A stretch of DNA of 39,071 nucleotides from Chloroflexota bacterium (GTDB lineage: Bacteria > Chloroflexota > Anaerolineae > Promineifilales > Promineifilaceae). Shown in pieces: positions 1 to 39,071 of the stretch. The notes under the pieces were generated by a model. It worked only from the letters and a program-made list of their open reading frames with translations, searched no databases and had not been told where the DNA came from. The position numbers were made by a program, and so were the translations under genes. The DNA is taken from contig JAAYYY010000009.1 of the NCBI GenBank assembly GCA_012515125.1, positions 1-39,071 of the forward strand, read 5' to 3'. Within the stretch, counting starts at the first letter, position 1, and every line of letters starts with the position of its first letter.

Positions 1-1
1 C

Positions 2-1861
2 GTCACCGCCGAGGCGATGTGGGCCCGGCTGAGCAGTCCGCACTACCACGCCAGCGCCATGGACGGCTACGCCGTGCGGGCGAAGGACACGGTAGGCGCG
101 ACCGAGACAGCCCCGGTACAGCTTGAGTTGATCACCTCGGAAGACGACGTCGAGCGCAGTCGGCGGCCTGCCCAAGCGGTAAATACGGGCCACCCACTGC
201 CACGCTGGGCCAACGCCGTGATCATGATTGAACACACCGAGCCCATTACAGGCACGGATGGGCAGCAGACAGGCATCGAAATTCGTGCGTCCGTCGCGCC
301 CTGGCAGCATGTGCGTCCTATGGGCGAGGATATGGTCGCCACCGAGCTGGTCCTGCCCGCCAACTCTCGCCTGCGCCCCGTGGACCTCGGCGCGCTGGTC
401 GGCGCGGGCCACACGCGCGTTCCCGTCTATCGCCGCCCGCGTGTGGCGATTATTCCGACCGGCTCGGAGCTGGTCTCTCTGGAGGAAATAGGCGAGGATG
501 GCCCGGCAGCGGGGCAGATTGTCGAATACAACGCCATCGTCCTGGCGGCGCAGGTCGAGGGCTGGGGCGGCATTGCCACGCGCCGGCCGATTGTGCCGGA
601 CGAATTCGAGGCGATCCGGGCAGCAGTTGCCGAAGCGGCGCAGGAGAACGATCTGGTGCTGGTCAATGCCGGCTCTTCGGCCGGCAGTGAAGATTACACT
701 GCTCACGTCGTACAGGACCTGGGCCGGCTGCTCGTCCACGGCGTCGCCGTCCGGCCGGGCCATCCGGTGATCATCGGGATGATTGCGGCAGGCGAAGGGC
801 GCGAGGTGCCGGTAATTGGTGTGCCGGGTTATCCCGTCAGCGCGGCGCTCACCGGCGAAATCTTTGTCGAGCCGTTGCTGGCCCGCTGGCAGGGGCGGCA
901 GCCCCAGAAGCTGCCCACACTGGAGGCGACGATCACCCGCAAAGTGGTCTCGCCTACCGGCGACGACGACTTTGTGCGCGTAGCGGTGGGGCAGGTGGGC
1001 GAGCGCGTCATGGCAACGCCGCTGAGCCGGGGGGCCGGCGTGATCAGCTCGCTCGTGCGCGCTGATGGACTGGTCCGTATTCCCCGCTTTAGCGAAGGGC
1101 TGGAAGCAGGCAGCCCGGTCACCGTTCACCTCTACCGGGATGTCGAGGAGATCGCCCGCTCCATCGTCGCCATCGGCAGCCATGACCTCACCCTCGATCT
1201 GCTGGCCCAGTTTCTGGCAGCAACAGGCAACCGCCGGCTGGCCTCGGCCAACGTGGGCAGCCTTGGCGGGCTGGTGGCTCTGCGTCGCGGAGAGGCGCAC
1301 CTGGCCGGCTCCCACCTGCTCGACCCGGAGACCGGCGAGTATAACGTCAGTTACGTGCGCCGTTACCTGCCTGACCAGGAGGTGGTGCTGGTCACCCTCG
1401 TGGGCCGGGAACAGGGCTGGATGGTTCCACCCGGCAACCCGCTGGGGCTGACAGGCTGGGAAGATGCGGCTAACCCGGCCGTGACTATCGTCAACCGCCA
1501 GCGTGGGGCCGGAACACGCGTGCTTCTGGACTACGAGCTGGGCAAACGTGGCATCCGGCCGGAGCAGGTGCAGGGCTACGAGCGAGAGGAGTACACGCAT
1601 CTCGCGGTAGCGGCGGCGGTAGCCTCCGGTGCAGCCAGCGCGGGCCTGGGCATACGCGCTGCCGCCAATGCGCTGAAGCTCGACTTCGTGCCGCTTTCCC
1701 ACGAGCGGTACGATCTCGTCATCCCTCGCCCCTTCTATGAAGGGGAGCTGCTCCAGCCGTTGCTGAGACTGCTGCACGACCCCGCCTTCCGCGAGGCCGT
1801 CGCCGCCATGCCGGGCTATGACGTGAAGCCGATGGGTAGTGTCGTGGAGATGGACAGCTAA
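2..1861 (+). CDS. moeA: MoeA-type molybdopterin molybdenumtransferase fused to a PBP-like domain (5' partial)
   Basis: The reading frame is open from base 2, so the N-terminus lies before the window; the first ATG (17) is internal. The N-terminal half is MoeA: the conserved stretch SAMDGYAVRA near the start, then a MoCF-biosynthesis core with PTGSELV and the segment NAGSSAGSEDY in the position of the usual GGxSxGxxD loop, then a C-terminal beta domain. MoeA inserts molybdenum into adenylylated molybdopterin. From about residue 385 a second domain follows that resembles a substrate-binding fold (PBP_like), with NVGSLGGLVALRRGEAHLAG and RGAGTRVLLDYEL. Such MoeA-PBP fusions are known in bacteria and archaea; a role in sensing or delivering molybdate or a related ligand is inferred. 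The stop codon overlaps that of the convergent mtaB by 4 bp. I see no frameshift. Confidence 0.9.
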   Translation, partial: VTAEAMWARLSSPHYHASAMDGYAVRAKDTVGATETAPVQLELITSEDDVERSRRPAQAVNTGHPLPRWANAVIMIEHTEPITGTDGQQTGIEIRASVAPWQHVRPMGEDMVATELVLPANSRLRPVDLGALVGAGHTRVPVYRRPRVAIIPTGSELVSLEEIGEDGPAAGQIVEYNAIVLAAQVEGWGGIATRRPIVPDEFEAIRAAVAEAAQENDLVLVNAGSSAGSEDYTAHVVQDLGRLLVHGVAVRPGHPVIIGMIAAGEGREVPVIGVPGYPVSAALTGEIFVEPLLARWQGRQPQKLPTLEATITRKVVSPTGDDDFVRVAVGQVGERVMATPLSRGAGVISSLVRADGLVRIPRFSEGLEAGSPVTVHLYRDVEEIARSIVAIGSHDLTLDLLAQFLAATGNRRLASANVGSLGGLVALRRGEAHLAGSHLLDPETGEYNVSYVRRYLPDQEVVLVTLVGREQGWMVPPGNPLGLTGWEDAANPAVTIVNRQRGAGTRVLLDYELGKRGIRPEQVQGYEREEYTHLAVAAAVASGAASAGLGIRAAANALKLDFVPLSHERYDLVIPRPFYEGELLQPLLRLLHDPAFREAVAAMPGYDVKPMGSVVEMDS

Positions 1862-3168
1862 AGCGTCGCTCCGTCCTCCGCCGGGAGGAGAGTCGCTTCC
1901 ATGCCGTCTGGCCGGGCCGTGTGGAGCCGGACAGCCGTGACCCGGTTAAAGAGGTCGGTCGGGCCGTAGGCAGTGACCCGGATGTAATTGTCGGTGTAGC
2001 CCTGCCAGCGCATGCCCTGACCGTTGGCTCCCACCGGCATCTCCCAGAGCGCGCGTGCGCGCTTCCCTTCGTGTTCGCCATGAAAGGCCAGGCTCAGCCG
2101 TTCGCCCAGGGCGATGAGCGCCCGCGTGCGCTCCTTGCGCACCGCCTTCGGCACCTGATCGCCCATTCTGGCGGCTGCCGTGCCCGGCCGGGCGCTGTAG
2201 GTGAAGACGTGCAGCCGCGCAAAGGCAATCTCCTGGACAAAGTCGAGCGTATCCTGGAAATCGGCTTCGGTCTCGCCGGGAAAGCCCGCGATCAGGTCGG
2301 TGCTCAGGTTGAGGCCGGGGATCTGGGCGCGGGCGGCGGCAACCAGGCCGCGGAAGTTGTCGCGGCGGGTGCGGCGGGCCATCAGCCGCAAAATCCGATC
2401 GCTGCCCGACTGCAGGGGCAGGTGCAGGTGGGGCAACAGGCGCGGATTCTGCCACAGCTCGAAGAAGTCGCCGTCAATGTCCCACGGTTCGAGAGAAGAG
2501 AGGCGCAGCCGGGGCATATCCGTGTGTTGCAAAATGGCGGCGACGAGGTCGCGCAGGCCGTGCGGGTTGTTCAGGTCATGGCCGTAGCTGCCCAGATGCA
2601 CGCCGGTCAGGACGGCTTCCTGATACCCGGCAGCGGCCAGCGCCTGGATCTCACTCACCACATCGCCCAGGCGGCGGCTCTGGCCCGGCCCTCTGGCGAC
2701 CGTCGTGATACAGAAGGTGCAGCGGTTGTCACAGCCGTCCTGTACCTTCACGAAAGCGCGCGTGTTGCTCATTTCGCCCGCCAGGAACTCCCGCAGTAGC
2801 GGCTCGCGGTCGAAGACAGGCAGCTCCAGGGAGACGGACGGATCGATGAGCTGAACCAGGGTGGCCTTTTCCCGGTTGGGGACGAGCCGTCCTGCCCCTT
2901 CCACGCGCGCCAGCTCCTGCGGCGCCACAGTAGCATAGCAGCCCGTGAGCAGGATTTCGGCGCTCGGATTGTCGCGGTGGATGCGCCGGGTGGTGCTGCG
3001 GGCATCGCGGGCCGCCTCGCGGGTCACAGCGCAGGTGTTGACGACGACCTTGTCGGCCTGCTCTGGCGCCGGCACAAGCTCGTGCCCGGCTGCCATTAGC
3101 TGGCGGGCCATCGTCTCAATCTCGCTCTGGTTCAGGCGGCAGCCGATGCTGTGCAGGTAGACCTTCAT
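1858..3168 (-). CDS. mtaB: tRNA (N6-threonylcarbamoyladenosine(37)-C2)-methylthiotransferase MtaB
   Basis: This radical-SAM methylthiotransferase of about 436 residues converts t6A37 to ms2t6A37 in ANN-decoding tRNAs. The order is an N-terminal UPF0004 domain with cluster cysteines C10 (GCRLNQSE), C46 (NTCAVT) and C77 (TGCYA), a radical SAM domain with CxxxCxxC at C146/C150/C153 (DGCDNRCTFC), and a C-terminal TRAM-like segment. GCRLNQSE and the overall layout fit MtaB better than MiaB or RimO. I chose the ATG at 3168, which begins MKVYLHSIGC as in the family; an in-frame ATG at 3177 and a longer form from 3201 are possible. It is the last gene of the minus-strand block that starts with cdaA, 82 bp after the THUMP protein gene. 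Confidence 0.93.
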   Translation of the reverse strand: MKVYLHSIGCRLNQSEIETMARQLMAAGHELVPAPEQADKVVVNTCAVTREAARDARSTTRRIHRDNPSAEILLTGCYATVAPQELARVEGAGRLVPNREKATLVQLIDPSVSLELPVFDREPLLREFLAGEMSNTRAFVKVQDGCDNRCTFCITTVARGPGQSRRLGDVVSEIQALAAAGYQEAVLTGVHLGSYGHDLNNPHGLRDLVAAILQHTDMPRLRLSSLEPWDIDGDFFELWQNPRLLPHLHLPLQSGSDRILRLMARRTRRDNFRGLVAAARAQIPGLNLSTDLIAGFPGETEADFQDTLDFVQEIAFARLHVFTYSARPGTAAARMGDQVPKAVRKERTRALIALGERLSLAFHGEHEGKRARALWEMPVGANGQGMRWQGYTDNYIRVTAYGPTDLFNRVTAVRLHTARPDGMEATLLPAEDGATL

Positions 3169-3250
3169 GGGCACCATTGTACCCGGCCGGGGGCCGTACA
3201 CGAAGAAAACAGCGAGGAATCCCAGCCCGCGTTAAGGCGCCGGCAGCGCC

Positions 3251-4279
3251 TCAACTACCCTGCCCCGGCGCGAAGGTGACGATGTAGATGCGGCCCCAGC
3301 GGTCGCCGAGGCGCGCCGAGTAGCCGCGTTCGATCTGCAGAGCAGGCACGCTGCGCAGCGCCTCGCGGAACAAATCGTAAGCCGGAGCCAGGATGACAGC
3401 GCGACCCTGGCGGCGCAGGACACGGGCCAGCTCTTGCAGCCAGGTTACGTAGGTCGCCCGTGGCGCTTCGGGCCAGTGGGAGGCGACGGCGTCACTGCTC
3501 GCCGGAGCCAGCGGCAGCGCGTCCGGTCGCCAGATGCAGACTGCCGCCCCGCCCCCGAGCGCCTCTTTCGCCTGTGCTGCCTGTTCCGACGACTCGGCGC
3601 CCCCCAGGAGAAGGCGAGCAGGGCCGGCCTGCTGCCGCTCCACCAGAATCTCACCCTCCGCGCACCAGAGGTCGAGGAAACGGCCCTCCGGTTCGGGCTG
3701 CGCCAGCAGGACAGCCGCTGCCTGGGGCGCACTCACGCGATGACCAGGCGGGAAGGGCAGAAGCAGCCCGACAAGAATGGTAGAGCCGTAGACGCCGGCA
3801 TAGATCTCCACGTCGGCATCTTTCTGAATTCGCTGCCAGTCAGGATTGATCTGGTCGAGAGCATTGGCGACGGCCTGGCGGAACTGCTTGCGCCCGTATT
3901 CGTGCTGCCCGTACTTGCGGGCGATTAGCTGATAGGTCTGCGGGCGGCGGCGCCGGATGCGGCTGTAGCGATTGACCGCGCCGGCGAGGTCGCCGCTGCG
4001 GGTCATCCGCTCGGACAGCTCGCGCAGATCCTGGTAGCCGCGCGACAGGTCGGGTAGATAGGCGGCCAGCAGGTAAAGCGCCTCGGCCGTGCGCAGCGCG
4101 AGCAGGTCGGCCGGATCGCCGGTATAGCGAAAGACGACGATCCCGTGCTGGTCTTTGGCGTAGAGGAAGGCCACGTGCTCGGCCCTGGGCAGCCGGCGGC
4201 GGATTTCCAGCCAGGCTACTTCTTCCAGGCCAGGCGCTGTTTCCAGATAGTAGGTAACGGTGCTCCGTTTTCTGGCCAT
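3251..4279 (-). CDS. THUMP-domain class I methyltransferase-like protein, probably catalytically degenerate
   Basis: The 342-residue protein has the layout of THUMP-containing RNA methyltransferases (RlmKL-N / TrmN / Trm14 type): an N-terminal ferredoxin-like/THUMP region (about 1-175) and a Rossmann-like C-terminal half (about 185-342). Motif I is recognisable as FLDLWCAEGE (201-210), resembling LDPxCGSGT. The expected motif IV (N/D-PPY) is replaced by SHWP (267-270), and no other NPPY or NLPY is present, so N- or guanine-methylation by the usual mechanism looks doubtful. It may bind RNA without methylating it, or act in a different way. The ATG lies 2 bp after the der stop, with an AGAGG ribosome-binding site inside the end of der, so translation is probably coupled to the ribosome-assembly GTPase. 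Confidence 0.75.
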   Translation of the reverse strand: MARKRSTVTYYLETAPGLEEVAWLEIRRRLPRAEHVAFLYAKDQHGIVVFRYTGDPADLLALRTAEALYLLAAYLPDLSRGYQDLRELSERMTRSGDLAGAVNRYSRIRRRRPQTYQLIARKYGQHEYGRKQFRQAVANALDQINPDWQRIQKDADVEIYAGVYGSTILVGLLLPFPPGHRVSAPQAAAVLLAQPEPEGRFLDLWCAEGEILVERQQAGPARLLLGGAESSEQAAQAKEALGGGAAVCIWRPDALPLAPASSDAVASHWPEAPRATYVTWLQELARVLRRQGRAVILAPAYDLFREALRSVPALQIERGYSARLGDRWGRIYIVTFAPGQGS

Positions 4280-4281
4280 AG

Positions 4282-5649
4282 TCAGCCTCTGCGCTCCTCG
4301 CTGCGGGCGCGGAAACGCAGGCGGATGGGCGTGCCGGTGAACGGCTCAACCTCGCGGATGCGGTTTTCCAGATAGCGCTCGTAGGTGAAATGAATCAACT
4401 CGGGCTTGTTGACAAAAAAGATGAAGGTAGGCGGCACCGTCTCGGCCTGGGTGGTATAGAAGAACTTCACGTTCTGGCCGCCTTTAGCCGGCGGAGGATG
4501 CCGGGCCACGGCGTCGCGCACCAGCCGGTTGAGCCGGCCCGTGGGAATTCGCCTATGGCGCGCCTCCTGGACTTCCTTGACCAGCGGCAGGATCTTGCTC
4601 ACTCGCTGGCCCGTCTGAGCAGAGATGAAAAGGATCGGCGCGAAGGAGAGGAAGTCAAAGCGCCGCCGGACCTCCTCCGTAAAAGCGGCCACACTGTGCG
4701 TGTCCTTTTCGACGGCGTCCCACTTATTGACCAGGATAATGACGCCCGACTCCTCCTCCTGGAGCATTCCGCCAACGTGGGTGTCCTGAGCCGTAATTCC
4801 GTCCGTAGCGTCGAGCAGGAGCAAGGATACGTCGGCCCGGTCCAGCGCCTTGATGGCTCGCAGCACGCTGTACTTCTCGACGCCCGGGTCGATCCGCCCG
4901 CGTCGCCGGATGCCCGCCGTATCGATCAGGACGAATTCCTCGCCATGCCAGCGAAGCCTGGTATCGATGGCATCGCGCGTTGTTCCGGCCAGAGGGCTGA
5001 CAATGGCCCGCTCCTCGCCGACCAGCTTGTTGAGCAACGTGGATTTGCCGACGTTCGGCCGCCCCAAGATGGCGATCTTGATGGCGTCGTCCTCTTCGTC
5101 GTCGATTTCCCCCGTAAACTCGGGGAGCAGCTCCACCAGTTCGTCCAGCAGATCGCCGACGCCGGTGCCATGCAGCGCTGAAATGGCCATGACCTGGCCC
5201 ACAGCCAGCTCGTAGAACTCATAGGCATTGTCCCACAGGCGGGCAGACTCCAGCTTGTTGGCGGCGACGATGGTTGGTTTCTGGGACCGGCGCAGAATCT
5301 CGGCTACTTCGCGGTCTGCTGCCGTCACGCCGGCCTGTCCATCCACGACGAAGATGACCGCGTCGGCATCCTGGATGGCAATCCGCGCCTGCTGGACGAT
5401 CCCTTCCATGAAGCGGCTCGAATCCTCAGAGAGCGGATCGCTACCCCAGCCGGGGGTGAGTTCGATGCCCCCCGTGTCCGCAACGTGAAAGGGCACGCCG
5501 CTCCACTCCGCATCCTCGTAGAGGCGATCGCGTGTCGTGCCGGGCGTCTCGGAGACGACGGCCCGGCGCCGCCCGACGATACGGTTAAAGAGGGTCGATT
5601 TGCCTACGTTGGGCCGGCCGACCAATGCTACCAGGGGAATTCGGCTCAT
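4282..5649 (-). CDS. der: Ribosome-associated GTPase Der (EngA)
   Basis: The 455-residue tandem GTPase acts in maturation of the 50S ribosomal subunit. Two G domains are visible: the first has GRPNVGKST near residue 11 and DTGG, the second has GRPNVGKST again near 197, DTAG and NKWD; a KH-like C-terminal domain follows. The G4 motif of the first domain reads NKLE rather than NKxD, a conservative change at the guanine-specificity residue. A strong ribosome-binding site, AAGGAG, precedes the ATG at 5649. The start overlaps the ybbR stop by 4 bp (ATGA) and the stop lies 2 bp before the THUMP gene, so this is the middle of a tight operon. Confidence 0.96.
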   Translation of the reverse strand: MSRIPLVALVGRPNVGKSTLFNRIVGRRRAVVSETPGTTRDRLYEDAEWSGVPFHVADTGGIELTPGWGSDPLSEDSSRFMEGIVQQARIAIQDADAVIFVVDGQAGVTAADREVAEILRRSQKPTIVAANKLESARLWDNAYEFYELAVGQVMAISALHGTGVGDLLDELVELLPEFTGEIDDEEDDAIKIAILGRPNVGKSTLLNKLVGEERAIVSPLAGTTRDAIDTRLRWHGEEFVLIDTAGIRRRGRIDPGVEKYSVLRAIKALDRADVSLLLLDATDGITAQDTHVGGMLQEEESGVIILVNKWDAVEKDTHSVAAFTEEVRRRFDFLSFAPILFISAQTGQRVSKILPLVKEVQEARHRRIPTGRLNRLVRDAVARHPPPAKGGQNVKFFYTTQAETVPPTFIFFVNKPELIHFTYERYLENRIREVEPFTGTPIRLRFRARSEERRG

Positions 5650-7028
5650 GATCTCCTTTTTTCCCGCCAGGTCAGAACGCCGGCCGGGATGCCCAGCGCG
5701 GGCACGCCCAAAAATACCAGCAAAAAGGACAACGCGCCGCCGTTGCTACCTGTGACCTCTTCCGGCGAGAAGGTGGCGCCAAGTTCGGCAGTCGTCGTCA
5801 GCTCCTCAGTCTCCGTCAGCGTATGGGTCAGGATGACGGTTACCTGGGGTGGCTGGATGGAACGGACTTCGATTTCGCTGACAAAGACATCGGCGTCGGG
5901 CTCCAGGCTGTGCTCGCCAATATCCAGGCCGAATAGGTCCACGGTCACGCGCACGTCGTCTTCGAGCAGCGAGTCCAGCTTGTCGAGCGGGCCAAAAAGG
6001 AAAACGCGCACTTCGTCCACGTCCAGGGTCACCGTCAGCCCTTCCGGCAGGGCGCGGATTTCCGGCGTTTTGCGGATCACGGAGCTGGTCAGGATGGGCT
6101 CGATTTCGATTTCTACAAAGACCGGTCGCACCTCGTCCAGCTCGATCCCCGGTGGCAGGTCCAGGGCGACCTGCATCGTTCGTGACTCGCGCAGGCCGCT
6201 GATGTCGATCGGCTCCGTCTGCACGCGGGCGAGGCGGTCAAGCAGCTCCGGGCTGCCCGTCACGAGGACACTGTCCGGTTCGACGCTCACGTCCAGCAGG
6301 CGATAGCCCTGCGCCGGGTCGCCCTGCCAGTTGACGACGATCGGCTTGGCGGCGAAACCGGCGAGCTGGTCTACGGGCACGGTGACCACAACCTGCTCGG
6401 TGCTCACGTTGAGCGAGCTGATGCTGGTGATGTTGCCCTGGTGATCGTAGAAAATCGGGCGACGTGTGACGACCACGTCCTGCTGGGAATTGTCCAGGAA
6501 TACGGTCACGCGGGCTTCGGCCAGCGCCTCTACCCGTGAGGCGACGCCGGAAACAGAGATGGTGCCCGGATCGACGAAAGCTTCGCCCATGACGTAGCCG
6601 CGGGCCACATCGCCCTCTACGTCAACTTGTACTGGCACTTCCCTGGTGATCAGCCGTTCGATGAGTACAGTCGTGTCCTGTGGCACCTGCCAGACCAGCT
6701 CAATCGCCTGATTGTCGAAGCGCACATCAATGGGCACAGTCGTCTCACCCGGCGCAACGTCGGTCAGATCCAGCTCGGCGACGAAATCTTCGCGGCTCAG
6801 TTGGTTGATCACCGATTCCGGTCCCCGTATGCCAACACCTACCGTGTCGGGAATGCCGGAGACGCTGGCCTCGGCCGGGCGGCCAATCACCTGTACCGGT
6901 ACGTCAAGCTGGATGCTGTCTTCCGGGTCGCTGTCGCGAACGGCCACGCCCCAGATGAAGATGGCCAGGATCAGCGATAGCAACAGCGATACGAAGTTGG
7001 CGCCCAGTGTCTTGAAGAAATTCGTCAC
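5646..7028 (-). CDS. ybbR: YbbR-domain membrane protein (CdaR-like regulator of diadenylate cyclase)
   Basis: The 460-residue protein has one N-terminal membrane anchor (about 12-30), a long extracytoplasmic region made of repeated YbbR-type beta domains (about 40-410), and, unusually, a second hydrophobic segment near the C-terminus (about 432-452) ending in WREKRRS. In Bacillus the YbbR-family protein CdaR binds and modulates the diadenylate cyclase CdaA; the gene directly follows cdaA here with a 2 bp gap, which supports the same pairing. The start is a GTG at 7028. YbbR repeats diverge strongly, so the exact number was not determined. The second membrane segment and its basic tail are extra compared with the single-pass CdaR I know. 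Confidence 0.88.
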   Translation of the reverse strand: MTNFFKTLGANFVSLLLSLILAIFIWGVAVRDSDPEDSIQLDVPVQVIGRPAEASVSGIPDTVGVGIRGPESVINQLSREDFVAELDLTDVAPGETTVPIDVRFDNQAIELVWQVPQDTTVLIERLITREVPVQVDVEGDVARGYVMGEAFVDPGTISVSGVASRVEALAEARVTVFLDNSQQDVVVTRRPIFYDHQGNITSISSLNVSTEQVVVTVPVDQLAGFAAKPIVVNWQGDPAQGYRLLDVSVEPDSVLVTGSPELLDRLARVQTEPIDISGLRESRTMQVALDLPPGIELDEVRPVFVEIEIEPILTSSVIRKTPEIRALPEGLTVTLDVDEVRVFLFGPLDKLDSLLEDDVRVTVDLFGLDIGEHSLEPDADVFVSEIEVRSIQPPQVTVILTHTLTETEELTTTAELGATFSPEEVTGSNGGALSFLLVFLGVPALGIPAGVLTWREKRRS

Positions 7029-7030
7029 CG

Positions 7031-7834
7031 TTATACCCCGCGCTGCCGTACAGCGATGCCGCTGGAGTTCTGTAAGAAAGCTGTCAGGATGGCGTCGAGC
7101 CGGCCGGGGTCCTGACGACGCAGGATGCGCCCATTATGCGCGATGGCAATCTGTCCCGTCTCTTCAGAGACGACGACGGCGACGGCATCGCTGACCTCGC
7201 TGATGCCCAGGCCCGCCCGGTGGCGTAACCCCATCTGCCGGTCGGAGAGGCTGCTGGTGGAGAGCGGCATAACCGCTGCCGCCGCTACCAATTTCTCCCC
7301 GCGCACGATGACCGCGCCATCATGCAGCTCAGTATTCTTGTTAAAGATCGTCAACAGCAGCTCGGTCGATGGCTCGGCATTGAGGAGGATACCCGTGTCT
7401 ATGTACTCCTGCAGGCCCGTATCCTGCTCGAAGACGATCAGGGCGCCGTGTCGGCGTTGGGAAAGGCGCAGGCAGGCACGGGCCACGGCTGTGACAGCCG
7501 CGCTCTCGCGGTTACGACGGAAGAGACGGACGAAGCGCCCGGTCCGGCCGAGCTGCTCCAGCGCCCGCCGCAGCTCCGGCTGGAAGATGACCGGAAAGGC
7601 GACGAGCAGCGCCGGCAGGATATTGCGAACCAGCCAGGTGAAGGCAACCAGGTCGATTAACAGCGACAGAACGACGAAGAAGAGCGCCAGCACTAACAGG
7701 CCGCGCAACAGCGAGACGGCGCGTGTGCCGCGGACCAACAGGAGCAAACCATAAATGAGGGCCGCGACCAGCAAGATATCGACGATGTCCGGCCAGTCTA
7801 GCCGTTCGATGTAGTAGTCGAGTGAAAACCCCAT
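7031..7834 (-). CDS. cdaA: Membrane diadenylate cyclase CdaA (DacA)
   Basis: This protein makes cyclic di-AMP from two ATP. It has 267 residues: three N-terminal membrane helices (about 18-85), then a DisA_N cyclase domain carrying both signature motifs, DGA at 172-174 (ELHDGAVIV) and RHR at 204-206 (LRHRAGLGISE). Length and topology are typical of CdaA rather than DisA or CdaS. It is the first gene of the block cdaA-ybbR-der-THUMP-mtaB; the usual third partner glmM is absent. The ATG at 7834 has a modest GAAAG upstream. Two copies of the palindrome GTTATAAC lie 45-61 bp upstream and are a plausible control site. Confidence 0.95.
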   Translation of the reverse strand: MGFSLDYYIERLDWPDIVDILLVAALIYGLLLLVRGTRAVSLLRGLLVLALFFVVLSLLIDLVAFTWLVRNILPALLVAFPVIFQPELRRALEQLGRTGRFVRLFRRNRESAAVTAVARACLRLSQRRHGALIVFEQDTGLQEYIDTGILLNAEPSTELLLTIFNKNTELHDGAVIVRGEKLVAAAAVMPLSTSSLSDRQMGLRHRAGLGISEVSDAVAVVVSEETGQIAIAHNGRILRRQDPGRLDAILTAFLQNSSGIAVRQRGV

Positions 7835-7865
7835 TCTTTCGCGGGATCCTCTGATCAGGCTTTCT

Positions 7866-7895
7866 CAAGCGATAGCTTGTTATAACCGTTATAAC
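7866..7895 (-). promoter_or_regulatory. Tandem palindromes and small hairpin upstream of cdaA
   Basis: GTTATAAC, itself a perfect palindrome, occurs twice (7879-7886 and 7888-7895), centres 9 bp apart. On the minus strand both copies contain TATAAC, so one may also serve as a -10. A 5-bp inverted repeat CAAGC-GATA-GCTTG (7866-7879) overlaps the proximal copy. The gap 7835-7969 is the only room for a cdaA promoter after the TPR gene. I found no good -35, which would suit an activated promoter. Confidence 0.4.
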
Positions 7896-7969
7896 ACCAA
7901 TGCGCCGGTTAGCGCACGGTTTCACACCCTTTGTTCGTAGGCCGGGGAGGGTTCAGGCGGGCAAAGCGC

Positions 7970-10231
7970 CTACTGCCCGTGGAGCTGTTTCAGCAGTTGC
8001 CGGTAGCTCAGGACATTGGGCGGGTTCAAGCGAATGATCTGCTCGATAGTCGCAATCGCCTTTTCAGTCTCCCCAGCCTCAAGCTGCGCCTCGCCAAGGG
8101 CATCCAGGCGCTCAAACGCATCCTGCCGGCGGTTCTGGGCAAGGTACAGGCGGACGAGCCGGTAGACCAGCGGGGCTTCGGCCGGGTGCCGGCGGGCCAT
8201 ATCTTCGAGGATGCCCGCGACCTTGTTGCCGCGACCGGAAGCGACCAGCTGCTTGAGATACTGGTCCAACTCCCGCAGGGCCAGGGCCGGCTGGCGCACC
8301 CGGTAATACAGGTCGATCAGGGTGAGCACCGTCCGCTCGTCGTCCGGTTCTTCCTGGCGCAGCTCGCGATAGGCAACAAGGGCGCGCGACCAGTCGAAGC
8401 GCTGCATGTCAATGTCGGCCAGTCGCCGGAGAAGGCGTGCGCGCCAGCCCTGTTCTGCGGAGCCCTGGGAAGCCAGTTTAAGCGCATCCTGATAAGTCGC
8501 TCGAGCCTTGTCCACCTGGGCCAGCTGGTAATAGGCTTCTCCGAGGCCCAGGTAATGCTCCAGGGCTGCGTCGATCTGGCCTTGCTCCCTGTACAGCTCC
8601 ACCAGACGCATGCGCACCGGTAAATCGAGCGGCGATATCTGCATAACGCGCTCGTATATATTGACGGCGCTGCTCAGATCGCCGCGAATCTGGAATGTGT
8701 GTCCGACGACGGCCAGCTTGGCGACCGCCGCGTCGAGGCGGTCCTGGCGCACCAGCAGCTCTCCAAGCTGAATGTGCGCCGGAAGGTACTCGGGTGACAG
8801 GGAGATGGCCCGATACACTTCCTCGATAGCGGTATCCAGCATGTCGCGCTGAGCGTGTTGCTCGCTGAGGTACAGCGATTCCAGCACCTGCGCTGAGCCG
8901 GCCGTGAGGATGTCGCCCAGGATCATCAAACGGTCGCCCGAGAGCGCATTCAGCCTCGCACGGGCAGCCTTCACCCTGTCCTCCCAGTCGCGGCGCCCGA
9001 GGAAATCAACCAGGGCGTTCGCAAAGGCAGTGGCTTTCTCGGCTTCGCCACCCGAGGCCAGGCTATCGGCCAGGCTGCTGTACAGCCCGTGCAGGCGCTC
9101 TGCCTGGTCAGCCGGGACGGTGTCGAGATCGACAAGCTTCAGAGTAGTGACGAAGTGTTCGACCGCCTGCCCCATCTGACCTCGTGCCCGGTACAGCTCG
9201 CCCAGGGCATAATGGCTGCCCAGCCTGTAGTCTTCATCCTGCACCGCCACTTCGAGTTTGCGGATCGCATCGTCGAAGCGCAGCCTGTCCTGATAGAGCA
9301 ACCCCAAGTTGAACATCGCCGCCGCGCTGGCCGCCCGGCCCTCCATGGCCCGCTCGTAATAATTGATGGCCTCGTTGAGCAGCCCGCGGGTCTGGAAGTC
9401 GAGCGCCTTACTCAGCAGGGCATTGTATTCGGCCCTGGAGACGCCACCATCCGTGATGTCGCTTTCCTCTTCAAACAGCGCTTCGGCTAGCTGCTCCAGG
9501 GCCACACGTTGGGCGCTGCGCGCCGGGCCGCCATCGCCACCCACCGGCTCTTCCACCCTGACCCCACCTGCGGCGTCCAACGTCTCCTGCAGATCCTCGT
9601 CCAGCCGGGTATCGGGCAGATCGCCGGGACTAAAGATCGCTTCGCCGTGCTGGATCATCTCGATGGCTGTCAGAACTTCGGGGTTGCGCGGGTCGAGGTT
9701 CAAGGCTTCGCGCAAGACGCGCAGGGCTCGCTCCTGATCGCCTCTGGCCTGGAGCAGGCGGGCAATTGCCAGATGCTCGCGAATGGCGGCGCGCGCCTGG
9801 CCCTGCTGGGTGTAGTAGTGCGCCAGCCGCTGGTGAGCGCCGAGGAGATTAGGCGCCAGGTGGATGGCCCGGTTCCAGTTGTGGGCCGCGTCGTCGTGGG
9901 CGCCGCGCTTCAGCTGGAGTTCGCCCATAGCCATGTAGGTCTGCCCGGCCGCTTCGGACTGCCCCAGCCGCTCCTGCACGTCGGCGACCTGACGCAGATA
10001 GATCACCTCGCCACGCGACAGGCGCGCCGCGAGCTTATAGCTCTCCAGCGCCTCCTTCAGCTCGTCCAGCTCGACGTAAGCCATGCCGAGCCCGGCATAA
10101 GGTGCGGGTTCCTCTGGAAACTCGTCCGCGGCAACCTTAAACTGCTCGATCGCCTCTCGCCAGCGTTGATCCCAGCTATAGGAATGGCCCATGCTTAAGG
10201 CCCTGTCGTAACGAGCGCGATCTCCTGCCAC
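7970..10231 (-). CDS. Large tetratricopeptide-repeat (TPR) protein
   Basis: The 753-residue protein consists almost wholly of TPR helical hairpins; typical units read like APYAGLGMAYVELDELKEAL and GSHYALGELYRARGQMGQA. No signal peptide, membrane segment or catalytic domain is evident, so a cytoplasmic scaffold or adaptor is likely; the partner is unknown. An acidic, less regular stretch (about 205-250, DLPDTRLDEDLQETLDAAGG and onward) separates two TPR arrays. The start is a GTG at 10231 with GAGAGG at good spacing; an ATG 13 codons later is an alternative. It lies 35 bp after argF on the same strand and is probably co-transcribed, though no functional link to arginine synthesis is evident. 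Confidence 0.85.
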   Translation of the reverse strand: MAGDRARYDRALSMGHSYSWDQRWREAIEQFKVAADEFPEEPAPYAGLGMAYVELDELKEALESYKLAARLSRGEVIYLRQVADVQERLGQSEAAGQTYMAMGELQLKRGAHDDAAHNWNRAIHLAPNLLGAHQRLAHYYTQQGQARAAIREHLAIARLLQARGDQERALRVLREALNLDPRNPEVLTAIEMIQHGEAIFSPGDLPDTRLDEDLQETLDAAGGVRVEEPVGGDGGPARSAQRVALEQLAEALFEEESDITDGGVSRAEYNALLSKALDFQTRGLLNEAINYYERAMEGRAASAAAMFNLGLLYQDRLRFDDAIRKLEVAVQDEDYRLGSHYALGELYRARGQMGQAVEHFVTTLKLVDLDTVPADQAERLHGLYSSLADSLASGGEAEKATAFANALVDFLGRRDWEDRVKAARARLNALSGDRLMILGDILTAGSAQVLESLYLSEQHAQRDMLDTAIEEVYRAISLSPEYLPAHIQLGELLVRQDRLDAAVAKLAVVGHTFQIRGDLSSAVNIYERVMQISPLDLPVRMRLVELYREQGQIDAALEHYLGLGEAYYQLAQVDKARATYQDALKLASQGSAEQGWRARLLRRLADIDMQRFDWSRALVAYRELRQEEPDDERTVLTLIDLYYRVRQPALALRELDQYLKQLVASGRGNKVAGILEDMARRHPAEAPLVYRLVRLYLAQNRRQDAFERLDALGEAQLEAGETEKAIATIEQIIRLNPPNVLSYRQLLKQLHGQ

Positions 10232-10266
10232 CTGATACCTCTCTCTTCCCTCGGCGATTCTGGCGT

Positions 10267-11184
10267 TCAGGCCAGCAGCTTAACCAGAATCGCCTTTTGC
10301 GCGTGCATGCGGTTTTCCGCCTGCTGCCAGAGCACCGAATGCGGCCCGTCGGCGACGGCGTCGGTGATCTCCTCGCCGCGATGGGCCGGCAGACAGTGCA
10401 TGACAATGCAGTCCTCGTTGGCCTGCGCCACAAGTTCCTCGTTGACCTGGTAGGACACGAAGACCTGCAGGCGACGGCCGCTCTCTGCCTCCTGGCCCAT
10501 GCTCGTCCAGACGTCAGTGTAGACGACATCGGCTCCGCGGACCGCCTCGGCCGGATCGGTGACGAAAGTCACCGTCTGCTCCGGGTCGATGCGCATGGCC
10601 AGCGCTTTTTCCCTGTCGTCGTCGCCGAGAGTATAGCCTGCGGGCGAGGCAATGGCGAAGTTCATGCCCGTCTTCATCGCCCCGAAGAGCAGGGAGCGGG
10701 CGACGTTGTTGCCGTCGCCGACAAACGCGACCTTCAACCCCCGCAGGCGGCCCTTCACCTCCAGAATCGTGAACAGGTCGGCCAGCCCCTGCGCCGGGTG
10801 GTTGTAGTCCGACAGGCCGTTGATGACCGGTACCGAGCTGTATTCGGCCAGCTGCAAGATATGGTCGTGCTCGTAAACGCGGGCCATAATGCAATCGACG
10901 TAGCTGGACAGAACGCGGGCCGCGTCGGGCACGCTTTCCCGGTTGCCCAGCTTGATCTCGTTCGGCGAGAGATAGAAGGCGTAACCGCCAAGGCGCACCA
11001 TCGCCATCTCAAAGGAGACACGGGTGCGCAGGGAGGGTTTCATGAAGACGAGCGCCAGGCTTTTTCCCGCCAGTACTGGCTTATTGCCGCCGCTGCGCCA
11101 CTCTTCCTTCAGGCGCAACCCCAGCTGGAGCAGTTCGTCTATCTGTTCAGGGGTGAAATCGGCCAGGGAGAGAAAGTGTTTCAT
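10267..11184 (-). CDS. argF: Ornithine carbamoyltransferase
   Basis: It makes citrulline from ornithine and carbamoyl phosphate in arginine biosynthesis. The protein has 305 residues, the normal family length, with the carbamoyl-phosphate loop SLRTR (51-55), HPAQ (129-132), the ornithine-loop motif DVWTSMG (223-229, DxxxSMG) and HCLPAHRG (262-269). The SMG loop argues for ornithine rather than aspartate or acetylornithine transcarbamylase. The residue before KPSLRTR is Met where many homologues have Glu. The ATG at 11184 begins [11 protein letters not shown]; a 28-codon in-frame extension to 11268 is rejected because it would run through the putative promoter. No other arg gene lies in the window. 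The TPR gene follows. Confidence 0.95.
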
Positions 11185-11245
11185 GTTCTGTGACTGCCTC
11201 GTTGCATTTCTCAGGTTGTGCTTCCCGGTCACGAAAACCAGCGAA

Positions 11246-11254
11246 AGTATACCA
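11246..11254 (-). promoter_or_regulatory. Extended -10 promoter of argF
   Basis: The minus strand reads TGGTATACT, an extended -10 (TGn plus TATACT, 5/6 to consensus). The predicted transcript start near 11239 gives a leader of about 55 nt. No convincing -35 is present, as is common with extended -10 promoters. Confidence 0.5.
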
Positions 11255-11327
11255 TAGCTTCCAGACAAACAGTAATGCCGGGAGGCGCCCAGAAAGTAGT
11301 CCGATAGTCCCGTCGGCCGGAATTATC

Positions 11328-11356
11328 TTTGCCTGGCCCTTGTCTTATGGTAAGAT
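11328..11356 (+). promoter_or_regulatory. Putative promoter for the 11433 membrane protein gene
   Basis: TTTGCC (11328-11333), a 17-bp spacer and TAAGAT (11351-11356); equally TTGCCT with a 16-bp spacer. The transcript start near 11363 would give a leader of about 70 nt. The TTGCC-type -35 recurs upstream of the GbsR-like, nurA and fmt genes. Confidence 0.4.
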
Positions 11357-11432
11357 ACAGCGCATGGGAGGGTCGGCAAAAGCGCGTTGAAGAAGTGCTG
11401 GATCCTGAGTGCACAGCAAAGGTAGGTGACCA

Positions 11433-12491
11433 ATGGAATCAATGCAAAGGCAGCCACTTCTCCTGGCTGCGATCGCCTTTATCGCCGGGTTCGCCATCGG
11501 ACTATTTCTTTTTGGCTGGTATCTTACGCCCGTCGAATACACAGGAGCAGGCCCTCAGGATCTGCTGGACGTTTACCAGGATCACTACCTGACGGCTGTC
11601 GCCCGCACTTACGCTGTGACAAATGATGCCGCCTTTGCGCAGAATGCATTCGCCGGATGGGAGGAGGCGCCGACGGCTATCTGCGAGCTGTCGGCGACCC
11701 GGCGCGCCATCGATCCGCTCACCGCACAGCAGCTGGAGCTACTCGCCTCGGTGCTCAACAACAACCAGGGTTGCGCCGCCGTGGCGGCGCCCCCGCAGGA
11801 AAGCCCTGAAGAGGAAGGGGGCGGGCTGGGCAGCCTGCTGCTCGTCTTGCTCCTCGTGCTGCTCTTTGCCGGCCTTCTCATCGCCGTTCTATACCTGATG
11901 CGCCGCTCTTCGGGCCCGGCGCCGGCCGTTTCCCAGCGCTATGGCGCCGTAGACCGAGAGCCGTCAGCCGCCCCCCCGTACTACGCGCCAGAACAGCAAC
12001 TGGCAGCGACGCCGATTGCCCGCTTCCGCACGGAGTACCAGCGCGGTCACGACACCTATGACGACTCCTTCAGCATCGAGAACGCACAGGGCGATTTCCT
12101 CGGCGAGTGTGGCGTGGGCATCTCCGAAACGATCGGTATGGATACGCCGAAGAACGTCACCGCCTTCGAAGTCTGGCTCTTCGACAAGAACGATATCCGC
12201 ACGGTAACCAAGGTCATTATGAGCGACCACGCCTTCTTCGACGAAGCGCTGAAGGCCAAGCTGGCGCCAAAGGGCGAGCCGATTCTGGCGCGCGAAGGCG
12301 AGACAATTGTTCTGGAGACGGCGACCCTGATCGTCAACGCCGAGATCACCAACATGGCCTATGGCGCAGGCTCCCTGCCGCCGAAGAGCTTCTTCGAGCA
12401 GTTTGTCGTCGAGCTGTCGGCGTGGGCGAAAGAAGGGGATTTTGACGAGCCTGACATCCAGGGTCACATCGACGAGATGCTCGACTTTTAG
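11433..12491 (+). CDS. Unknown two-pass membrane protein with a cytoplasmic alpha/beta domain
   Basis: I do not recognise a named family. The 352 residues show a hydrophobic helix at about 8-30 (LAAIAFIAGFAIGLFLFGW), an external alpha-helical stretch (about 40-115), an acidic linker, a second helix at about 133-155 (SLLLVLLLVLLFAGLLIAVL), a Pro/Ala-rich linker, and a conserved-looking C-terminal domain (about 190-352) rich in beta strand and containing DSFSIENAQGDFLGECGVGI, where the first DSF runs into a strand-turn-strand pattern. Two helices put both ends on the same side of the membrane, with the positive residues MRRSS after helix 2 suggesting a cytoplasmic C-terminal domain. The ATG at 11433 is the first of two in-frame ATGs (the other is at codon 4), with AGGTAGG upstream. 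It is a single gene, ended by a strong terminator. Confidence 0.75.
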   Translation: MESMQRQPLLLAAIAFIAGFAIGLFLFGWYLTPVEYTGAGPQDLLDVYQDHYLTAVARTYAVTNDAAFAQNAFAGWEEAPTAICELSATRRAIDPLTAQQLELLASVLNNNQGCAAVAAPPQESPEEEGGGLGSLLLVLLLVLLFAGLLIAVLYLMRRSSGPAPAVSQRYGAVDREPSAAPPYYAPEQQLAATPIARFRTEYQRGHDTYDDSFSIENAQGDFLGECGVGISETIGMDTPKNVTAFEVWLFDKNDIRTVTKVIMSDHAFFDEALKAKLAPKGEPILAREGETIVLETATLIVNAEITNMAYGAGSLPPKSFFEQFVVELSAWAKEGDFDEPDIQGHIDEMLDF

Positions 12492-12518
12492 CCGCTCGTC
12501 CCCACCCGGAACTGACAA

Positions 12519-12549
12519 GACGCGGCCCGGCGGCCGCGTCTTTTTCTTT
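12519..12549 (+). terminator. Intrinsic terminator after the 11433 gene
   Basis: A perfect 9-bp GC-rich stem, GACGCGGCC (12519-12527) with GGCCGCGTC (12532-12540), a 4-nt loop CGGC and the tail TTTTTCTTT. The minus-strand side has only a weak T tail, so it mainly serves the plus-strand gene. Confidence 0.9.
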
Positions 12550-12566
12550 ACTCCCCCTGTTGCCGT

Positions 12567-13724
12567 CTAGGCATTGCGGTAGGGGTCGAACAGCTTCTCC
12601 CACTCCTCCAGCGCATAACGGTCCGTCATACCCGCGATGTAGTCACAGACGACGCGTTCTACCGGCAGGTTTTCCAGCTGCTGCTGTGTCTTCATGGGTA
12701 ACATGCCCGGCTCAGCCACGTAGGCCTCAAAGAGGGCGGCGACGAAACGTTCCGCCTTGACCTGCATGCGGACGAGCCGATAGTGGCGGTACATGTTCTC
12801 GTACAGATAGTCCTTTAGCTGCCGGACCATACGCCCCATCTCTGGCGAATAGCCGACGACGTTGCCGTCATACTGCTGCACGGCGAGCGGCGAATCCAGC
12901 TTGTTGTCCTCCAACACTTTGGACGTGGTCGTAACCACATCTACGACGCAGGCGCCGATCAGCTCGCGAATGATTCCGCGCCGGGCGATGTCGTCGAACG
13001 GTTGTCCATTCCACTTGATGGGGATGGTCTCGATAAGCAGCCGCCAGATGTCCAGCTCCTCGAGGTCGCGCGGGGTGAAAAGGCCTGCCCGCAGACCGTC
13101 GTCCAGGTCGTGGGCATTGTAGGCCATCTCGTCGGCCACGTTGGCGATCTGCGCTTCCACGGAAGCCCGCTTATCCGGCTCGTACTCGGTCGCTTCGCTC
13201 TGGTCGTAGTCCGTTTCGTGCTTCAGCATCCCCTCGCGGGTCTCATAGGTCAGGTTCAGCCCGCGGAAGCCCGGGTAGCGATTCTCCAGCTCGGTAACGA
13301 CACGATAGCTCTGTGTATTGTGGTTGAAGCCGCCATGGTCGGCCATCATGATGTTCAGCGCGTGCTCGCCGGCGTGTCCAAACGGGGCATGGCCGAGATC
13401 GTGCGCCAGGCAGATCGCCTCGGCCAGATCCTCGTTGGCGCCCAGACCACGCGCTATCGACCGGCCAAGCTGGGCCACTTCCAGCGTGTGCGTCAGCCGA
13501 GTCCGGTAATGATCGCCTTCGTAGAAGACAAAGACCTGGGTCTTATACTCCAGGCGCCGGAACGCCGTCGTGTGGATGATGCGGTCGCGGTCCCGCTGGA
13601 AGGCGGTCCGCGATCTGGACTCATTCTCCGGGTGGAGTCGCCCCCGCGAGTTCTTGCTGAGCAGTGCATAGGGGGCGAGGATCGCCGCTTCCAGTTCTTC
13701 CAGTTTCTCTCGCAGGTAAATCAT
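12567..13724 (-). CDS. dgt: Deoxyguanosinetriphosphate triphosphohydrolase-like HD protein
   Basis: The 385-residue HD-superfamily dNTP triphosphohydrolase hydrolyses dNTPs to deoxynucleoside and triphosphate and helps set dNTP pools. Metal-binding residues are visible: H79 in RLTHTLEVAQ, H108-D109 in AHDLGHAPFGHAGE, and a later Asp in ANVADEMAYNAHDLDD. It belongs to the dGTPase type 2 (dgt-like) group by length and by the N-terminal FQRDRDRIIHTTAFRRLEYKT pattern (split here: FQRDRDRIIHTTAF then RRLEYKT). The ATG at 13724 has GGAG about 7 bp upstream; a TTG 18 codons earlier (13778) is open but lies in the promoter region of the divergent lysM gene. The intergenic region it shares with that gene carries a perfect inverted repeat. 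Confidence 0.92.
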   Translation of the reverse strand: MIYLREKLEELEAAILAPYALLSKNSRGRLHPENESRSRTAFQRDRDRIIHTTAFRRLEYKTQVFVFYEGDHYRTRLTHTLEVAQLGRSIARGLGANEDLAEAICLAHDLGHAPFGHAGEHALNIMMADHGGFNHNTQSYRVVTELENRYPGFRGLNLTYETREGMLKHETDYDQSEATEYEPDKRASVEAQIANVADEMAYNAHDLDDGLRAGLFTPRDLEELDIWRLLIETIPIKWNGQPFDDIARRGIIRELIGACVVDVVTTTSKVLEDNKLDSPLAVQQYDGNVVGYSPEMGRMVRQLKDYLYENMYRHYRLVRMQVKAERFVAALFEAYVAEPGMLPMKTQQQLENLPVERVVCDYIAGMTDRYALEEWEKLFDPYRNA

Positions 13725-13771
13725 CGCCGTCTCCTGCTCGCCGCCCTCCCACCTCGGTACTTTCGGTTGGG

Positions 13772-13800
13772 TTGACAATCATCCCGGTTAATCTTAACAT
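13772..13800 (+). promoter_or_regulatory. Sigma-70-type promoter of the LysM gene at 13829
   Basis: A perfect -35 TTGACA (13772-13777), a 17-bp spacer and -10 TAACAT (13795-13800). The predicted transcript start near 13807 gives a leader of about 22 nt containing AAAAGGGG as ribosome-binding site. Confidence 0.7.
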
Positions 13801-13811
13801 AAGTATTAACC
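13786..13811. promoter_or_regulatory. Inverted repeat (candidate operator) between dgt and lysM
   Basis: A perfect 7-bp inverted repeat, GGTTAAT (13786-13792) and ATTAACC (13805-13811), with a 12-bp gap so half-site centres are 19 bp apart. It spans the -10 and transcript start of the lysM promoter, a position suited to repression, and may also affect dgt. Confidence 0.45.
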
Positions 13812-13828
13812 AAATAAAAGGGGATACG

Positions 13829-14533
13829 ATGCGCAGCCGAGTCCTTCTATTTCTCATAGTTGCCGCCACGATCATGGCTATCGGCGCGTTCCTGCTGTTC
13901 AGCCAATTTGTGGGCGGGGGAGATGACACGCCGCCCACGGATGGCGGAACCGACCCTAACCTGTTGGGCGTCCCTCTGGCAATTGACAACACGACCGTCT
14001 ACGTCAACCAGAACCCGGCCAGCGCCGTCATGCTGCCGGGCCAACAGCCGCAGCCGCCCCTCCTCCCCGACCAGCAGCCGACGACTGAGTTTCAACCGGT
14101 GGTGCCGACGGCTACGACAGAGCCCGTTGTCGAGGTGCAGGTGCAGCCCACCGAGGCGCCTCCACCGGCTGTCGCGCCGCAGGTGACGACGGGTCAGGGC
14201 GTCGTCCCGGGCGTAGAGCCCATTATCTTCATCGACTATGTCGTCGCGGCGGATGACACGCTCTACAAGATTACGACGAAACAGACGACGTCGATTGAGC
14301 TGATGGCCGAACGTGGTATCGACGCTCACGACCTGACGCCCGGCGCTACCTTAAGGCTACCAGTGGCCAACCCCGCCTACTGCTCTGGTTCCCGCCCCTA
14401 TGTGATCCGGCCGGGCGACACAGCTTACAGTATCGCCAACCGCCTCGGCACAACTGCCCAACGCCTTCAGGAGCTAAATAACCTCAACGCTGAGTACAGC
14501 ATCGACATCGCCGACGTGCTCTGTGTCCCATAG
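13829..14533 (+). CDS. Membrane-anchored protein with two LysM domains
   Basis: The 234-residue protein has an N-terminal membrane anchor (about 4-26), a long Pro/Thr/Gln-rich extracytoplasmic linker (about 30-130), and two LysM peptidoglycan-binding modules: about 133-180 (YVVAADDTLYKITTKQTTS) and 187-233 (YVIRPGDTAYSIANRLGTT). No catalytic domain is attached, so it probably binds cell-wall glycan or acts as a scaffold. The ATG at 13829 follows AAAAGGGG and a near-consensus promoter; a 55-codon in-frame extension upstream runs through that promoter and is not real. Its last 60 bp overlap, on the opposite strand, the end of the lysR gene. Confidence 0.85.
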   Translation: MRSRVLLFLIVAATIMAIGAFLLFSQFVGGGDDTPPTDGGTDPNLLGVPLAIDNTTVYVNQNPASAVMLPGQQPQPPLLPDQQPTTEFQPVVPTATTEPVVEVQVQPTEAPPPAVAPQVTTGQGVVPGVEPIIFIDYVVAADDTLYKITTKQTTSIELMAERGIDAHDLTPGATLRLPVANPAYCSGSRPYVIRPGDTAYSIANRLGTTAQRLQELNNLNAEYSIDIADVLCVP

Positions 14534-15445
14534 ATAGTCGTCGATTAGCGGATTCTGCGGATCGGTAACGAACTTCCAGAAGGCGGCCTGGGCGGTCGTC
14601 GTTTCGTGGCGTCTGCTCTGCACCAGATAGACGTCCTGGCGGAGCGAGAGACCGCGCACGTCCACAACCTGCACCCCTTCTTTCACCATACGATCGGCCA
14701 CAAATCGGGAAACGTAGCCAGCGCCCACGCCCTGCTGGACGGCGAGGGCGATGGCTTCGCTGTTGCCGAGGGTGAGAATGACGTTCAGGTCGGCGACTTC
14801 CAGCCCCACGCTGCGCAGGCCGCGGCTGACGGCGTCGTAGGTGCCCGAGCCCTCTTCGCGCATGATCATATTGACGTCGCGCAGCTCCTCCGGGTCGATC
14901 CGGCGCCGCCGGGCCCAGGGATGATCATCATAGACGAGCAGAACGAGTGGATCGGTGAAGAGGAGGCGGTATTCGACATCACGCCGGGCACACTCATGGG
15001 GGCAGGCGAGCGCCAGATGGACACGACCTTCACACAGATCTTCCAGCGCACGCTGCTGCGAGGAGACCTGGCAGGTTGCCTGGACGCCGGGATGCCGGCG
15101 CAGGAAGGGGCTCAGGAGCAGCGGCAGGATGTATTTGCCCGAAGTGGTGCTGCAGCCAATACGCAGGTGACCGTAGACCGAGCCCTTCAGCGAGGCCATC
15201 GTCTCGTCAATACGCACGGAGAGCCGGACCATCTGCCGGGCCAGGGGGACCAGGGCCAGGCCGGCATCCGTCAGGGAGAGCTGGCGCCCACTGCGCACGA
15301 ACAGGGGCGAGCGGAAGTGCTGTTCCAGCGTCTGCACGTGCTGGCTGACGCTGGGCTGGGTCATGTTCAGCAAGCGCGCCGCTTCGGTAAAGTTCAGAGT
15401 CTCTGCTGCGGTCAGGAAGACGTTGAGTTGGTGGGCATCTAGCAC
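14474..15445 (-). CDS. LysR-family transcriptional regulator
   Basis: The 323-residue protein has an N-terminal winged helix (about 1-65, QLNVFLTAAETLNFTEAARL then LNMTQPSVSQHVQTLEQHF) and a two-lobe LysR substrate-binding domain (about 90-300). The co-inducer is unknown; the binding domain resembles the CysB/CbbR-like group in general layout only. The start is a GTG at 15445 with GAGGA about 6 bp upstream. About 20 C-terminal residues (ending VDAVLSVEVI) extend past the usual end and are encoded by the 60-bp overlap with the convergent LysM gene. LysR regulators often control a divergent neighbour; here that would be the unknown gene at 15817, and a GTGAC-N4-GTCAC palindrome lies between. 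Confidence 0.92.
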   Translation of the reverse strand: MLDAHQLNVFLTAAETLNFTEAARLLNMTQPSVSQHVQTLEQHFRSPLFVRSGRQLSLTDAGLALVPLARQMVRLSVRIDETMASLKGSVYGHLRIGCSTTSGKYILPLLLSPFLRRHPGVQATCQVSSQQRALEDLCEGRVHLALACPHECARRDVEYRLLFTDPLVLLVYDDHPWARRRRIDPEELRDVNMIMREEGSGTYDAVSRGLRSVGLEVADLNVILTLGNSEAIALAVQQGVGAGYVSRFVADRMVKEGVQVVDVRGLSLRQDVYLVQSRRHETTTAQAAFWKFVTDPQNPLIDDYLWDTEHVGDVDAVLSVEVI

Positions 15446-15517
15446 GGCCGTTCCTCACAAGACAGGGATCGCTTCATTCTCAGGCCCATTTTCCTTCCCC
15501 ACAGGCGACAACAACAA

Positions 15518-15531
15518 GTGACGAATGTCAC
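15518..15531. promoter_or_regulatory. Palindrome GTGAC-N4-GTCAC upstream of lysR
   Basis: A perfect 5-bp inverted repeat with a GAAT centre, 73-86 bp upstream of the lysR GTG. Its dyad symmetry and position fit a LysR-type recognition site, typically a short interrupted dyad. Confidence 0.4.
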
Positions 15532-15640
15532 GTTCCCACCCGCTACTTATCGTAAGATATCTCTGGCATAACTCATCCTTATCGACGATTGCAGGCGGTC
15601 CACGACTGGTAGGGATGCGATTCGTTTTTTCGCCCCTTCT

Positions 15641-15702
15641 GGTAGTAGCGGATTCTATCCGCGCTCTTCCGCCGCCGGCGCGCTTAGGAAAGCGCGGCTA
15701 CC
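15641..15702. repeat. Stem-rich, REP-like intergenic element
   Basis: Nested inverted repeats: GCGGAT-TCT-ATCCGC (15648-15662), CGCGCTT-AGGA-AAGCGCG (15679-15696), both enclosed by GGTAG (15641-15645) and CTACC (15698-15702). It could fold into a two-hairpin cruciform or RNA. This resembles interspersed palindromic elements, but no second copy is present in the window. Confidence 0.35.
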
Positions 15703-15752
15703 CTTTAGCCAACCCGCGAAAGTCAGAACCGCATCCTACCGGTAGCGGACAG

Positions 15753-15781
15753 TTGACAAAGCCCGCGCTGCCCCATACGAT
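15753..15781 (+). promoter_or_regulatory. Sigma-70-type promoter of the 15817 gene
   Basis: A perfect -35 TTGACA (15753-15758), a 17-bp spacer and -10 TACGAT (15776-15781). The predicted transcript start near 15788 gives a leader of about 29 nt with GAAGG as ribosome-binding site. Confidence 0.7.
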
Positions 15782-15816
15782 ACCCCGCGGCGCGCGAGGC
15801 GCGTGAAGGTGCAGGC

Positions 15817-16680
15817 ATGGCGACAGCAGAAACCGTACGCAACGTTATCTGGCCCGTGGTCGAGCAGCTCATCGACGCCACCGTCGGCGAGGATGACCGG
15901 GCGCTGGGCGCGCTGCTAGTGCCCCGCAGCGAAGCAGCCATTCTGCACCGTCTCTTCGGCTCGCCGGTCTTTGATCTGCTCTTGAAGACCGTACTGGGCC
16001 GGGAACAGGTGGCCGTGACGCGGGCCATCGAGACGGAAAAGGGCAAATACGTGCACGTGGAGTTCGTCTGGCCTGACCCGGCGCAGGAGGATGGCAGCTA
16101 CACAGCGGCAGATCTCGTCTCCGTGCAGCTGCGCCGCTACCGGGCGGCGTGGCGCGTTGTCGCCGTCAACCCGGCGGCGGCCGATTTCCCGCTGACGGAA
16201 GCCCGTGCCCAGGGCATCCTGCTCGCCGCCGGGAGGCACACACCCGAGGGAGAGCTGCCGCAGGAACCCTGGATTCTGCCGGTGGCGCTTTTCGCGGGCA
16301 ATCTACAACTCCCTCTGCGCGCAAAGGCAGTGACCGACCCGGTGGCGGCGCTCTTTCTCCCCGGCTTGCAGCACCGCACCTATGGAGTCCTCTCCCTGGC
16401 GGGAGCGTGGCGGCTGTGGAGCGATTTCCGGCGCACGGCGAAACCTGAATTGGACGCGCCGGCCGCCTGGGCCGCAGCCGTCGAGTTCATCATGGGCGAA
16501 CAGACGCTGCGCGACGTGACCCAGGCCGGCGTCGGCAAACATTACGGCGCCGGTCTCCCGGCGATGCTGCCGCGCATCCGGCAGATCAAACAGAGCCTCA
16601 ACATCGAAGGGCTGGACGCCCGCTACTCCCCACTGGGCGGGACGCAGATCGTGCTCAAAGATGGGACGGGGGATGCCTAA
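15817..16680 (+). CDS. Unknown soluble protein upstream of the glycosyltransferase
   Basis: I do not recognise a family. The 287-residue protein has no signal peptide or membrane segment. The first 120 residues look like an alpha+beta cone (an SnoaL/NTF2-like shape is possible: VVEQLIDATVGEDDRALGAL, then strands LVSVQLRRYRAAWRVVAVNP), and the C-terminus contains LPAMLPRIRQIKQSLNIEGL followed by DARYSPLGGTQIVLKDG. It has its own near-consensus promoter, and its stop overlaps the glycosyltransferase start by 8 bp, so the two are probably translationally coupled. Whether it works with the glycosyltransferase is unknown. Confidence 0.7.
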   Translation: MATAETVRNVIWPVVEQLIDATVGEDDRALGALLVPRSEAAILHRLFGSPVFDLLLKTVLGREQVAVTRAIETEKGKYVHVEFVWPDPAQEDGSYTAADLVSVQLRRYRAAWRVVAVNPAAADFPLTEARAQGILLAAGRHTPEGELPQEPWILPVALFAGNLQLPLRAKAVTDPVAALFLPGLQHRTYGVLSLAGAWRLWSDFRRTAKPELDAPAAWAAAVEFIMGEQTLRDVTQAGVGKHYGAGLPAMLPRIRQIKQSLNIEGLDARYSPLGGTQIVLKDGTGDA

Positions 16681-18025
16681 GCTGTCGCACAGCCAGCGGC
16701 TGCTGCTGATCTTCGGCCTCGCACTGTTGTTGCGCGCGCCGTCCGTGGGCACGAAGAGTCTGTGGCTTGACGAAGCATATAGCGTCTTCCAGGCGGAGCG
16801 GGAGGAGCTCGCAGAGCCGGTATTTGTGGAAGGGCCGCATCCGCCGCTCTATTACGTGATGCTGCACTACTGGGTGCGCATCGCCGGCAACGGAGAAGCC
16901 GCCGTGCGCCTGCCGTCGGTAGCCGCCTCGGTCGCCGGAATCGGCCTGCTCTATCTGCTGGCCCGCACGCTCGCCGGACGCACGGTTGCGCTGCTGGCAG
17001 CCGCATTGCTGGCGCTCTCTCCGCTGGACGTGTGGTACGCACAGGAAGCGCGGATGCACATCTTTGTCACCTTCTTCGCGCTGCTCTACGCGCTCGCGCT
17101 CGTCTGGAACCATCCAGTGGGCATTGTCGTGGCCGCCGGCGCTCTGGGTGCCGGCCTCTATTTTGACTATGCCATGCTGCCCCTGTGGGTCGCGCTCAGT
17201 GCGCTGTGGCTTGTCGCCTGGTGGCGGCAGGGCCGGCGGGCAGGGCCGTTGGCCGGTTGGCTCGCCGGTTCATTGGGCGGGTGGTTGCTCTATCGCGGCT
17301 GGTGGGATTACCTCCTCCAATCGCTTGGCGGCTCAATCGGCAATGTCTTTATCTTTGCGAGGCTGCGGGACGCGCTCGGCCTGTCGCGTCTGGGCGCCGG
17401 CCACTTCGCTGCCGGCTTACTGGCAGCAGCCGTGGTGATTGCCCTGGCAGGCCTGCTCGGGAGCAGGCTGCTGGAGAATCGGCGCTGGCGGCGGGCCGCC
17501 ACAGTTGCCATATTGCTCGGCTTCCTGTTCGTCGCCGCGCTGATGGTCATCCCCCGCTTCTTCACCGTAAAGCGCGTTCTGGTCACCGGCTGGCCTTTCG
17601 TGTTGCTGCTCCTGGCCTGGCTGACCATGAAGGCAGAAGTGTGGCGGCGCCGGCTGCTGCCGCTGGCGCTGGGCGTGTCCCTGTTCGCTACCCTGCTCGC
17701 GCTGGCGCAGCCGAAGGACGATTGGCGCGGCGCTACAGCCTACGTGGAGAGCGAGCTGGCGTCAGATGGGACGATCTGGCTCGATCCCCGCTGGAATGAC
17801 TTCCCCTATCTGTATTACGCGGAGCGCTCAGTACCGGAGACAGGTGACCTCGAAGCGCTGGCGGCGACGGCAGTAGAGAGTGACGAAATCTGGATCATCG
17901 TTCACCGCTACCCCGGAATGGACATACCGTCGGCGCCGGCCGAAGCCTGGTTGGATGAGCACTGGACATTGGTGCAGCAGCAGCCGTTTTACCGGCTCGA
18001 GGTGCGCCGCTACCGGCCCCGCTGA
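16673..18025 (+). CDS. Polytopic glycosyltransferase of the GT39/ArnT/PMT type
   Basis: The 450-residue membrane protein has about nine to ten hydrophobic helices. The N-terminal signature KSLWLDEAYSV places an acidic pair in the first external loop, as in dolichyl/undecaprenyl-phosphate-sugar mannosyltransferases and ArnT; PHPPLYYVMLHYW and DVWYAQEARMHIF are further family motifs. Such enzymes transfer a sugar from a polyprenyl-phosphate carrier to a lipid or protein outside the membrane; the substrate is not predictable. A soluble extracytoplasmic tail (about 355-450) follows. I chose the ATG at 16673 (MPKLSHSQR) with GGGACGGGG upstream, overlapping the previous stop by 8 bp; an ATG 4 codons earlier is possible. 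Confidence 0.87.
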   Translation: MPKLSHSQRLLLIFGLALLLRAPSVGTKSLWLDEAYSVFQAEREELAEPVFVEGPHPPLYYVMLHYWVRIAGNGEAAVRLPSVAASVAGIGLLYLLARTLAGRTVALLAAALLALSPLDVWYAQEARMHIFVTFFALLYALALVWNHPVGIVVAAGALGAGLYFDYAMLPLWVALSALWLVAWWRQGRRAGPLAGWLAGSLGGWLLYRGWWDYLLQSLGGSIGNVFIFARLRDALGLSRLGAGHFAAGLLAAAVVIALAGLLGSRLLENRRWRRAATVAILLGFLFVAALMVIPRFFTVKRVLVTGWPFVLLLLAWLTMKAEVWRRRLLPLALGVSLFATLLALAQPKDDWRGATAYVESELASDGTIWLDPRWNDFPYLYYAERSVPETGDLEALAATAVESDEIWIIVHRYPGMDIPSAPAEAWLDEHWTLVQQQPFYRLEVRRYRPR

Positions 18026-18049
18026 TTACACCGTCTCCCGTTTCTTCAC

Positions 18050-18055
18050 TATAAT
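18050..18055 (+). promoter_or_regulatory. Putative -10 of the pgk promoter
   Basis: A perfect TATAAT 109 bp upstream of the pgk start in the 133-bp gap after the glycosyltransferase. No good -35 at 16-18 bp; ATTACA lies at 19 bp. The leader (about 97 nt) includes a small hairpin CCTGC-ATCG-GCAGG (18109-18122). Confidence 0.4.
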
Positions 18056-18158
18056 TCGGGGAGCGTCCCATCGACGCGCGGGAGCTGTTTCACAGATTGT
18101 TTATAAGTCCTGCATCGGCAGGCTATTCCACCTTGACTGAGTTTACGAGGAGTTGACA

Positions 18159-19376
18159 GTGAACAAGAAGACCATTGAAGATATCGACGTTCAGGGCAAG
18201 AAGGTGTTCGTGCGGGTAGACTTTAACGTTCCGCTGAGCAGCAAGGATCCCAACGACGACATTACCGTGACGGACGATACACGCATCCGTGCCTCGCTCC
18301 CGACGCTCAACTACCTGCTTGACCACGGCGCTGCCCTGATCCTGGCTTCTCACCTGGGCCGCCCCAAGTCAGCCGCAGACAGGCAGTTCTCGATGGCTCC
18401 GGTGGCGAAAAGGCTGGAGGAGCTGTTAGGCCGGCCGGTGAAGACGGTCGGTGCGGTCGTCGGGCCGGAAGTCCAGGAGGCAGCCAGCAAGCTGCAGCCC
18501 GGCGACGTCCTCCTGCTGGAAAACACCCGTTTCGAGCCGGGTGAAACGAAAAACGACGCGGAGCTATCGCGGCAGCTTGCCGATCTGGCCGATGTCTACG
18601 TGAACGACGCGTTCGGCTCGGCCCACCGCGCCCACGCCAGCACCGAGGGCATGGCGCGCGCGGTGCAGGCCAAGGGCGGCGCAGCCGTAGCCGGCTATCT
18701 GATGGGCAAGGAAATATCTGCTCTGGGCCGGGCCGCCACCAACCCGCCCCACCCCTACGTGGCAATCATGGGCGGCGCCAAGATTTCGGACAAGATCAAG
18801 TTGATCGACAATCTGCTGCAGAAAGCCGACACCATTCTCATCGGCGGCGGCATGGCCAATACCTTCCTCGCCGCGAAGGGGTTCGAGCTGGGCCGCTCGC
18901 TCGTCGAAGCGGAAGCGATTCCCGAGGCCCGGCGGCTGCTGGAGACGGCGGGCGCGCGGCTGGTGCTGCCCGTAGACGTGGTTGTCGCCGACGAGATGAG
19001 CGCCGAGGCCGAGGCGGAGGTCCGCCCGGTGGAGGATATCCCGGCCACGAAGATGGCGCTGGATATCGGCCCGGAGACGGTTGAGAACTTCAAGACCAGG
19101 GTGAAGGGCACGGCGCTGGTCGTGTGGAACGGCCCGATGGGCGTCTTCGAGGTGGAGCAGTTCGCGCGCGGCACGCGGGCGCTGGCCGAAGCACTGGCGG
19201 AGCTGGCCGAGGACGGCACGGAAGTCGTCATCGGCGGCGGCGATTCGGCGGCAGCCGTCGGGCAGGCCGGCCTGACCGAGCGTATGACGCACGTCAGCAC
19301 CGGCGGCGGCGCCAGCCTGGAGATGCTTCAGGGCGACGAGCTGCCCGGCATCGCCGTGCTGGACGAAGCTGGGTAG
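18159..19376 (+). CDS. pgk: Phosphoglycerate kinase
   Basis: It interconverts 1,3-bisphosphoglycerate and 3-phosphoglycerate with ATP/ADP in glycolysis. The 405-residue protein carries [11 protein letters not shown] at the N-terminus, [53 protein letters not shown], and C-terminal WNGPMGVFE and [10 protein letters not shown] chose the GTG at 18159 because GAGGAG (18147-18152) is 6 bp away; the TTG at 18153 would have no spacer. The next gene, an SDR-like protein, begins 7 bp after the stop, so the genes are probably co-transcribed. gap and tpi are not in the window. Confidence 0.97.
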
Positions 19377-19383
19377 CGCACCG

Positions 19384-20067
19384 TTGGAAGGTAAAGTAGC
19401 TATTGTGACAGGCGCGGGCCAGGGCACAGGCGAGGCCATTGCCCTGGCTCTCGCCGCCGCGGGGGCGCGCGTTGCCGTCAACGACATCAATCCCGACCGG
19501 GCGGAACGGGTCGCCGCGGCGATCCGCCAAGCGGGAGGGCTTGCCTTGGCGGTGGACGCCGACGTGTCCAACAAGTTCCATTGCGTCCAGTTGATCGAGG
19601 CGACGCGCGCGGAGTGGGGCCGGCTCGACATCCTGGTCAACAACGCGCGCGTCATCCCGGCTTCCACCGTGCTCAAGATGGACGAGTGGGACTGGGATCG
19701 CTGTCTGGACGTCAATCTGAAGGGCGCCTTCTTTATGAGCCAGCTCGTCGGGCGCGTGATGGCCGACGAGAACGGGGAACGGGGCGGCAACATCGTCAAC
19801 ATCGCCTCTGTCGCGGGGGTCGCCCTGCCCTGGGAGCAACGGGCGGCCTTCTGCGCCAGCCAGGCAGGGATCGCCGGCTTCACCCGCGAGTGTGCTCGCG
19901 AGTATGCGGCCTATGGCCTGCGCGTGAACGCGCTACTGCGTAGCATCGACCCGGACGAGGCCGAGCGGCAGGCGATTCCCCGGATTGTCATTACCCTCTG
20001 CAGCGCGGCGGGACGCTCGATCAACGGCGCCGTGCTTACCGTCGAGGAGGCATCGGCGCTGCCATGA
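19384..20067 (+). CDS. SDR-fold protein lacking the catalytic Tyr and Lys (probable pseudoenzyme)
   Basis: The 227-residue protein has a classical short-chain dehydrogenase fold: the cofactor loop TGAGQGTG (9-16), D60-V61, NNAR (86-89, normally NNAG), N111 in DVNLKG and S142 in NIASVAG. At the active site YxxxK the sequence reads FCASQ (F156, Q160), so both the catalytic Tyr and Lys are gone. The C-terminus is shorter than the usual 245-255 residues and lacks the final VDGG. NAD(P) binding may persist, but ordinary redox chemistry should not. The start is a TTG at 19384 with a weak ribosome-binding site, 7 bp after pgk; the stop overlaps the nucleotidase start (ATGA). A 3-oxoacyl-ACP-reductase-like origin is likely. 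Confidence 0.8.
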   Translation: MEGKVAIVTGAGQGTGEAIALALAAAGARVAVNDINPDRAERVAAAIRQAGGLALAVDADVSNKFHCVQLIEATRAEWGRLDILVNNARVIPASTVLKMDEWDWDRCLDVNLKGAFFMSQLVGRVMADENGERGGNIVNIASVAGVALPWEQRAAFCASQAGIAGFTRECAREYAAYGLRVNALLRSIDPDEAERQAIPRIVITLCSAAGRSINGAVLTVEEASALP

Positions 20068-21686
20068 AACGAGCCGTTCTGGTTAGCTGGCTTCTCTTGC
20101 TGATGTTGGTGGCCGGCTGCCAGACGCCGGCCGGCCCCACCCGCGAGGCGCCGGCCGGCGCCAGAACGCCCGGCGCTCTGCGCTCGGGCACTTCGACGCC
20201 CGCGGTGTCGCCATCAGCGGAACAAGAGACGGCACCGCAGCCGACAGCGGCGCCCACGCCGACGAATCTGCCGGTAGCGACGACGGCGCCGGTAACGGCG
20301 GACACTCCGGCCGGACCGCTGACAATTACCATCTTCTATACCAACGACGAGCACGGCTGGATGGAAGGGATGGCGGAGGGCGAAGGCGCCGCGAGTATGC
20401 TCGCCAACTGGCAGGAGGCGGGCTACGACCCCGATGGTCCCTACCTGGCGCTCAGCGGCGGCGACATGTGGACCGGTCCGGCGATCTCCACCTGGTTCGA
20501 GGGCGAGGGCATGGTGGAGGTGATGAACGGCATGGGTTATGCCGCCGCCGCCGTCGGGAACCACGAGTTCGACTTTGGACTCGACGCCCTGCGGGCGCGG
20601 ACCCTGGAGAGTGATTTCCCCCTCCTCAGCGCCAACCTGCGCGCGACGAACGGGGAGCTGCCCACCGAGTGGGGCATTGCTCCCTATACCATCGTGGACG
20701 TAGCGGGCGTGCAAGTGGGCATCATCGGCCTCACCACGCAGCGCACGCGCACGACGACCAATCCGGCAAATATCAGTGGATTCGACTTCATTGACTATGA
20801 GGACGCTCTCCGCGAGGTGGTCCCGGCGGCGCGAGAGGAGGGCGCAGAGCTACTGCTCGTCGCCGGCCATCTCTGCGAAGCCGAGCTGGTGCCCCTGGCG
20901 CAGGCGGTCGCCGACCTGGACATTGCCCTGATGGGCGGCGGCCACTGCAACGAGCTTTTTGCACAGGAGGTGAACGGGATCGTGCTGGTCGAGGGGGGCT
21001 ACCACTTCACCAGCTACGCCACGGTCACGCTGACCTTTGATCCGGCCGGCGATGAAGTTATCGACGTCAGCTACGAGGTGGTGGAGAACGAGCCGGCCGA
21101 TGCGCCCGACCCGGCGATTGCCGGGATTGTGGCCCGCTGGCGCGAGCTGACCGACGCCGAGTTGGAGGTCGTGTTGGGTTTCAGCGAGCAGGGGCTGCCG
21201 CGCGAAAGCGACCGGCTGCGCCGGCTCGTGCCCGCGACCTGGCTGCTGGCCTACCCGCAGGCCAACGTGGCCCTGACCAATCCGGGCGGATTCCGCGCCG
21301 GGCTGCCCGCCGGCCCGCTGACCTTTGCCGACATTATCGGCGTGCTGCCCTTCAACAATGTGCTGGTGGACGTCACGCTTTCCGGCGACGAGCTGGAAGA
21401 CGTTCTCTCCTTTGGGCAGGCCGAGATTGCCGGCGCCCACCGCGAGAGTTTTCGCTGGCAGCTCGACAATGGCGAGCCGATTGATCCCGACGCCACCTAC
21501 CACCTGCTGACCACCGACTTCCTCTACGCCGGAGGCGATGGTTACAGGATGCTCGCTGCCTACGACCCTGAGGCGTACAACACCGGGATCGATTGGAGGC
21601 AGCCGCTGGTCGATTGGGTGCTGGCCCAGGAATCGGACGCGGGCGCGCCGCTGGACAGCGCCGTCGCCGAGCTGGTTGGCCCCTGA
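20064..21686 (+). CDS. 5'-nucleotidase/UshA-family metallophosphoesterase lipoprotein
   Basis: The 540-residue protein has a lipoprotein signal with lipobox LVAGC (Cys19), a Pro/Thr/Ala-rich linker (about 20-88), a calcineurin-like phosphoesterase domain (about 90-330) and a 5'-nucleotidase C-terminal domain (about 350-520). Metal and catalytic motifs: FYTNDEHG (D and H), SGGDMWTG, GNHEFDFG (N and H), AGHLCE and GGGHCNE; the last reads GHxN where UshA has GHxQ. The C-terminal substrate domain has TNPGGFRAGL and AGGDGYRM. It probably dephosphorylates nucleotides or related esters outside the cytoplasmic membrane. The ATG overlaps the SDR stop by 4 bp. Confidence 0.9.
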   Translation: MKRAVLVSWLLLLMLVAGCQTPAGPTREAPAGARTPGALRSGTSTPAVSPSAEQETAPQPTAAPTPTNLPVATTAPVTADTPAGPLTITIFYTNDEHGWMEGMAEGEGAASMLANWQEAGYDPDGPYLALSGGDMWTGPAISTWFEGEGMVEVMNGMGYAAAAVGNHEFDFGLDALRARTLESDFPLLSANLRATNGELPTEWGIAPYTIVDVAGVQVGIIGLTTQRTRTTTNPANISGFDFIDYEDALREVVPAAREEGAELLLVAGHLCEAELVPLAQAVADLDIALMGGGHCNELFAQEVNGIVLVEGGYHFTSYATVTLTFDPAGDEVIDVSYEVVENEPADAPDPAIAGIVARWRELTDAELEVVLGFSEQGLPRESDRLRRLVPATWLLAYPQANVALTNPGGFRAGLPAGPLTFADIIGVLPFNNVLVDVTLSGDELEDVLSFGQAEIAGAHRESFRWQLDNGEPIDPDATYHLLTTDFLYAGGDGYRMLAAYDPEAYNTGIDWRQPLVDWVLAQESDAGAPLDSAVAELVGP

Positions 21687-21725
21687 CCGGCAAACAAACG
21701 TACCATTCCCGCCCCTGCCCGCCTG

Positions 21726-21734
21726 TGCTACACT
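21726..21734 (+). promoter_or_regulatory. Extended -10 promoter of the LysM gene at 21775
   Basis: TGCTACACT, an extended -10, is identical to the one before nurA. A weak -35 (TTCCCG) lies 17 bp upstream. The transcript start near 21741 gives a leader of about 34 nt containing AGAGGAAAGGTG. Confidence 0.5.
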
Positions 21735-21774
21735 AGCCGTTGGTCCGGTCTGGGATTAAGAGGAAAGGTGAGAA

Positions 21775-22227
21775 TTGAGACCCGACGACGAGCAGCACGA
21801 GAGCGCCGGGGAGCTGGTCAAGTTCATGGTTCTCGTTGGCATGATGCTGCTTGCCGTGCTGGTCGTCGCCGCGGGCCGGCCATTCATCTTCGAGCGGGTT
21901 GTGCCGGCGGTGCTGGGCTGGGACACGCCGGAGGCGGGTAACGTCCCGCCCATCTCCACGCCGAGCCCACCTCCAGCAGCAACCGTGACGCCCTCCACGA
22001 CTTCTGGCGCCGCTCCCACGGCGACCGAAGAAGGCGCGCTCCCGGCCCCAACCGTCACGCCGCTGCCCACGGCGACGCCACAAAGCTACCAGGTGCAGCC
22101 CGGCGACAACCTCACCCGAATCGCCCGCCAGTTCGGCGTCTCCGTCGAGGCCCTTATTGCGGCAAACGGGCTGGCGAACCCCGACAGGCTCCGGCCCGGC
22201 GACGTTTTGATCATCCCCGCGCCTTAG
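21775..22227 (+). CDS. Small membrane-anchored LysM protein
   Basis: The 150-residue protein has an N-terminal acidic tail ([12 protein letters not shown]), one membrane helix (about 16-34), a Pro/Thr-rich linker (about 55-100) and one C-terminal LysM module (about 103-148, [19 protein letters not shown]). It probably anchors to peptidoglycan or another glycan outside the cell membrane. The start is a TTG at 21775, supported by the strong ribosome-binding site AGAGGAAAGG and the lack of an in-frame ATG before the membrane helix. It is convergent with the dnaC-like gene, 33 bp away. Architecture matches the LysM protein at 13829, which has two modules. Confidence 0.82.
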
Positions 22228-22260
22228 GCTCCCCGTTCGGCCGGAAGCGAACAGCCCGTC

Positions 22261-23610
22261 CTAGCGGCTCCTGCGCCGGTACCGCTTGCCGACATAGGTC
22301 GGCACCTCCAGCGTGAAGAAGGTGCAGCGGGTGACGTCGAGCATGCGCGCGCGCAGCTTCGGGTCGATGTCGTCAACGCGCAGCGCAGTGGTGATGACGG
22401 TGGCCAGGCGGGCGTTGTAGCGATAGTTGAAGATCTGGTAGAGCTTCTCGCGAGCCCAGGGCGTGGCGCTCTCCGTGCCCAGATCGTCCAATACCAGCAG
22501 GTCGGCCGTCTTTACTTCCTCAAAACGCTTGTCGTAGCGGACACCGGCAGCCGGGTTGTAGGTCGTGCGCAGATGGTCCAGCAGATCGGGAACGACGATA
22601 AAGAGCACCGGCCGGCCCTGGTTGATCACTGTGTTGGCAATCGCCGCGGCGAGATGGGTCTTGCCGTTGCCATAGGCGACGCTGTTGAAGACGAGCCAGC
22701 CCTGGGGATCGGCGGCGTAGTCGCGTGCTGTCTGCAGGGCGCGGCGCAGGTTATCGGCCTCGGCGCGCGGCAATTCCTGCTCGCGCAGGTCGAAGTTCTC
22801 GAACGTCTTGTCGGAGAGCAGGTTGAGTGTGGAGAGGTCCGAGTGGTCTTTGCCGATGCCCGTTCCCCGGAAGTCGTGAGCCAGGATGTGTACCACCTGT
22901 ACGAGTCCCGGATCGACGACGCGGGAACGGATGCGCGGCTCCAGCGATTCCAGCTCGACGTTGGTCGTGATCACGGTTGGCAGCCGGGCATTGTAGCGAT
23001 AGTTGAAGATCTGGTAAAGCTTTTCCTGGGCCCACTCCGTATTGCTCTGCGTGCCCAGGTCGTCGAGGACGAGCAGGGCAGCGTTGCGCACCTGCTCGAA
23101 GCGCTGGTCGTAGCCGGTCGTGGCGTTTGGGTTGTAGGCTCCGCGCAGGTGATCCAGCAGATCCGGGGTGTTGACGAAGAGCACCGGCTGCCCATGCTCC
23201 AGACGGTAATTGGCTATGGCTGCCGCCAGGTGGGTCTTGCCGCAGCCATAGCCGCCTTTCAGAACGAGCCAGCCCTCCGGGTTCTCGGCATAAGCGCGGG
23301 CCGTCTCGTAGGCGATGCGCAGGTTGCGGCGCCTGGCCTCGTTCAGGCCGTGCCCCTCGGGAATGAAGTTGTCGAAGGTGCTCTCGGCGAGCCCGCCGAG
23401 CTGGCTGAACCGCATGAGCTGCTCGTGTCGCCGCGCTTCCAGCTCGGCTGCGCGACAGGAACAGGGCACGGCCCGGCCGAAGCTGGGATGTTCTGGCCCC
23501 ACGTCTGGCACGACAAAACCAAGACCGCCGCAGTGCGGGCAGTCTGGCTTCCCGCCCCCCGGTTCATCTGGTGGCGGCGGATCACCGTTTGATGATATCC
23601 CGGTATTCAT
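22261..23610 (-). CDS. Tandem DnaC/DnaI-like AAA+ helicase loader (two ATPase units in one chain)
   Basis: The protein (449 residues from the ATG at 23610) has an N-terminal zinc-binding motif C24-P-H-C27 ... C50-S-C52, then two copies of an IstB/DnaC/DnaI-type AAA+ domain: about 79-247 and 269-435. Copy 1 has Walker A GGYGCGKT (119-126) and Walker B LLVLDDLG; copy 2 has the same Walker B, but its Walker A reads VAYGNGKT (311-318), losing the first Gly while keeping GKT. Both copies carry LYQIFNYRYNARL, and the underlying DNA is identical over 26 bp (22415-22440 and 22991-23016). The position after dnaB and dnaD supports loading of the replicative helicase. The start is uncertain: a GTG at 23661 has a better ribosome-binding site (AGGAAGGGAAG) but a larger overlap with dnaD. 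Confidence 0.85.
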   Translation of the reverse strand: MNTGISSNGDPPPPDEPGGGKPDCPHCGGLGFVVPDVGPEHPSFGRAVPCSCRAAELEARRHEQLMRFSQLGGLAESTFDNFIPEGHGLNEARRRNLRIAYETARAYAENPEGWLVLKGGYGCGKTHLAAAIANYRLEHGQPVLFVNTPDLLDHLRGAYNPNATTGYDQRFEQVRNAALLVLDDLGTQSNTEWAQEKLYQIFNYRYNARLPTVITTNVELESLEPRIRSRVVDPGLVQVVHILAHDFRGTGIGKDHSDLSTLNLLSDKTFENFDLREQELPRAEADNLRRALQTARDYAADPQGWLVFNSVAYGNGKTHLAAAIANTVINQGRPVLFIVVPDLLDHLRTTYNPAAGVRYDKRFEEVKTADLLVLDDLGTESATPWAREKLYQIFNYRYNARLATVITTALRVDDIDPKLRARMLDVTRCTFFTLEVPTYVGKRYRRRSR

Positions 23611-24292
23611 CGGGGATCTGGTTGCGTAGATTTCGTGGAGTATCTCGCCGGTCGATTTCACTTTCGCGCTTCCCTTCCTGGCGCCAGCGTTCGAGAATCG
23701 CCAGCACATAGCGCCATTTGCGTACGTTGTTTTCTACCGCCTCTTCAATCGCTTCTTCAATCCAGTGCAGCGGGTAAGTCTGCTCGGCGTCACGCAGCTC
23801 GTCGGCAATGATCGGCGTCAGCGGGCCGATGTTCTGCTCGTAGAGCACGAAGATGTTCGGCCGCTCGACCAGCAGGGAAACGCCCTCTTCGCTGGCGGGC
23901 CCCGGGCGCCACTCGCCGCGCGTTAACCCCTCGACCGCTGCACGGCCCTTTTCCGTATTCAGAAAGTAAAGGTCCGACTTGCCGTCGGCGCTTTCCACGT
24001 TAATGTGCAGGAACGTGCCACGGGCCACGGCCCGTTCAATCCCATCCATCAGGGCCTCGGCGGCTATCGTCGGCGTGGGACCGAGCCCCCTCATGAACTC
24101 ATTATCGCCCAGAAAGTCGGCCAGCCGCAGGTAGCGCACAGCGCCTTCTTTTTGCCCCAATCCCCAGAAGGCGTAGAGCGTTACCTTGAGTTCGGCAATA
24201 TGGTCGATGATGGGCAGCAGGTCGCTAAAGAACAGATTGGGGACCGGCGTTACGCGCAGCTTGCCATCTGGAAAACCTGCAAAGCCCTTCAT
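23582..24292 (-). CDS. dnaD: DnaD-domain primosome protein
   Basis: The 236-residue protein has an N-terminal winged-helix-like region (about 1-125) and a C-terminal DnaD/DnaB_2 domain (about 140-205): FVLYEQNIGPLTPIIADEL, then HWIEEAIEEAVENNVRKWRY and VLAILERW. In Firmicutes DnaD helps remodel DNA and recruit helicase and loader at origins and restart sites. The gene is between dnaB (11-bp gap) and the loader gene (overlap), which makes a primosome role likely. The ATG at 24292 has AGGAA upstream. The tail is rich in charged residues and Arg. Confidence 0.85.
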   Translation of the reverse strand: MKGFAGFPDGKLRVTPVPNLFFSDLLPIIDHIAELKVTLYAFWGLGQKEGAVRYLRLADFLGDNEFMRGLGPTPTIAAEALMDGIERAVARGTFLHINVESADGKSDLYFLNTEKGRAAVEGLTRGEWRPGPASEEGVSLLVERPNIFVLYEQNIGPLTPIIADELRDAEQTYPLHWIEEAIEEAVENNVRKWRYVLAILERWRQEGKRESEIDRRDTPRNLRNQIPDEYRDIIKR

Positions 24293-24303
24293 CTCATGAT
24301 TCC

Positions 24304-25644
24304 TTACAGCTTGATCTCCTGCCGCTGGAGGTTGCGGAAGGTAGCCAGCTTGCCATGCCAGTACAGATCGATCACGCCGGTCGGCCCGTTACGGTGCTTG
24401 GCAATGTTGATCTCGGCAATGTTGGGTCGTTCGGTCGTTTCCGGATTGTAATACTCGTCACGATAAATGAACATGACGATGTCCGAATCTTGCTCAATGC
24501 TGCCGCTGTCTCTCAAATCCGAGAGCTGCGGCCGTTTGTCCTGGCGATTCTCCACAGCACGGCTGAGCTGAGAGGCGGCAACGACGGGCACGTCCAGCTC
24601 GCGCGCCAGCGCTTTCAGGCCCCGCGAGATCTCGCTGATCTCCTGCACGCGGTTGTTACTCGTTCGTTCCGCCTGCATGAGCTGCAAGTAGTCGATCATG
24701 ACCAGGTCCAGCCCGTGCTCGGCGTAGAGCCGCCGGCACTTGGTGCGAAGCTGTAAGGGTGTAATGGAGGGCGTGTCGTCGATAAAGATTTTGGTTTCCG
24801 AGAGTCGCCCAACGGCCTCGTAAAAGAGAGGCCATTCCTTTTCGTGGAGATCGCCACGACGCAGGCGCTGGGAGTCGATGTGCGTCTCGGCAGCGATCAT
24901 CCGCTGAACCAGCTGCTCGCCGGACATCTCCAGGTTAAAGATAGCGACACGCTTGCCGTGCCGCAACCCGGCGTGCAGGGCCATGCCGATCTGGAAGCTG
25001 GTCTTGCCCATGCCGGGCCGGGCAGCGACGATAAGGAGGTCCGACTTGTTCAGGCCGCTCAGGATGCGGTCGATATCGACATAACCGGTGGGAATTCCGA
25101 TCATCTCATCGCCGCGCGCCGCCAGATCCTCAATGCGGTCGAGATAACTACGGGCAATCTCCCGGACGGGAACGAGGTCGCGCGTCGTGCGCTCTTCGCT
25201 GATGCTGAACAGCGCCTGCTCCGAGCGGTCGAGCACCACGTTGATGTCCTCGTCCTGGTCGTAGGCCAGGTCGGCAATGGCGCCCGCCGCCTTAATCAAC
25301 CGGCGGCGTACCGAGGCGGCCTCGACAATGCGGCCATAGCTGCGGGCATTGATCGAGGTAGGCACGGCGTTGAGCAGGCTGATCAGATAGGCTTCACCGC
25401 CCACATCTTCGAGTTGTTCGCGCTGCCGGAGGCTCTCCGTCAGCGTAACAAAGTCCAGCGGCTCCTCCCGGTTGTGCAGGTCGAGAATAGCCTCGTAGAC
25501 CCAACGATTCTGCTCGCGGTAAAAGGCGTCCGGCTTGAGGAAGGAAGCCACTTCCAGGATGGCATCCGGATCGATCAACAACGAACCCAGGACGGCCTCT
25601 TCCGCCTCGATGCTATGTGGGGGTAGCCGGTCCACAGCGCTCAT
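24304..25644 (-). CDS. dnaB: Replicative DNA helicase DnaB
   Basis: The hexameric helicase unwinds DNA at the replication fork. It has 446 residues, the usual length without intein: an N-terminal domain (about 8-110, PPHSIEAEEAVLGSLLID), a linker helix, and a RecA-like C-terminal domain with Walker A ARPGMGKTS (208-216), Walker B LVMIDYLQLM, and the QLSRAVE and DLRDSGSIEQDSD motifs. The ATG at 25644 has GGTGAGG upstream. It leads the cluster dnaB-dnaD-loader. A strong terminator for the preceding gene ends only 25 bp upstream, leaving little room for a separate promoter. Confidence 0.97.
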   Translation of the reverse strand: MSAVDRLPPHSIEAEEAVLGSLLIDPDAILEVASFLKPDAFYREQNRWVYEAILDLHNREEPLDFVTLTESLRQREQLEDVGGEAYLISLLNAVPTSINARSYGRIVEAASVRRRLIKAAGAIADLAYDQDEDINVVLDRSEQALFSISEERTTRDLVPVREIARSYLDRIEDLAARGDEMIGIPTGYVDIDRILSGLNKSDLLIVAARPGMGKTSFQIGMALHAGLRHGKRVAIFNLEMSGEQLVQRMIAAETHIDSQRLRRGDLHEKEWPLFYEAVGRLSETKIFIDDTPSITPLQLRTKCRRLYAEHGLDLVMIDYLQLMQAERTSNNRVQEISEISRGLKALARELDVPVVAASQLSRAVENRQDKRPQLSDLRDSGSIEQDSDIVMFIYRDEYYNPETTERPNIAEINIAKHRNGPTGVIDLYWHGKLATFRNLQRQEIKL

Positions 25645-25669
25645 GCACGTACCTCACCAATGACGGGAT

Positions 25670-25709
25670 AAAAAACGTGAAACGTGGGGGGCACCTCACG
25701 TTCCACGTT
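25670..25709 (-). terminator. Intrinsic terminator between the bfn-like gene and dnaB
   Basis: On the minus strand a 13-bp stem (25697-25709 pairing with 25674-25686, one G-U), a 10-nt loop, and a run of six T. It contains the direct repeat AACGTG twice in each arm. It should end the bfn-like transcript; because dnaB begins 25 bp later, partial read-through could set dnaB expression. Confidence 0.85.
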
Positions 25710-25757
25710 CAGATGGTGGCTGGGTTGATCCGGACAGACAGGAGCCGGCCCGGAAAG

Positions 25758-26261
25758 TCAGGATTCGTCCAGGTCGTCGAAATCCAGCGTATCGACGAAA
25801 TCAGAAAAGGCGTCCAGGCTCTCAGGCTCATCGTCGCCACCCTGTGTCTCCTGGATATCCGGCTCGGGCAGGATACCAGCCTCCTCGAGAACATGCTCCT
25901 CGACGAAAATGGGAACCTTTGTACGTACGGCGAGGGCAATGGCGTCGGACGGGCGGCAGTCGATCTCTTTTTCCTCGCCGTTGACCTCCACGTAGAGTGT
26001 GGCATAAAAAACGGCTTCGCGCAGGTCATTCACCACAATGCGCGTTACGGTGCCGTCCATCGCTTCGATTGTGTTTCTGAGTAGATCGTGGGTCAGCGGC
26101 CGGGCTACTTTGGTGTTCTGCAGCTCGATCGTGATCGCCTCAGCCTCGCATGGACCAATCCAGATCGCCAGCTGCTGCTCGCTCTCCATGTCCTTCAGCA
26201 TCACAATCCGATGCTGCGAGACCAGACTGATGCGAATGCTGTCTATTACGACCTCAATCAT
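25758..26261 (-). CDS. Bifunctional nuclease (BFN/DUF151) family protein
   Basis: The 167-residue protein belongs to the DUF151/BFN family, whose plant members have RNase and DNase activity and whose bacterial members are little studied. Recognisable are MIEVVIDSIRISLVSQHRIV at the N-terminus, LAIWIGPCEAEAI (about 35-47), RPLTHDLL and IDCRPSDAIALAVRTKVPIF. An acidic tail (after about 135, ending DTLDFDDLDES) follows. The ATG at 26261 has AAGGTGAG upstream and begins the conserved MIEV segment; a 26-codon extension is rejected because it would include the promoter. It is a single gene with its own extended -10 promoter and a strong terminator. Confidence 0.9.
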   Translation of the reverse strand: MIEVVIDSIRISLVSQHRIVMLKDMESEQQLAIWIGPCEAEAITIELQNTKVARPLTHDLLRNTIEAMDGTVTRIVVNDLREAVFYATLYVEVNGEEKEIDCRPSDAIALAVRTKVPIFVEEHVLEEAGILPEPDIQETQGGDDEPESLDAFSDFVDTLDFDDLDES

Positions 26262-26321
26262 ATTCTCACCTTCTCGCTCGTAAACTGGAGGCCCGGCAGG
26301 CAGGCCCTCGCATGTCAGCGC

Positions 26322-26330
26322 ATTGTAGCA
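26322..26330 (-). promoter_or_regulatory. Extended -10 promoter of the bfn-like gene
   Basis: The minus strand reads TGCTACAAT, an extended -10 with a 5/6 hexamer. A weak -35, GTGAAC, lies 17 bp upstream. The predicted leader is about 54 nt. Confidence 0.55.
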
Positions 26331-26356
26331 TAAATCCAAAAATGGTTCACGCCGAT

Positions 26357-28129
26357 CTAGTTGATCAATACCCAGGTCCGATTGCGCAGGAAGAGGGTCA
26401 TCTCCCGCAGATTAGCGCGGCGACCTTCAGTGACCAGGGCCACGGCCTGGTTGCCATCCAGCTCCAGCTGGTGCACCTCGACGCCCACCGCGGCAAGCTT
26501 GATCACAATCCGGTTGTAATCCATGCCCAGCGGATCGACAAAAACGCCGTCGTTGTTCAGCGCCCGTTCGATACTGTCGAGGATCAGGTTGGCTTCGCCG
26601 TAATCGCCGCCACGGATGGCGCGATCGACCGCCAGGAACATGACTTCGAGCGTAATATGCAACGGCGTCGATGGATGCCGGTTCAGGTCAGCCGTGAGCC
26701 CCCGCTCTTCCAGATCGCGCGGGTAAGGCAACCAGGCCTGCAGGAAGTGCGCCGTCGGGTCAAACTGCAGCTGGTAGTCACGGACGAGGTCGTAGTAGCG
26801 GAGCGTCACCAGCAGATCGGCGACGGCCTGCGCATCACGAGGCAGGCCTTCCAGATAGGCCAGCCACTCACTCTCGGTCTCTGCCAGTGTCTGGCCAAAA
26901 TTCCTCTGTAACGCCCCATCCACGATCTGAGATGGCGTGGCAACGCCATTGGTGGCGGCGCCGGCATAGAACGCTTTTACCGGCTCCCAGCCGTAGCGCT
27001 GGACGAGGAAGTTGAGGAAGCCAGCCGACTCGACGTAACCGATTTCGTGCTGCTGGGTGTAGAAGTTGTCGAAAAGCTGGGTCAGGGGCACGTACAGGCC
27101 CGTCTCCCGCAGCGCCCGGACGCGCTGGTCAATATCGTCAACCTTATAATGGCCCCCCGTGACCCATACCGCCAACCCTTCGGCCAGCGAGGGGAGGCGG
27201 TTAGGCGCAAACTGCTGGTCGAGAATGTGGACGGCTTCGTGGGTGATCAACTCGGCCACGCCTTCACCCACGTAATTGCGGTCCAGATAGGAGATGACAA
27301 TGGTCGAGCTGGCGTAGCCACCCTGACCAATGACACGATCGATGAAGTAGAAGTGTGGCGTCACCAGAGGGGCAACGCCCATCGTCGTGGAAGCCTTCTG
27401 TACAGCCGCCTCGACCATCTCCTGCAGTTGGCCGAGATCGCGATGGGCCGCGGTGCCGCGCACGACGTGCAGAACGCAGCAGCCGGTCTCCGCCGTCAGC
27501 CACTCGGCGCCCAGCTCGCGCGCCGGTCGCCAGCTCGCCGGACGGACGGGAACCGTCAGGGTTACCTGGTTGTTCGTGGTGTCCTCGTCGCCGGCGACAA
27601 TCAGATCGGCCGGGTCGATGGTCACTGTGATCTCGTGCTCGCCCACCTGCCCGTGCGTGTCCCAATCCCAGGTGAAGAGAGCCGATGGACTGCCGGCGAG
27701 GTTGTTGGTAGTCAGGGTCGTGCTCAGGTTCAGCACGTCGCCAACCGCAACGTCTACCCCCACGGCGGTGTGATCCACGAAGTCGGGAACCGCCGGACGG
27801 ACCAGGAAGGTCACCGCGTCGCCTTCGTAGATTTCGGGCACCGGGTAGATGAAGATATCGTCCTCGGTGATCGCCAGATCGGTCACCGGCGCGGAGCGGG
27901 TTGCCACCGGTTGGAGATCCCAGAGCGCGGCAGTAGGCGTCGCCGGAGCTACGGCCGTTGCCGTGGGCGCTGGAGAAGGGGTCGGGTCCACCGGGGGTGC
28001 TGTGGCTGTCTCCACAGCAGGAAGCGTGGTAGTCTGGCCTGGGGCCGGCTCTTGAGTCCCGTTGGTGCTGCCGCCACAGGCCGTCAGGAACAGCACCAGC
28101 AGTAACAAATATCGATGTGTTCGCAACAC
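26357..28129 (-). CDS. Lipoprotein with a gluzincin-type (HExxH...E) metalloprotease-like domain
   Basis: The 590-residue protein has a lipoprotein signal with lipobox LFLTAC (Cys18), a Pro/Thr/Ala-rich linker (about 22-70), a CARDB-like beta domain (about 85-200, ending NNQVTLTVPVRP), and a peptidase-MA-like domain with H297-E-A-V-H301 (ITHEAVHILDQQ) and a likely third zinc ligand E317 in SLAEGLAVW. The C-terminal 150 residues form an extra alpha+beta module. It is probably an extracytoplasmic zinc peptidase; the target is unknown. I chose the GTG at 28129, because the AAGGAG at 28145-28140 precedes it by 10 bp; a TTG at 28150 has no ribosome-binding site. Confidence 0.85.
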   Translation of the reverse strand: MLRTHRYLLLLVLFLTACGGSTNGTQEPAPGQTTTLPAVETATAPPVDPTPSPAPTATAVAPATPTAALWDLQPVATRSAPVTDLAITEDDIFIYPVPEIYEGDAVTFLVRPAVPDFVDHTAVGVDVAVGDVLNLSTTLTTNNLAGSPSALFTWDWDTHGQVGEHEITVTIDPADLIVAGDEDTTNNQVTLTVPVRPASWRPARELGAEWLTAETGCCVLHVVRGTAAHRDLGQLQEMVEAAVQKASTTMGVAPLVTPHFYFIDRVIGQGGYASSTIVISYLDRNYVGEGVAELITHEAVHILDQQFAPNRLPSLAEGLAVWVTGGHYKVDDIDQRVRALRETGLYVPLTQLFDNFYTQQHEIGYVESAGFLNFLVQRYGWEPVKAFYAGAATNGVATPSQIVDGALQRNFGQTLAETESEWLAYLEGLPRDAQAVADLLVTLRYYDLVRDYQLQFDPTAHFLQAWLPYPRDLEERGLTADLNRHPSTPLHITLEVMFLAVDRAIRGGDYGEANLILDSIERALNNDGVFVDPLGMDYNRIVIKLAAVGVEVHQLELDGNQAVALVTEGRRANLREMTLFLRNRTWVLIN

Positions 28130-28158
28130 TAAACCTGCTCTCCTTCGCAACCGGCGTT

Positions 28159-28164
28159 ATTGTA
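28159..28164 (-). promoter_or_regulatory. Putative -10 of the metalloprotease lipoprotein gene
   Basis: The minus strand reads TACAAT. A transcript start near 28152 would place the AAGGAG ribosome-binding site in a leader of about 23 nt. No good -35 is seen. Confidence 0.35.
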
Positions 28165-28279
28165 ACGCATGCACAGTCGAGATAACACGTCCGGTACCGA
28201 TTCGGCGCTCTTTCTAAGGCTTCTCTTTACTCCGGCTGCGCAGGCTTCGATCTTGCTGGCACAGCGGCGACCCTCTTTC

Positions 28280-28285
28280 TATAAT
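28280..28285 (+). promoter_or_regulatory. Putative -10 of the icd promoter
   Basis: A perfect TATAAT 57 bp upstream of the icd start. No -35 is recognisable at 16-18 bp; TTGCTG lies at 21 bp. Confidence 0.45.
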
Positions 28286-28341
28286 GGATAGGATTGGAAA
28301 AGGAGTGCCAACCCCGGGGAGCGCCAAAAAGTGAAGGAGAA

Positions 28342-29592
28342 ATGACGAAAATGCCCTACGAACAGATCAACGTACCCGACGGCGAGAAAATCCGCTATGA
28401 AAACGGCCGGCTCATCGTGCCGGACCATCCTGTTATTGCCTTTATTGAGGGCGATGGGATCGGCGTAGACATTACGCCGGCCTCTCTCCGCGTCTGGGAC
28501 GCGGCTGTCGAAAAGGCCTATGGCGGCCGTCGCAAAATCGCCTGGATGGAGATCTACGCCGGAGAGAAAGCAGCTGAACGGTACAACGGCGACTACATGC
28601 CCGAAGAGACGTTCGAGGCGATGCGCGAATTCCTGGTTGGCATTAAGGGCCCGCTCACCACGCCCATCGGCGGCGGCTTCCGCAGCCTGAACGTGACCCT
28701 GCGCCAGGTGCTCGACCTGTATGCCTGCGTGCGGCCCGTGCGCTACCTGCCCGGCACCCCCAGTCCCATGCGCGAGCCGGAGAGGATGGACATCGTCATC
28801 TACCGCGAGAATACCGAAGACGTCTATTCCGGCATTGAATGGCCGGCCGAGTCGCCGGAAGCGCAGGCGCTCATCGACTTCATGAATGAAAAGCTGGGCA
28901 AGAACGTGCGCCGCGACGCGGCTATTGGCATCAAGCCGGTCAGCGAGTTCGGGACCGCGCGCCTCGTCCGCCAGGCGATCCAGTATGCCATCGATCGTGG
29001 GCGCGACAGTGTGACGCTGGTCCACAAGGGTAACATCATGAAATTCACCGAAGGCGCCTTCAAGACCTGGGGCTATGAAGTAGCGGCTGAGGAGTTCGGC
29101 GATCAGACGATTACCGAGGACGAGCTGTGGTCCCGCTATGATGGCAAGGCCCCTGAGGGCAAGATCGTGATCAAAGACCGCATTGCGGACAACATGCTGC
29201 AGCAGCTACTGACTCGCACCGACGAATACAGCGTCATTGCCACGCTCAACCTGAACGGCGACTACATGAGCGACGCCGCCGCCGCCCAGGTCGGTGGGTT
29301 GGGCATGGCGCCGGGCGGCAACATTGGCGATGGCATCGCCCTCTTCGAGGCCACCCACGGCACGGCGCCCAAGTACGCCGGCAAGGATATGGTCAACCCC
29401 GGCAGCCTCATTCTCAGCGGCGTGATGATGCTGGAATACATGGGCTGGGACGAGGCGGCAAAGCTCGTCGTCGACGGCATGGCCCGGACGATTGAGCAGA
29501 AGCGAGTGACCTACGACCTGCACCGGCAGATGGAAGGCGCGACGAAGCTCAGCACGTCTGAATTCGCCACAGCCATCATCGAGAATATGTAA
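28342..29592 (+). CDS. icd: NADP-dependent isocitrate dehydrogenase
   Basis: It oxidatively decarboxylates isocitrate to 2-oxoglutarate in the TCA cycle. The 416 residues equal the length of the E. coli enzyme, and the sequence is alignable throughout. S115 in [13 protein letters not shown] corresponds to the phosphorylated Ser113 of E. coli. [17 protein letters not shown] keeps the Lys-Tyr and Val of the NADP-specific enzymes, and VTYDLHRQM keeps the Tyr and Arg, so NADP is the likely cofactor. The ATG at 28342 follows AAGGAG closely; the ATG at 28351 is an alternative. No aceK is present in the window. A terminator follows. Confidence 0.97.
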
Positions 29593-29613
29593 GCAAGCGT
29601 TTTCGCAGCTATG

Positions 29614-29643
29614 AAACCCCCGGAGTCTTCTTCCGGGGGTTTT
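29614..29643 (+). terminator. Intrinsic terminator after icd
   Basis: A stem of about 10-11 bp: AACCCCCGGA (29615-29624) with TCCGGGGGTT (29632-29641), a 7-nt loop and a short T tail TTTT. The GGGGG of its right arm is also the only ribosome-binding-like sequence before thiD. Confidence 0.8.
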
Positions 29644-29652
29644 GTGATCTCT

Positions 29653-30492
29653 ATGGACACTTTCAGCCAGCCACCTCCCGTACTGACCATCGGCGGCTCC
29701 GACAGTGGCGGTGCGGCAGGGATCCAGGCCGACCTGAAGAGCTTCACAGCGCTGCGCGTCTACGGGATGAGCGTCCTGACGGCGGTGACGGCGCAGAACA
29801 GCGTGCGGGTCGCGGCCGTCCACTATTTGCCTGCCGGCTTCGTCGCCGCAGAAATCGACGCTGTGCTCGAGGATTATGGGGCAGCAGCAATCAAGACTGG
29901 CTTCATCGGCCGGGCCGAGCTGGTCCACGCGGTGGCAGAACGCCTGCGCTTCTGGCAGGCCAGCGCGCCGGAGCGGGTGGGGCCGCTGGTCGTCGATCCG
30001 GTGCTGGTCAACCATCGTCATGAAGCCATGTTTGGGCCGGACGTGACGGAAGCCTACCGGCAGTCGCTGCTGCCCCTGGCGACGCTGGTCACGCCCAATC
30101 GGGCCGAGGCGGCGCTGCTCACGGGACAGACGGTAGACGCCGTAGCCGCTGCCGAGCATGCCGCCCGCGCGCTGCACGGCATGGGCGCCCGGCACGTCCT
30201 GCTGAAAGGTATTCCCGACGGTGAGCAGATGGCCGACCTCTTCTTTGACGGCTATACCTGCCTGACTCTGGCGTCGCCCCGATTGGAGACTGACAATACT
30301 CACGGCAGCGGCGACACGCTATCTGCGGCGATTGCCGCCGTACTGGCGCATGGGCTGCCCTTGCCGGAAGCGATCGAACGAGGCCGGGGCTATACGCTGG
30401 CGGCCCTGCGCGGAAGCCAGAGCTGGCGCCTGGGCGCGGGCCACGGGCCGCTCCGGCACTGGACCGGCGCGGGAGAAGAGGAATCGCGCTGA
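29653..30492 (+). CDS. thiD: Hydroxymethylpyrimidine/phosphomethylpyrimidine kinase
   Basis: The 279-residue ribokinase-fold enzyme phosphorylates HMP and HMP-P in thiamine biosynthesis. Motifs: IGGSDSGGAAGIQADLK at the N-terminus, TAVTAQNS, VVDPVLVN, LVTPNRAEAALLTG, and the anion-hole/catalytic segment NTHGSGDTLSAAIAA (GSGD). The middle HRHEAMFG replaces the usual KSGxxLL region, a possible substrate-pocket change. The start is uncertain: the ATG at 29653, or a GTG at 29644 placed 4 bp after GGGGG; an ATG at 29611 lies in the icd terminator and is rejected. No TPP riboswitch is visible. Pyridoxal kinase activity is an alternative within the family. Confidence 0.9.
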   Translation: MDTFSQPPPVLTIGGSDSGGAAGIQADLKSFTALRVYGMSVLTAVTAQNSVRVAAVHYLPAGFVAAEIDAVLEDYGAAAIKTGFIGRAELVHAVAERLRFWQASAPERVGPLVVDPVLVNHRHEAMFGPDVTEAYRQSLLPLATLVTPNRAEAALLTGQTVDAVAAAEHAARALHGMGARHVLLKGIPDGEQMADLFFDGYTCLTLASPRLETDNTHGSGDTLSAAIAAVLAHGLPLPEAIERGRGYTLAALRGSQSWRLGAGHGPLRHWTGAGEEESR

Positions 30493-30534
30493 TAGCCAGC
30501 GCATAGGAAAGGGCTAAACAGGAGCCGGGGAGGC

Positions 30535-30563
30535 TTGCCCAACGCCCACGTTCTTGTTATTAT
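30535..30563 (+). promoter_or_regulatory. Promoter of the GbsR-like regulator gene
   Basis: TTGCCC (30535-30540), a 17-bp spacer and TATTAT (30558-30563). The predicted transcript start near 30570 lies inside the inverted repeat at 30567-30582. Confidence 0.6.
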
Positions 30564-30566
30564 ACT

Positions 30567-30582
30567 TTCAAAACATTTTGAA
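30567..30582. promoter_or_regulatory. Candidate autoregulatory operator TTCAAAA-CA-TTTTGAA
   Basis: A perfect 7-bp inverted repeat with a 2-bp centre, sitting 3 bp after the -10 and 14 bp before the start codon of a GbsR/MarR-like gene. The position would block transcription when bound. Confidence 0.55.
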
Positions 30583-30595
30583 TGTAGGGCGAGTC

Positions 30596-31147
30596 ATGCA
30601 CAAGAGTCTCGAGACTGTTAACGATAGCACGGTAGCCGGATTCGGCCGTCTGGCCGGTTTTTTCGGTTTTAGCGACGTCATGGGGCGCCTGTACGGCACC
30701 CTCCTGCTCAGTCCCGAGCCACTTTCCCTGGACGAGCTGGCCGAGCGCCTGCGCATCAGCAAAGGCTCGGTGAGCATGAATATGCGCTCCCTCGGACGGT
30801 GGGGCATGGCCCACGAAGTGTGGATGCGTGGCGAGCGCAAGAAGTATTACGAGGCAGAGCCCGATCTCTGGCAGGTAATCCGCAACGTCGTCAACGCGCG
30901 CGAGCGGCGGGAAGTGCAGGTGGCGCTGGAAGTGCTGCGCGATAGCGTCGAGAAGCTGAAATCGGCAGAAGACGAGCTGACGCCGGAAGAGAAGAAGCTG
31001 TCTGATTTTTACCTGGCGCGGATCGACGATCTGCAGGCCTTTTTCCAGGTCGCGCAGCTGGCGATGGGGACGATTCTGGGCGGCGAGGCAGGGCTCGACC
31101 TCGAGGGGATTACCCGTTTCGAACTGCCGCACAGCGGCGCTTCCTGA
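30596..31147 (+). CDS. GbsR/MarR-family transcriptional regulator
   Basis: The 183-residue protein has a winged helix-turn-helix (about 25-95): MGRLYGTLLLSPEPLSLDEL, AERLRISKGSVSMNMRSLGR and WMRGERKKYYEAEP match the GbsR group (regulators of glycine betaine uptake or synthesis in Bacillus and archaea). A C-terminal coiled-coil-like helix pair (about 100-165) should form the dimer. No osmolyte gene is nearby, so the target is unknown. The ATG at 30596 is in a GGGCGAGTC context and lies downstream of a promoter and a perfect inverted repeat. The longer 14-codon form from 30554 would span the -10 and is rejected. Confidence 0.87.
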   Translation: MHKSLETVNDSTVAGFGRLAGFFGFSDVMGRLYGTLLLSPEPLSLDELAERLRISKGSVSMNMRSLGRWGMAHEVWMRGERKKYYEAEPDLWQVIRNVVNARERREVQVALEVLRDSVEKLKSAEDELTPEEKKLSDFYLARIDDLQAFFQVAQLAMGTILGGEAGLDLEGITRFELPHSGAS

Positions 31148-31201
31148 GCCTTTAACCCCTTTCCTTCTATATCGGCTTCAGGGGAAGATCACCCCCACAT
31201 C

Positions 31202-31231
31202 TTGCCCCTGCTAGCTCATTTGTGCTACACT
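31202..31231 (+). promoter_or_regulatory. Promoter of the nurA-HAS-herA operon
   Basis: TTGCCC (31202-31207), an 18-bp spacer and TACACT (31226-31231), with TGC in front making the extended -10 TGCTACACT. The predicted leader is about 52 nt with AGGAGAGGGG before the nurA ATG. Confidence 0.55.
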
Positions 31232-31289
31232 GTTGCCAACAGGCCGCGTTTTGCCCTTCCAGAGGGCGGCGCAGGAGAGGGGCGACAGG

Positions 31290-32519
31290 ATGTTAGAGCT
31301 TGAAAAACTCAGCGACGAAGTTGAGAAAATGGCCCGGGGGGCCTATGAGCTGCGCCAGGAAAGCGGGGAGCTACTCGACGATCTGCTGCAAAAGCTGGAA
31401 GCACACGCCACAGCCTGGTCGAAGATCGACGCCTGCCTGCGCACGGCCGTGCGCGACCTCGATCCCAAGCTCAAGTGGTATCGCTCGGCGCGCCCGCTCG
31501 ACGCGCGCGAGCCGCTGAACGCGGCAATCGATCCTAAGCCTGTGCCGGCGCAGGCGAACCTGATCGCCAGCGACGGCTCGCAGATCTTGCCCAGCCGCCA
31601 CGGCGCCTACCTCTACTCCGTCATCAATATCGGTATTATCATCTATTACCACGGGCGGGGATGCGCCCCTTTCCAGACGACCTACCCCGTCATCGACTAC
31701 CCCAATGGCGACAAGGAGGCCGACGATTTTGTTGACGACGCCGCTATCGTCAATATCCGCCGCGATCTCGCCGAGATCGAAACGCTGGTCGCCCGGGCGC
31801 AGGAGCTGACCGAAGAGGATCTTCCCGTTCTGGCCCTGCTCGATCAGCGGCTGCTCTACTGGCCTGTGGGCTCGGGCAGCAACGACGAGGGCCGGCGGGT
31901 GCTCCTTGGCTGGCAGCAGGCGATGCAGCGGGCGCGTGACTGCGGCTGCCTGCTCGCCGGCTACATCGACCGGCCGGGCAAGCGTTCGGTAATTACCATG
32001 CTGCAAACGCTGGACATCCACAAGGTGGGCTTCGAGCCCGACAGCCTGCTGCGCCCGGCGGGCGGTTCGGCCCTGACTGACGTACAGCTTTTCCGCCATA
32101 TCCTGAAGGAGCCCGGACAGCGCAGCAAGGTTTTCGTCGATATCTCCCAGCAGAACGAGCAGTTCAGCGCTTACGACGCCGATAACGAGGTTTGCTTCTT
32201 TTACCTCAATCCCGGGGCGGCGGGGCGGCAGCTGGCCCGCGTGGATATTCCCATGTGGGTGGCGCAAGATCCGGCGCTGGTGGACCTCGTACACAGCCTC
32301 GTCCATAATCAGTGCCAGATCATGGGCGGCTATCCTTACGTCCTGACCCGCGCCGACGAGCTTGCCGTCGTCGGCGCACGCGACCGGGAGAGTCTGGAGA
32401 TGATGATCGCCACGGCGATGGAACGCTACGGCTTCTACGGCTCGGTTACGTCGAAGCAAAGCGGTAAGAACGTGGCGCGCGCCGGGCGCACGCGCCACAC
32501 AGGAGTACATGGAAGATGA
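31290..32519 (+). CDS. nurA: NurA-family nuclease
   Basis: NurA is a 5'-3' exonuclease and ssDNA endonuclease that works with the HerA translocase in DNA-end resection. The 409-residue protein has an N-terminal helical region (about 1-80) and a NurA domain (about 88-385) with the metal-binding D95 in IASDGSQI, D185 in LALLDQRLLY, and GYIDRP (224-229). The C-terminal signature reads YPYVLTRADELAV, with D356 where archaeal enzymes have His in an AH pair. The ATG at 31290 has AGGAGAGGGG upstream; the longer frame from 31233 is rejected because it abuts the promoter. The stop overlaps the HAS-barrel gene (ATGA). Confidence 0.85.
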   Translation: MLELEKLSDEVEKMARGAYELRQESGELLDDLLQKLEAHATAWSKIDACLRTAVRDLDPKLKWYRSARPLDAREPLNAAIDPKPVPAQANLIASDGSQILPSRHGAYLYSVINIGIIIYYHGRGCAPFQTTYPVIDYPNGDKEADDFVDDAAIVNIRRDLAEIETLVARAQELTEEDLPVLALLDQRLLYWPVGSGSNDEGRRVLLGWQQAMQRARDCGCLLAGYIDRPGKRSVITMLQTLDIHKVGFEPDSLLRPAGGSALTDVQLFRHILKEPGQRSKVFVDISQQNEQFSAYDADNEVCFFYLNPGAAGRQLARVDIPMWVAQDPALVDLVHSLVHNQCQIMGGYPYVLTRADELAVVGARDRESLEMMIATAMERYGFYGSVTSKQSGKNVARAGRTRHTGVHGR

Positions 32520-33205
32520 CGTCACCCATCCCTCTTCCCGCCACCCCGGCCGGCAACGGCCAGTCCGCCTCACCAAACGGCGATGAGTTCGGGCGCGTCC
32601 TGCGCGCCAGCACGACCGGTTTCGCCGTCGGCAGCCGCGTAGCCCAGCTCGAAGCGCCGAGCTTTGGCTGTATGGTCAAGGCGCAGCCTGTGGACGAGCG
32701 CGAGGCCATCTATGGCCTGATCTACGACATGAACATCGACGACGATCCGTTGATCCGCCGGCTCATTCTTGCCGAGAACCCGCGCCAGTCGGTCATCGAA
32801 GACCAGCGGCGCAACCGGCTCGTGCCCATCGAGATGAGCGTGCTGACCATCGGCTACCGGCGCAACGGGCAGTTCCACCACGGGCTGCCCCCGCGCCCGC
32901 CGCTGAACCTCGACCCGGTCCAGCTCTGCACGGACCAGGAAGAGACGATCCGCTTCACCGACCGCCCGGATTACCTGCGGCTGATCCTGCGCACGGTGGG
33001 CGGGCAGGTGCCCGTCGACCAGCTTCTCGTCGCCCACATCCTGCAGACCTATGAGAAACGGGGCAACGACGCAGCCTGGGCGCGGCGCACCATCGCCGCC
33101 CTTGTCGAGCTGTTGCGCAACGATTACGATCTGCTGACGGTCGTGCTGGAGCTGCTCAGCCAGGCGCTGCCCGGGCTGCCGGAAGTGGCGGAGCTGGCGC
33201 TATAA
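32516..33205 (+). CDS. Stand-alone HAS-barrel protein between nurA and herA
   Basis: The 229-residue protein has a Pro-rich N-terminus (about 1-22), then a segment that looks like the HAS barrel (HerA-ATP synthase barrel, about 23-120): FGRVLRASTTGFAVGSRV, FGCMVKAQP and AIYGLIYDMNIDDDP follow the same order as the barrel of HerA (FGxV, FGxxVxV, GlVyD). A helical C-terminal half (about 130-229) follows, with LLVAHILQTYEKRGNDAAWA. There is no ATPase motif. Overlap with nurA and a 16-bp gap to herA imply a shared complex; an adaptor or clamp role is inferred. The ATG at 32516 has GGAAG upstream. Confidence 0.7.
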   Translation: MTSPIPLPATPAGNGQSASPNGDEFGRVLRASTTGFAVGSRVAQLEAPSFGCMVKAQPVDEREAIYGLIYDMNIDDDPLIRRLILAENPRQSVIEDQRRNRLVPIEMSVLTIGYRRNGQFHHGLPPRPPLNLDPVQLCTDQEETIRFTDRPDYLRLILRTVGGQVPVDQLLVAHILQTYEKRGNDAAWARRTIAALVELLRNDYDLLTVVLELLSQALPGLPEVAELAL

Positions 33206-33221
33206 GTAACGGGGACACATC

Positions 33222-34934
33222 ATGGCAAACAACAACATTGGCTACGTCATCGGCGGCGGCCTGCGCGAAGGCTTTCGTGTTCGCCTGACCACCCAGGCCG
33301 AGCAGGTCCAGGAAGGCAGCTTCGTCGTCTGTGATAGCGGGCGCTGGCGCTTCTTTGGCCTGGTGACCGACCTGCAGCTGGGCGCGACCGATTCACGCTA
33401 TGCCGAAGATCAGATGGAGCGGCTGCAGCCTTCGTTCCGCAGCCTGCTGCGCGGCCAGACGCTCTACACCACGCTGGATATGTACCCGACGCTGATGCTG
33501 GACAGAGGCCCGGACCCGGATCTGGATCCAGAAGGGCGGCTGGCCTGGCTGGAGGAGAGGGACGGGCAGGCGGGGCCGCAGCCGGTGAAGACGGTGCCGG
33601 ACCATCACGCCGCCGTCCGTCTGGCGGATGAGGCCGATGTGGAAGAGATCTTTCCCGGCGACTTTATCATCGGCCATACCATCGAGCAGGGGCACCCGGT
33701 GCGGCTCGACCTGGGCCGCTTCGTCAAGCGCTCCAGCGGCATTTTCGGCGCGACGGGCACCGGAAAGAGCTTCCTGACGCGCATGGCCCTCGCCGGCATG
33801 ATGAAAGAAGACGTAGCCGGCGCGCTGGTCTTCGACATGCACAACGAGTATGGCTTCGACGACCACGACAGCGACAACAACCTGAAGGTCGCCGGCCTGC
33901 GCTCCCTCTTTGGCCCGAAGGTGCAGGTAGCCGCCCTGGGCAAAGGGGCCACGGTACGCGGCCATACGCCCGACTTCACTCTGGAGCTGGGCATGGGTGA
34001 TTTTACGACGGCCGACATTCTGCTCCTCGGCGAGGCGCTCAACCTGACGGACACCGCCGAAGTTACCCTTAACGCGCTGGCCCGTGCGTTCGGCCAGAAC
34101 TGGTTCTCCAGCTTTATGCGGCTGGAGCCGGGAGCCGTCGAGGTCGATCCTGAGACCGGAAAGTCGGTGCCCGCGGACAACTCCGTCGCCGCCTGGGCGC
34201 GGCAAAACAACGTGCAGGAAAAGGCCGCCGAAGCGCTGCACCGGCGTTTGGCGACGATAGCCAGCCGCCCCTACGTGGTCGAACAGCCGGTGAGCGACGC
34301 CGTCACAGAGATCGTCGATAAACTGGAGCACGGCCGGCACATCATCCTGAGCTTCGGCGAATATGAACGCGACCTCGACTATCTGCTCGTCAGCAACATC
34401 CTTACCCGGCGCATCCGCCAGCACTGGGTGCGCAAGACTGAGGAGCACAAGACGCATGGGGCACCGTCGCCGCGCCCGCTGGTCATCGCCGTCGAAGAGG
34501 CGCACAAGCTGCTGAACCCACACATCGCCCGGCAGACCGCCTTCGGCACCATCGCCCGCGAGCTGCGCAAATATTTCGTCACCCTGCTCATCGTCGATCA
34601 GCGTCCCTCGGGCATCGATGACGAGGTGATGAGCCAGCTCGGCACGCGCATCACCGGCTGGCTGGGCGACGAGGACGACATTCGCGCCGTGCTGACCGGT
34701 CTGGCCGGCCGGGAGCAGCTTCGCGGCATGCTCGCCCGCCTGCAGGAAAAAGAGGAAGTGCTGCTGCTCGGCTGGGGCGTCAAGATGCCGATCCCGGTAC
34801 GCTCGCGCCGCTACGATCAGGACTTCTACGACGAGATGCGGGGCCGCAAGAAGCGCGAGTCGGCCGGAGGAAGCAACGCTTTCCCCGTCATCGACGATTT
34901 TGACGACATCAACAGCGATCTGTTCGGCGCATGA
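33222..34934 (+). CDS. herA: HerA-like DNA translocase/helicase ATPase
   Basis: The 570-residue HerA/FtsK-superfamily ATPase is expected to form a hexameric ring that pumps DNA for NurA. It has an N-terminal HAS barrel (about 5-60, IGYVIGGGLREGFRVRL, FFGLVTDLQLGATD), Walker A GATGTGKS (176-183), the DMHNEYG segment (205-211) equivalent to the HerA DPxxEY motif, and Walker B VIAVEEAHKLL (421-431) with adjacent Glu residues. RELRKYFVTLLIVDQRPS is the sensor/arginine-finger region, and a C-terminal brace (about 545-570) is acidic. The ATG at 33222 has GGGGA upstream. The stop overlaps the alcohol dehydrogenase start by 4 bp. Confidence 0.9.
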   Translation: MANNNIGYVIGGGLREGFRVRLTTQAEQVQEGSFVVCDSGRWRFFGLVTDLQLGATDSRYAEDQMERLQPSFRSLLRGQTLYTTLDMYPTLMLDRGPDPDLDPEGRLAWLEERDGQAGPQPVKTVPDHHAAVRLADEADVEEIFPGDFIIGHTIEQGHPVRLDLGRFVKRSSGIFGATGTGKSFLTRMALAGMMKEDVAGALVFDMHNEYGFDDHDSDNNLKVAGLRSLFGPKVQVAALGKGATVRGHTPDFTLELGMGDFTTADILLLGEALNLTDTAEVTLNALARAFGQNWFSSFMRLEPGAVEVDPETGKSVPADNSVAAWARQNNVQEKAAEALHRRLATIASRPYVVEQPVSDAVTEIVDKLEHGRHIILSFGEYERDLDYLLVSNILTRRIRQHWVRKTEEHKTHGAPSPRPLVIAVEEAHKLLNPHIARQTAFGTIARELRKYFVTLLIVDQRPSGIDDEVMSQLGTRITGWLGDEDDIRAVLTGLAGREQLRGMLARLQEKEEVLLLGWGVKMPIPVRSRRYDQDFYDEMRGRKKRESAGGSNAFPVIDDFDDINSDLFGA

Positions 34935-35971
34935 GAGCGGCGATCTTTGATGCCTTTGCCGGGCCAATCGCCATCCGGGAACTGCCCGATCCCGAGCCGC
35001 CGCCCGACGGCGTCGTCATTCAGGTCGGCGCGACCGGCCTTTGCCGCAGCGACTGGCACGGCTGGATGGGGCACGACGCCGACGTGCACCCGCCGCACGT
35101 ACCGGGGCACGAGTTCGCGGGGCGTATCGTCGCCGTCGGGCCGGAGGTGCGCGGCTGGCAGATCGGCGAGCGGGTGACGGTACCCTTTGCCCTGGGTTGC
35201 GGCGCCTGCCCCCAATGCACCGCCGGCAACCAGCAGATCTGCGACAACTATTACCAGCCCGGCTTCACCGGCTGGGGCAGCTTTGCCGAGTACGTCGCCA
35301 TTCCCTACGCAGCGGCCAACCTCGTGCGGCTGCCTGACGAAGTCAGCGACGTGGAAGCAGCGACCCTCGGCTGCCGCTTTATCACCTCTTTCCGGGCTAT
35401 CGTCGATCAGGGCCGCCTGCGTGCGGGAGAATGGGCCGTGGTCTACGGCTGCGGCGGCGTGGGCCTCTCGGCGATTATGATCGCCCATAGCCAGGGGGCA
35501 CGGGTCGTCGCCGTAGACGTAGACGACGCGGCGCTGGCCCTCGCCCAACAGATGGGCGCAGACGCCGTGCTCAACGCGCGCATGATGGAAGACGCGCCGG
35601 CAGCGGTGGTCGAGATAACCGGCGGCGGCGCCCACCTCAGCCTCGACGCGCTGGGCAGCGCCGAGACCTGCCGCAACGCCATTCTCAGCCTGCGCAAGCG
35701 GGGGCGCCACGTACAGGTCGGGCTTCTGGGAGCGGAAGGGGGTCAGACGATGGCGCCGATAGGCCGGATCATCGCCCACGAGCTGGAGATACTCGGCAGC
35801 CACGGCATGCAAGCTCACCAGTACCCGCGCCTGCTGGGGATGATGGCGGCGGGCCGCCTGCAGCCCGGCCGGCTCGTGCAGCGCACGATCAGCCTGGAAG
35901 AGGCCCCGGAGGCGCTAGAAGCAATGGGGCGCTTCGCGCAGCCGGGCGTGACGGTGATCGATCGCTTCTAG
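34931..35971 (+). CDS. Zinc-dependent medium-chain alcohol dehydrogenase
   Basis: The 346-residue MDR-family enzyme has catalytic zinc ligands C38 (GLCRSDWHG), H60-E61 (GHEFAG) and C148, a structural zinc site C90/C93/C96/C104 (GCGACPQC ... ICDN) and the cofactor loop GCGGVG. The residue at the end of the second strand of the Rossmann fold is Asp (VVAVDVDD), favouring NAD. The substrate is not predictable. The ATG overlaps the herA stop (ATGA) with no own ribosome-binding site, so it depends on herA translation; the biochemical reason is unclear. Convergent with the panE-family gene, 30 bp away. Confidence 0.9.
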   Translation: MRAAIFDAFAGPIAIRELPDPEPPPDGVVIQVGATGLCRSDWHGWMGHDADVHPPHVPGHEFAGRIVAVGPEVRGWQIGERVTVPFALGCGACPQCTAGNQQICDNYYQPGFTGWGSFAEYVAIPYAAANLVRLPDEVSDVEAATLGCRFITSFRAIVDQGRLRAGEWAVVYGCGGVGLSAIMIAHSQGARVVAVDVDDAALALAQQMGADAVLNARMMEDAPAAVVEITGGGAHLSLDALGSAETCRNAILSLRKRGRHVQVGLLGAEGGQTMAPIGRIIAHELEILGSHGMQAHQYPRLLGMMAAGRLQPGRLVQRTISLEEAPEALEAMGRFAQPGVTVIDRF

Positions 35972-36001
35972 ATAGCCAGGAAGGCGACTGCGAACAAATC
36001 C

Positions 36002-37078
36002 TCAGCGTTCCCAATCGAGCGCCATCTCTTGCCCGGCGTACGCCTCGACATCCTGGACGAGCTGGGCCGGATTGCCATCGTAACGCTCCCAGGAGATCTC
36101 CCGCCGGGCCATCTTCAGCAGGATGTCGGCGAGTGCCGTGTTCACCGGAACCGGGATACCCAGCCGCCGGCCTTCGATGGCGACTGCTCCGTTGTGATAG
36201 ACTACTTCGTTCTTGGACTTCCCTGCCGTGAGGTCAATGTGAAAGGAGGGCATCTTGTTGCCCCGCGCCTCGCCGACTGCGCGAGTCAGGGCTCCTTTGG
36301 CCAGAAAGGCCGGGAGGCGCAGGCCGGTGACCAGCTTTCGGGCCGGCGCGCCAGGCAGATCGACTACCTTCAGGCCCAGACCGTCCATGACACGCAGCGC
36401 CTCTTCCAGCATCTCCCTCTCCAGCCGGTAAGTAGGTGCCGCTTCGTAGATAATCCGCGGGTGGCGGTTGATAATGGCCGAAGTGGCGTTGCCGATCATA
36501 TTGAGCAGCGCCTTGGACCACTTCATCGCGCGGAAGTCGCCGATGGCGCTGGTCGGGATACCCGCGTCATTGAATAGCTGGACGTAGGGCTTGATGTGCT
36601 GCTTGCGCCGGGTGGGAGCCAGCGCGAGGCCGCGGTCGCTATGTTCGACGACCACGTGGTCCGGCGTCTCGCGGCTCAGCGGTGTGGTCAGGGAGCCGGC
36701 TATAATCGTTACATCACCCAGCGCCTCCTGCACCATTTCTTCGACGCCAATGCCGTTCTGCAGCGTAATGACCGTCGGGAAGGGTCGCGGGGCGAAGGCG
36801 ACGAGCGGGTTCAGCGCCACTTCGACGTCATACGCTTTCATGGCCAGCAGAATGACATTGAAGGGAGGGTCCTGTTCCAGAACACGGCGCAATCCTGTAG
36901 CGAGCACCGGGTTAGCGCGGATGGCGCTGCCGTCGGCCTGGGTCACCCGCAGACCGGTCTCCTCCAGCAGAGCCGCCGTGTCCGGGCGAGTCAACAGGGT
37001 TACGTCGTGCCCCTTGTGGGCCAGCAGAACGCCGAAATAAGAACCAACCGCACCCGCGCCATAGACAAGGATCTTCAT
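36002..37078 (-). CDS. panE: Ketopantoate reductase (PanE/ApbA) family protein
   Basis: The 358-residue protein has the NADP-binding GAGAVG (7-12), LKVLLAMKAYD-like ILLAMKAYDVE, TLQNGIGVEE, and MKWSKALLNMIGN with the catalytic Lys, plus FHIDLTAGKSKNEVVYHNG with the Asn/Glu region. PanE reduces ketopantoate to pantoate for CoA synthesis. It is longer than E. coli PanE (303) because of extra helices around 225-260, and the family includes other reductases, so the substrate is less certain than the fold. The ATG at 37078 has GAGGTGA upstream. It follows fmt by 38 bp. Confidence 0.83.
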   Translation of the reverse strand: MKILVYGAGAVGSYFGVLLAHKGHDVTLLTRPDTAALLEETGLRVTQADGSAIRANPVLATGLRRVLEQDPPFNVILLAMKAYDVEVALNPLVAFAPRPFPTVITLQNGIGVEEMVQEALGDVTIIAGSLTTPLSRETPDHVVVEHSDRGLALAPTRRKQHIKPYVQLFNDAGIPTSAIGDFRAMKWSKALLNMIGNATSAIINRHPRIIYEAAPTYRLEREMLEEALRVMDGLGLKVVDLPGAPARKLVTGLRLPAFLAKGALTRAVGEARGNKMPSFHIDLTAGKSKNEVVYHNGAVAIEGRRLGIPVPVNTALADILLKMARREISWERYDGNPAQLVQDVEAYAGQEMALDWER

Positions 37079-37116
37079 CGCTCACCTCGTAAGACCAACC
37101 GCTGGACAGGGCCGGG

Positions 37117-38064
37117 CTACCCGCAAGCGGTTACGTCCTGTTCCAACCGGCTGCCCACAAAATCAGGATGGCCGTTGACAAACGCTTCGACGGCCATCAC
37201 CCGGCCACCGGCCGGCTGTATCTGCAGAAGCTGCAGACTGCCGGCCCCGGCCGTGACGACGATAGCGTCGCGCGTCCGGACGACTGTGCCGGGCGGCGCC
37301 TCTGGCCCATCTGCGCGGGCCCGAGCCCTGTGGACCCGGAGCCGTTCGCCCTGCCACCAGGTGTAGGCGCCAGGCCAGGGCGTCATCGCCCGCACGCGCC
37401 GCTCCAGAGCGATAGCGGGCTCCTGCCAATCCAGCTCGCCCTCCTCTTTCTTGATCATCGGCGCATAGGTGGCGGCTTGCCCGTCCTGGGGCTGGGGCAC
37501 AAGCCGTCCGGCCAGAATATCGTCCAGGTGGCGGCGGATCATCTCCGCGCCCAACGCGGCCAGCCGGTCGTGCAGCGTCTCCGCGGTGTCGTCGGGCCTG
37601 ATAGGGATCGCCTCCTGGACATAGACCGGCCCGGTGTCCAGCCCCGCGTCCATCTGCATCAGGCTGATGCCGGTTTCGGGATCGCCGGCGAGAAGGGCAT
37701 GGTGAATGGGCGACGCCCCGCGCCAGCGCGGCAGCAGCGAGGCGTGTACGTTGATACAGCCGCGCGGTGGCAGGGAGAGGATGTGCGGGCGGAGGATCTG
37801 GCCGAAGGCAGCGACCACGATCGCCTCTGGCGCCCAGGCCCGTATGGGTTCGGCCGCTTCCGGGGGCCGGAGCGAGGCGGGCTGGTAGAGAGGCACGCCG
37901 GCCTGCAGCGCGAGCTGCTTCACCGGCGAGTGGCGCAGCGTCTGTCCGCGACCGGCCGGGCGATCCGGTTGTGTGACCACGCCGGCGACCGTCTGCGTCT
38001 CGAGGAGGGTCTGCAGAACGGGGACGGCGAAATCCGGCGTGCCCATAAAGACGATTCGCGCCAT
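37117..38064 (-). CDS. fmt: Methionyl-tRNA formyltransferase
   Basis: It formylates initiator Met-tRNA using 10-formyl-tetrahydrofolate. The 315-residue protein (usual length) has an N-terminal Rossmann-like domain with VFMGTPDFAVPVL, VVAAFGQIL, the catalytic INVHASLLPRWRGASPIHHA (Asn, His) and LMQMDAGLDTGPV, then a C-terminal beta-barrel (about 210-310). The ATG at 38064 lies 6-7 bp after the -10 TAGAAT and has no ribosome-binding site, so the mRNA is probably leaderless. The def gene is not in the window. panE follows. Confidence 0.96.
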   Translation of the reverse strand: MARIVFMGTPDFAVPVLQTLLETQTVAGVVTQPDRPAGRGQTLRHSPVKQLALQAGVPLYQPASLRPPEAAEPIRAWAPEAIVVAAFGQILRPHILSLPPRGCINVHASLLPRWRGASPIHHALLAGDPETGISLMQMDAGLDTGPVYVQEAIPIRPDDTAETLHDRLAALGAEMIRRHLDDILAGRLVPQPQDGQAATYAPMIKKEEGELDWQEPAIALERRVRAMTPWPGAYTWWQGERLRVHRARARADGPEAPPGTVVRTRDAIVVTAGAGSLQLLQIQPAGGRVMAVEAFVNGHPDFVGSRLEQDVTACG

Positions 38065-38070
38065 AAATGC

Positions 38071-38098
38071 ATTCTAGCACGGCACAGAGGCCGGGCAA
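38071..38098 (-). promoter_or_regulatory. Promoter of fmt (leaderless)
   Basis: On the minus strand TTGCCC (38098-38093), a 16-bp spacer and TAGAAT (38076-38071), with TGC in front giving the extended -10 TGCTAGAAT. The transcript start is expected at or next to the A of the fmt ATG at 38064. Confidence 0.6.
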
Positions 38099-38124
38099 AG
38101 ATGGGGATCACCCGAAAGTCACGA

Positions 38125-38153
38125 TTGACGCCACTGTGCTGGCTCTCTACAAT
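38125..38153 (+). promoter_or_regulatory. Sigma-70-type promoter of the DUF4870-like gene
   Basis: TTGACG (38125-38130), a 17-bp spacer and TACAAT (38148-38153). The transcript start near 38160 gives a leader of about 62 nt with AGAAGGAGAG. Confidence 0.7.
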
Positions 38154-38221
38154 GGGCGGTAATGCTGTCCTAACACCCATCCCTGCGTATCTTGAAGCGA
38201 ACATAACAGAAGGAGAGTGAT

Positions 38222-38584
38222 ATGAACGACGAATTTAACGTGGAAAACATGGAACCGGCCGGCAAGCCGGACATGACCGACGACGACCGCTTATGGGCGT
38301 TGCTCGCCTACGTGCTCACACCGTTGATGCCCATCGTCATCATGCTGCTGGAAGACAAGAAGAACCGGCCGTTCATCAAAGCGCATAACGGTCAGGCCTT
38401 GGCCTGGGGGATCATCAGCATCGTCGGCGGTGGCATTCTGAGCGCGGTGCTCCCGTTCCTTTGCGGCCTCCCCGGCCTGGTTTTCTGGCTCGTGTCCATT
38501 TACTGGGGCTGGCAGGCCTACCAGGGCAAGATGGTGGAGATTCCCGTCGTCAGCGAGTTTGTTCGCAACCAGGGCTGGGCCTGA
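38222..38584 (+). CDS. Small DUF4870/Tic20-like membrane protein
   Basis: The 120-residue protein has an acidic N-terminus (about 1-22) and three hydrophobic segments (about 25-43, 58-78 and 82-100): WALLAYVLTPLMPIVIMLL, KAHNGQALAWGIISIVGGGI and FLCGLPGLVFWLVSIYWGW. The RPFIKAHNGQAL pattern is typical of the DUF4870 family, whose function is unknown. The ATG at 38222 has AGAAGGAGAG at good spacing. It is a single gene with its own promoter and a strong terminator. Confidence 0.87.
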   Translation: MNDEFNVENMEPAGKPDMTDDDRLWALLAYVLTPLMPIVIMLLEDKKNRPFIKAHNGQALAWGIISIVGGGILSAVLPFLCGLPGLVFWLVSIYWGWQAYQGKMVEIPVVSEFVRNQGWA

Positions 38585-38610
38585 TCGCTCTCCCTCACAG
38601 CTAGACAAAA

Positions 38611-38645
38611 AAAGCGGCGGTCACGGGTGTCGTGACCGCCGCTTT
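38611..38645. terminator. Bidirectional terminator between convergent genes
   Basis: A perfect 15-bp stem (38611-38625 with 38631-38645; arms begin AAAGCGGCGG) and a 5-nt loop GGTGT. The plus side ends in TTT then CATTT; the minus side continues into a run of seven T. It serves both the DUF4870-like gene and the last gene. Confidence 0.92.
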
Positions 38646-38668
38646 CATTTGTGACCGGCCGCCTGGCC

Positions 38669-39071
38669 CTAGCTGAGGTCGTCGTCCTCGGGCAGCGTCT
38701 CCAGGACGGTCTCCACCTTGCCCTTATACCCGCTGCCGGGCGGGTAGGGCTGGGTGCCGAAGCGGGTCAGCACCGCAGCGCCCAGGCCCACGAGGGCCAG
38801 AATCATGCCGACAAGCCAGACGCCGAAGCCGCCGCCAAAGCTGAAGGGCGGGATGAGCGACAGCACGCCGAGGCCCAATGTCAGCAGCGCCGTGCCAATG
38901 GCGGCGGTGGTCATCAGGCTGCGCCGCTTCCGTTTGAACGTGCTCAGCAGCGCGCTGCCGAAACGCTCGCCGACGGCGACCCAGCCCATGAGCAGGGCCG
39001 CGACGGGCACGAGGGTGAGCAGCCCGAGCGCCGGATAGAGCAGAATGCCAACACAGGTAACCAGCAGGACC
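38669..39071 (-). CDS. Polytopic membrane protein, C-terminal part (5' end beyond the window)
   Basis: The frame is open to the last base, so the N-terminus is outside. The visible 133 residues contain three hydrophobic segments: VLLVTCVGILLYPALGLLTL through PVAALLMGWVAVG, then TTAAIGTALLTLGLGVLSLI, then GVWLVGMILALVGLGAAVL, and an acidic tail ending LPEDDDLS. The MGWVAVGERFGSALL pattern recalls the membrane part of some bactofilin-related proteins, but that is a weak resemblance. The GTG at 39010 is an internal codon in a continuous helix, not a likely start. Confidence 0.65.
   Translation of the reverse strand, partial: VLLVTCVGILLYPALGLLTLVPVAALLMGWVAVGERFGSALLSTFKRKRRSLMTTAAIGTALLTLGLGVLSLIPPFSFGGGFGVWLVGMILALVGLGAAVLTRFGTQPYPPGSGYKGKVETVLETLPEDDDLS

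Follow-up and report, generated by a model that had tools for sequence, protein, structure and literature searches.

A small gene between nurA and herA in a Chloroflexota bacterium (family Promineifilaceae) encodes a protein that is predicted to fold as a free-standing HAS-barrel of the HerA type. Its distribution and gene order in the phylum give good support to the conclusion that it is a dedicated partner of HerA-NurA. We give about an even chance to the further proposal that its product is the third, non-motor subunit of a HerA-NurA machine for DNA-end processing.

Organization of the nurA-herA locus

The window, i.e. the whole analysed stretch of 39,071 nucleotides (contig JAAYYY010000009.1), contains nurA, the middle gene and herA in the same direction. 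The adjacency and translational overlap reported in a preliminary description of this DNA were confirmed: nurA and the middle gene share an ATGA, and 16 nt separate the middle gene from herA. The features are:

31290..32519, + strand: nurA, ATG start at 31290, nuclease of 409 aa (Pfam NurA)
32516..32519, + strand: ATGA overlap of the nurA stop and the middle-gene start, read from the sequence
32516..33205, + strand: middle gene, 229 aa, predicted free-standing HAS-barrel protein without ATPase domain (AF2 model, Foldseek, VIA-align)
32585..32926, + strand: predicted HAS-barrel part of the middle protein, residues 24-137 (predicted strands; Z 11.6 to 9c1m_Q residues 2-125)
32936..33199, + strand: predicted C-terminal helical tail of the middle protein, residues 141-228 (AF2 model; mostly beyond the ranges aligned by VIA-align)
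33222..34934, + strand: herA, 570 aa, hexameric-type translocase (DUF87, sequence match to 4d2i, AF2 model)
33234..33503, + strand: predicted N-terminal HAS-barrel of HerA, about residues 5-94 (AF2 strands; Pfam HAS-barrel 22 bits over residues 6-58, below cut-off)
33747..33770, + strand: HerA P-loop GATGTGKS, residues 176-183 (G179, G181 and K182 invariant in 16 HerA sequences)
34494..34505, + strand: HerA EEAH motif, residues 425-428 (invariant in 16 HerA sequences)
34931..35971, + strand: zinc alcohol dehydrogenase gene, next gene 3', sharing an ATGA with herA

The zinc alcohol dehydrogenase gene is probably reached by read-through from herA without belonging to the module; in a relative of the same family (L146) a different gene on the opposite strand is found 3' of herA. 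The overlap of 4 nt was the most frequent nurA-middle spacing in the fetched relatives (14/64 pairs, using the start codon closest to the nurA stop). A simple scan detected no sigma-70-like site directly 5' of nurA, the closest upstream one on the + strand being located at 30535-30563 (9/12), and so gave no support to the single promoter of the preliminary description.

The nuclease and the translocase

The first gene product scored 68.6 bits with Pfam NurA (cut-off 21). Of 67 aligned NurA sequences, a set in which some contigs occur twice, all carry D95, D185, D264, K389 and K393, and 99% carry E162. From work on archaeal NurA we take D95, E162 and D185 to be the catalytic acids. A profile search by sequence did not find a solved NurA structure. 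The Pfam NurA search also exceeded its cut-off in the control genome of H. volcanii, which conflicts with a review that, in the part available, describes this archaeon as devoid of both HerA and NurA.

HerA scored 80.3 bits with the Pfam DUF87/HerA central domain (cut-off 23.2) and its sequence matched that of the solved HerA structure 4d2i (E 2.3e-18), while the Pfam HerA N-terminal HAS-barrel gave 22 bits, below its cut-off of 25.2. The AF2 model (pLDDT 80.5; five models from 80.5 to 62.4) was aligned with HerA chains along residues 1-539, and its N-terminal elements are E5-13, E17-22, E34-39, E42-57, H70-75, E79-94, H105-115, E131-134 and H137-143. Pfam, alignment and model together indicate a protein with P-loop, DUF87 domain and HAS-barrel, and the model shows that this HerA is predicted to retain its own HAS-barrel beside the middle protein. 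The NCBIfam models for HerA in repair are narrow, and both stayed below cut-off (HerA_Thermprot 90.3 bits versus 800; helicase_HerA 45.8 versus 970).

Fold of the middle protein

By its predicted structure, the middle protein is of the HerA-type HAS-barrel fold. The AF2 model, built from an alignment of 35 sequences, reached a pLDDT of 82.5 and a pTM of 0.77, with the five models ranging from 82.5 to 78.6. A Foldseek search of the PDB returned 597 rows at E <= 10, 43 of them at E <= 0.001 (best 9.1e-6), and among the 50 rows listed all were HerA or TdpAB by entry title or sequence match. With VIA-align the highest Z was 11.6, to 9c1m_Q, followed by 9.9 to HerA of D. radiodurans (7wrx_B) and of T. 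kodakarensis (9x1m_A), and then by F1-ATPase chains at 8.2 and lower. In the model the elements E24-31, E35-43, E53-56, E63-74, H78-85, E102-116, E119-121, E134-137 and H141-147 follow the same order as in the HerA model, except for a short strand or helix preceding the last strand. The middle protein thus resembles the first ~143 residues of the neighbouring HerA, with a helical tail where HerA has its ATPase. The preliminary description had guessed a HAS-barrel for this gene, and the predicted fold bears that out.

At the sequence level the relationship is hardly visible. Although the predicted fold and strand order agree with those of the HAS-barrel domain PF09378, the free-standing window protein, lacking an ATPase, had no match in Pfam and did not reach the cut-off for PF09378. 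Sequence searches of the PDB gave no phmmer hit and nothing real with a profile (best Poxin, E 0.33). PF09378 was weakly matched by 8/19 members of the first profile family (A1; best E 0.011), and by 0/17 members of the second (A7, subfamily c). Compared with HerA by sequence, the middle families likewise scored poorly (E 0.044 and 0.0014; prob 1.2 and 17). Two other candidates were attributed to chance, namely an NCBIfam match of the window protein (E 0.088) and a PIN_10 match of a single A1 member (E 0.0078, compared to 0.011 for the best HAS-barrel match). A7 is tied to A1 by profile comparison (prob 95.9, E 6e-9) and by gene position; the fold evidence comes from the window protein.

HAS-barrels are grouped with small beta-barrel DNA-binding folds in the available part of PMC12839542, and the middle protein might accordingly recruit HerA-NurA to breaks as a small beta-barrel that binds DNA or its ends. 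We regard this as highly unlikely, since the structural matches are specific to HerA docking domains. All 40 middle proteins examined carry a net negative charge; we dropped this as an argument against DNA binding, because the HerA (-20) and NurA (-10) of the window are net negative too and net charge is therefore uninformative on this point.

Co-occurrence with NurA and HerA in Chloroflexota

The middle gene, taken as both profile families, was detected in 166 of 170 genomes with NurA and HerA in a sample of 301 Chloroflexota genomes that includes the window's own, compared to 3/5 with HerA only, 4/17 with NurA only and 0/109 with neither; these genomes are not independent of one another for a test of co-occurrence. 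It is also present in 35 of 40 genomes comprising its own and 39 relatives. Linkage of nurA, middle gene and herA is thus not due to chance, and absence of the middle gene from most relatives, which the preliminary description had considered, is contradicted by the same counts. We rejected the view that genomes with NurA and HerA but no A1 match lack the gene, as A7 is present in 46/50 of them, although these were found by construction since the A7 members were drawn from the same sample. A7 matched 58 genomes altogether, of which 50 were A1-negative and 8 also had A1 matches, and 0/109 of those with neither partner. The four NurA- and HerA-containing genomes in which the middle gene was missed are G052, G138, G175, where herA is truncated by the contig end, and G214. 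A scan of genome contigs with peptide patterns of subfamily b yielded 35 loci, all from Chloroflexota by title.

The same three-gene order, for which the preliminary description had suggested a search, recurs within 2.5 kb in 51/123 first-family genomes among the matches listed. Among the same matches the middle gene lies that close to nurA only in 35/123 and to herA only in 25/123, and in at most 12/123 to neither. This frequent adjacency to a single partner counts against the subunit reading. In the second family the middle gene is located at most 600 nt upstream of herA in 28/31 genomes (among the HerA matches listed). Out of 12 NurA regions from A1-negative genomes, 7 contain the complete nurA-middle-herA order, and in the other 5 nurA stands by itself.

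Such a pattern of co-occurrence is equally compatible with a regulator and with a subunit. The middle protein may act outside the working machine, binding NurA through a HerA-like HAS surface and either quieting the nuclease or preventing HerA and NurA from assembling too early, as long as no DNA ends are present. In the models its resemblance is confined to the part of HerA on which NurA docks (AF2, VIA-align), and the negative charge of the middle proteins, shared by the window's HerA and NurA, would fit such a decoy, given that in D. radiodurans the NurA-facing surface of HerA is negative and that of NurA positive, according to the available part of PMC9960219. However, the second-family middle gene is tied to herA rather than to nurA (10/10 HerA loci read; 28/31 by place), which would be odd for a NurA inhibitor, and a mere regulator would be expected to have been lost more often than in 4/170 genomes. 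On balance this explanation seems unlikely.

Repair or defence

The preliminary description noted the absence of mre11 and rad50. This holds for the window, whose contig gave no match to SbcD/Mre11 or SbcC/Rad50, but not for the genome, in which contig C350 has an SbcD fragment and C290 a weak one, and C437 carries the C-terminal portion of an SbcC. Nor did the contrast drawn with archaea persist. The order-level relative L023 has nurA-middle-herA-mre11-rad50, L024 has nurA-middle-herA-mre11, and L035/L142 have middle-herA-mre11-other gene-recA-recX, while three haloarchaeal plasmids carry mre11-rad50-nurA-middle-herA. The locus L046 shows nurA-middle-...-polX-...-ligA. Because the unit or parts of it occur together with mre11, rad50, recA, polX and ligA in the loci read, repair is favoured over defence for the module but not proven. 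The repair reading of the preliminary description is strengthened to this extent, with destruction of foreign DNA still a possible function.

If the three genes served to destroy plasmids or phages, as in HerA-centred antiphage systems or TdpAB, the middle protein would be a sensor or adaptor. Sixteen PADLOC models match the window HerA (14 named HerA, one mad8 and one DndH; best 92.6 bits), though these models have no stated cut-off and may catch any HerA. The HerA model aligns no worse with TdpA (8wfd_C, Z 29.5) or antiphage HerA (8xav, 28.4) than with archaeal HerA (4d2i, 28.4). The four haloarchaeal examples of the middle gene are on plasmids, the replicons to which that search was confined. 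For their authors, destruction of foreign double-stranded DNA is one possibility for HerA-NurA of T. kodakarensis, which cuts both strands (PMC12977600, in the part available). Distances of the middle gene, NurA and HerA correlate with each other (r 0.55-0.74, Mantel p <= 0.0074, 10 to 13 genomes) but do not track those of isocitrate dehydrogenase (icd; r 0.10-0.21, p 0.09-0.31), so that plain vertical descent is unsupported, and 109/301 genomes of the phylum are without both NurA and HerA. On the other hand, PADLOC gave no match for NurA or the middle protein, and the NCBIfam score of HerA was higher with a repair model (90.3 bits) than with the antiphage models (57.1 and 42.4 bits versus cut-offs of 800 and 850), all being far below the cut-offs of 800-850. 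The module is present in 22/23 good-quality near relatives in the middle-gene survey, and repair and housekeeping genes are among its neighbours in the loci read. No match was obtained in 50,697 phage records, and two scans of viral contigs with short peptide patterns found no relative. We therefore consider a defence function quite improbable.

Comparison with known systems

HerA-NurA of Deinococcus radiodurans and of archaea (S. solfataricus, T. kodakarensis) shares with our locus the NurA domain, adjacent genes, a HerA translocase with P-loop, N-terminal HAS-barrel and HerA C-terminal motifs, and, in some relatives, the link to mre11/rad50. It differs by the extra free-standing HAS-barrel gene found here between nurA and herA. 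Published complexes are described as containing 6 HerA and 2 NurA. TdpAB of Thermus and the antiphage SIR2/DUF4297-HerA systems resemble it as HerA-type rings with a partner enzyme (PDB entry titles), but we know of no HAS-only third protein in either. The partner models of PADLOC and the NCBIfam antiphage cut-offs, moreover, are not reached here. By fold, F1-ATPase alpha and beta also possess a HAS-type barrel (VIA-align), and these barrels form the crown where a partner docks. The non-catalytic F1 alpha retains a RecA-like domain, which the middle protein lacks.

A putative third subunit of HerA-NurA

The predicted fold, the gene order, the near-complete co-occurrence with HerA and the HAS-barrel retained by HerA were obtained by computation; our reading of the middle protein is that of a probable adaptor where HerA and NurA meet. 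In D. radiodurans (PMC9960219) and T. kodakarensis (PMC12977600) NurA is held by HAS domains, according to the parts of these papers available. The middle HAS-barrel would be the counterpart of this NurA-holding part of HerA, with a short helical tail replacing the ATPase. We propose that the protein takes a place in the complex, the likeliest site being on or between the HerA HAS ring and NurA, where it could set the seating of a two-fold NurA on a six-fold HerA ring and govern the feeding of DNA ends to the nuclease. In the cell such a complex would process DNA ends during break repair, joined by Mre11-Rad50, whose genes adjoin the module in some relatives and lie away from it in the window's own genome. 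In the parts of the papers available HerA-NurA is said to consist of two components, so that a third is not a universal requirement.

More tentatively, and with considerable doubt on our part, Chloroflexota and some haloarchaea may possess a machine of three tiers, in which a catalytic HerA ring, non-catalytic HAS-barrel subunits that form a layer or take places, and a NurA dimer are combined, loosely like the non-catalytic alpha in F1-ATPase. These subunits would have arisen from the docking domain of HerA, solving the mismatch of two on six and controlling access of DNA ends, and would form an ancient component of an Mre11-Rad50-NurA-HerA operon, one overlooked because the model organisms lack it.

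HerA-NurA is regarded as a two-part motor-nuclease whose job is disputed, either the making of 3' overhangs or the destruction of foreign DNA. In the available text of PMC12977600, the purified two-part complex of T. kodakarensis cleaves both strands, and the authors have difficulty in accounting for end resection. No third HerA-NurA gene was named in the available parts of the literature searched, a scope outside which lies the 2004 FtsK-HerA superfamily paper, the likeliest earlier mention. Because a HAS-only gene accompanies HerA almost always in the bacteria sampled and occupies the same place in some archaea, HerA-NurA may in these organisms comprise three parts rather than two, which prompts the question whether the missing part sets polarity, processivity or loading. 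Proteins so far called hypothetical would thereby gain a likely place of action.

The nurA-middle gene-herA unit

As the preliminary description had it, nurA and herA are close neighbours with a third gene between them; coordinates and spacing confirm this order, with all three on one strand:

31290-32519, + strand, nurA (NurA nuclease; over the Pfam cut-off)
32516-33205, + strand, middle gene, 229 residues (no Pfam family)
33222-34934, + strand, herA (HerA translocase; HerA core over the Pfam cut-off)
34931-35971, zinc alcohol dehydrogenase gene (ATGA overlap with herA)

The 3' end of nurA and the start of the middle gene have an ATGA in common, and 16 nt separate the middle gene from the herA start. 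Since herA and the alcohol dehydrogenase gene also share an ATGA, the transcript probably runs on from herA into this gene, as judged from the sequence. A scan directly before nurA found no promoter-like site. A CudC-like regulator (76 bits, below the cut-off of 218) is encoded before nurA at 30554-31290; in the family relatives L145 and L146 the inosine/xanthosine triphosphatase gene yjjX, missing in the window, lies between regulator and nurA. In NurA residues 348-360, the motif YP..L..A[H/D] has the 'A-D' form in the window and many relatives and the 'A-H' form in others, each form being found in several groups of the NurA alignment.

Fold of the middle protein

A Pfam search with the middle protein of the window gave no match. 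The AlphaFold2 model, made from 35 sequences (the window and 34 of 35 loci, leaving out L071, which is cut short), reached a pLDDT of 82.5 and a pTM of 0.77 and predicts a beta-barrel at residues 24-137 and a helical tail at 141-228. Foldseek returned 597 PDB matches at E ≤ 10, 43 of them at E ≤ 0.001, and every one of the best 50 of the 597 is a HerA or TdpAB entry. Re-alignment of Foldseek's own matches with a second aligner, VIA-align, gave Z 11.6 against residues 2-125 of 9c1m_Q, Z 9.9 against both D. radiodurans and T. kodakarensis HerA, and Z ≤ 8.2 against F1-ATPase chains. Since HAS stands for HerA-ATP synthase, HerA and F1-ATPase are both expected among the matches. The proposed HAS-barrel is thus borne out by the HerA-type barrel of the model, while Pfam HAS-barrel matches are weak in 8 of 19 members of the first middle-gene family (profile A1) and absent from all 17 members of the divergent subfamily c (profile A7).

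The HAS-barrel of the window HerA itself scores slightly below the Pfam cut-off; the HerA sequence matches solved structures, 4d2i best. Folded with 13 relatives (pLDDT 80.5 in the best and 62.4 in the worst of five models; pTM 0.79), HerA aligns to HerA chains from its first residues onward, and in the two predicted models the element order of HerA residues 5-143 nearly equals that of the middle protein, with one difference: where HerA has a poorly predicted helix (105-115), the middle protein has a short strand (119-121). Given this alignment and element order, the models indicate that HerA has kept its barrel and that the middle protein duplicates this N-terminal part of HerA without the motor. 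Sequence and profile comparison weakly supports common descent of the two.

Coupling with NurA and HerA in Chloroflexota

Absence of the middle gene from most relatives, named beforehand as a point against the module, is not what we found. Relatives of the middle protein are present in 35 of 40 genomes and NurA likewise in 35 of 40 (own genome included in both), or in 22 and 21 of the 23 good-quality relatives, respectively. In a phylum sample of 301 genomes, own included and with HerA counted at E ≤ 1e-30, A1 matches 123, NurA 187 and HerA 175. NurA and HerA occur together in 170 genomes; A1 matches 120 of these, and A7 matches 46 of the remaining 50, although A7 derives from 17 loci taken from this sample, whose genomes match by construction. 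Profile comparison (E 6e-9) and gene position tie A7 to A1, and A7 has no match in the 109 genomes without NurA and HerA. Taken together, the middle gene occurs in 166/170 genomes with NurA and HerA, 3/5 with HerA only, 4/17 with NurA only and 0/109 with neither; because the genomes are related, the p-values of the co-occurrence tests overstate its significance. In one of the four exceptions herA is cut by a contig end.

Within 2.5 kb, the 123 A1 genomes have nurA-middle-herA in at least 51, nurA-middle in 35, middle-herA in 25 and neither neighbour in at most 12, adjacency being a lower bound with no listed place for HerA in 8 and for NurA in 23. An A7-type gene lies ≤600 nt upstream of herA in 28 of 31 A7-type genomes with a listed HerA place. 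Among 15 HerA regions read, all 10 from A1-negative genomes have such a gene upstream of herA; the other five, from genomes that carry the middle gene elsewhere, have none beside herA. Of 64 fetched nurA-middle pairs, 59 have a start codon of the middle gene between -60 and +300 nt from the stop of nurA, most commonly with a 4-nt overlap (14), and middle-herA spacing falls in this range in 39 of 49 (4-nt overlap in 10); using the start codon nearest the stop favours short distances, and some contigs are counted twice.

Repair or defence

The described lack of mre11 and rad50 holds for the contig, where a search of the genome found no SbcD or SbcC match, but not for the genome, which has pieces of both on other contigs. 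Of 20 genomes, the window's own among them, 16 have an SbcD match, which passes the cut-off in 14. Several loci, chosen for reading and not drawn at random, have repair genes as neighbours: nurA-middle-herA-mre11-rad50 (L023; mre11, sbcD, over the cut-off; rad50, sbcC, a partial query under it), nurA-middle-herA-mre11 (L024) and nurA-middle-...-polX-...-ligA (L046). The single-strand block middle (contig end)-herA-mre11-other gene-recA-recX (under cut-off)-rny (L035/L142, G034:C104) is a recombination cluster; its unnamed gene is presumably a family-4 glycosidase. In L074, L077 and L080 (families f38, f54, f35) a Rad50-like gene, whose best matches, incomplete and below the cut-offs, are to the Rad50 C-terminal half, directly precedes nurA. 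Of the three genomes, G061 and G122 have the middle gene paired with herA elsewhere, and G074 has it on a different contig. L077 also has a Mre11-like gene near nurA on the other strand. Within the family, icd-thiD-regulator-yjjX-nurA-middle-herA recurs in L146, and without thiD in L145.

Among 72,556 plasmid records, a subfamily-c query (E 1e-13 to 6e-10) and an archaeal middle-protein query both picked out the same four plasmids of haloarchaea; the window protein matched none of these records. Three carry metallophosphoesterase-SMC ATPase-NurA-hypothetical-DUF87/ATP-binding protein, and the fourth middle-herA at the record end. Our profiles match their nurA, mre11 and herA, and an iterated profile their middle gene (E 3e-23 to 8e-12); A1 alone matches three of the four weakly (2e-4 to 2e-3) and the fourth not at all. 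In the DL31 operon, Pfam confirms four of five genes, the middle gene having no match. A PLSDB 'DES-1 beta-lactamase' fragment overlapping the herA end in a Halorussus plasmid (L110:2710-2871) is probably a spurious prediction. The Haloferax volcanii control genome passed the Pfam NurA cut-off, contrary to a review that gives H. volcanii as lacking HerA and NurA (PMC7776575).

That the three genes serve defence is unlikely, even though the window HerA matches 14 PADLOC HerA models, its predicted fold fits repair and defence HerA alike, haloarchaeal copies lie on plasmids (the only ones searched being plasmid records), 109 of the 301 genomes in the phylum sample lack the unit, and the authors of the T. 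kodakarensis study doubt end resection (PMC12977600). Against this, PADLOC partner models found no match, phage records none with the window or archaeal middle protein, and two scans of viral contigs, limited to short peptide patterns, no relative. Together with the repair and other neighbours in the loci read and the presence in near relatives, this favours repair.

Role of the middle protein

Published structures show the NurA dimer held by the HerA HAS-barrels (PMC9960219; PMC12977600). Since a free HAS-barrel protein nearly always accompanies HerA, the middle protein would be expected to act at this HAS face, where NurA docks. We rank an adaptor or extra ring element first, at about even chances; a decoy or regulator of NurA comes next and is considerably less probable. 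A DNA-binding role is improbable. Each of the 40 middle proteins examined carries a net negative charge, but this says little against such a role, as the window HerA and NurA are net negative as well. NurA, middle-protein and HerA distances correlate mutually and not with icd (10 to 16 genomes, both loci fetched), which fits co-evolution or joint transfer.

The kinds of component are already known. Our literature search, the 2004 FtsK-HerA superfamily paper lying outside its coverage, found no mention of the following, which within the literature searched is new here: a HAS-only third gene, coupled to nurA and herA phylum-wide and holding the same position in an archaeal five-gene operon.

Follow-up and report, generated by a model that had tools for sequence, protein, structure and literature searches.

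Why should an operon that encodes the nuclease NurA and the translocase HerA, the latter with a HAS barrel of its own, carry a second and separate barrel between the two genes? In the window, by which we mean the whole stretch of 39,071 nucleotides that was analysed, derived from a Chloroflexota genome, three genes lie on the plus strand in the order NurA (31290..32519; Pfam NurA, 8.6e-19), a 229-residue protein that we call X (32516..33205) and the ATPase/translocase HerA (33222..34934, 570 residues; Pfam DUF87, 3e-22). Work on HerA–NurA has so far dealt with a complex of two proteins, in which the HAS barrels of six HerA subunits form a ring with a NurA dimer on top, at a ratio of six HerA to two NurA, and in which the barrels carry the docking surface for NurA (PMC9960219; PMC12977600). 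In D. radiodurans the contact is made by acidic residues of the HerA barrel (PMC9960219) and in T. kodakarensis by its alpha-1 helix and the preceding loop (PMC12977600). There is disagreement over whether HerA–NurA makes the 3' overhangs that recombination requires: both strands were cut by the T. kodakarensis complex, in a study that could not account for a role in resection (PMC12977600). We suggest that a third protein probably belongs to the complex as a regular part, and propose, with a probability of roughly 0.55, that X serves the HerA–NurA DNA-end-processing machine as a permanent third subunit that lacks catalytic activity. Conserved in most bacterial systems surveyed and in some archaeal ones, X could be a missing component of HerA–NurA.

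X is a real gene and belongs to a conserved family. Its open reading frame is intact from ATG to TAA, the ATG shares four bases with the TGA of NurA (ATGA, 32516..32519, plus strand), and 16 bp separate its stop codon from the start of HerA. The overlap, judged from the sequence, suggests that translation of NurA and X is coupled. A frameshift-truncated HerA or a pseudogene was ruled out, as the frame is unbroken and conserved, with no trace of an ATPase downstream; a phage origin was considered as well, and tblastn against phages gave no match. The open reading frame list begins NurA at a TTG at 31233, which is probably wrong; the ATG at 31290, downstream of GGAGAGG, a purine-rich stretch resembling a ribosome-binding site, is the likelier start. 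Directly upstream of the operon and on the same strand lies a winged-helix regulator (30554..31147) with weak TrmB and MarR matches, which might control NurA-X-HerA. At the other end a zinc alcohol-dehydrogenase-like gene (34931..35971) follows with a four-base overlap at the HerA stop codon and is therefore probably part of the same transcript; it has no obvious functional link to the three genes.

The original prediction described X as a stand-alone HAS barrel, within residues 20-120, followed by a helical domain, and structure prediction bore this out. The AlphaFold2 model, built with a 76-row alignment of relatives (pLDDT 90.5, pTM 0.83), places six strands in residues 24-121 (24-31, 35-40, 53-56, 63-74, 105-116 and 119-121; 32585..32878, plus strand), with two short helices within the barrel region and the helices of a C-terminal domain at 141-217 (32936..33166, plus strand). 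When the model was compared to the PDB with Foldseek, the best 50 among the matches listed were all HerA or the HerA-like TdpAB complex, with E values of 9.6e-6 to 5.4e-4; the TM-scores, normalised to the whole query, were 0.33-0.44, as expected if the barrel alone matches. The search with a HAS-barrel profile, which had been suggested as a check, succeeded for the family but not for the copy at hand: 40 of the 76 aligned relatives match Pfam HAS-barrel PF09378, the best of them (L051) with an E value of 3.9e-10 and 40.1 bits (cut-off 25.2) over profile positions 1-90 of 90, whereas the X of the window has no Pfam match. Searched as a single sequence, the latter gave no match in Pfam, NCBIfam or PADLOC apart from one chance NCBIfam match (E 0.088), and nothing useful in the PDB; the family profile against PDB sequences yielded chance matches only.

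Profile-profile comparison agrees with the fold. Residues 22-150 of X align to residues 1-150 of HerA collinearly and in register, the barrel itself to HerA 1-130, with a score of 27, compared to 15 or less for shuffled columns, a reversed domain and other slices of HerA. The alignment runs on into the linker that follows the barrel, where LPPRPP..H..V in X (linker residues 122-140; 32879..32935, plus strand) is matched by PQPVKTVP.H..V in HerA. The hhalign probability of 10-49% supports the fold evidence and is no proof alone. The model gives X an N-terminal part that is predicted to be a small beta-barrel like the N-terminus of HerA, with the same barrel fold and strand order as PF09378 and the structures of Sulfolobus HerA (4d2i), T. 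kodakarensis HerA-NurA (9x1l) and D. radiodurans HerA (7WRW), and an in-register alignment that extends through the post-barrel linker.

X differs from HerA in being a separate protein of 200-230 residues that has no match to DUF87 or another RecA-like ATPase; the ~100 residues that follow the barrel are all helical instead. Modelled separately, the helical domain reached a pLDDT of 92.3 and is conserved in the X family. Against PDB folds it gave no significant match (best E 0.84; weak TPR/MA3-like matches only), leaving it without a relative of known structure, and comparison of its profile with slices of HerA found no counterpart there.

It had been suggested that such a protein could replace the barrel of HerA. 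This is disfavoured, and a substitute for that barrel was ruled out, as the HerA proteins of X-bearing genomes keep a conserved N-terminal barrel; X is therefore an extra barrel. Of the other roles that had been suggested, X may cap the ring or recruit another partner. The original prediction had the neighbouring HerA already equipped with one, which is what we find in the window, where the Pfam HAS-barrel match is weak (residues 6-58, 25.2 bits). An alignment of 32 HerA proteins shows good conservation of this N-terminal barrel (LG.V..GSL..GL.VRLD...VG.YVVI.G...RFFGMITDV). The HerA proteins of the window clade additionally carry an acidic insertion right after the barrel (LDRGPDPDLDPEGRLAWLEERDG; residues 97-123, 33510-33590 of the window), which is missing from most other HerA proteins in the alignment.

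How constantly does X accompany its neighbours? Relatives were found in 50 of 59 related genomes by a single-sequence search. In a sample of 300 Chloroflexota genomes of at least 90% completeness, the single sequence detected X in 116 and the profile in 124, three weak matches being left out. Setting the HerA threshold at E <=1e-60, with the aim of excluding FtsK-like and defence paralogues, we found HerA in 124 of these genomes, the main type of NurA in 123 and all three proteins in 121; no genome had main-type NurA without X. At least some of the exceptions to the full set look like assembly gaps, and in one genome (G325) the contig stops just past X. A divergent NurA is present in a further 51 Chloroflexota genomes, 49 of which encode a divergent X, here X2, the main form being X1. 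Among Chloroflexota genomes lacking a NurA match, the 20 tested for X2 included a single positive (G065).

The pattern recurs in three phyla and in two divergent clades. In the phylum of a record assigned to Abditibacteriales, NurA is present in 26 of 151 genomes, 24 of which have X and one more X2 (L216), i.e. 25 of 26, and the X1 profile found X in none of the 20 NurA-negative genomes tested. In the phylum of a record titled Gemmatimonadota, 35 of 50 genomes have NurA, 35 have X and 34 both. Summed over the three bacterial phyla, X or X2 is present in 231 of 235 NurA-bearing genomes, many of them metagenome assemblies, a number that is not a probability as the genomes are related and no independent samples; few NurA-negative genomes have X. 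The profile survey covered samples of these three phyla. X is encoded and co-inherited with nurA and herA.

The genes are also found side by side. Counting Chloroflexota loci in which X is flanked by 1.4 kb or more at either end (n = 76), X directly follows NurA and directly precedes HerA in 37; in others NurA is present without a nearby HerA (15), HerA without a nearby NurA (8), or neither is near (6). Wherever NurA, X and HerA are linked, they share one strand throughout. An independent set of genome contigs shows NurA–X–HerA in 49 of 80 loci, many of the others being cut by contig ends, and includes records titled Latescibacterota, Abditibacteriales, Tectomicrobia, Gemmatimonadota and Deltaproteobacteria. 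Within Chloroflexota X is single-copy and mostly syntenic. No fusion of X to NurA or HerA was found; a 670-residue NurA frame (L213), taken for a candidate, turned out to be merely a long open frame. Linkage does not account for the co-occurrence: in one genome (G182) X and NurA are adjacent with HerA 1.2 Mb away, and in another (G210), a single contig, X, NurA and HerA lie at 0.74, 1.82 and 2.09 Mb.

As the barrel of X is of the type that docks NurA, the simplest reading is that X would bind at the interface of NurA and the HAS ring as a third subunit. Its N-terminus appears to consist of a HAS barrel and linker of the kind that in HerA form the NurA-bearing ring; most likely X would dock through this barrel where NurA meets the ring of the HerA hexamer, would there stabilise or gate the complex, and through its helical domain may contact the ends of DNA or some other repair protein. 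The fold, the operon order, the near-constant co-occurrence and the intact barrel of HerA are observations; that X binds its partners, where it sits, in how many copies and what it does to the nuclease are inferences. Against X as third subunit we count the kinship of the sampled genomes, the separation of X2 from NurA in the X2-bearing genomes of family f43, and the lack of fusions. Since the complexes of D. radiodurans and T. kodakarensis are active without a third protein (PMC9960219; PMC12977600), X is not universally needed.

X could instead assist assembly or loading: a lone barrel would bind HerA protomers or an open ring briefly, aid closure on DNA or the loading of NurA, and leave. 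A barrel that lacks a motor can associate with those of HerA while leaving the ring incomplete, and heptameric states of the Sulfolobus HerA ring have been proposed as DNA-loading intermediates, according to passages in PMC9960219 / PMC12977600 that cite this proposal; the co-occurrence with NurA and HerA is as expected here as for a third subunit. However, the translational overlap of NurA and X in the window, and the loci in which X stays beside NurA where HerA has moved, fit a NurA-side partner better, and D. radiodurans HerA alone gives stable hexamers (PMC9960219). We regard a transient loading factor as possible and on the whole unlikely.

A NurA-side partner might also act as a regulator that mimics the docking barrel of HerA, competing for NurA so that the nuclease stays inactive as long as HerA has not been loaded. 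The profile alignment puts a helix of X (residues 91-100) over residues ~70-80 of HerA, near the helix that docks NurA in the structures, and X is constantly paired with NurA, both of which would suit a competitor. Yet no acidic-loop motif of the D. radiodurans HerA type was apparent in X, the charge of the barrel is milder in X than in HerA, and a competitor need not adjoin HerA, whereas some lineages keep X by HerA and apart from NurA. Such competition seems to us rather improbable.

The X2 form raises the question of further partners. The X1 profile finds X2 members with E values down to 6e-9, and a profile of X2 and archaeal sequences aligns to X1 with an hhalign probability of 97% (E 2.9e-11) over 164 columns that include the helical domain; on these sequence comparisons X1 and X2 are one family. 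Two Chloroflexota loci (L176:1008-8899; L178:3119-10564) have the archaeal-style operon metallophosphatase (Mre11/SbcD) – SMC ATPase (Rad50/SbcC) – NurA – X2 – HerA, and a third (L171) reads Rad50 – NurA – X2 with HerA one gene further. These operons lie outside Deinococcus-Thermus, the sole bacterial herA-nurA group in the literature found (PMC12977600). By a translated search of plasmids, X2 relatives were detected on haloarchaeal megaplasmids; in Natrinema zhouii, halophilic archaeon DL31 and Halobaculum, a metallophosphoesterase, an SMC ATPase, NurA, X2 and a DUF87/HerA ATPase are encoded, X2 being annotated "hypothetical protein". Compared to the archaeal mre11-rad50-nurA-herA operon, the X2 operon of haloarchaea and Chloroflexota has the same four functions and X2 as a fifth gene between nurA and herA. 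In at least three bacterial phyla NurA and HerA are almost invariably accompanied by X, and so is the Mre11-Rad50-NurA-HerA operon of archaeal type.

These operons, together with a helical domain that is conserved and has no assigned role, would suit an adaptor between HerA-NurA and a second machine for end processing, for instance Mre11-Rad50 (SbcCD). Mre11/Rad50 genes stand beside nurA and herA with the X2 form only (L176, L178 and L220-L222; L171 with Rad50 read), though, and no SbcCD or Mre11-Rad50 genes lie beside X in the window. The Mre11-Rad50-HerA-NurA operons of thermophilic archaea, in published descriptions, have four genes. We regard an adaptor as distinctly improbable. That X is an unrelated housekeeping gene caught in the operon by chance is scarcely credible: bacterial operons sometimes carry unrelated genes, as the alcohol-dehydrogenase-like gene overlapping the HerA stop may illustrate here, but X tracks NurA and HerA even in genomes where they lie far apart and is missing from those that lack them, and this reading is largely refuted because the co-occurrence persists without linkage.

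X is likewise set apart from the HerA-based anti-phage systems (SIR2-HerA, DUF4297-HerA, TdpAB), HerA-like hexamers with the barrels that X resembles most closely in structure: X is no effector enzyme and has no known effector pairing, and it is a single-copy, mostly syntenic core gene and not part of a sporadic island. PADLOC has no models for X or NurA.

Returning to X as a third subunit, the bacterial herA–nurA operon has been described for Deinococcus-Thermus only (a 2026 paper, PMC12977600), and in the open-licence literature we found no paper describing a third protein of HerA–NurA. The known two-component complexes of Deinococcus-Thermus and archaea (PMC9960219; PMC12977600) involve the same partners from adjacent genes and consist of HerA and NurA only (6:2), whereas here a third gene accompanies them almost always. 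The barrel domain and the partners were already known; what appears to be new is a motorless subunit encoded on its own, and how constantly it is present. More tentatively, HerA-NurA may be a three-protein machine outside Deinococcus-Thermus and thermophilic archaea, in which a motorless HAS-barrel subunit would be wedged between the ring of HerA and its NurA dimer, deciding when or how the nuclease cuts, while a second form would couple the machine to Mre11-Rad50; we would sooner doubt this picture than rely on it.

HerA and NurA have been reported to be absent from Haloferax volcanii (review, PMC7776575), and for this reason the haloarchaeal plasmid copies look like a mobile version. On three haloarchaeal megaplasmids (L220-L222) the operon is preceded by a DEAD/DEAH helicase gene or a gene of the phospholipase-D family, and it may represent a mobile island for repair or defence. 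At a further locus (L223:2710-2871), the plasmid table lists a predicted DES beta-lactamase of 162 bases over the end of a HerA-like gene, a call that is likely spurious.
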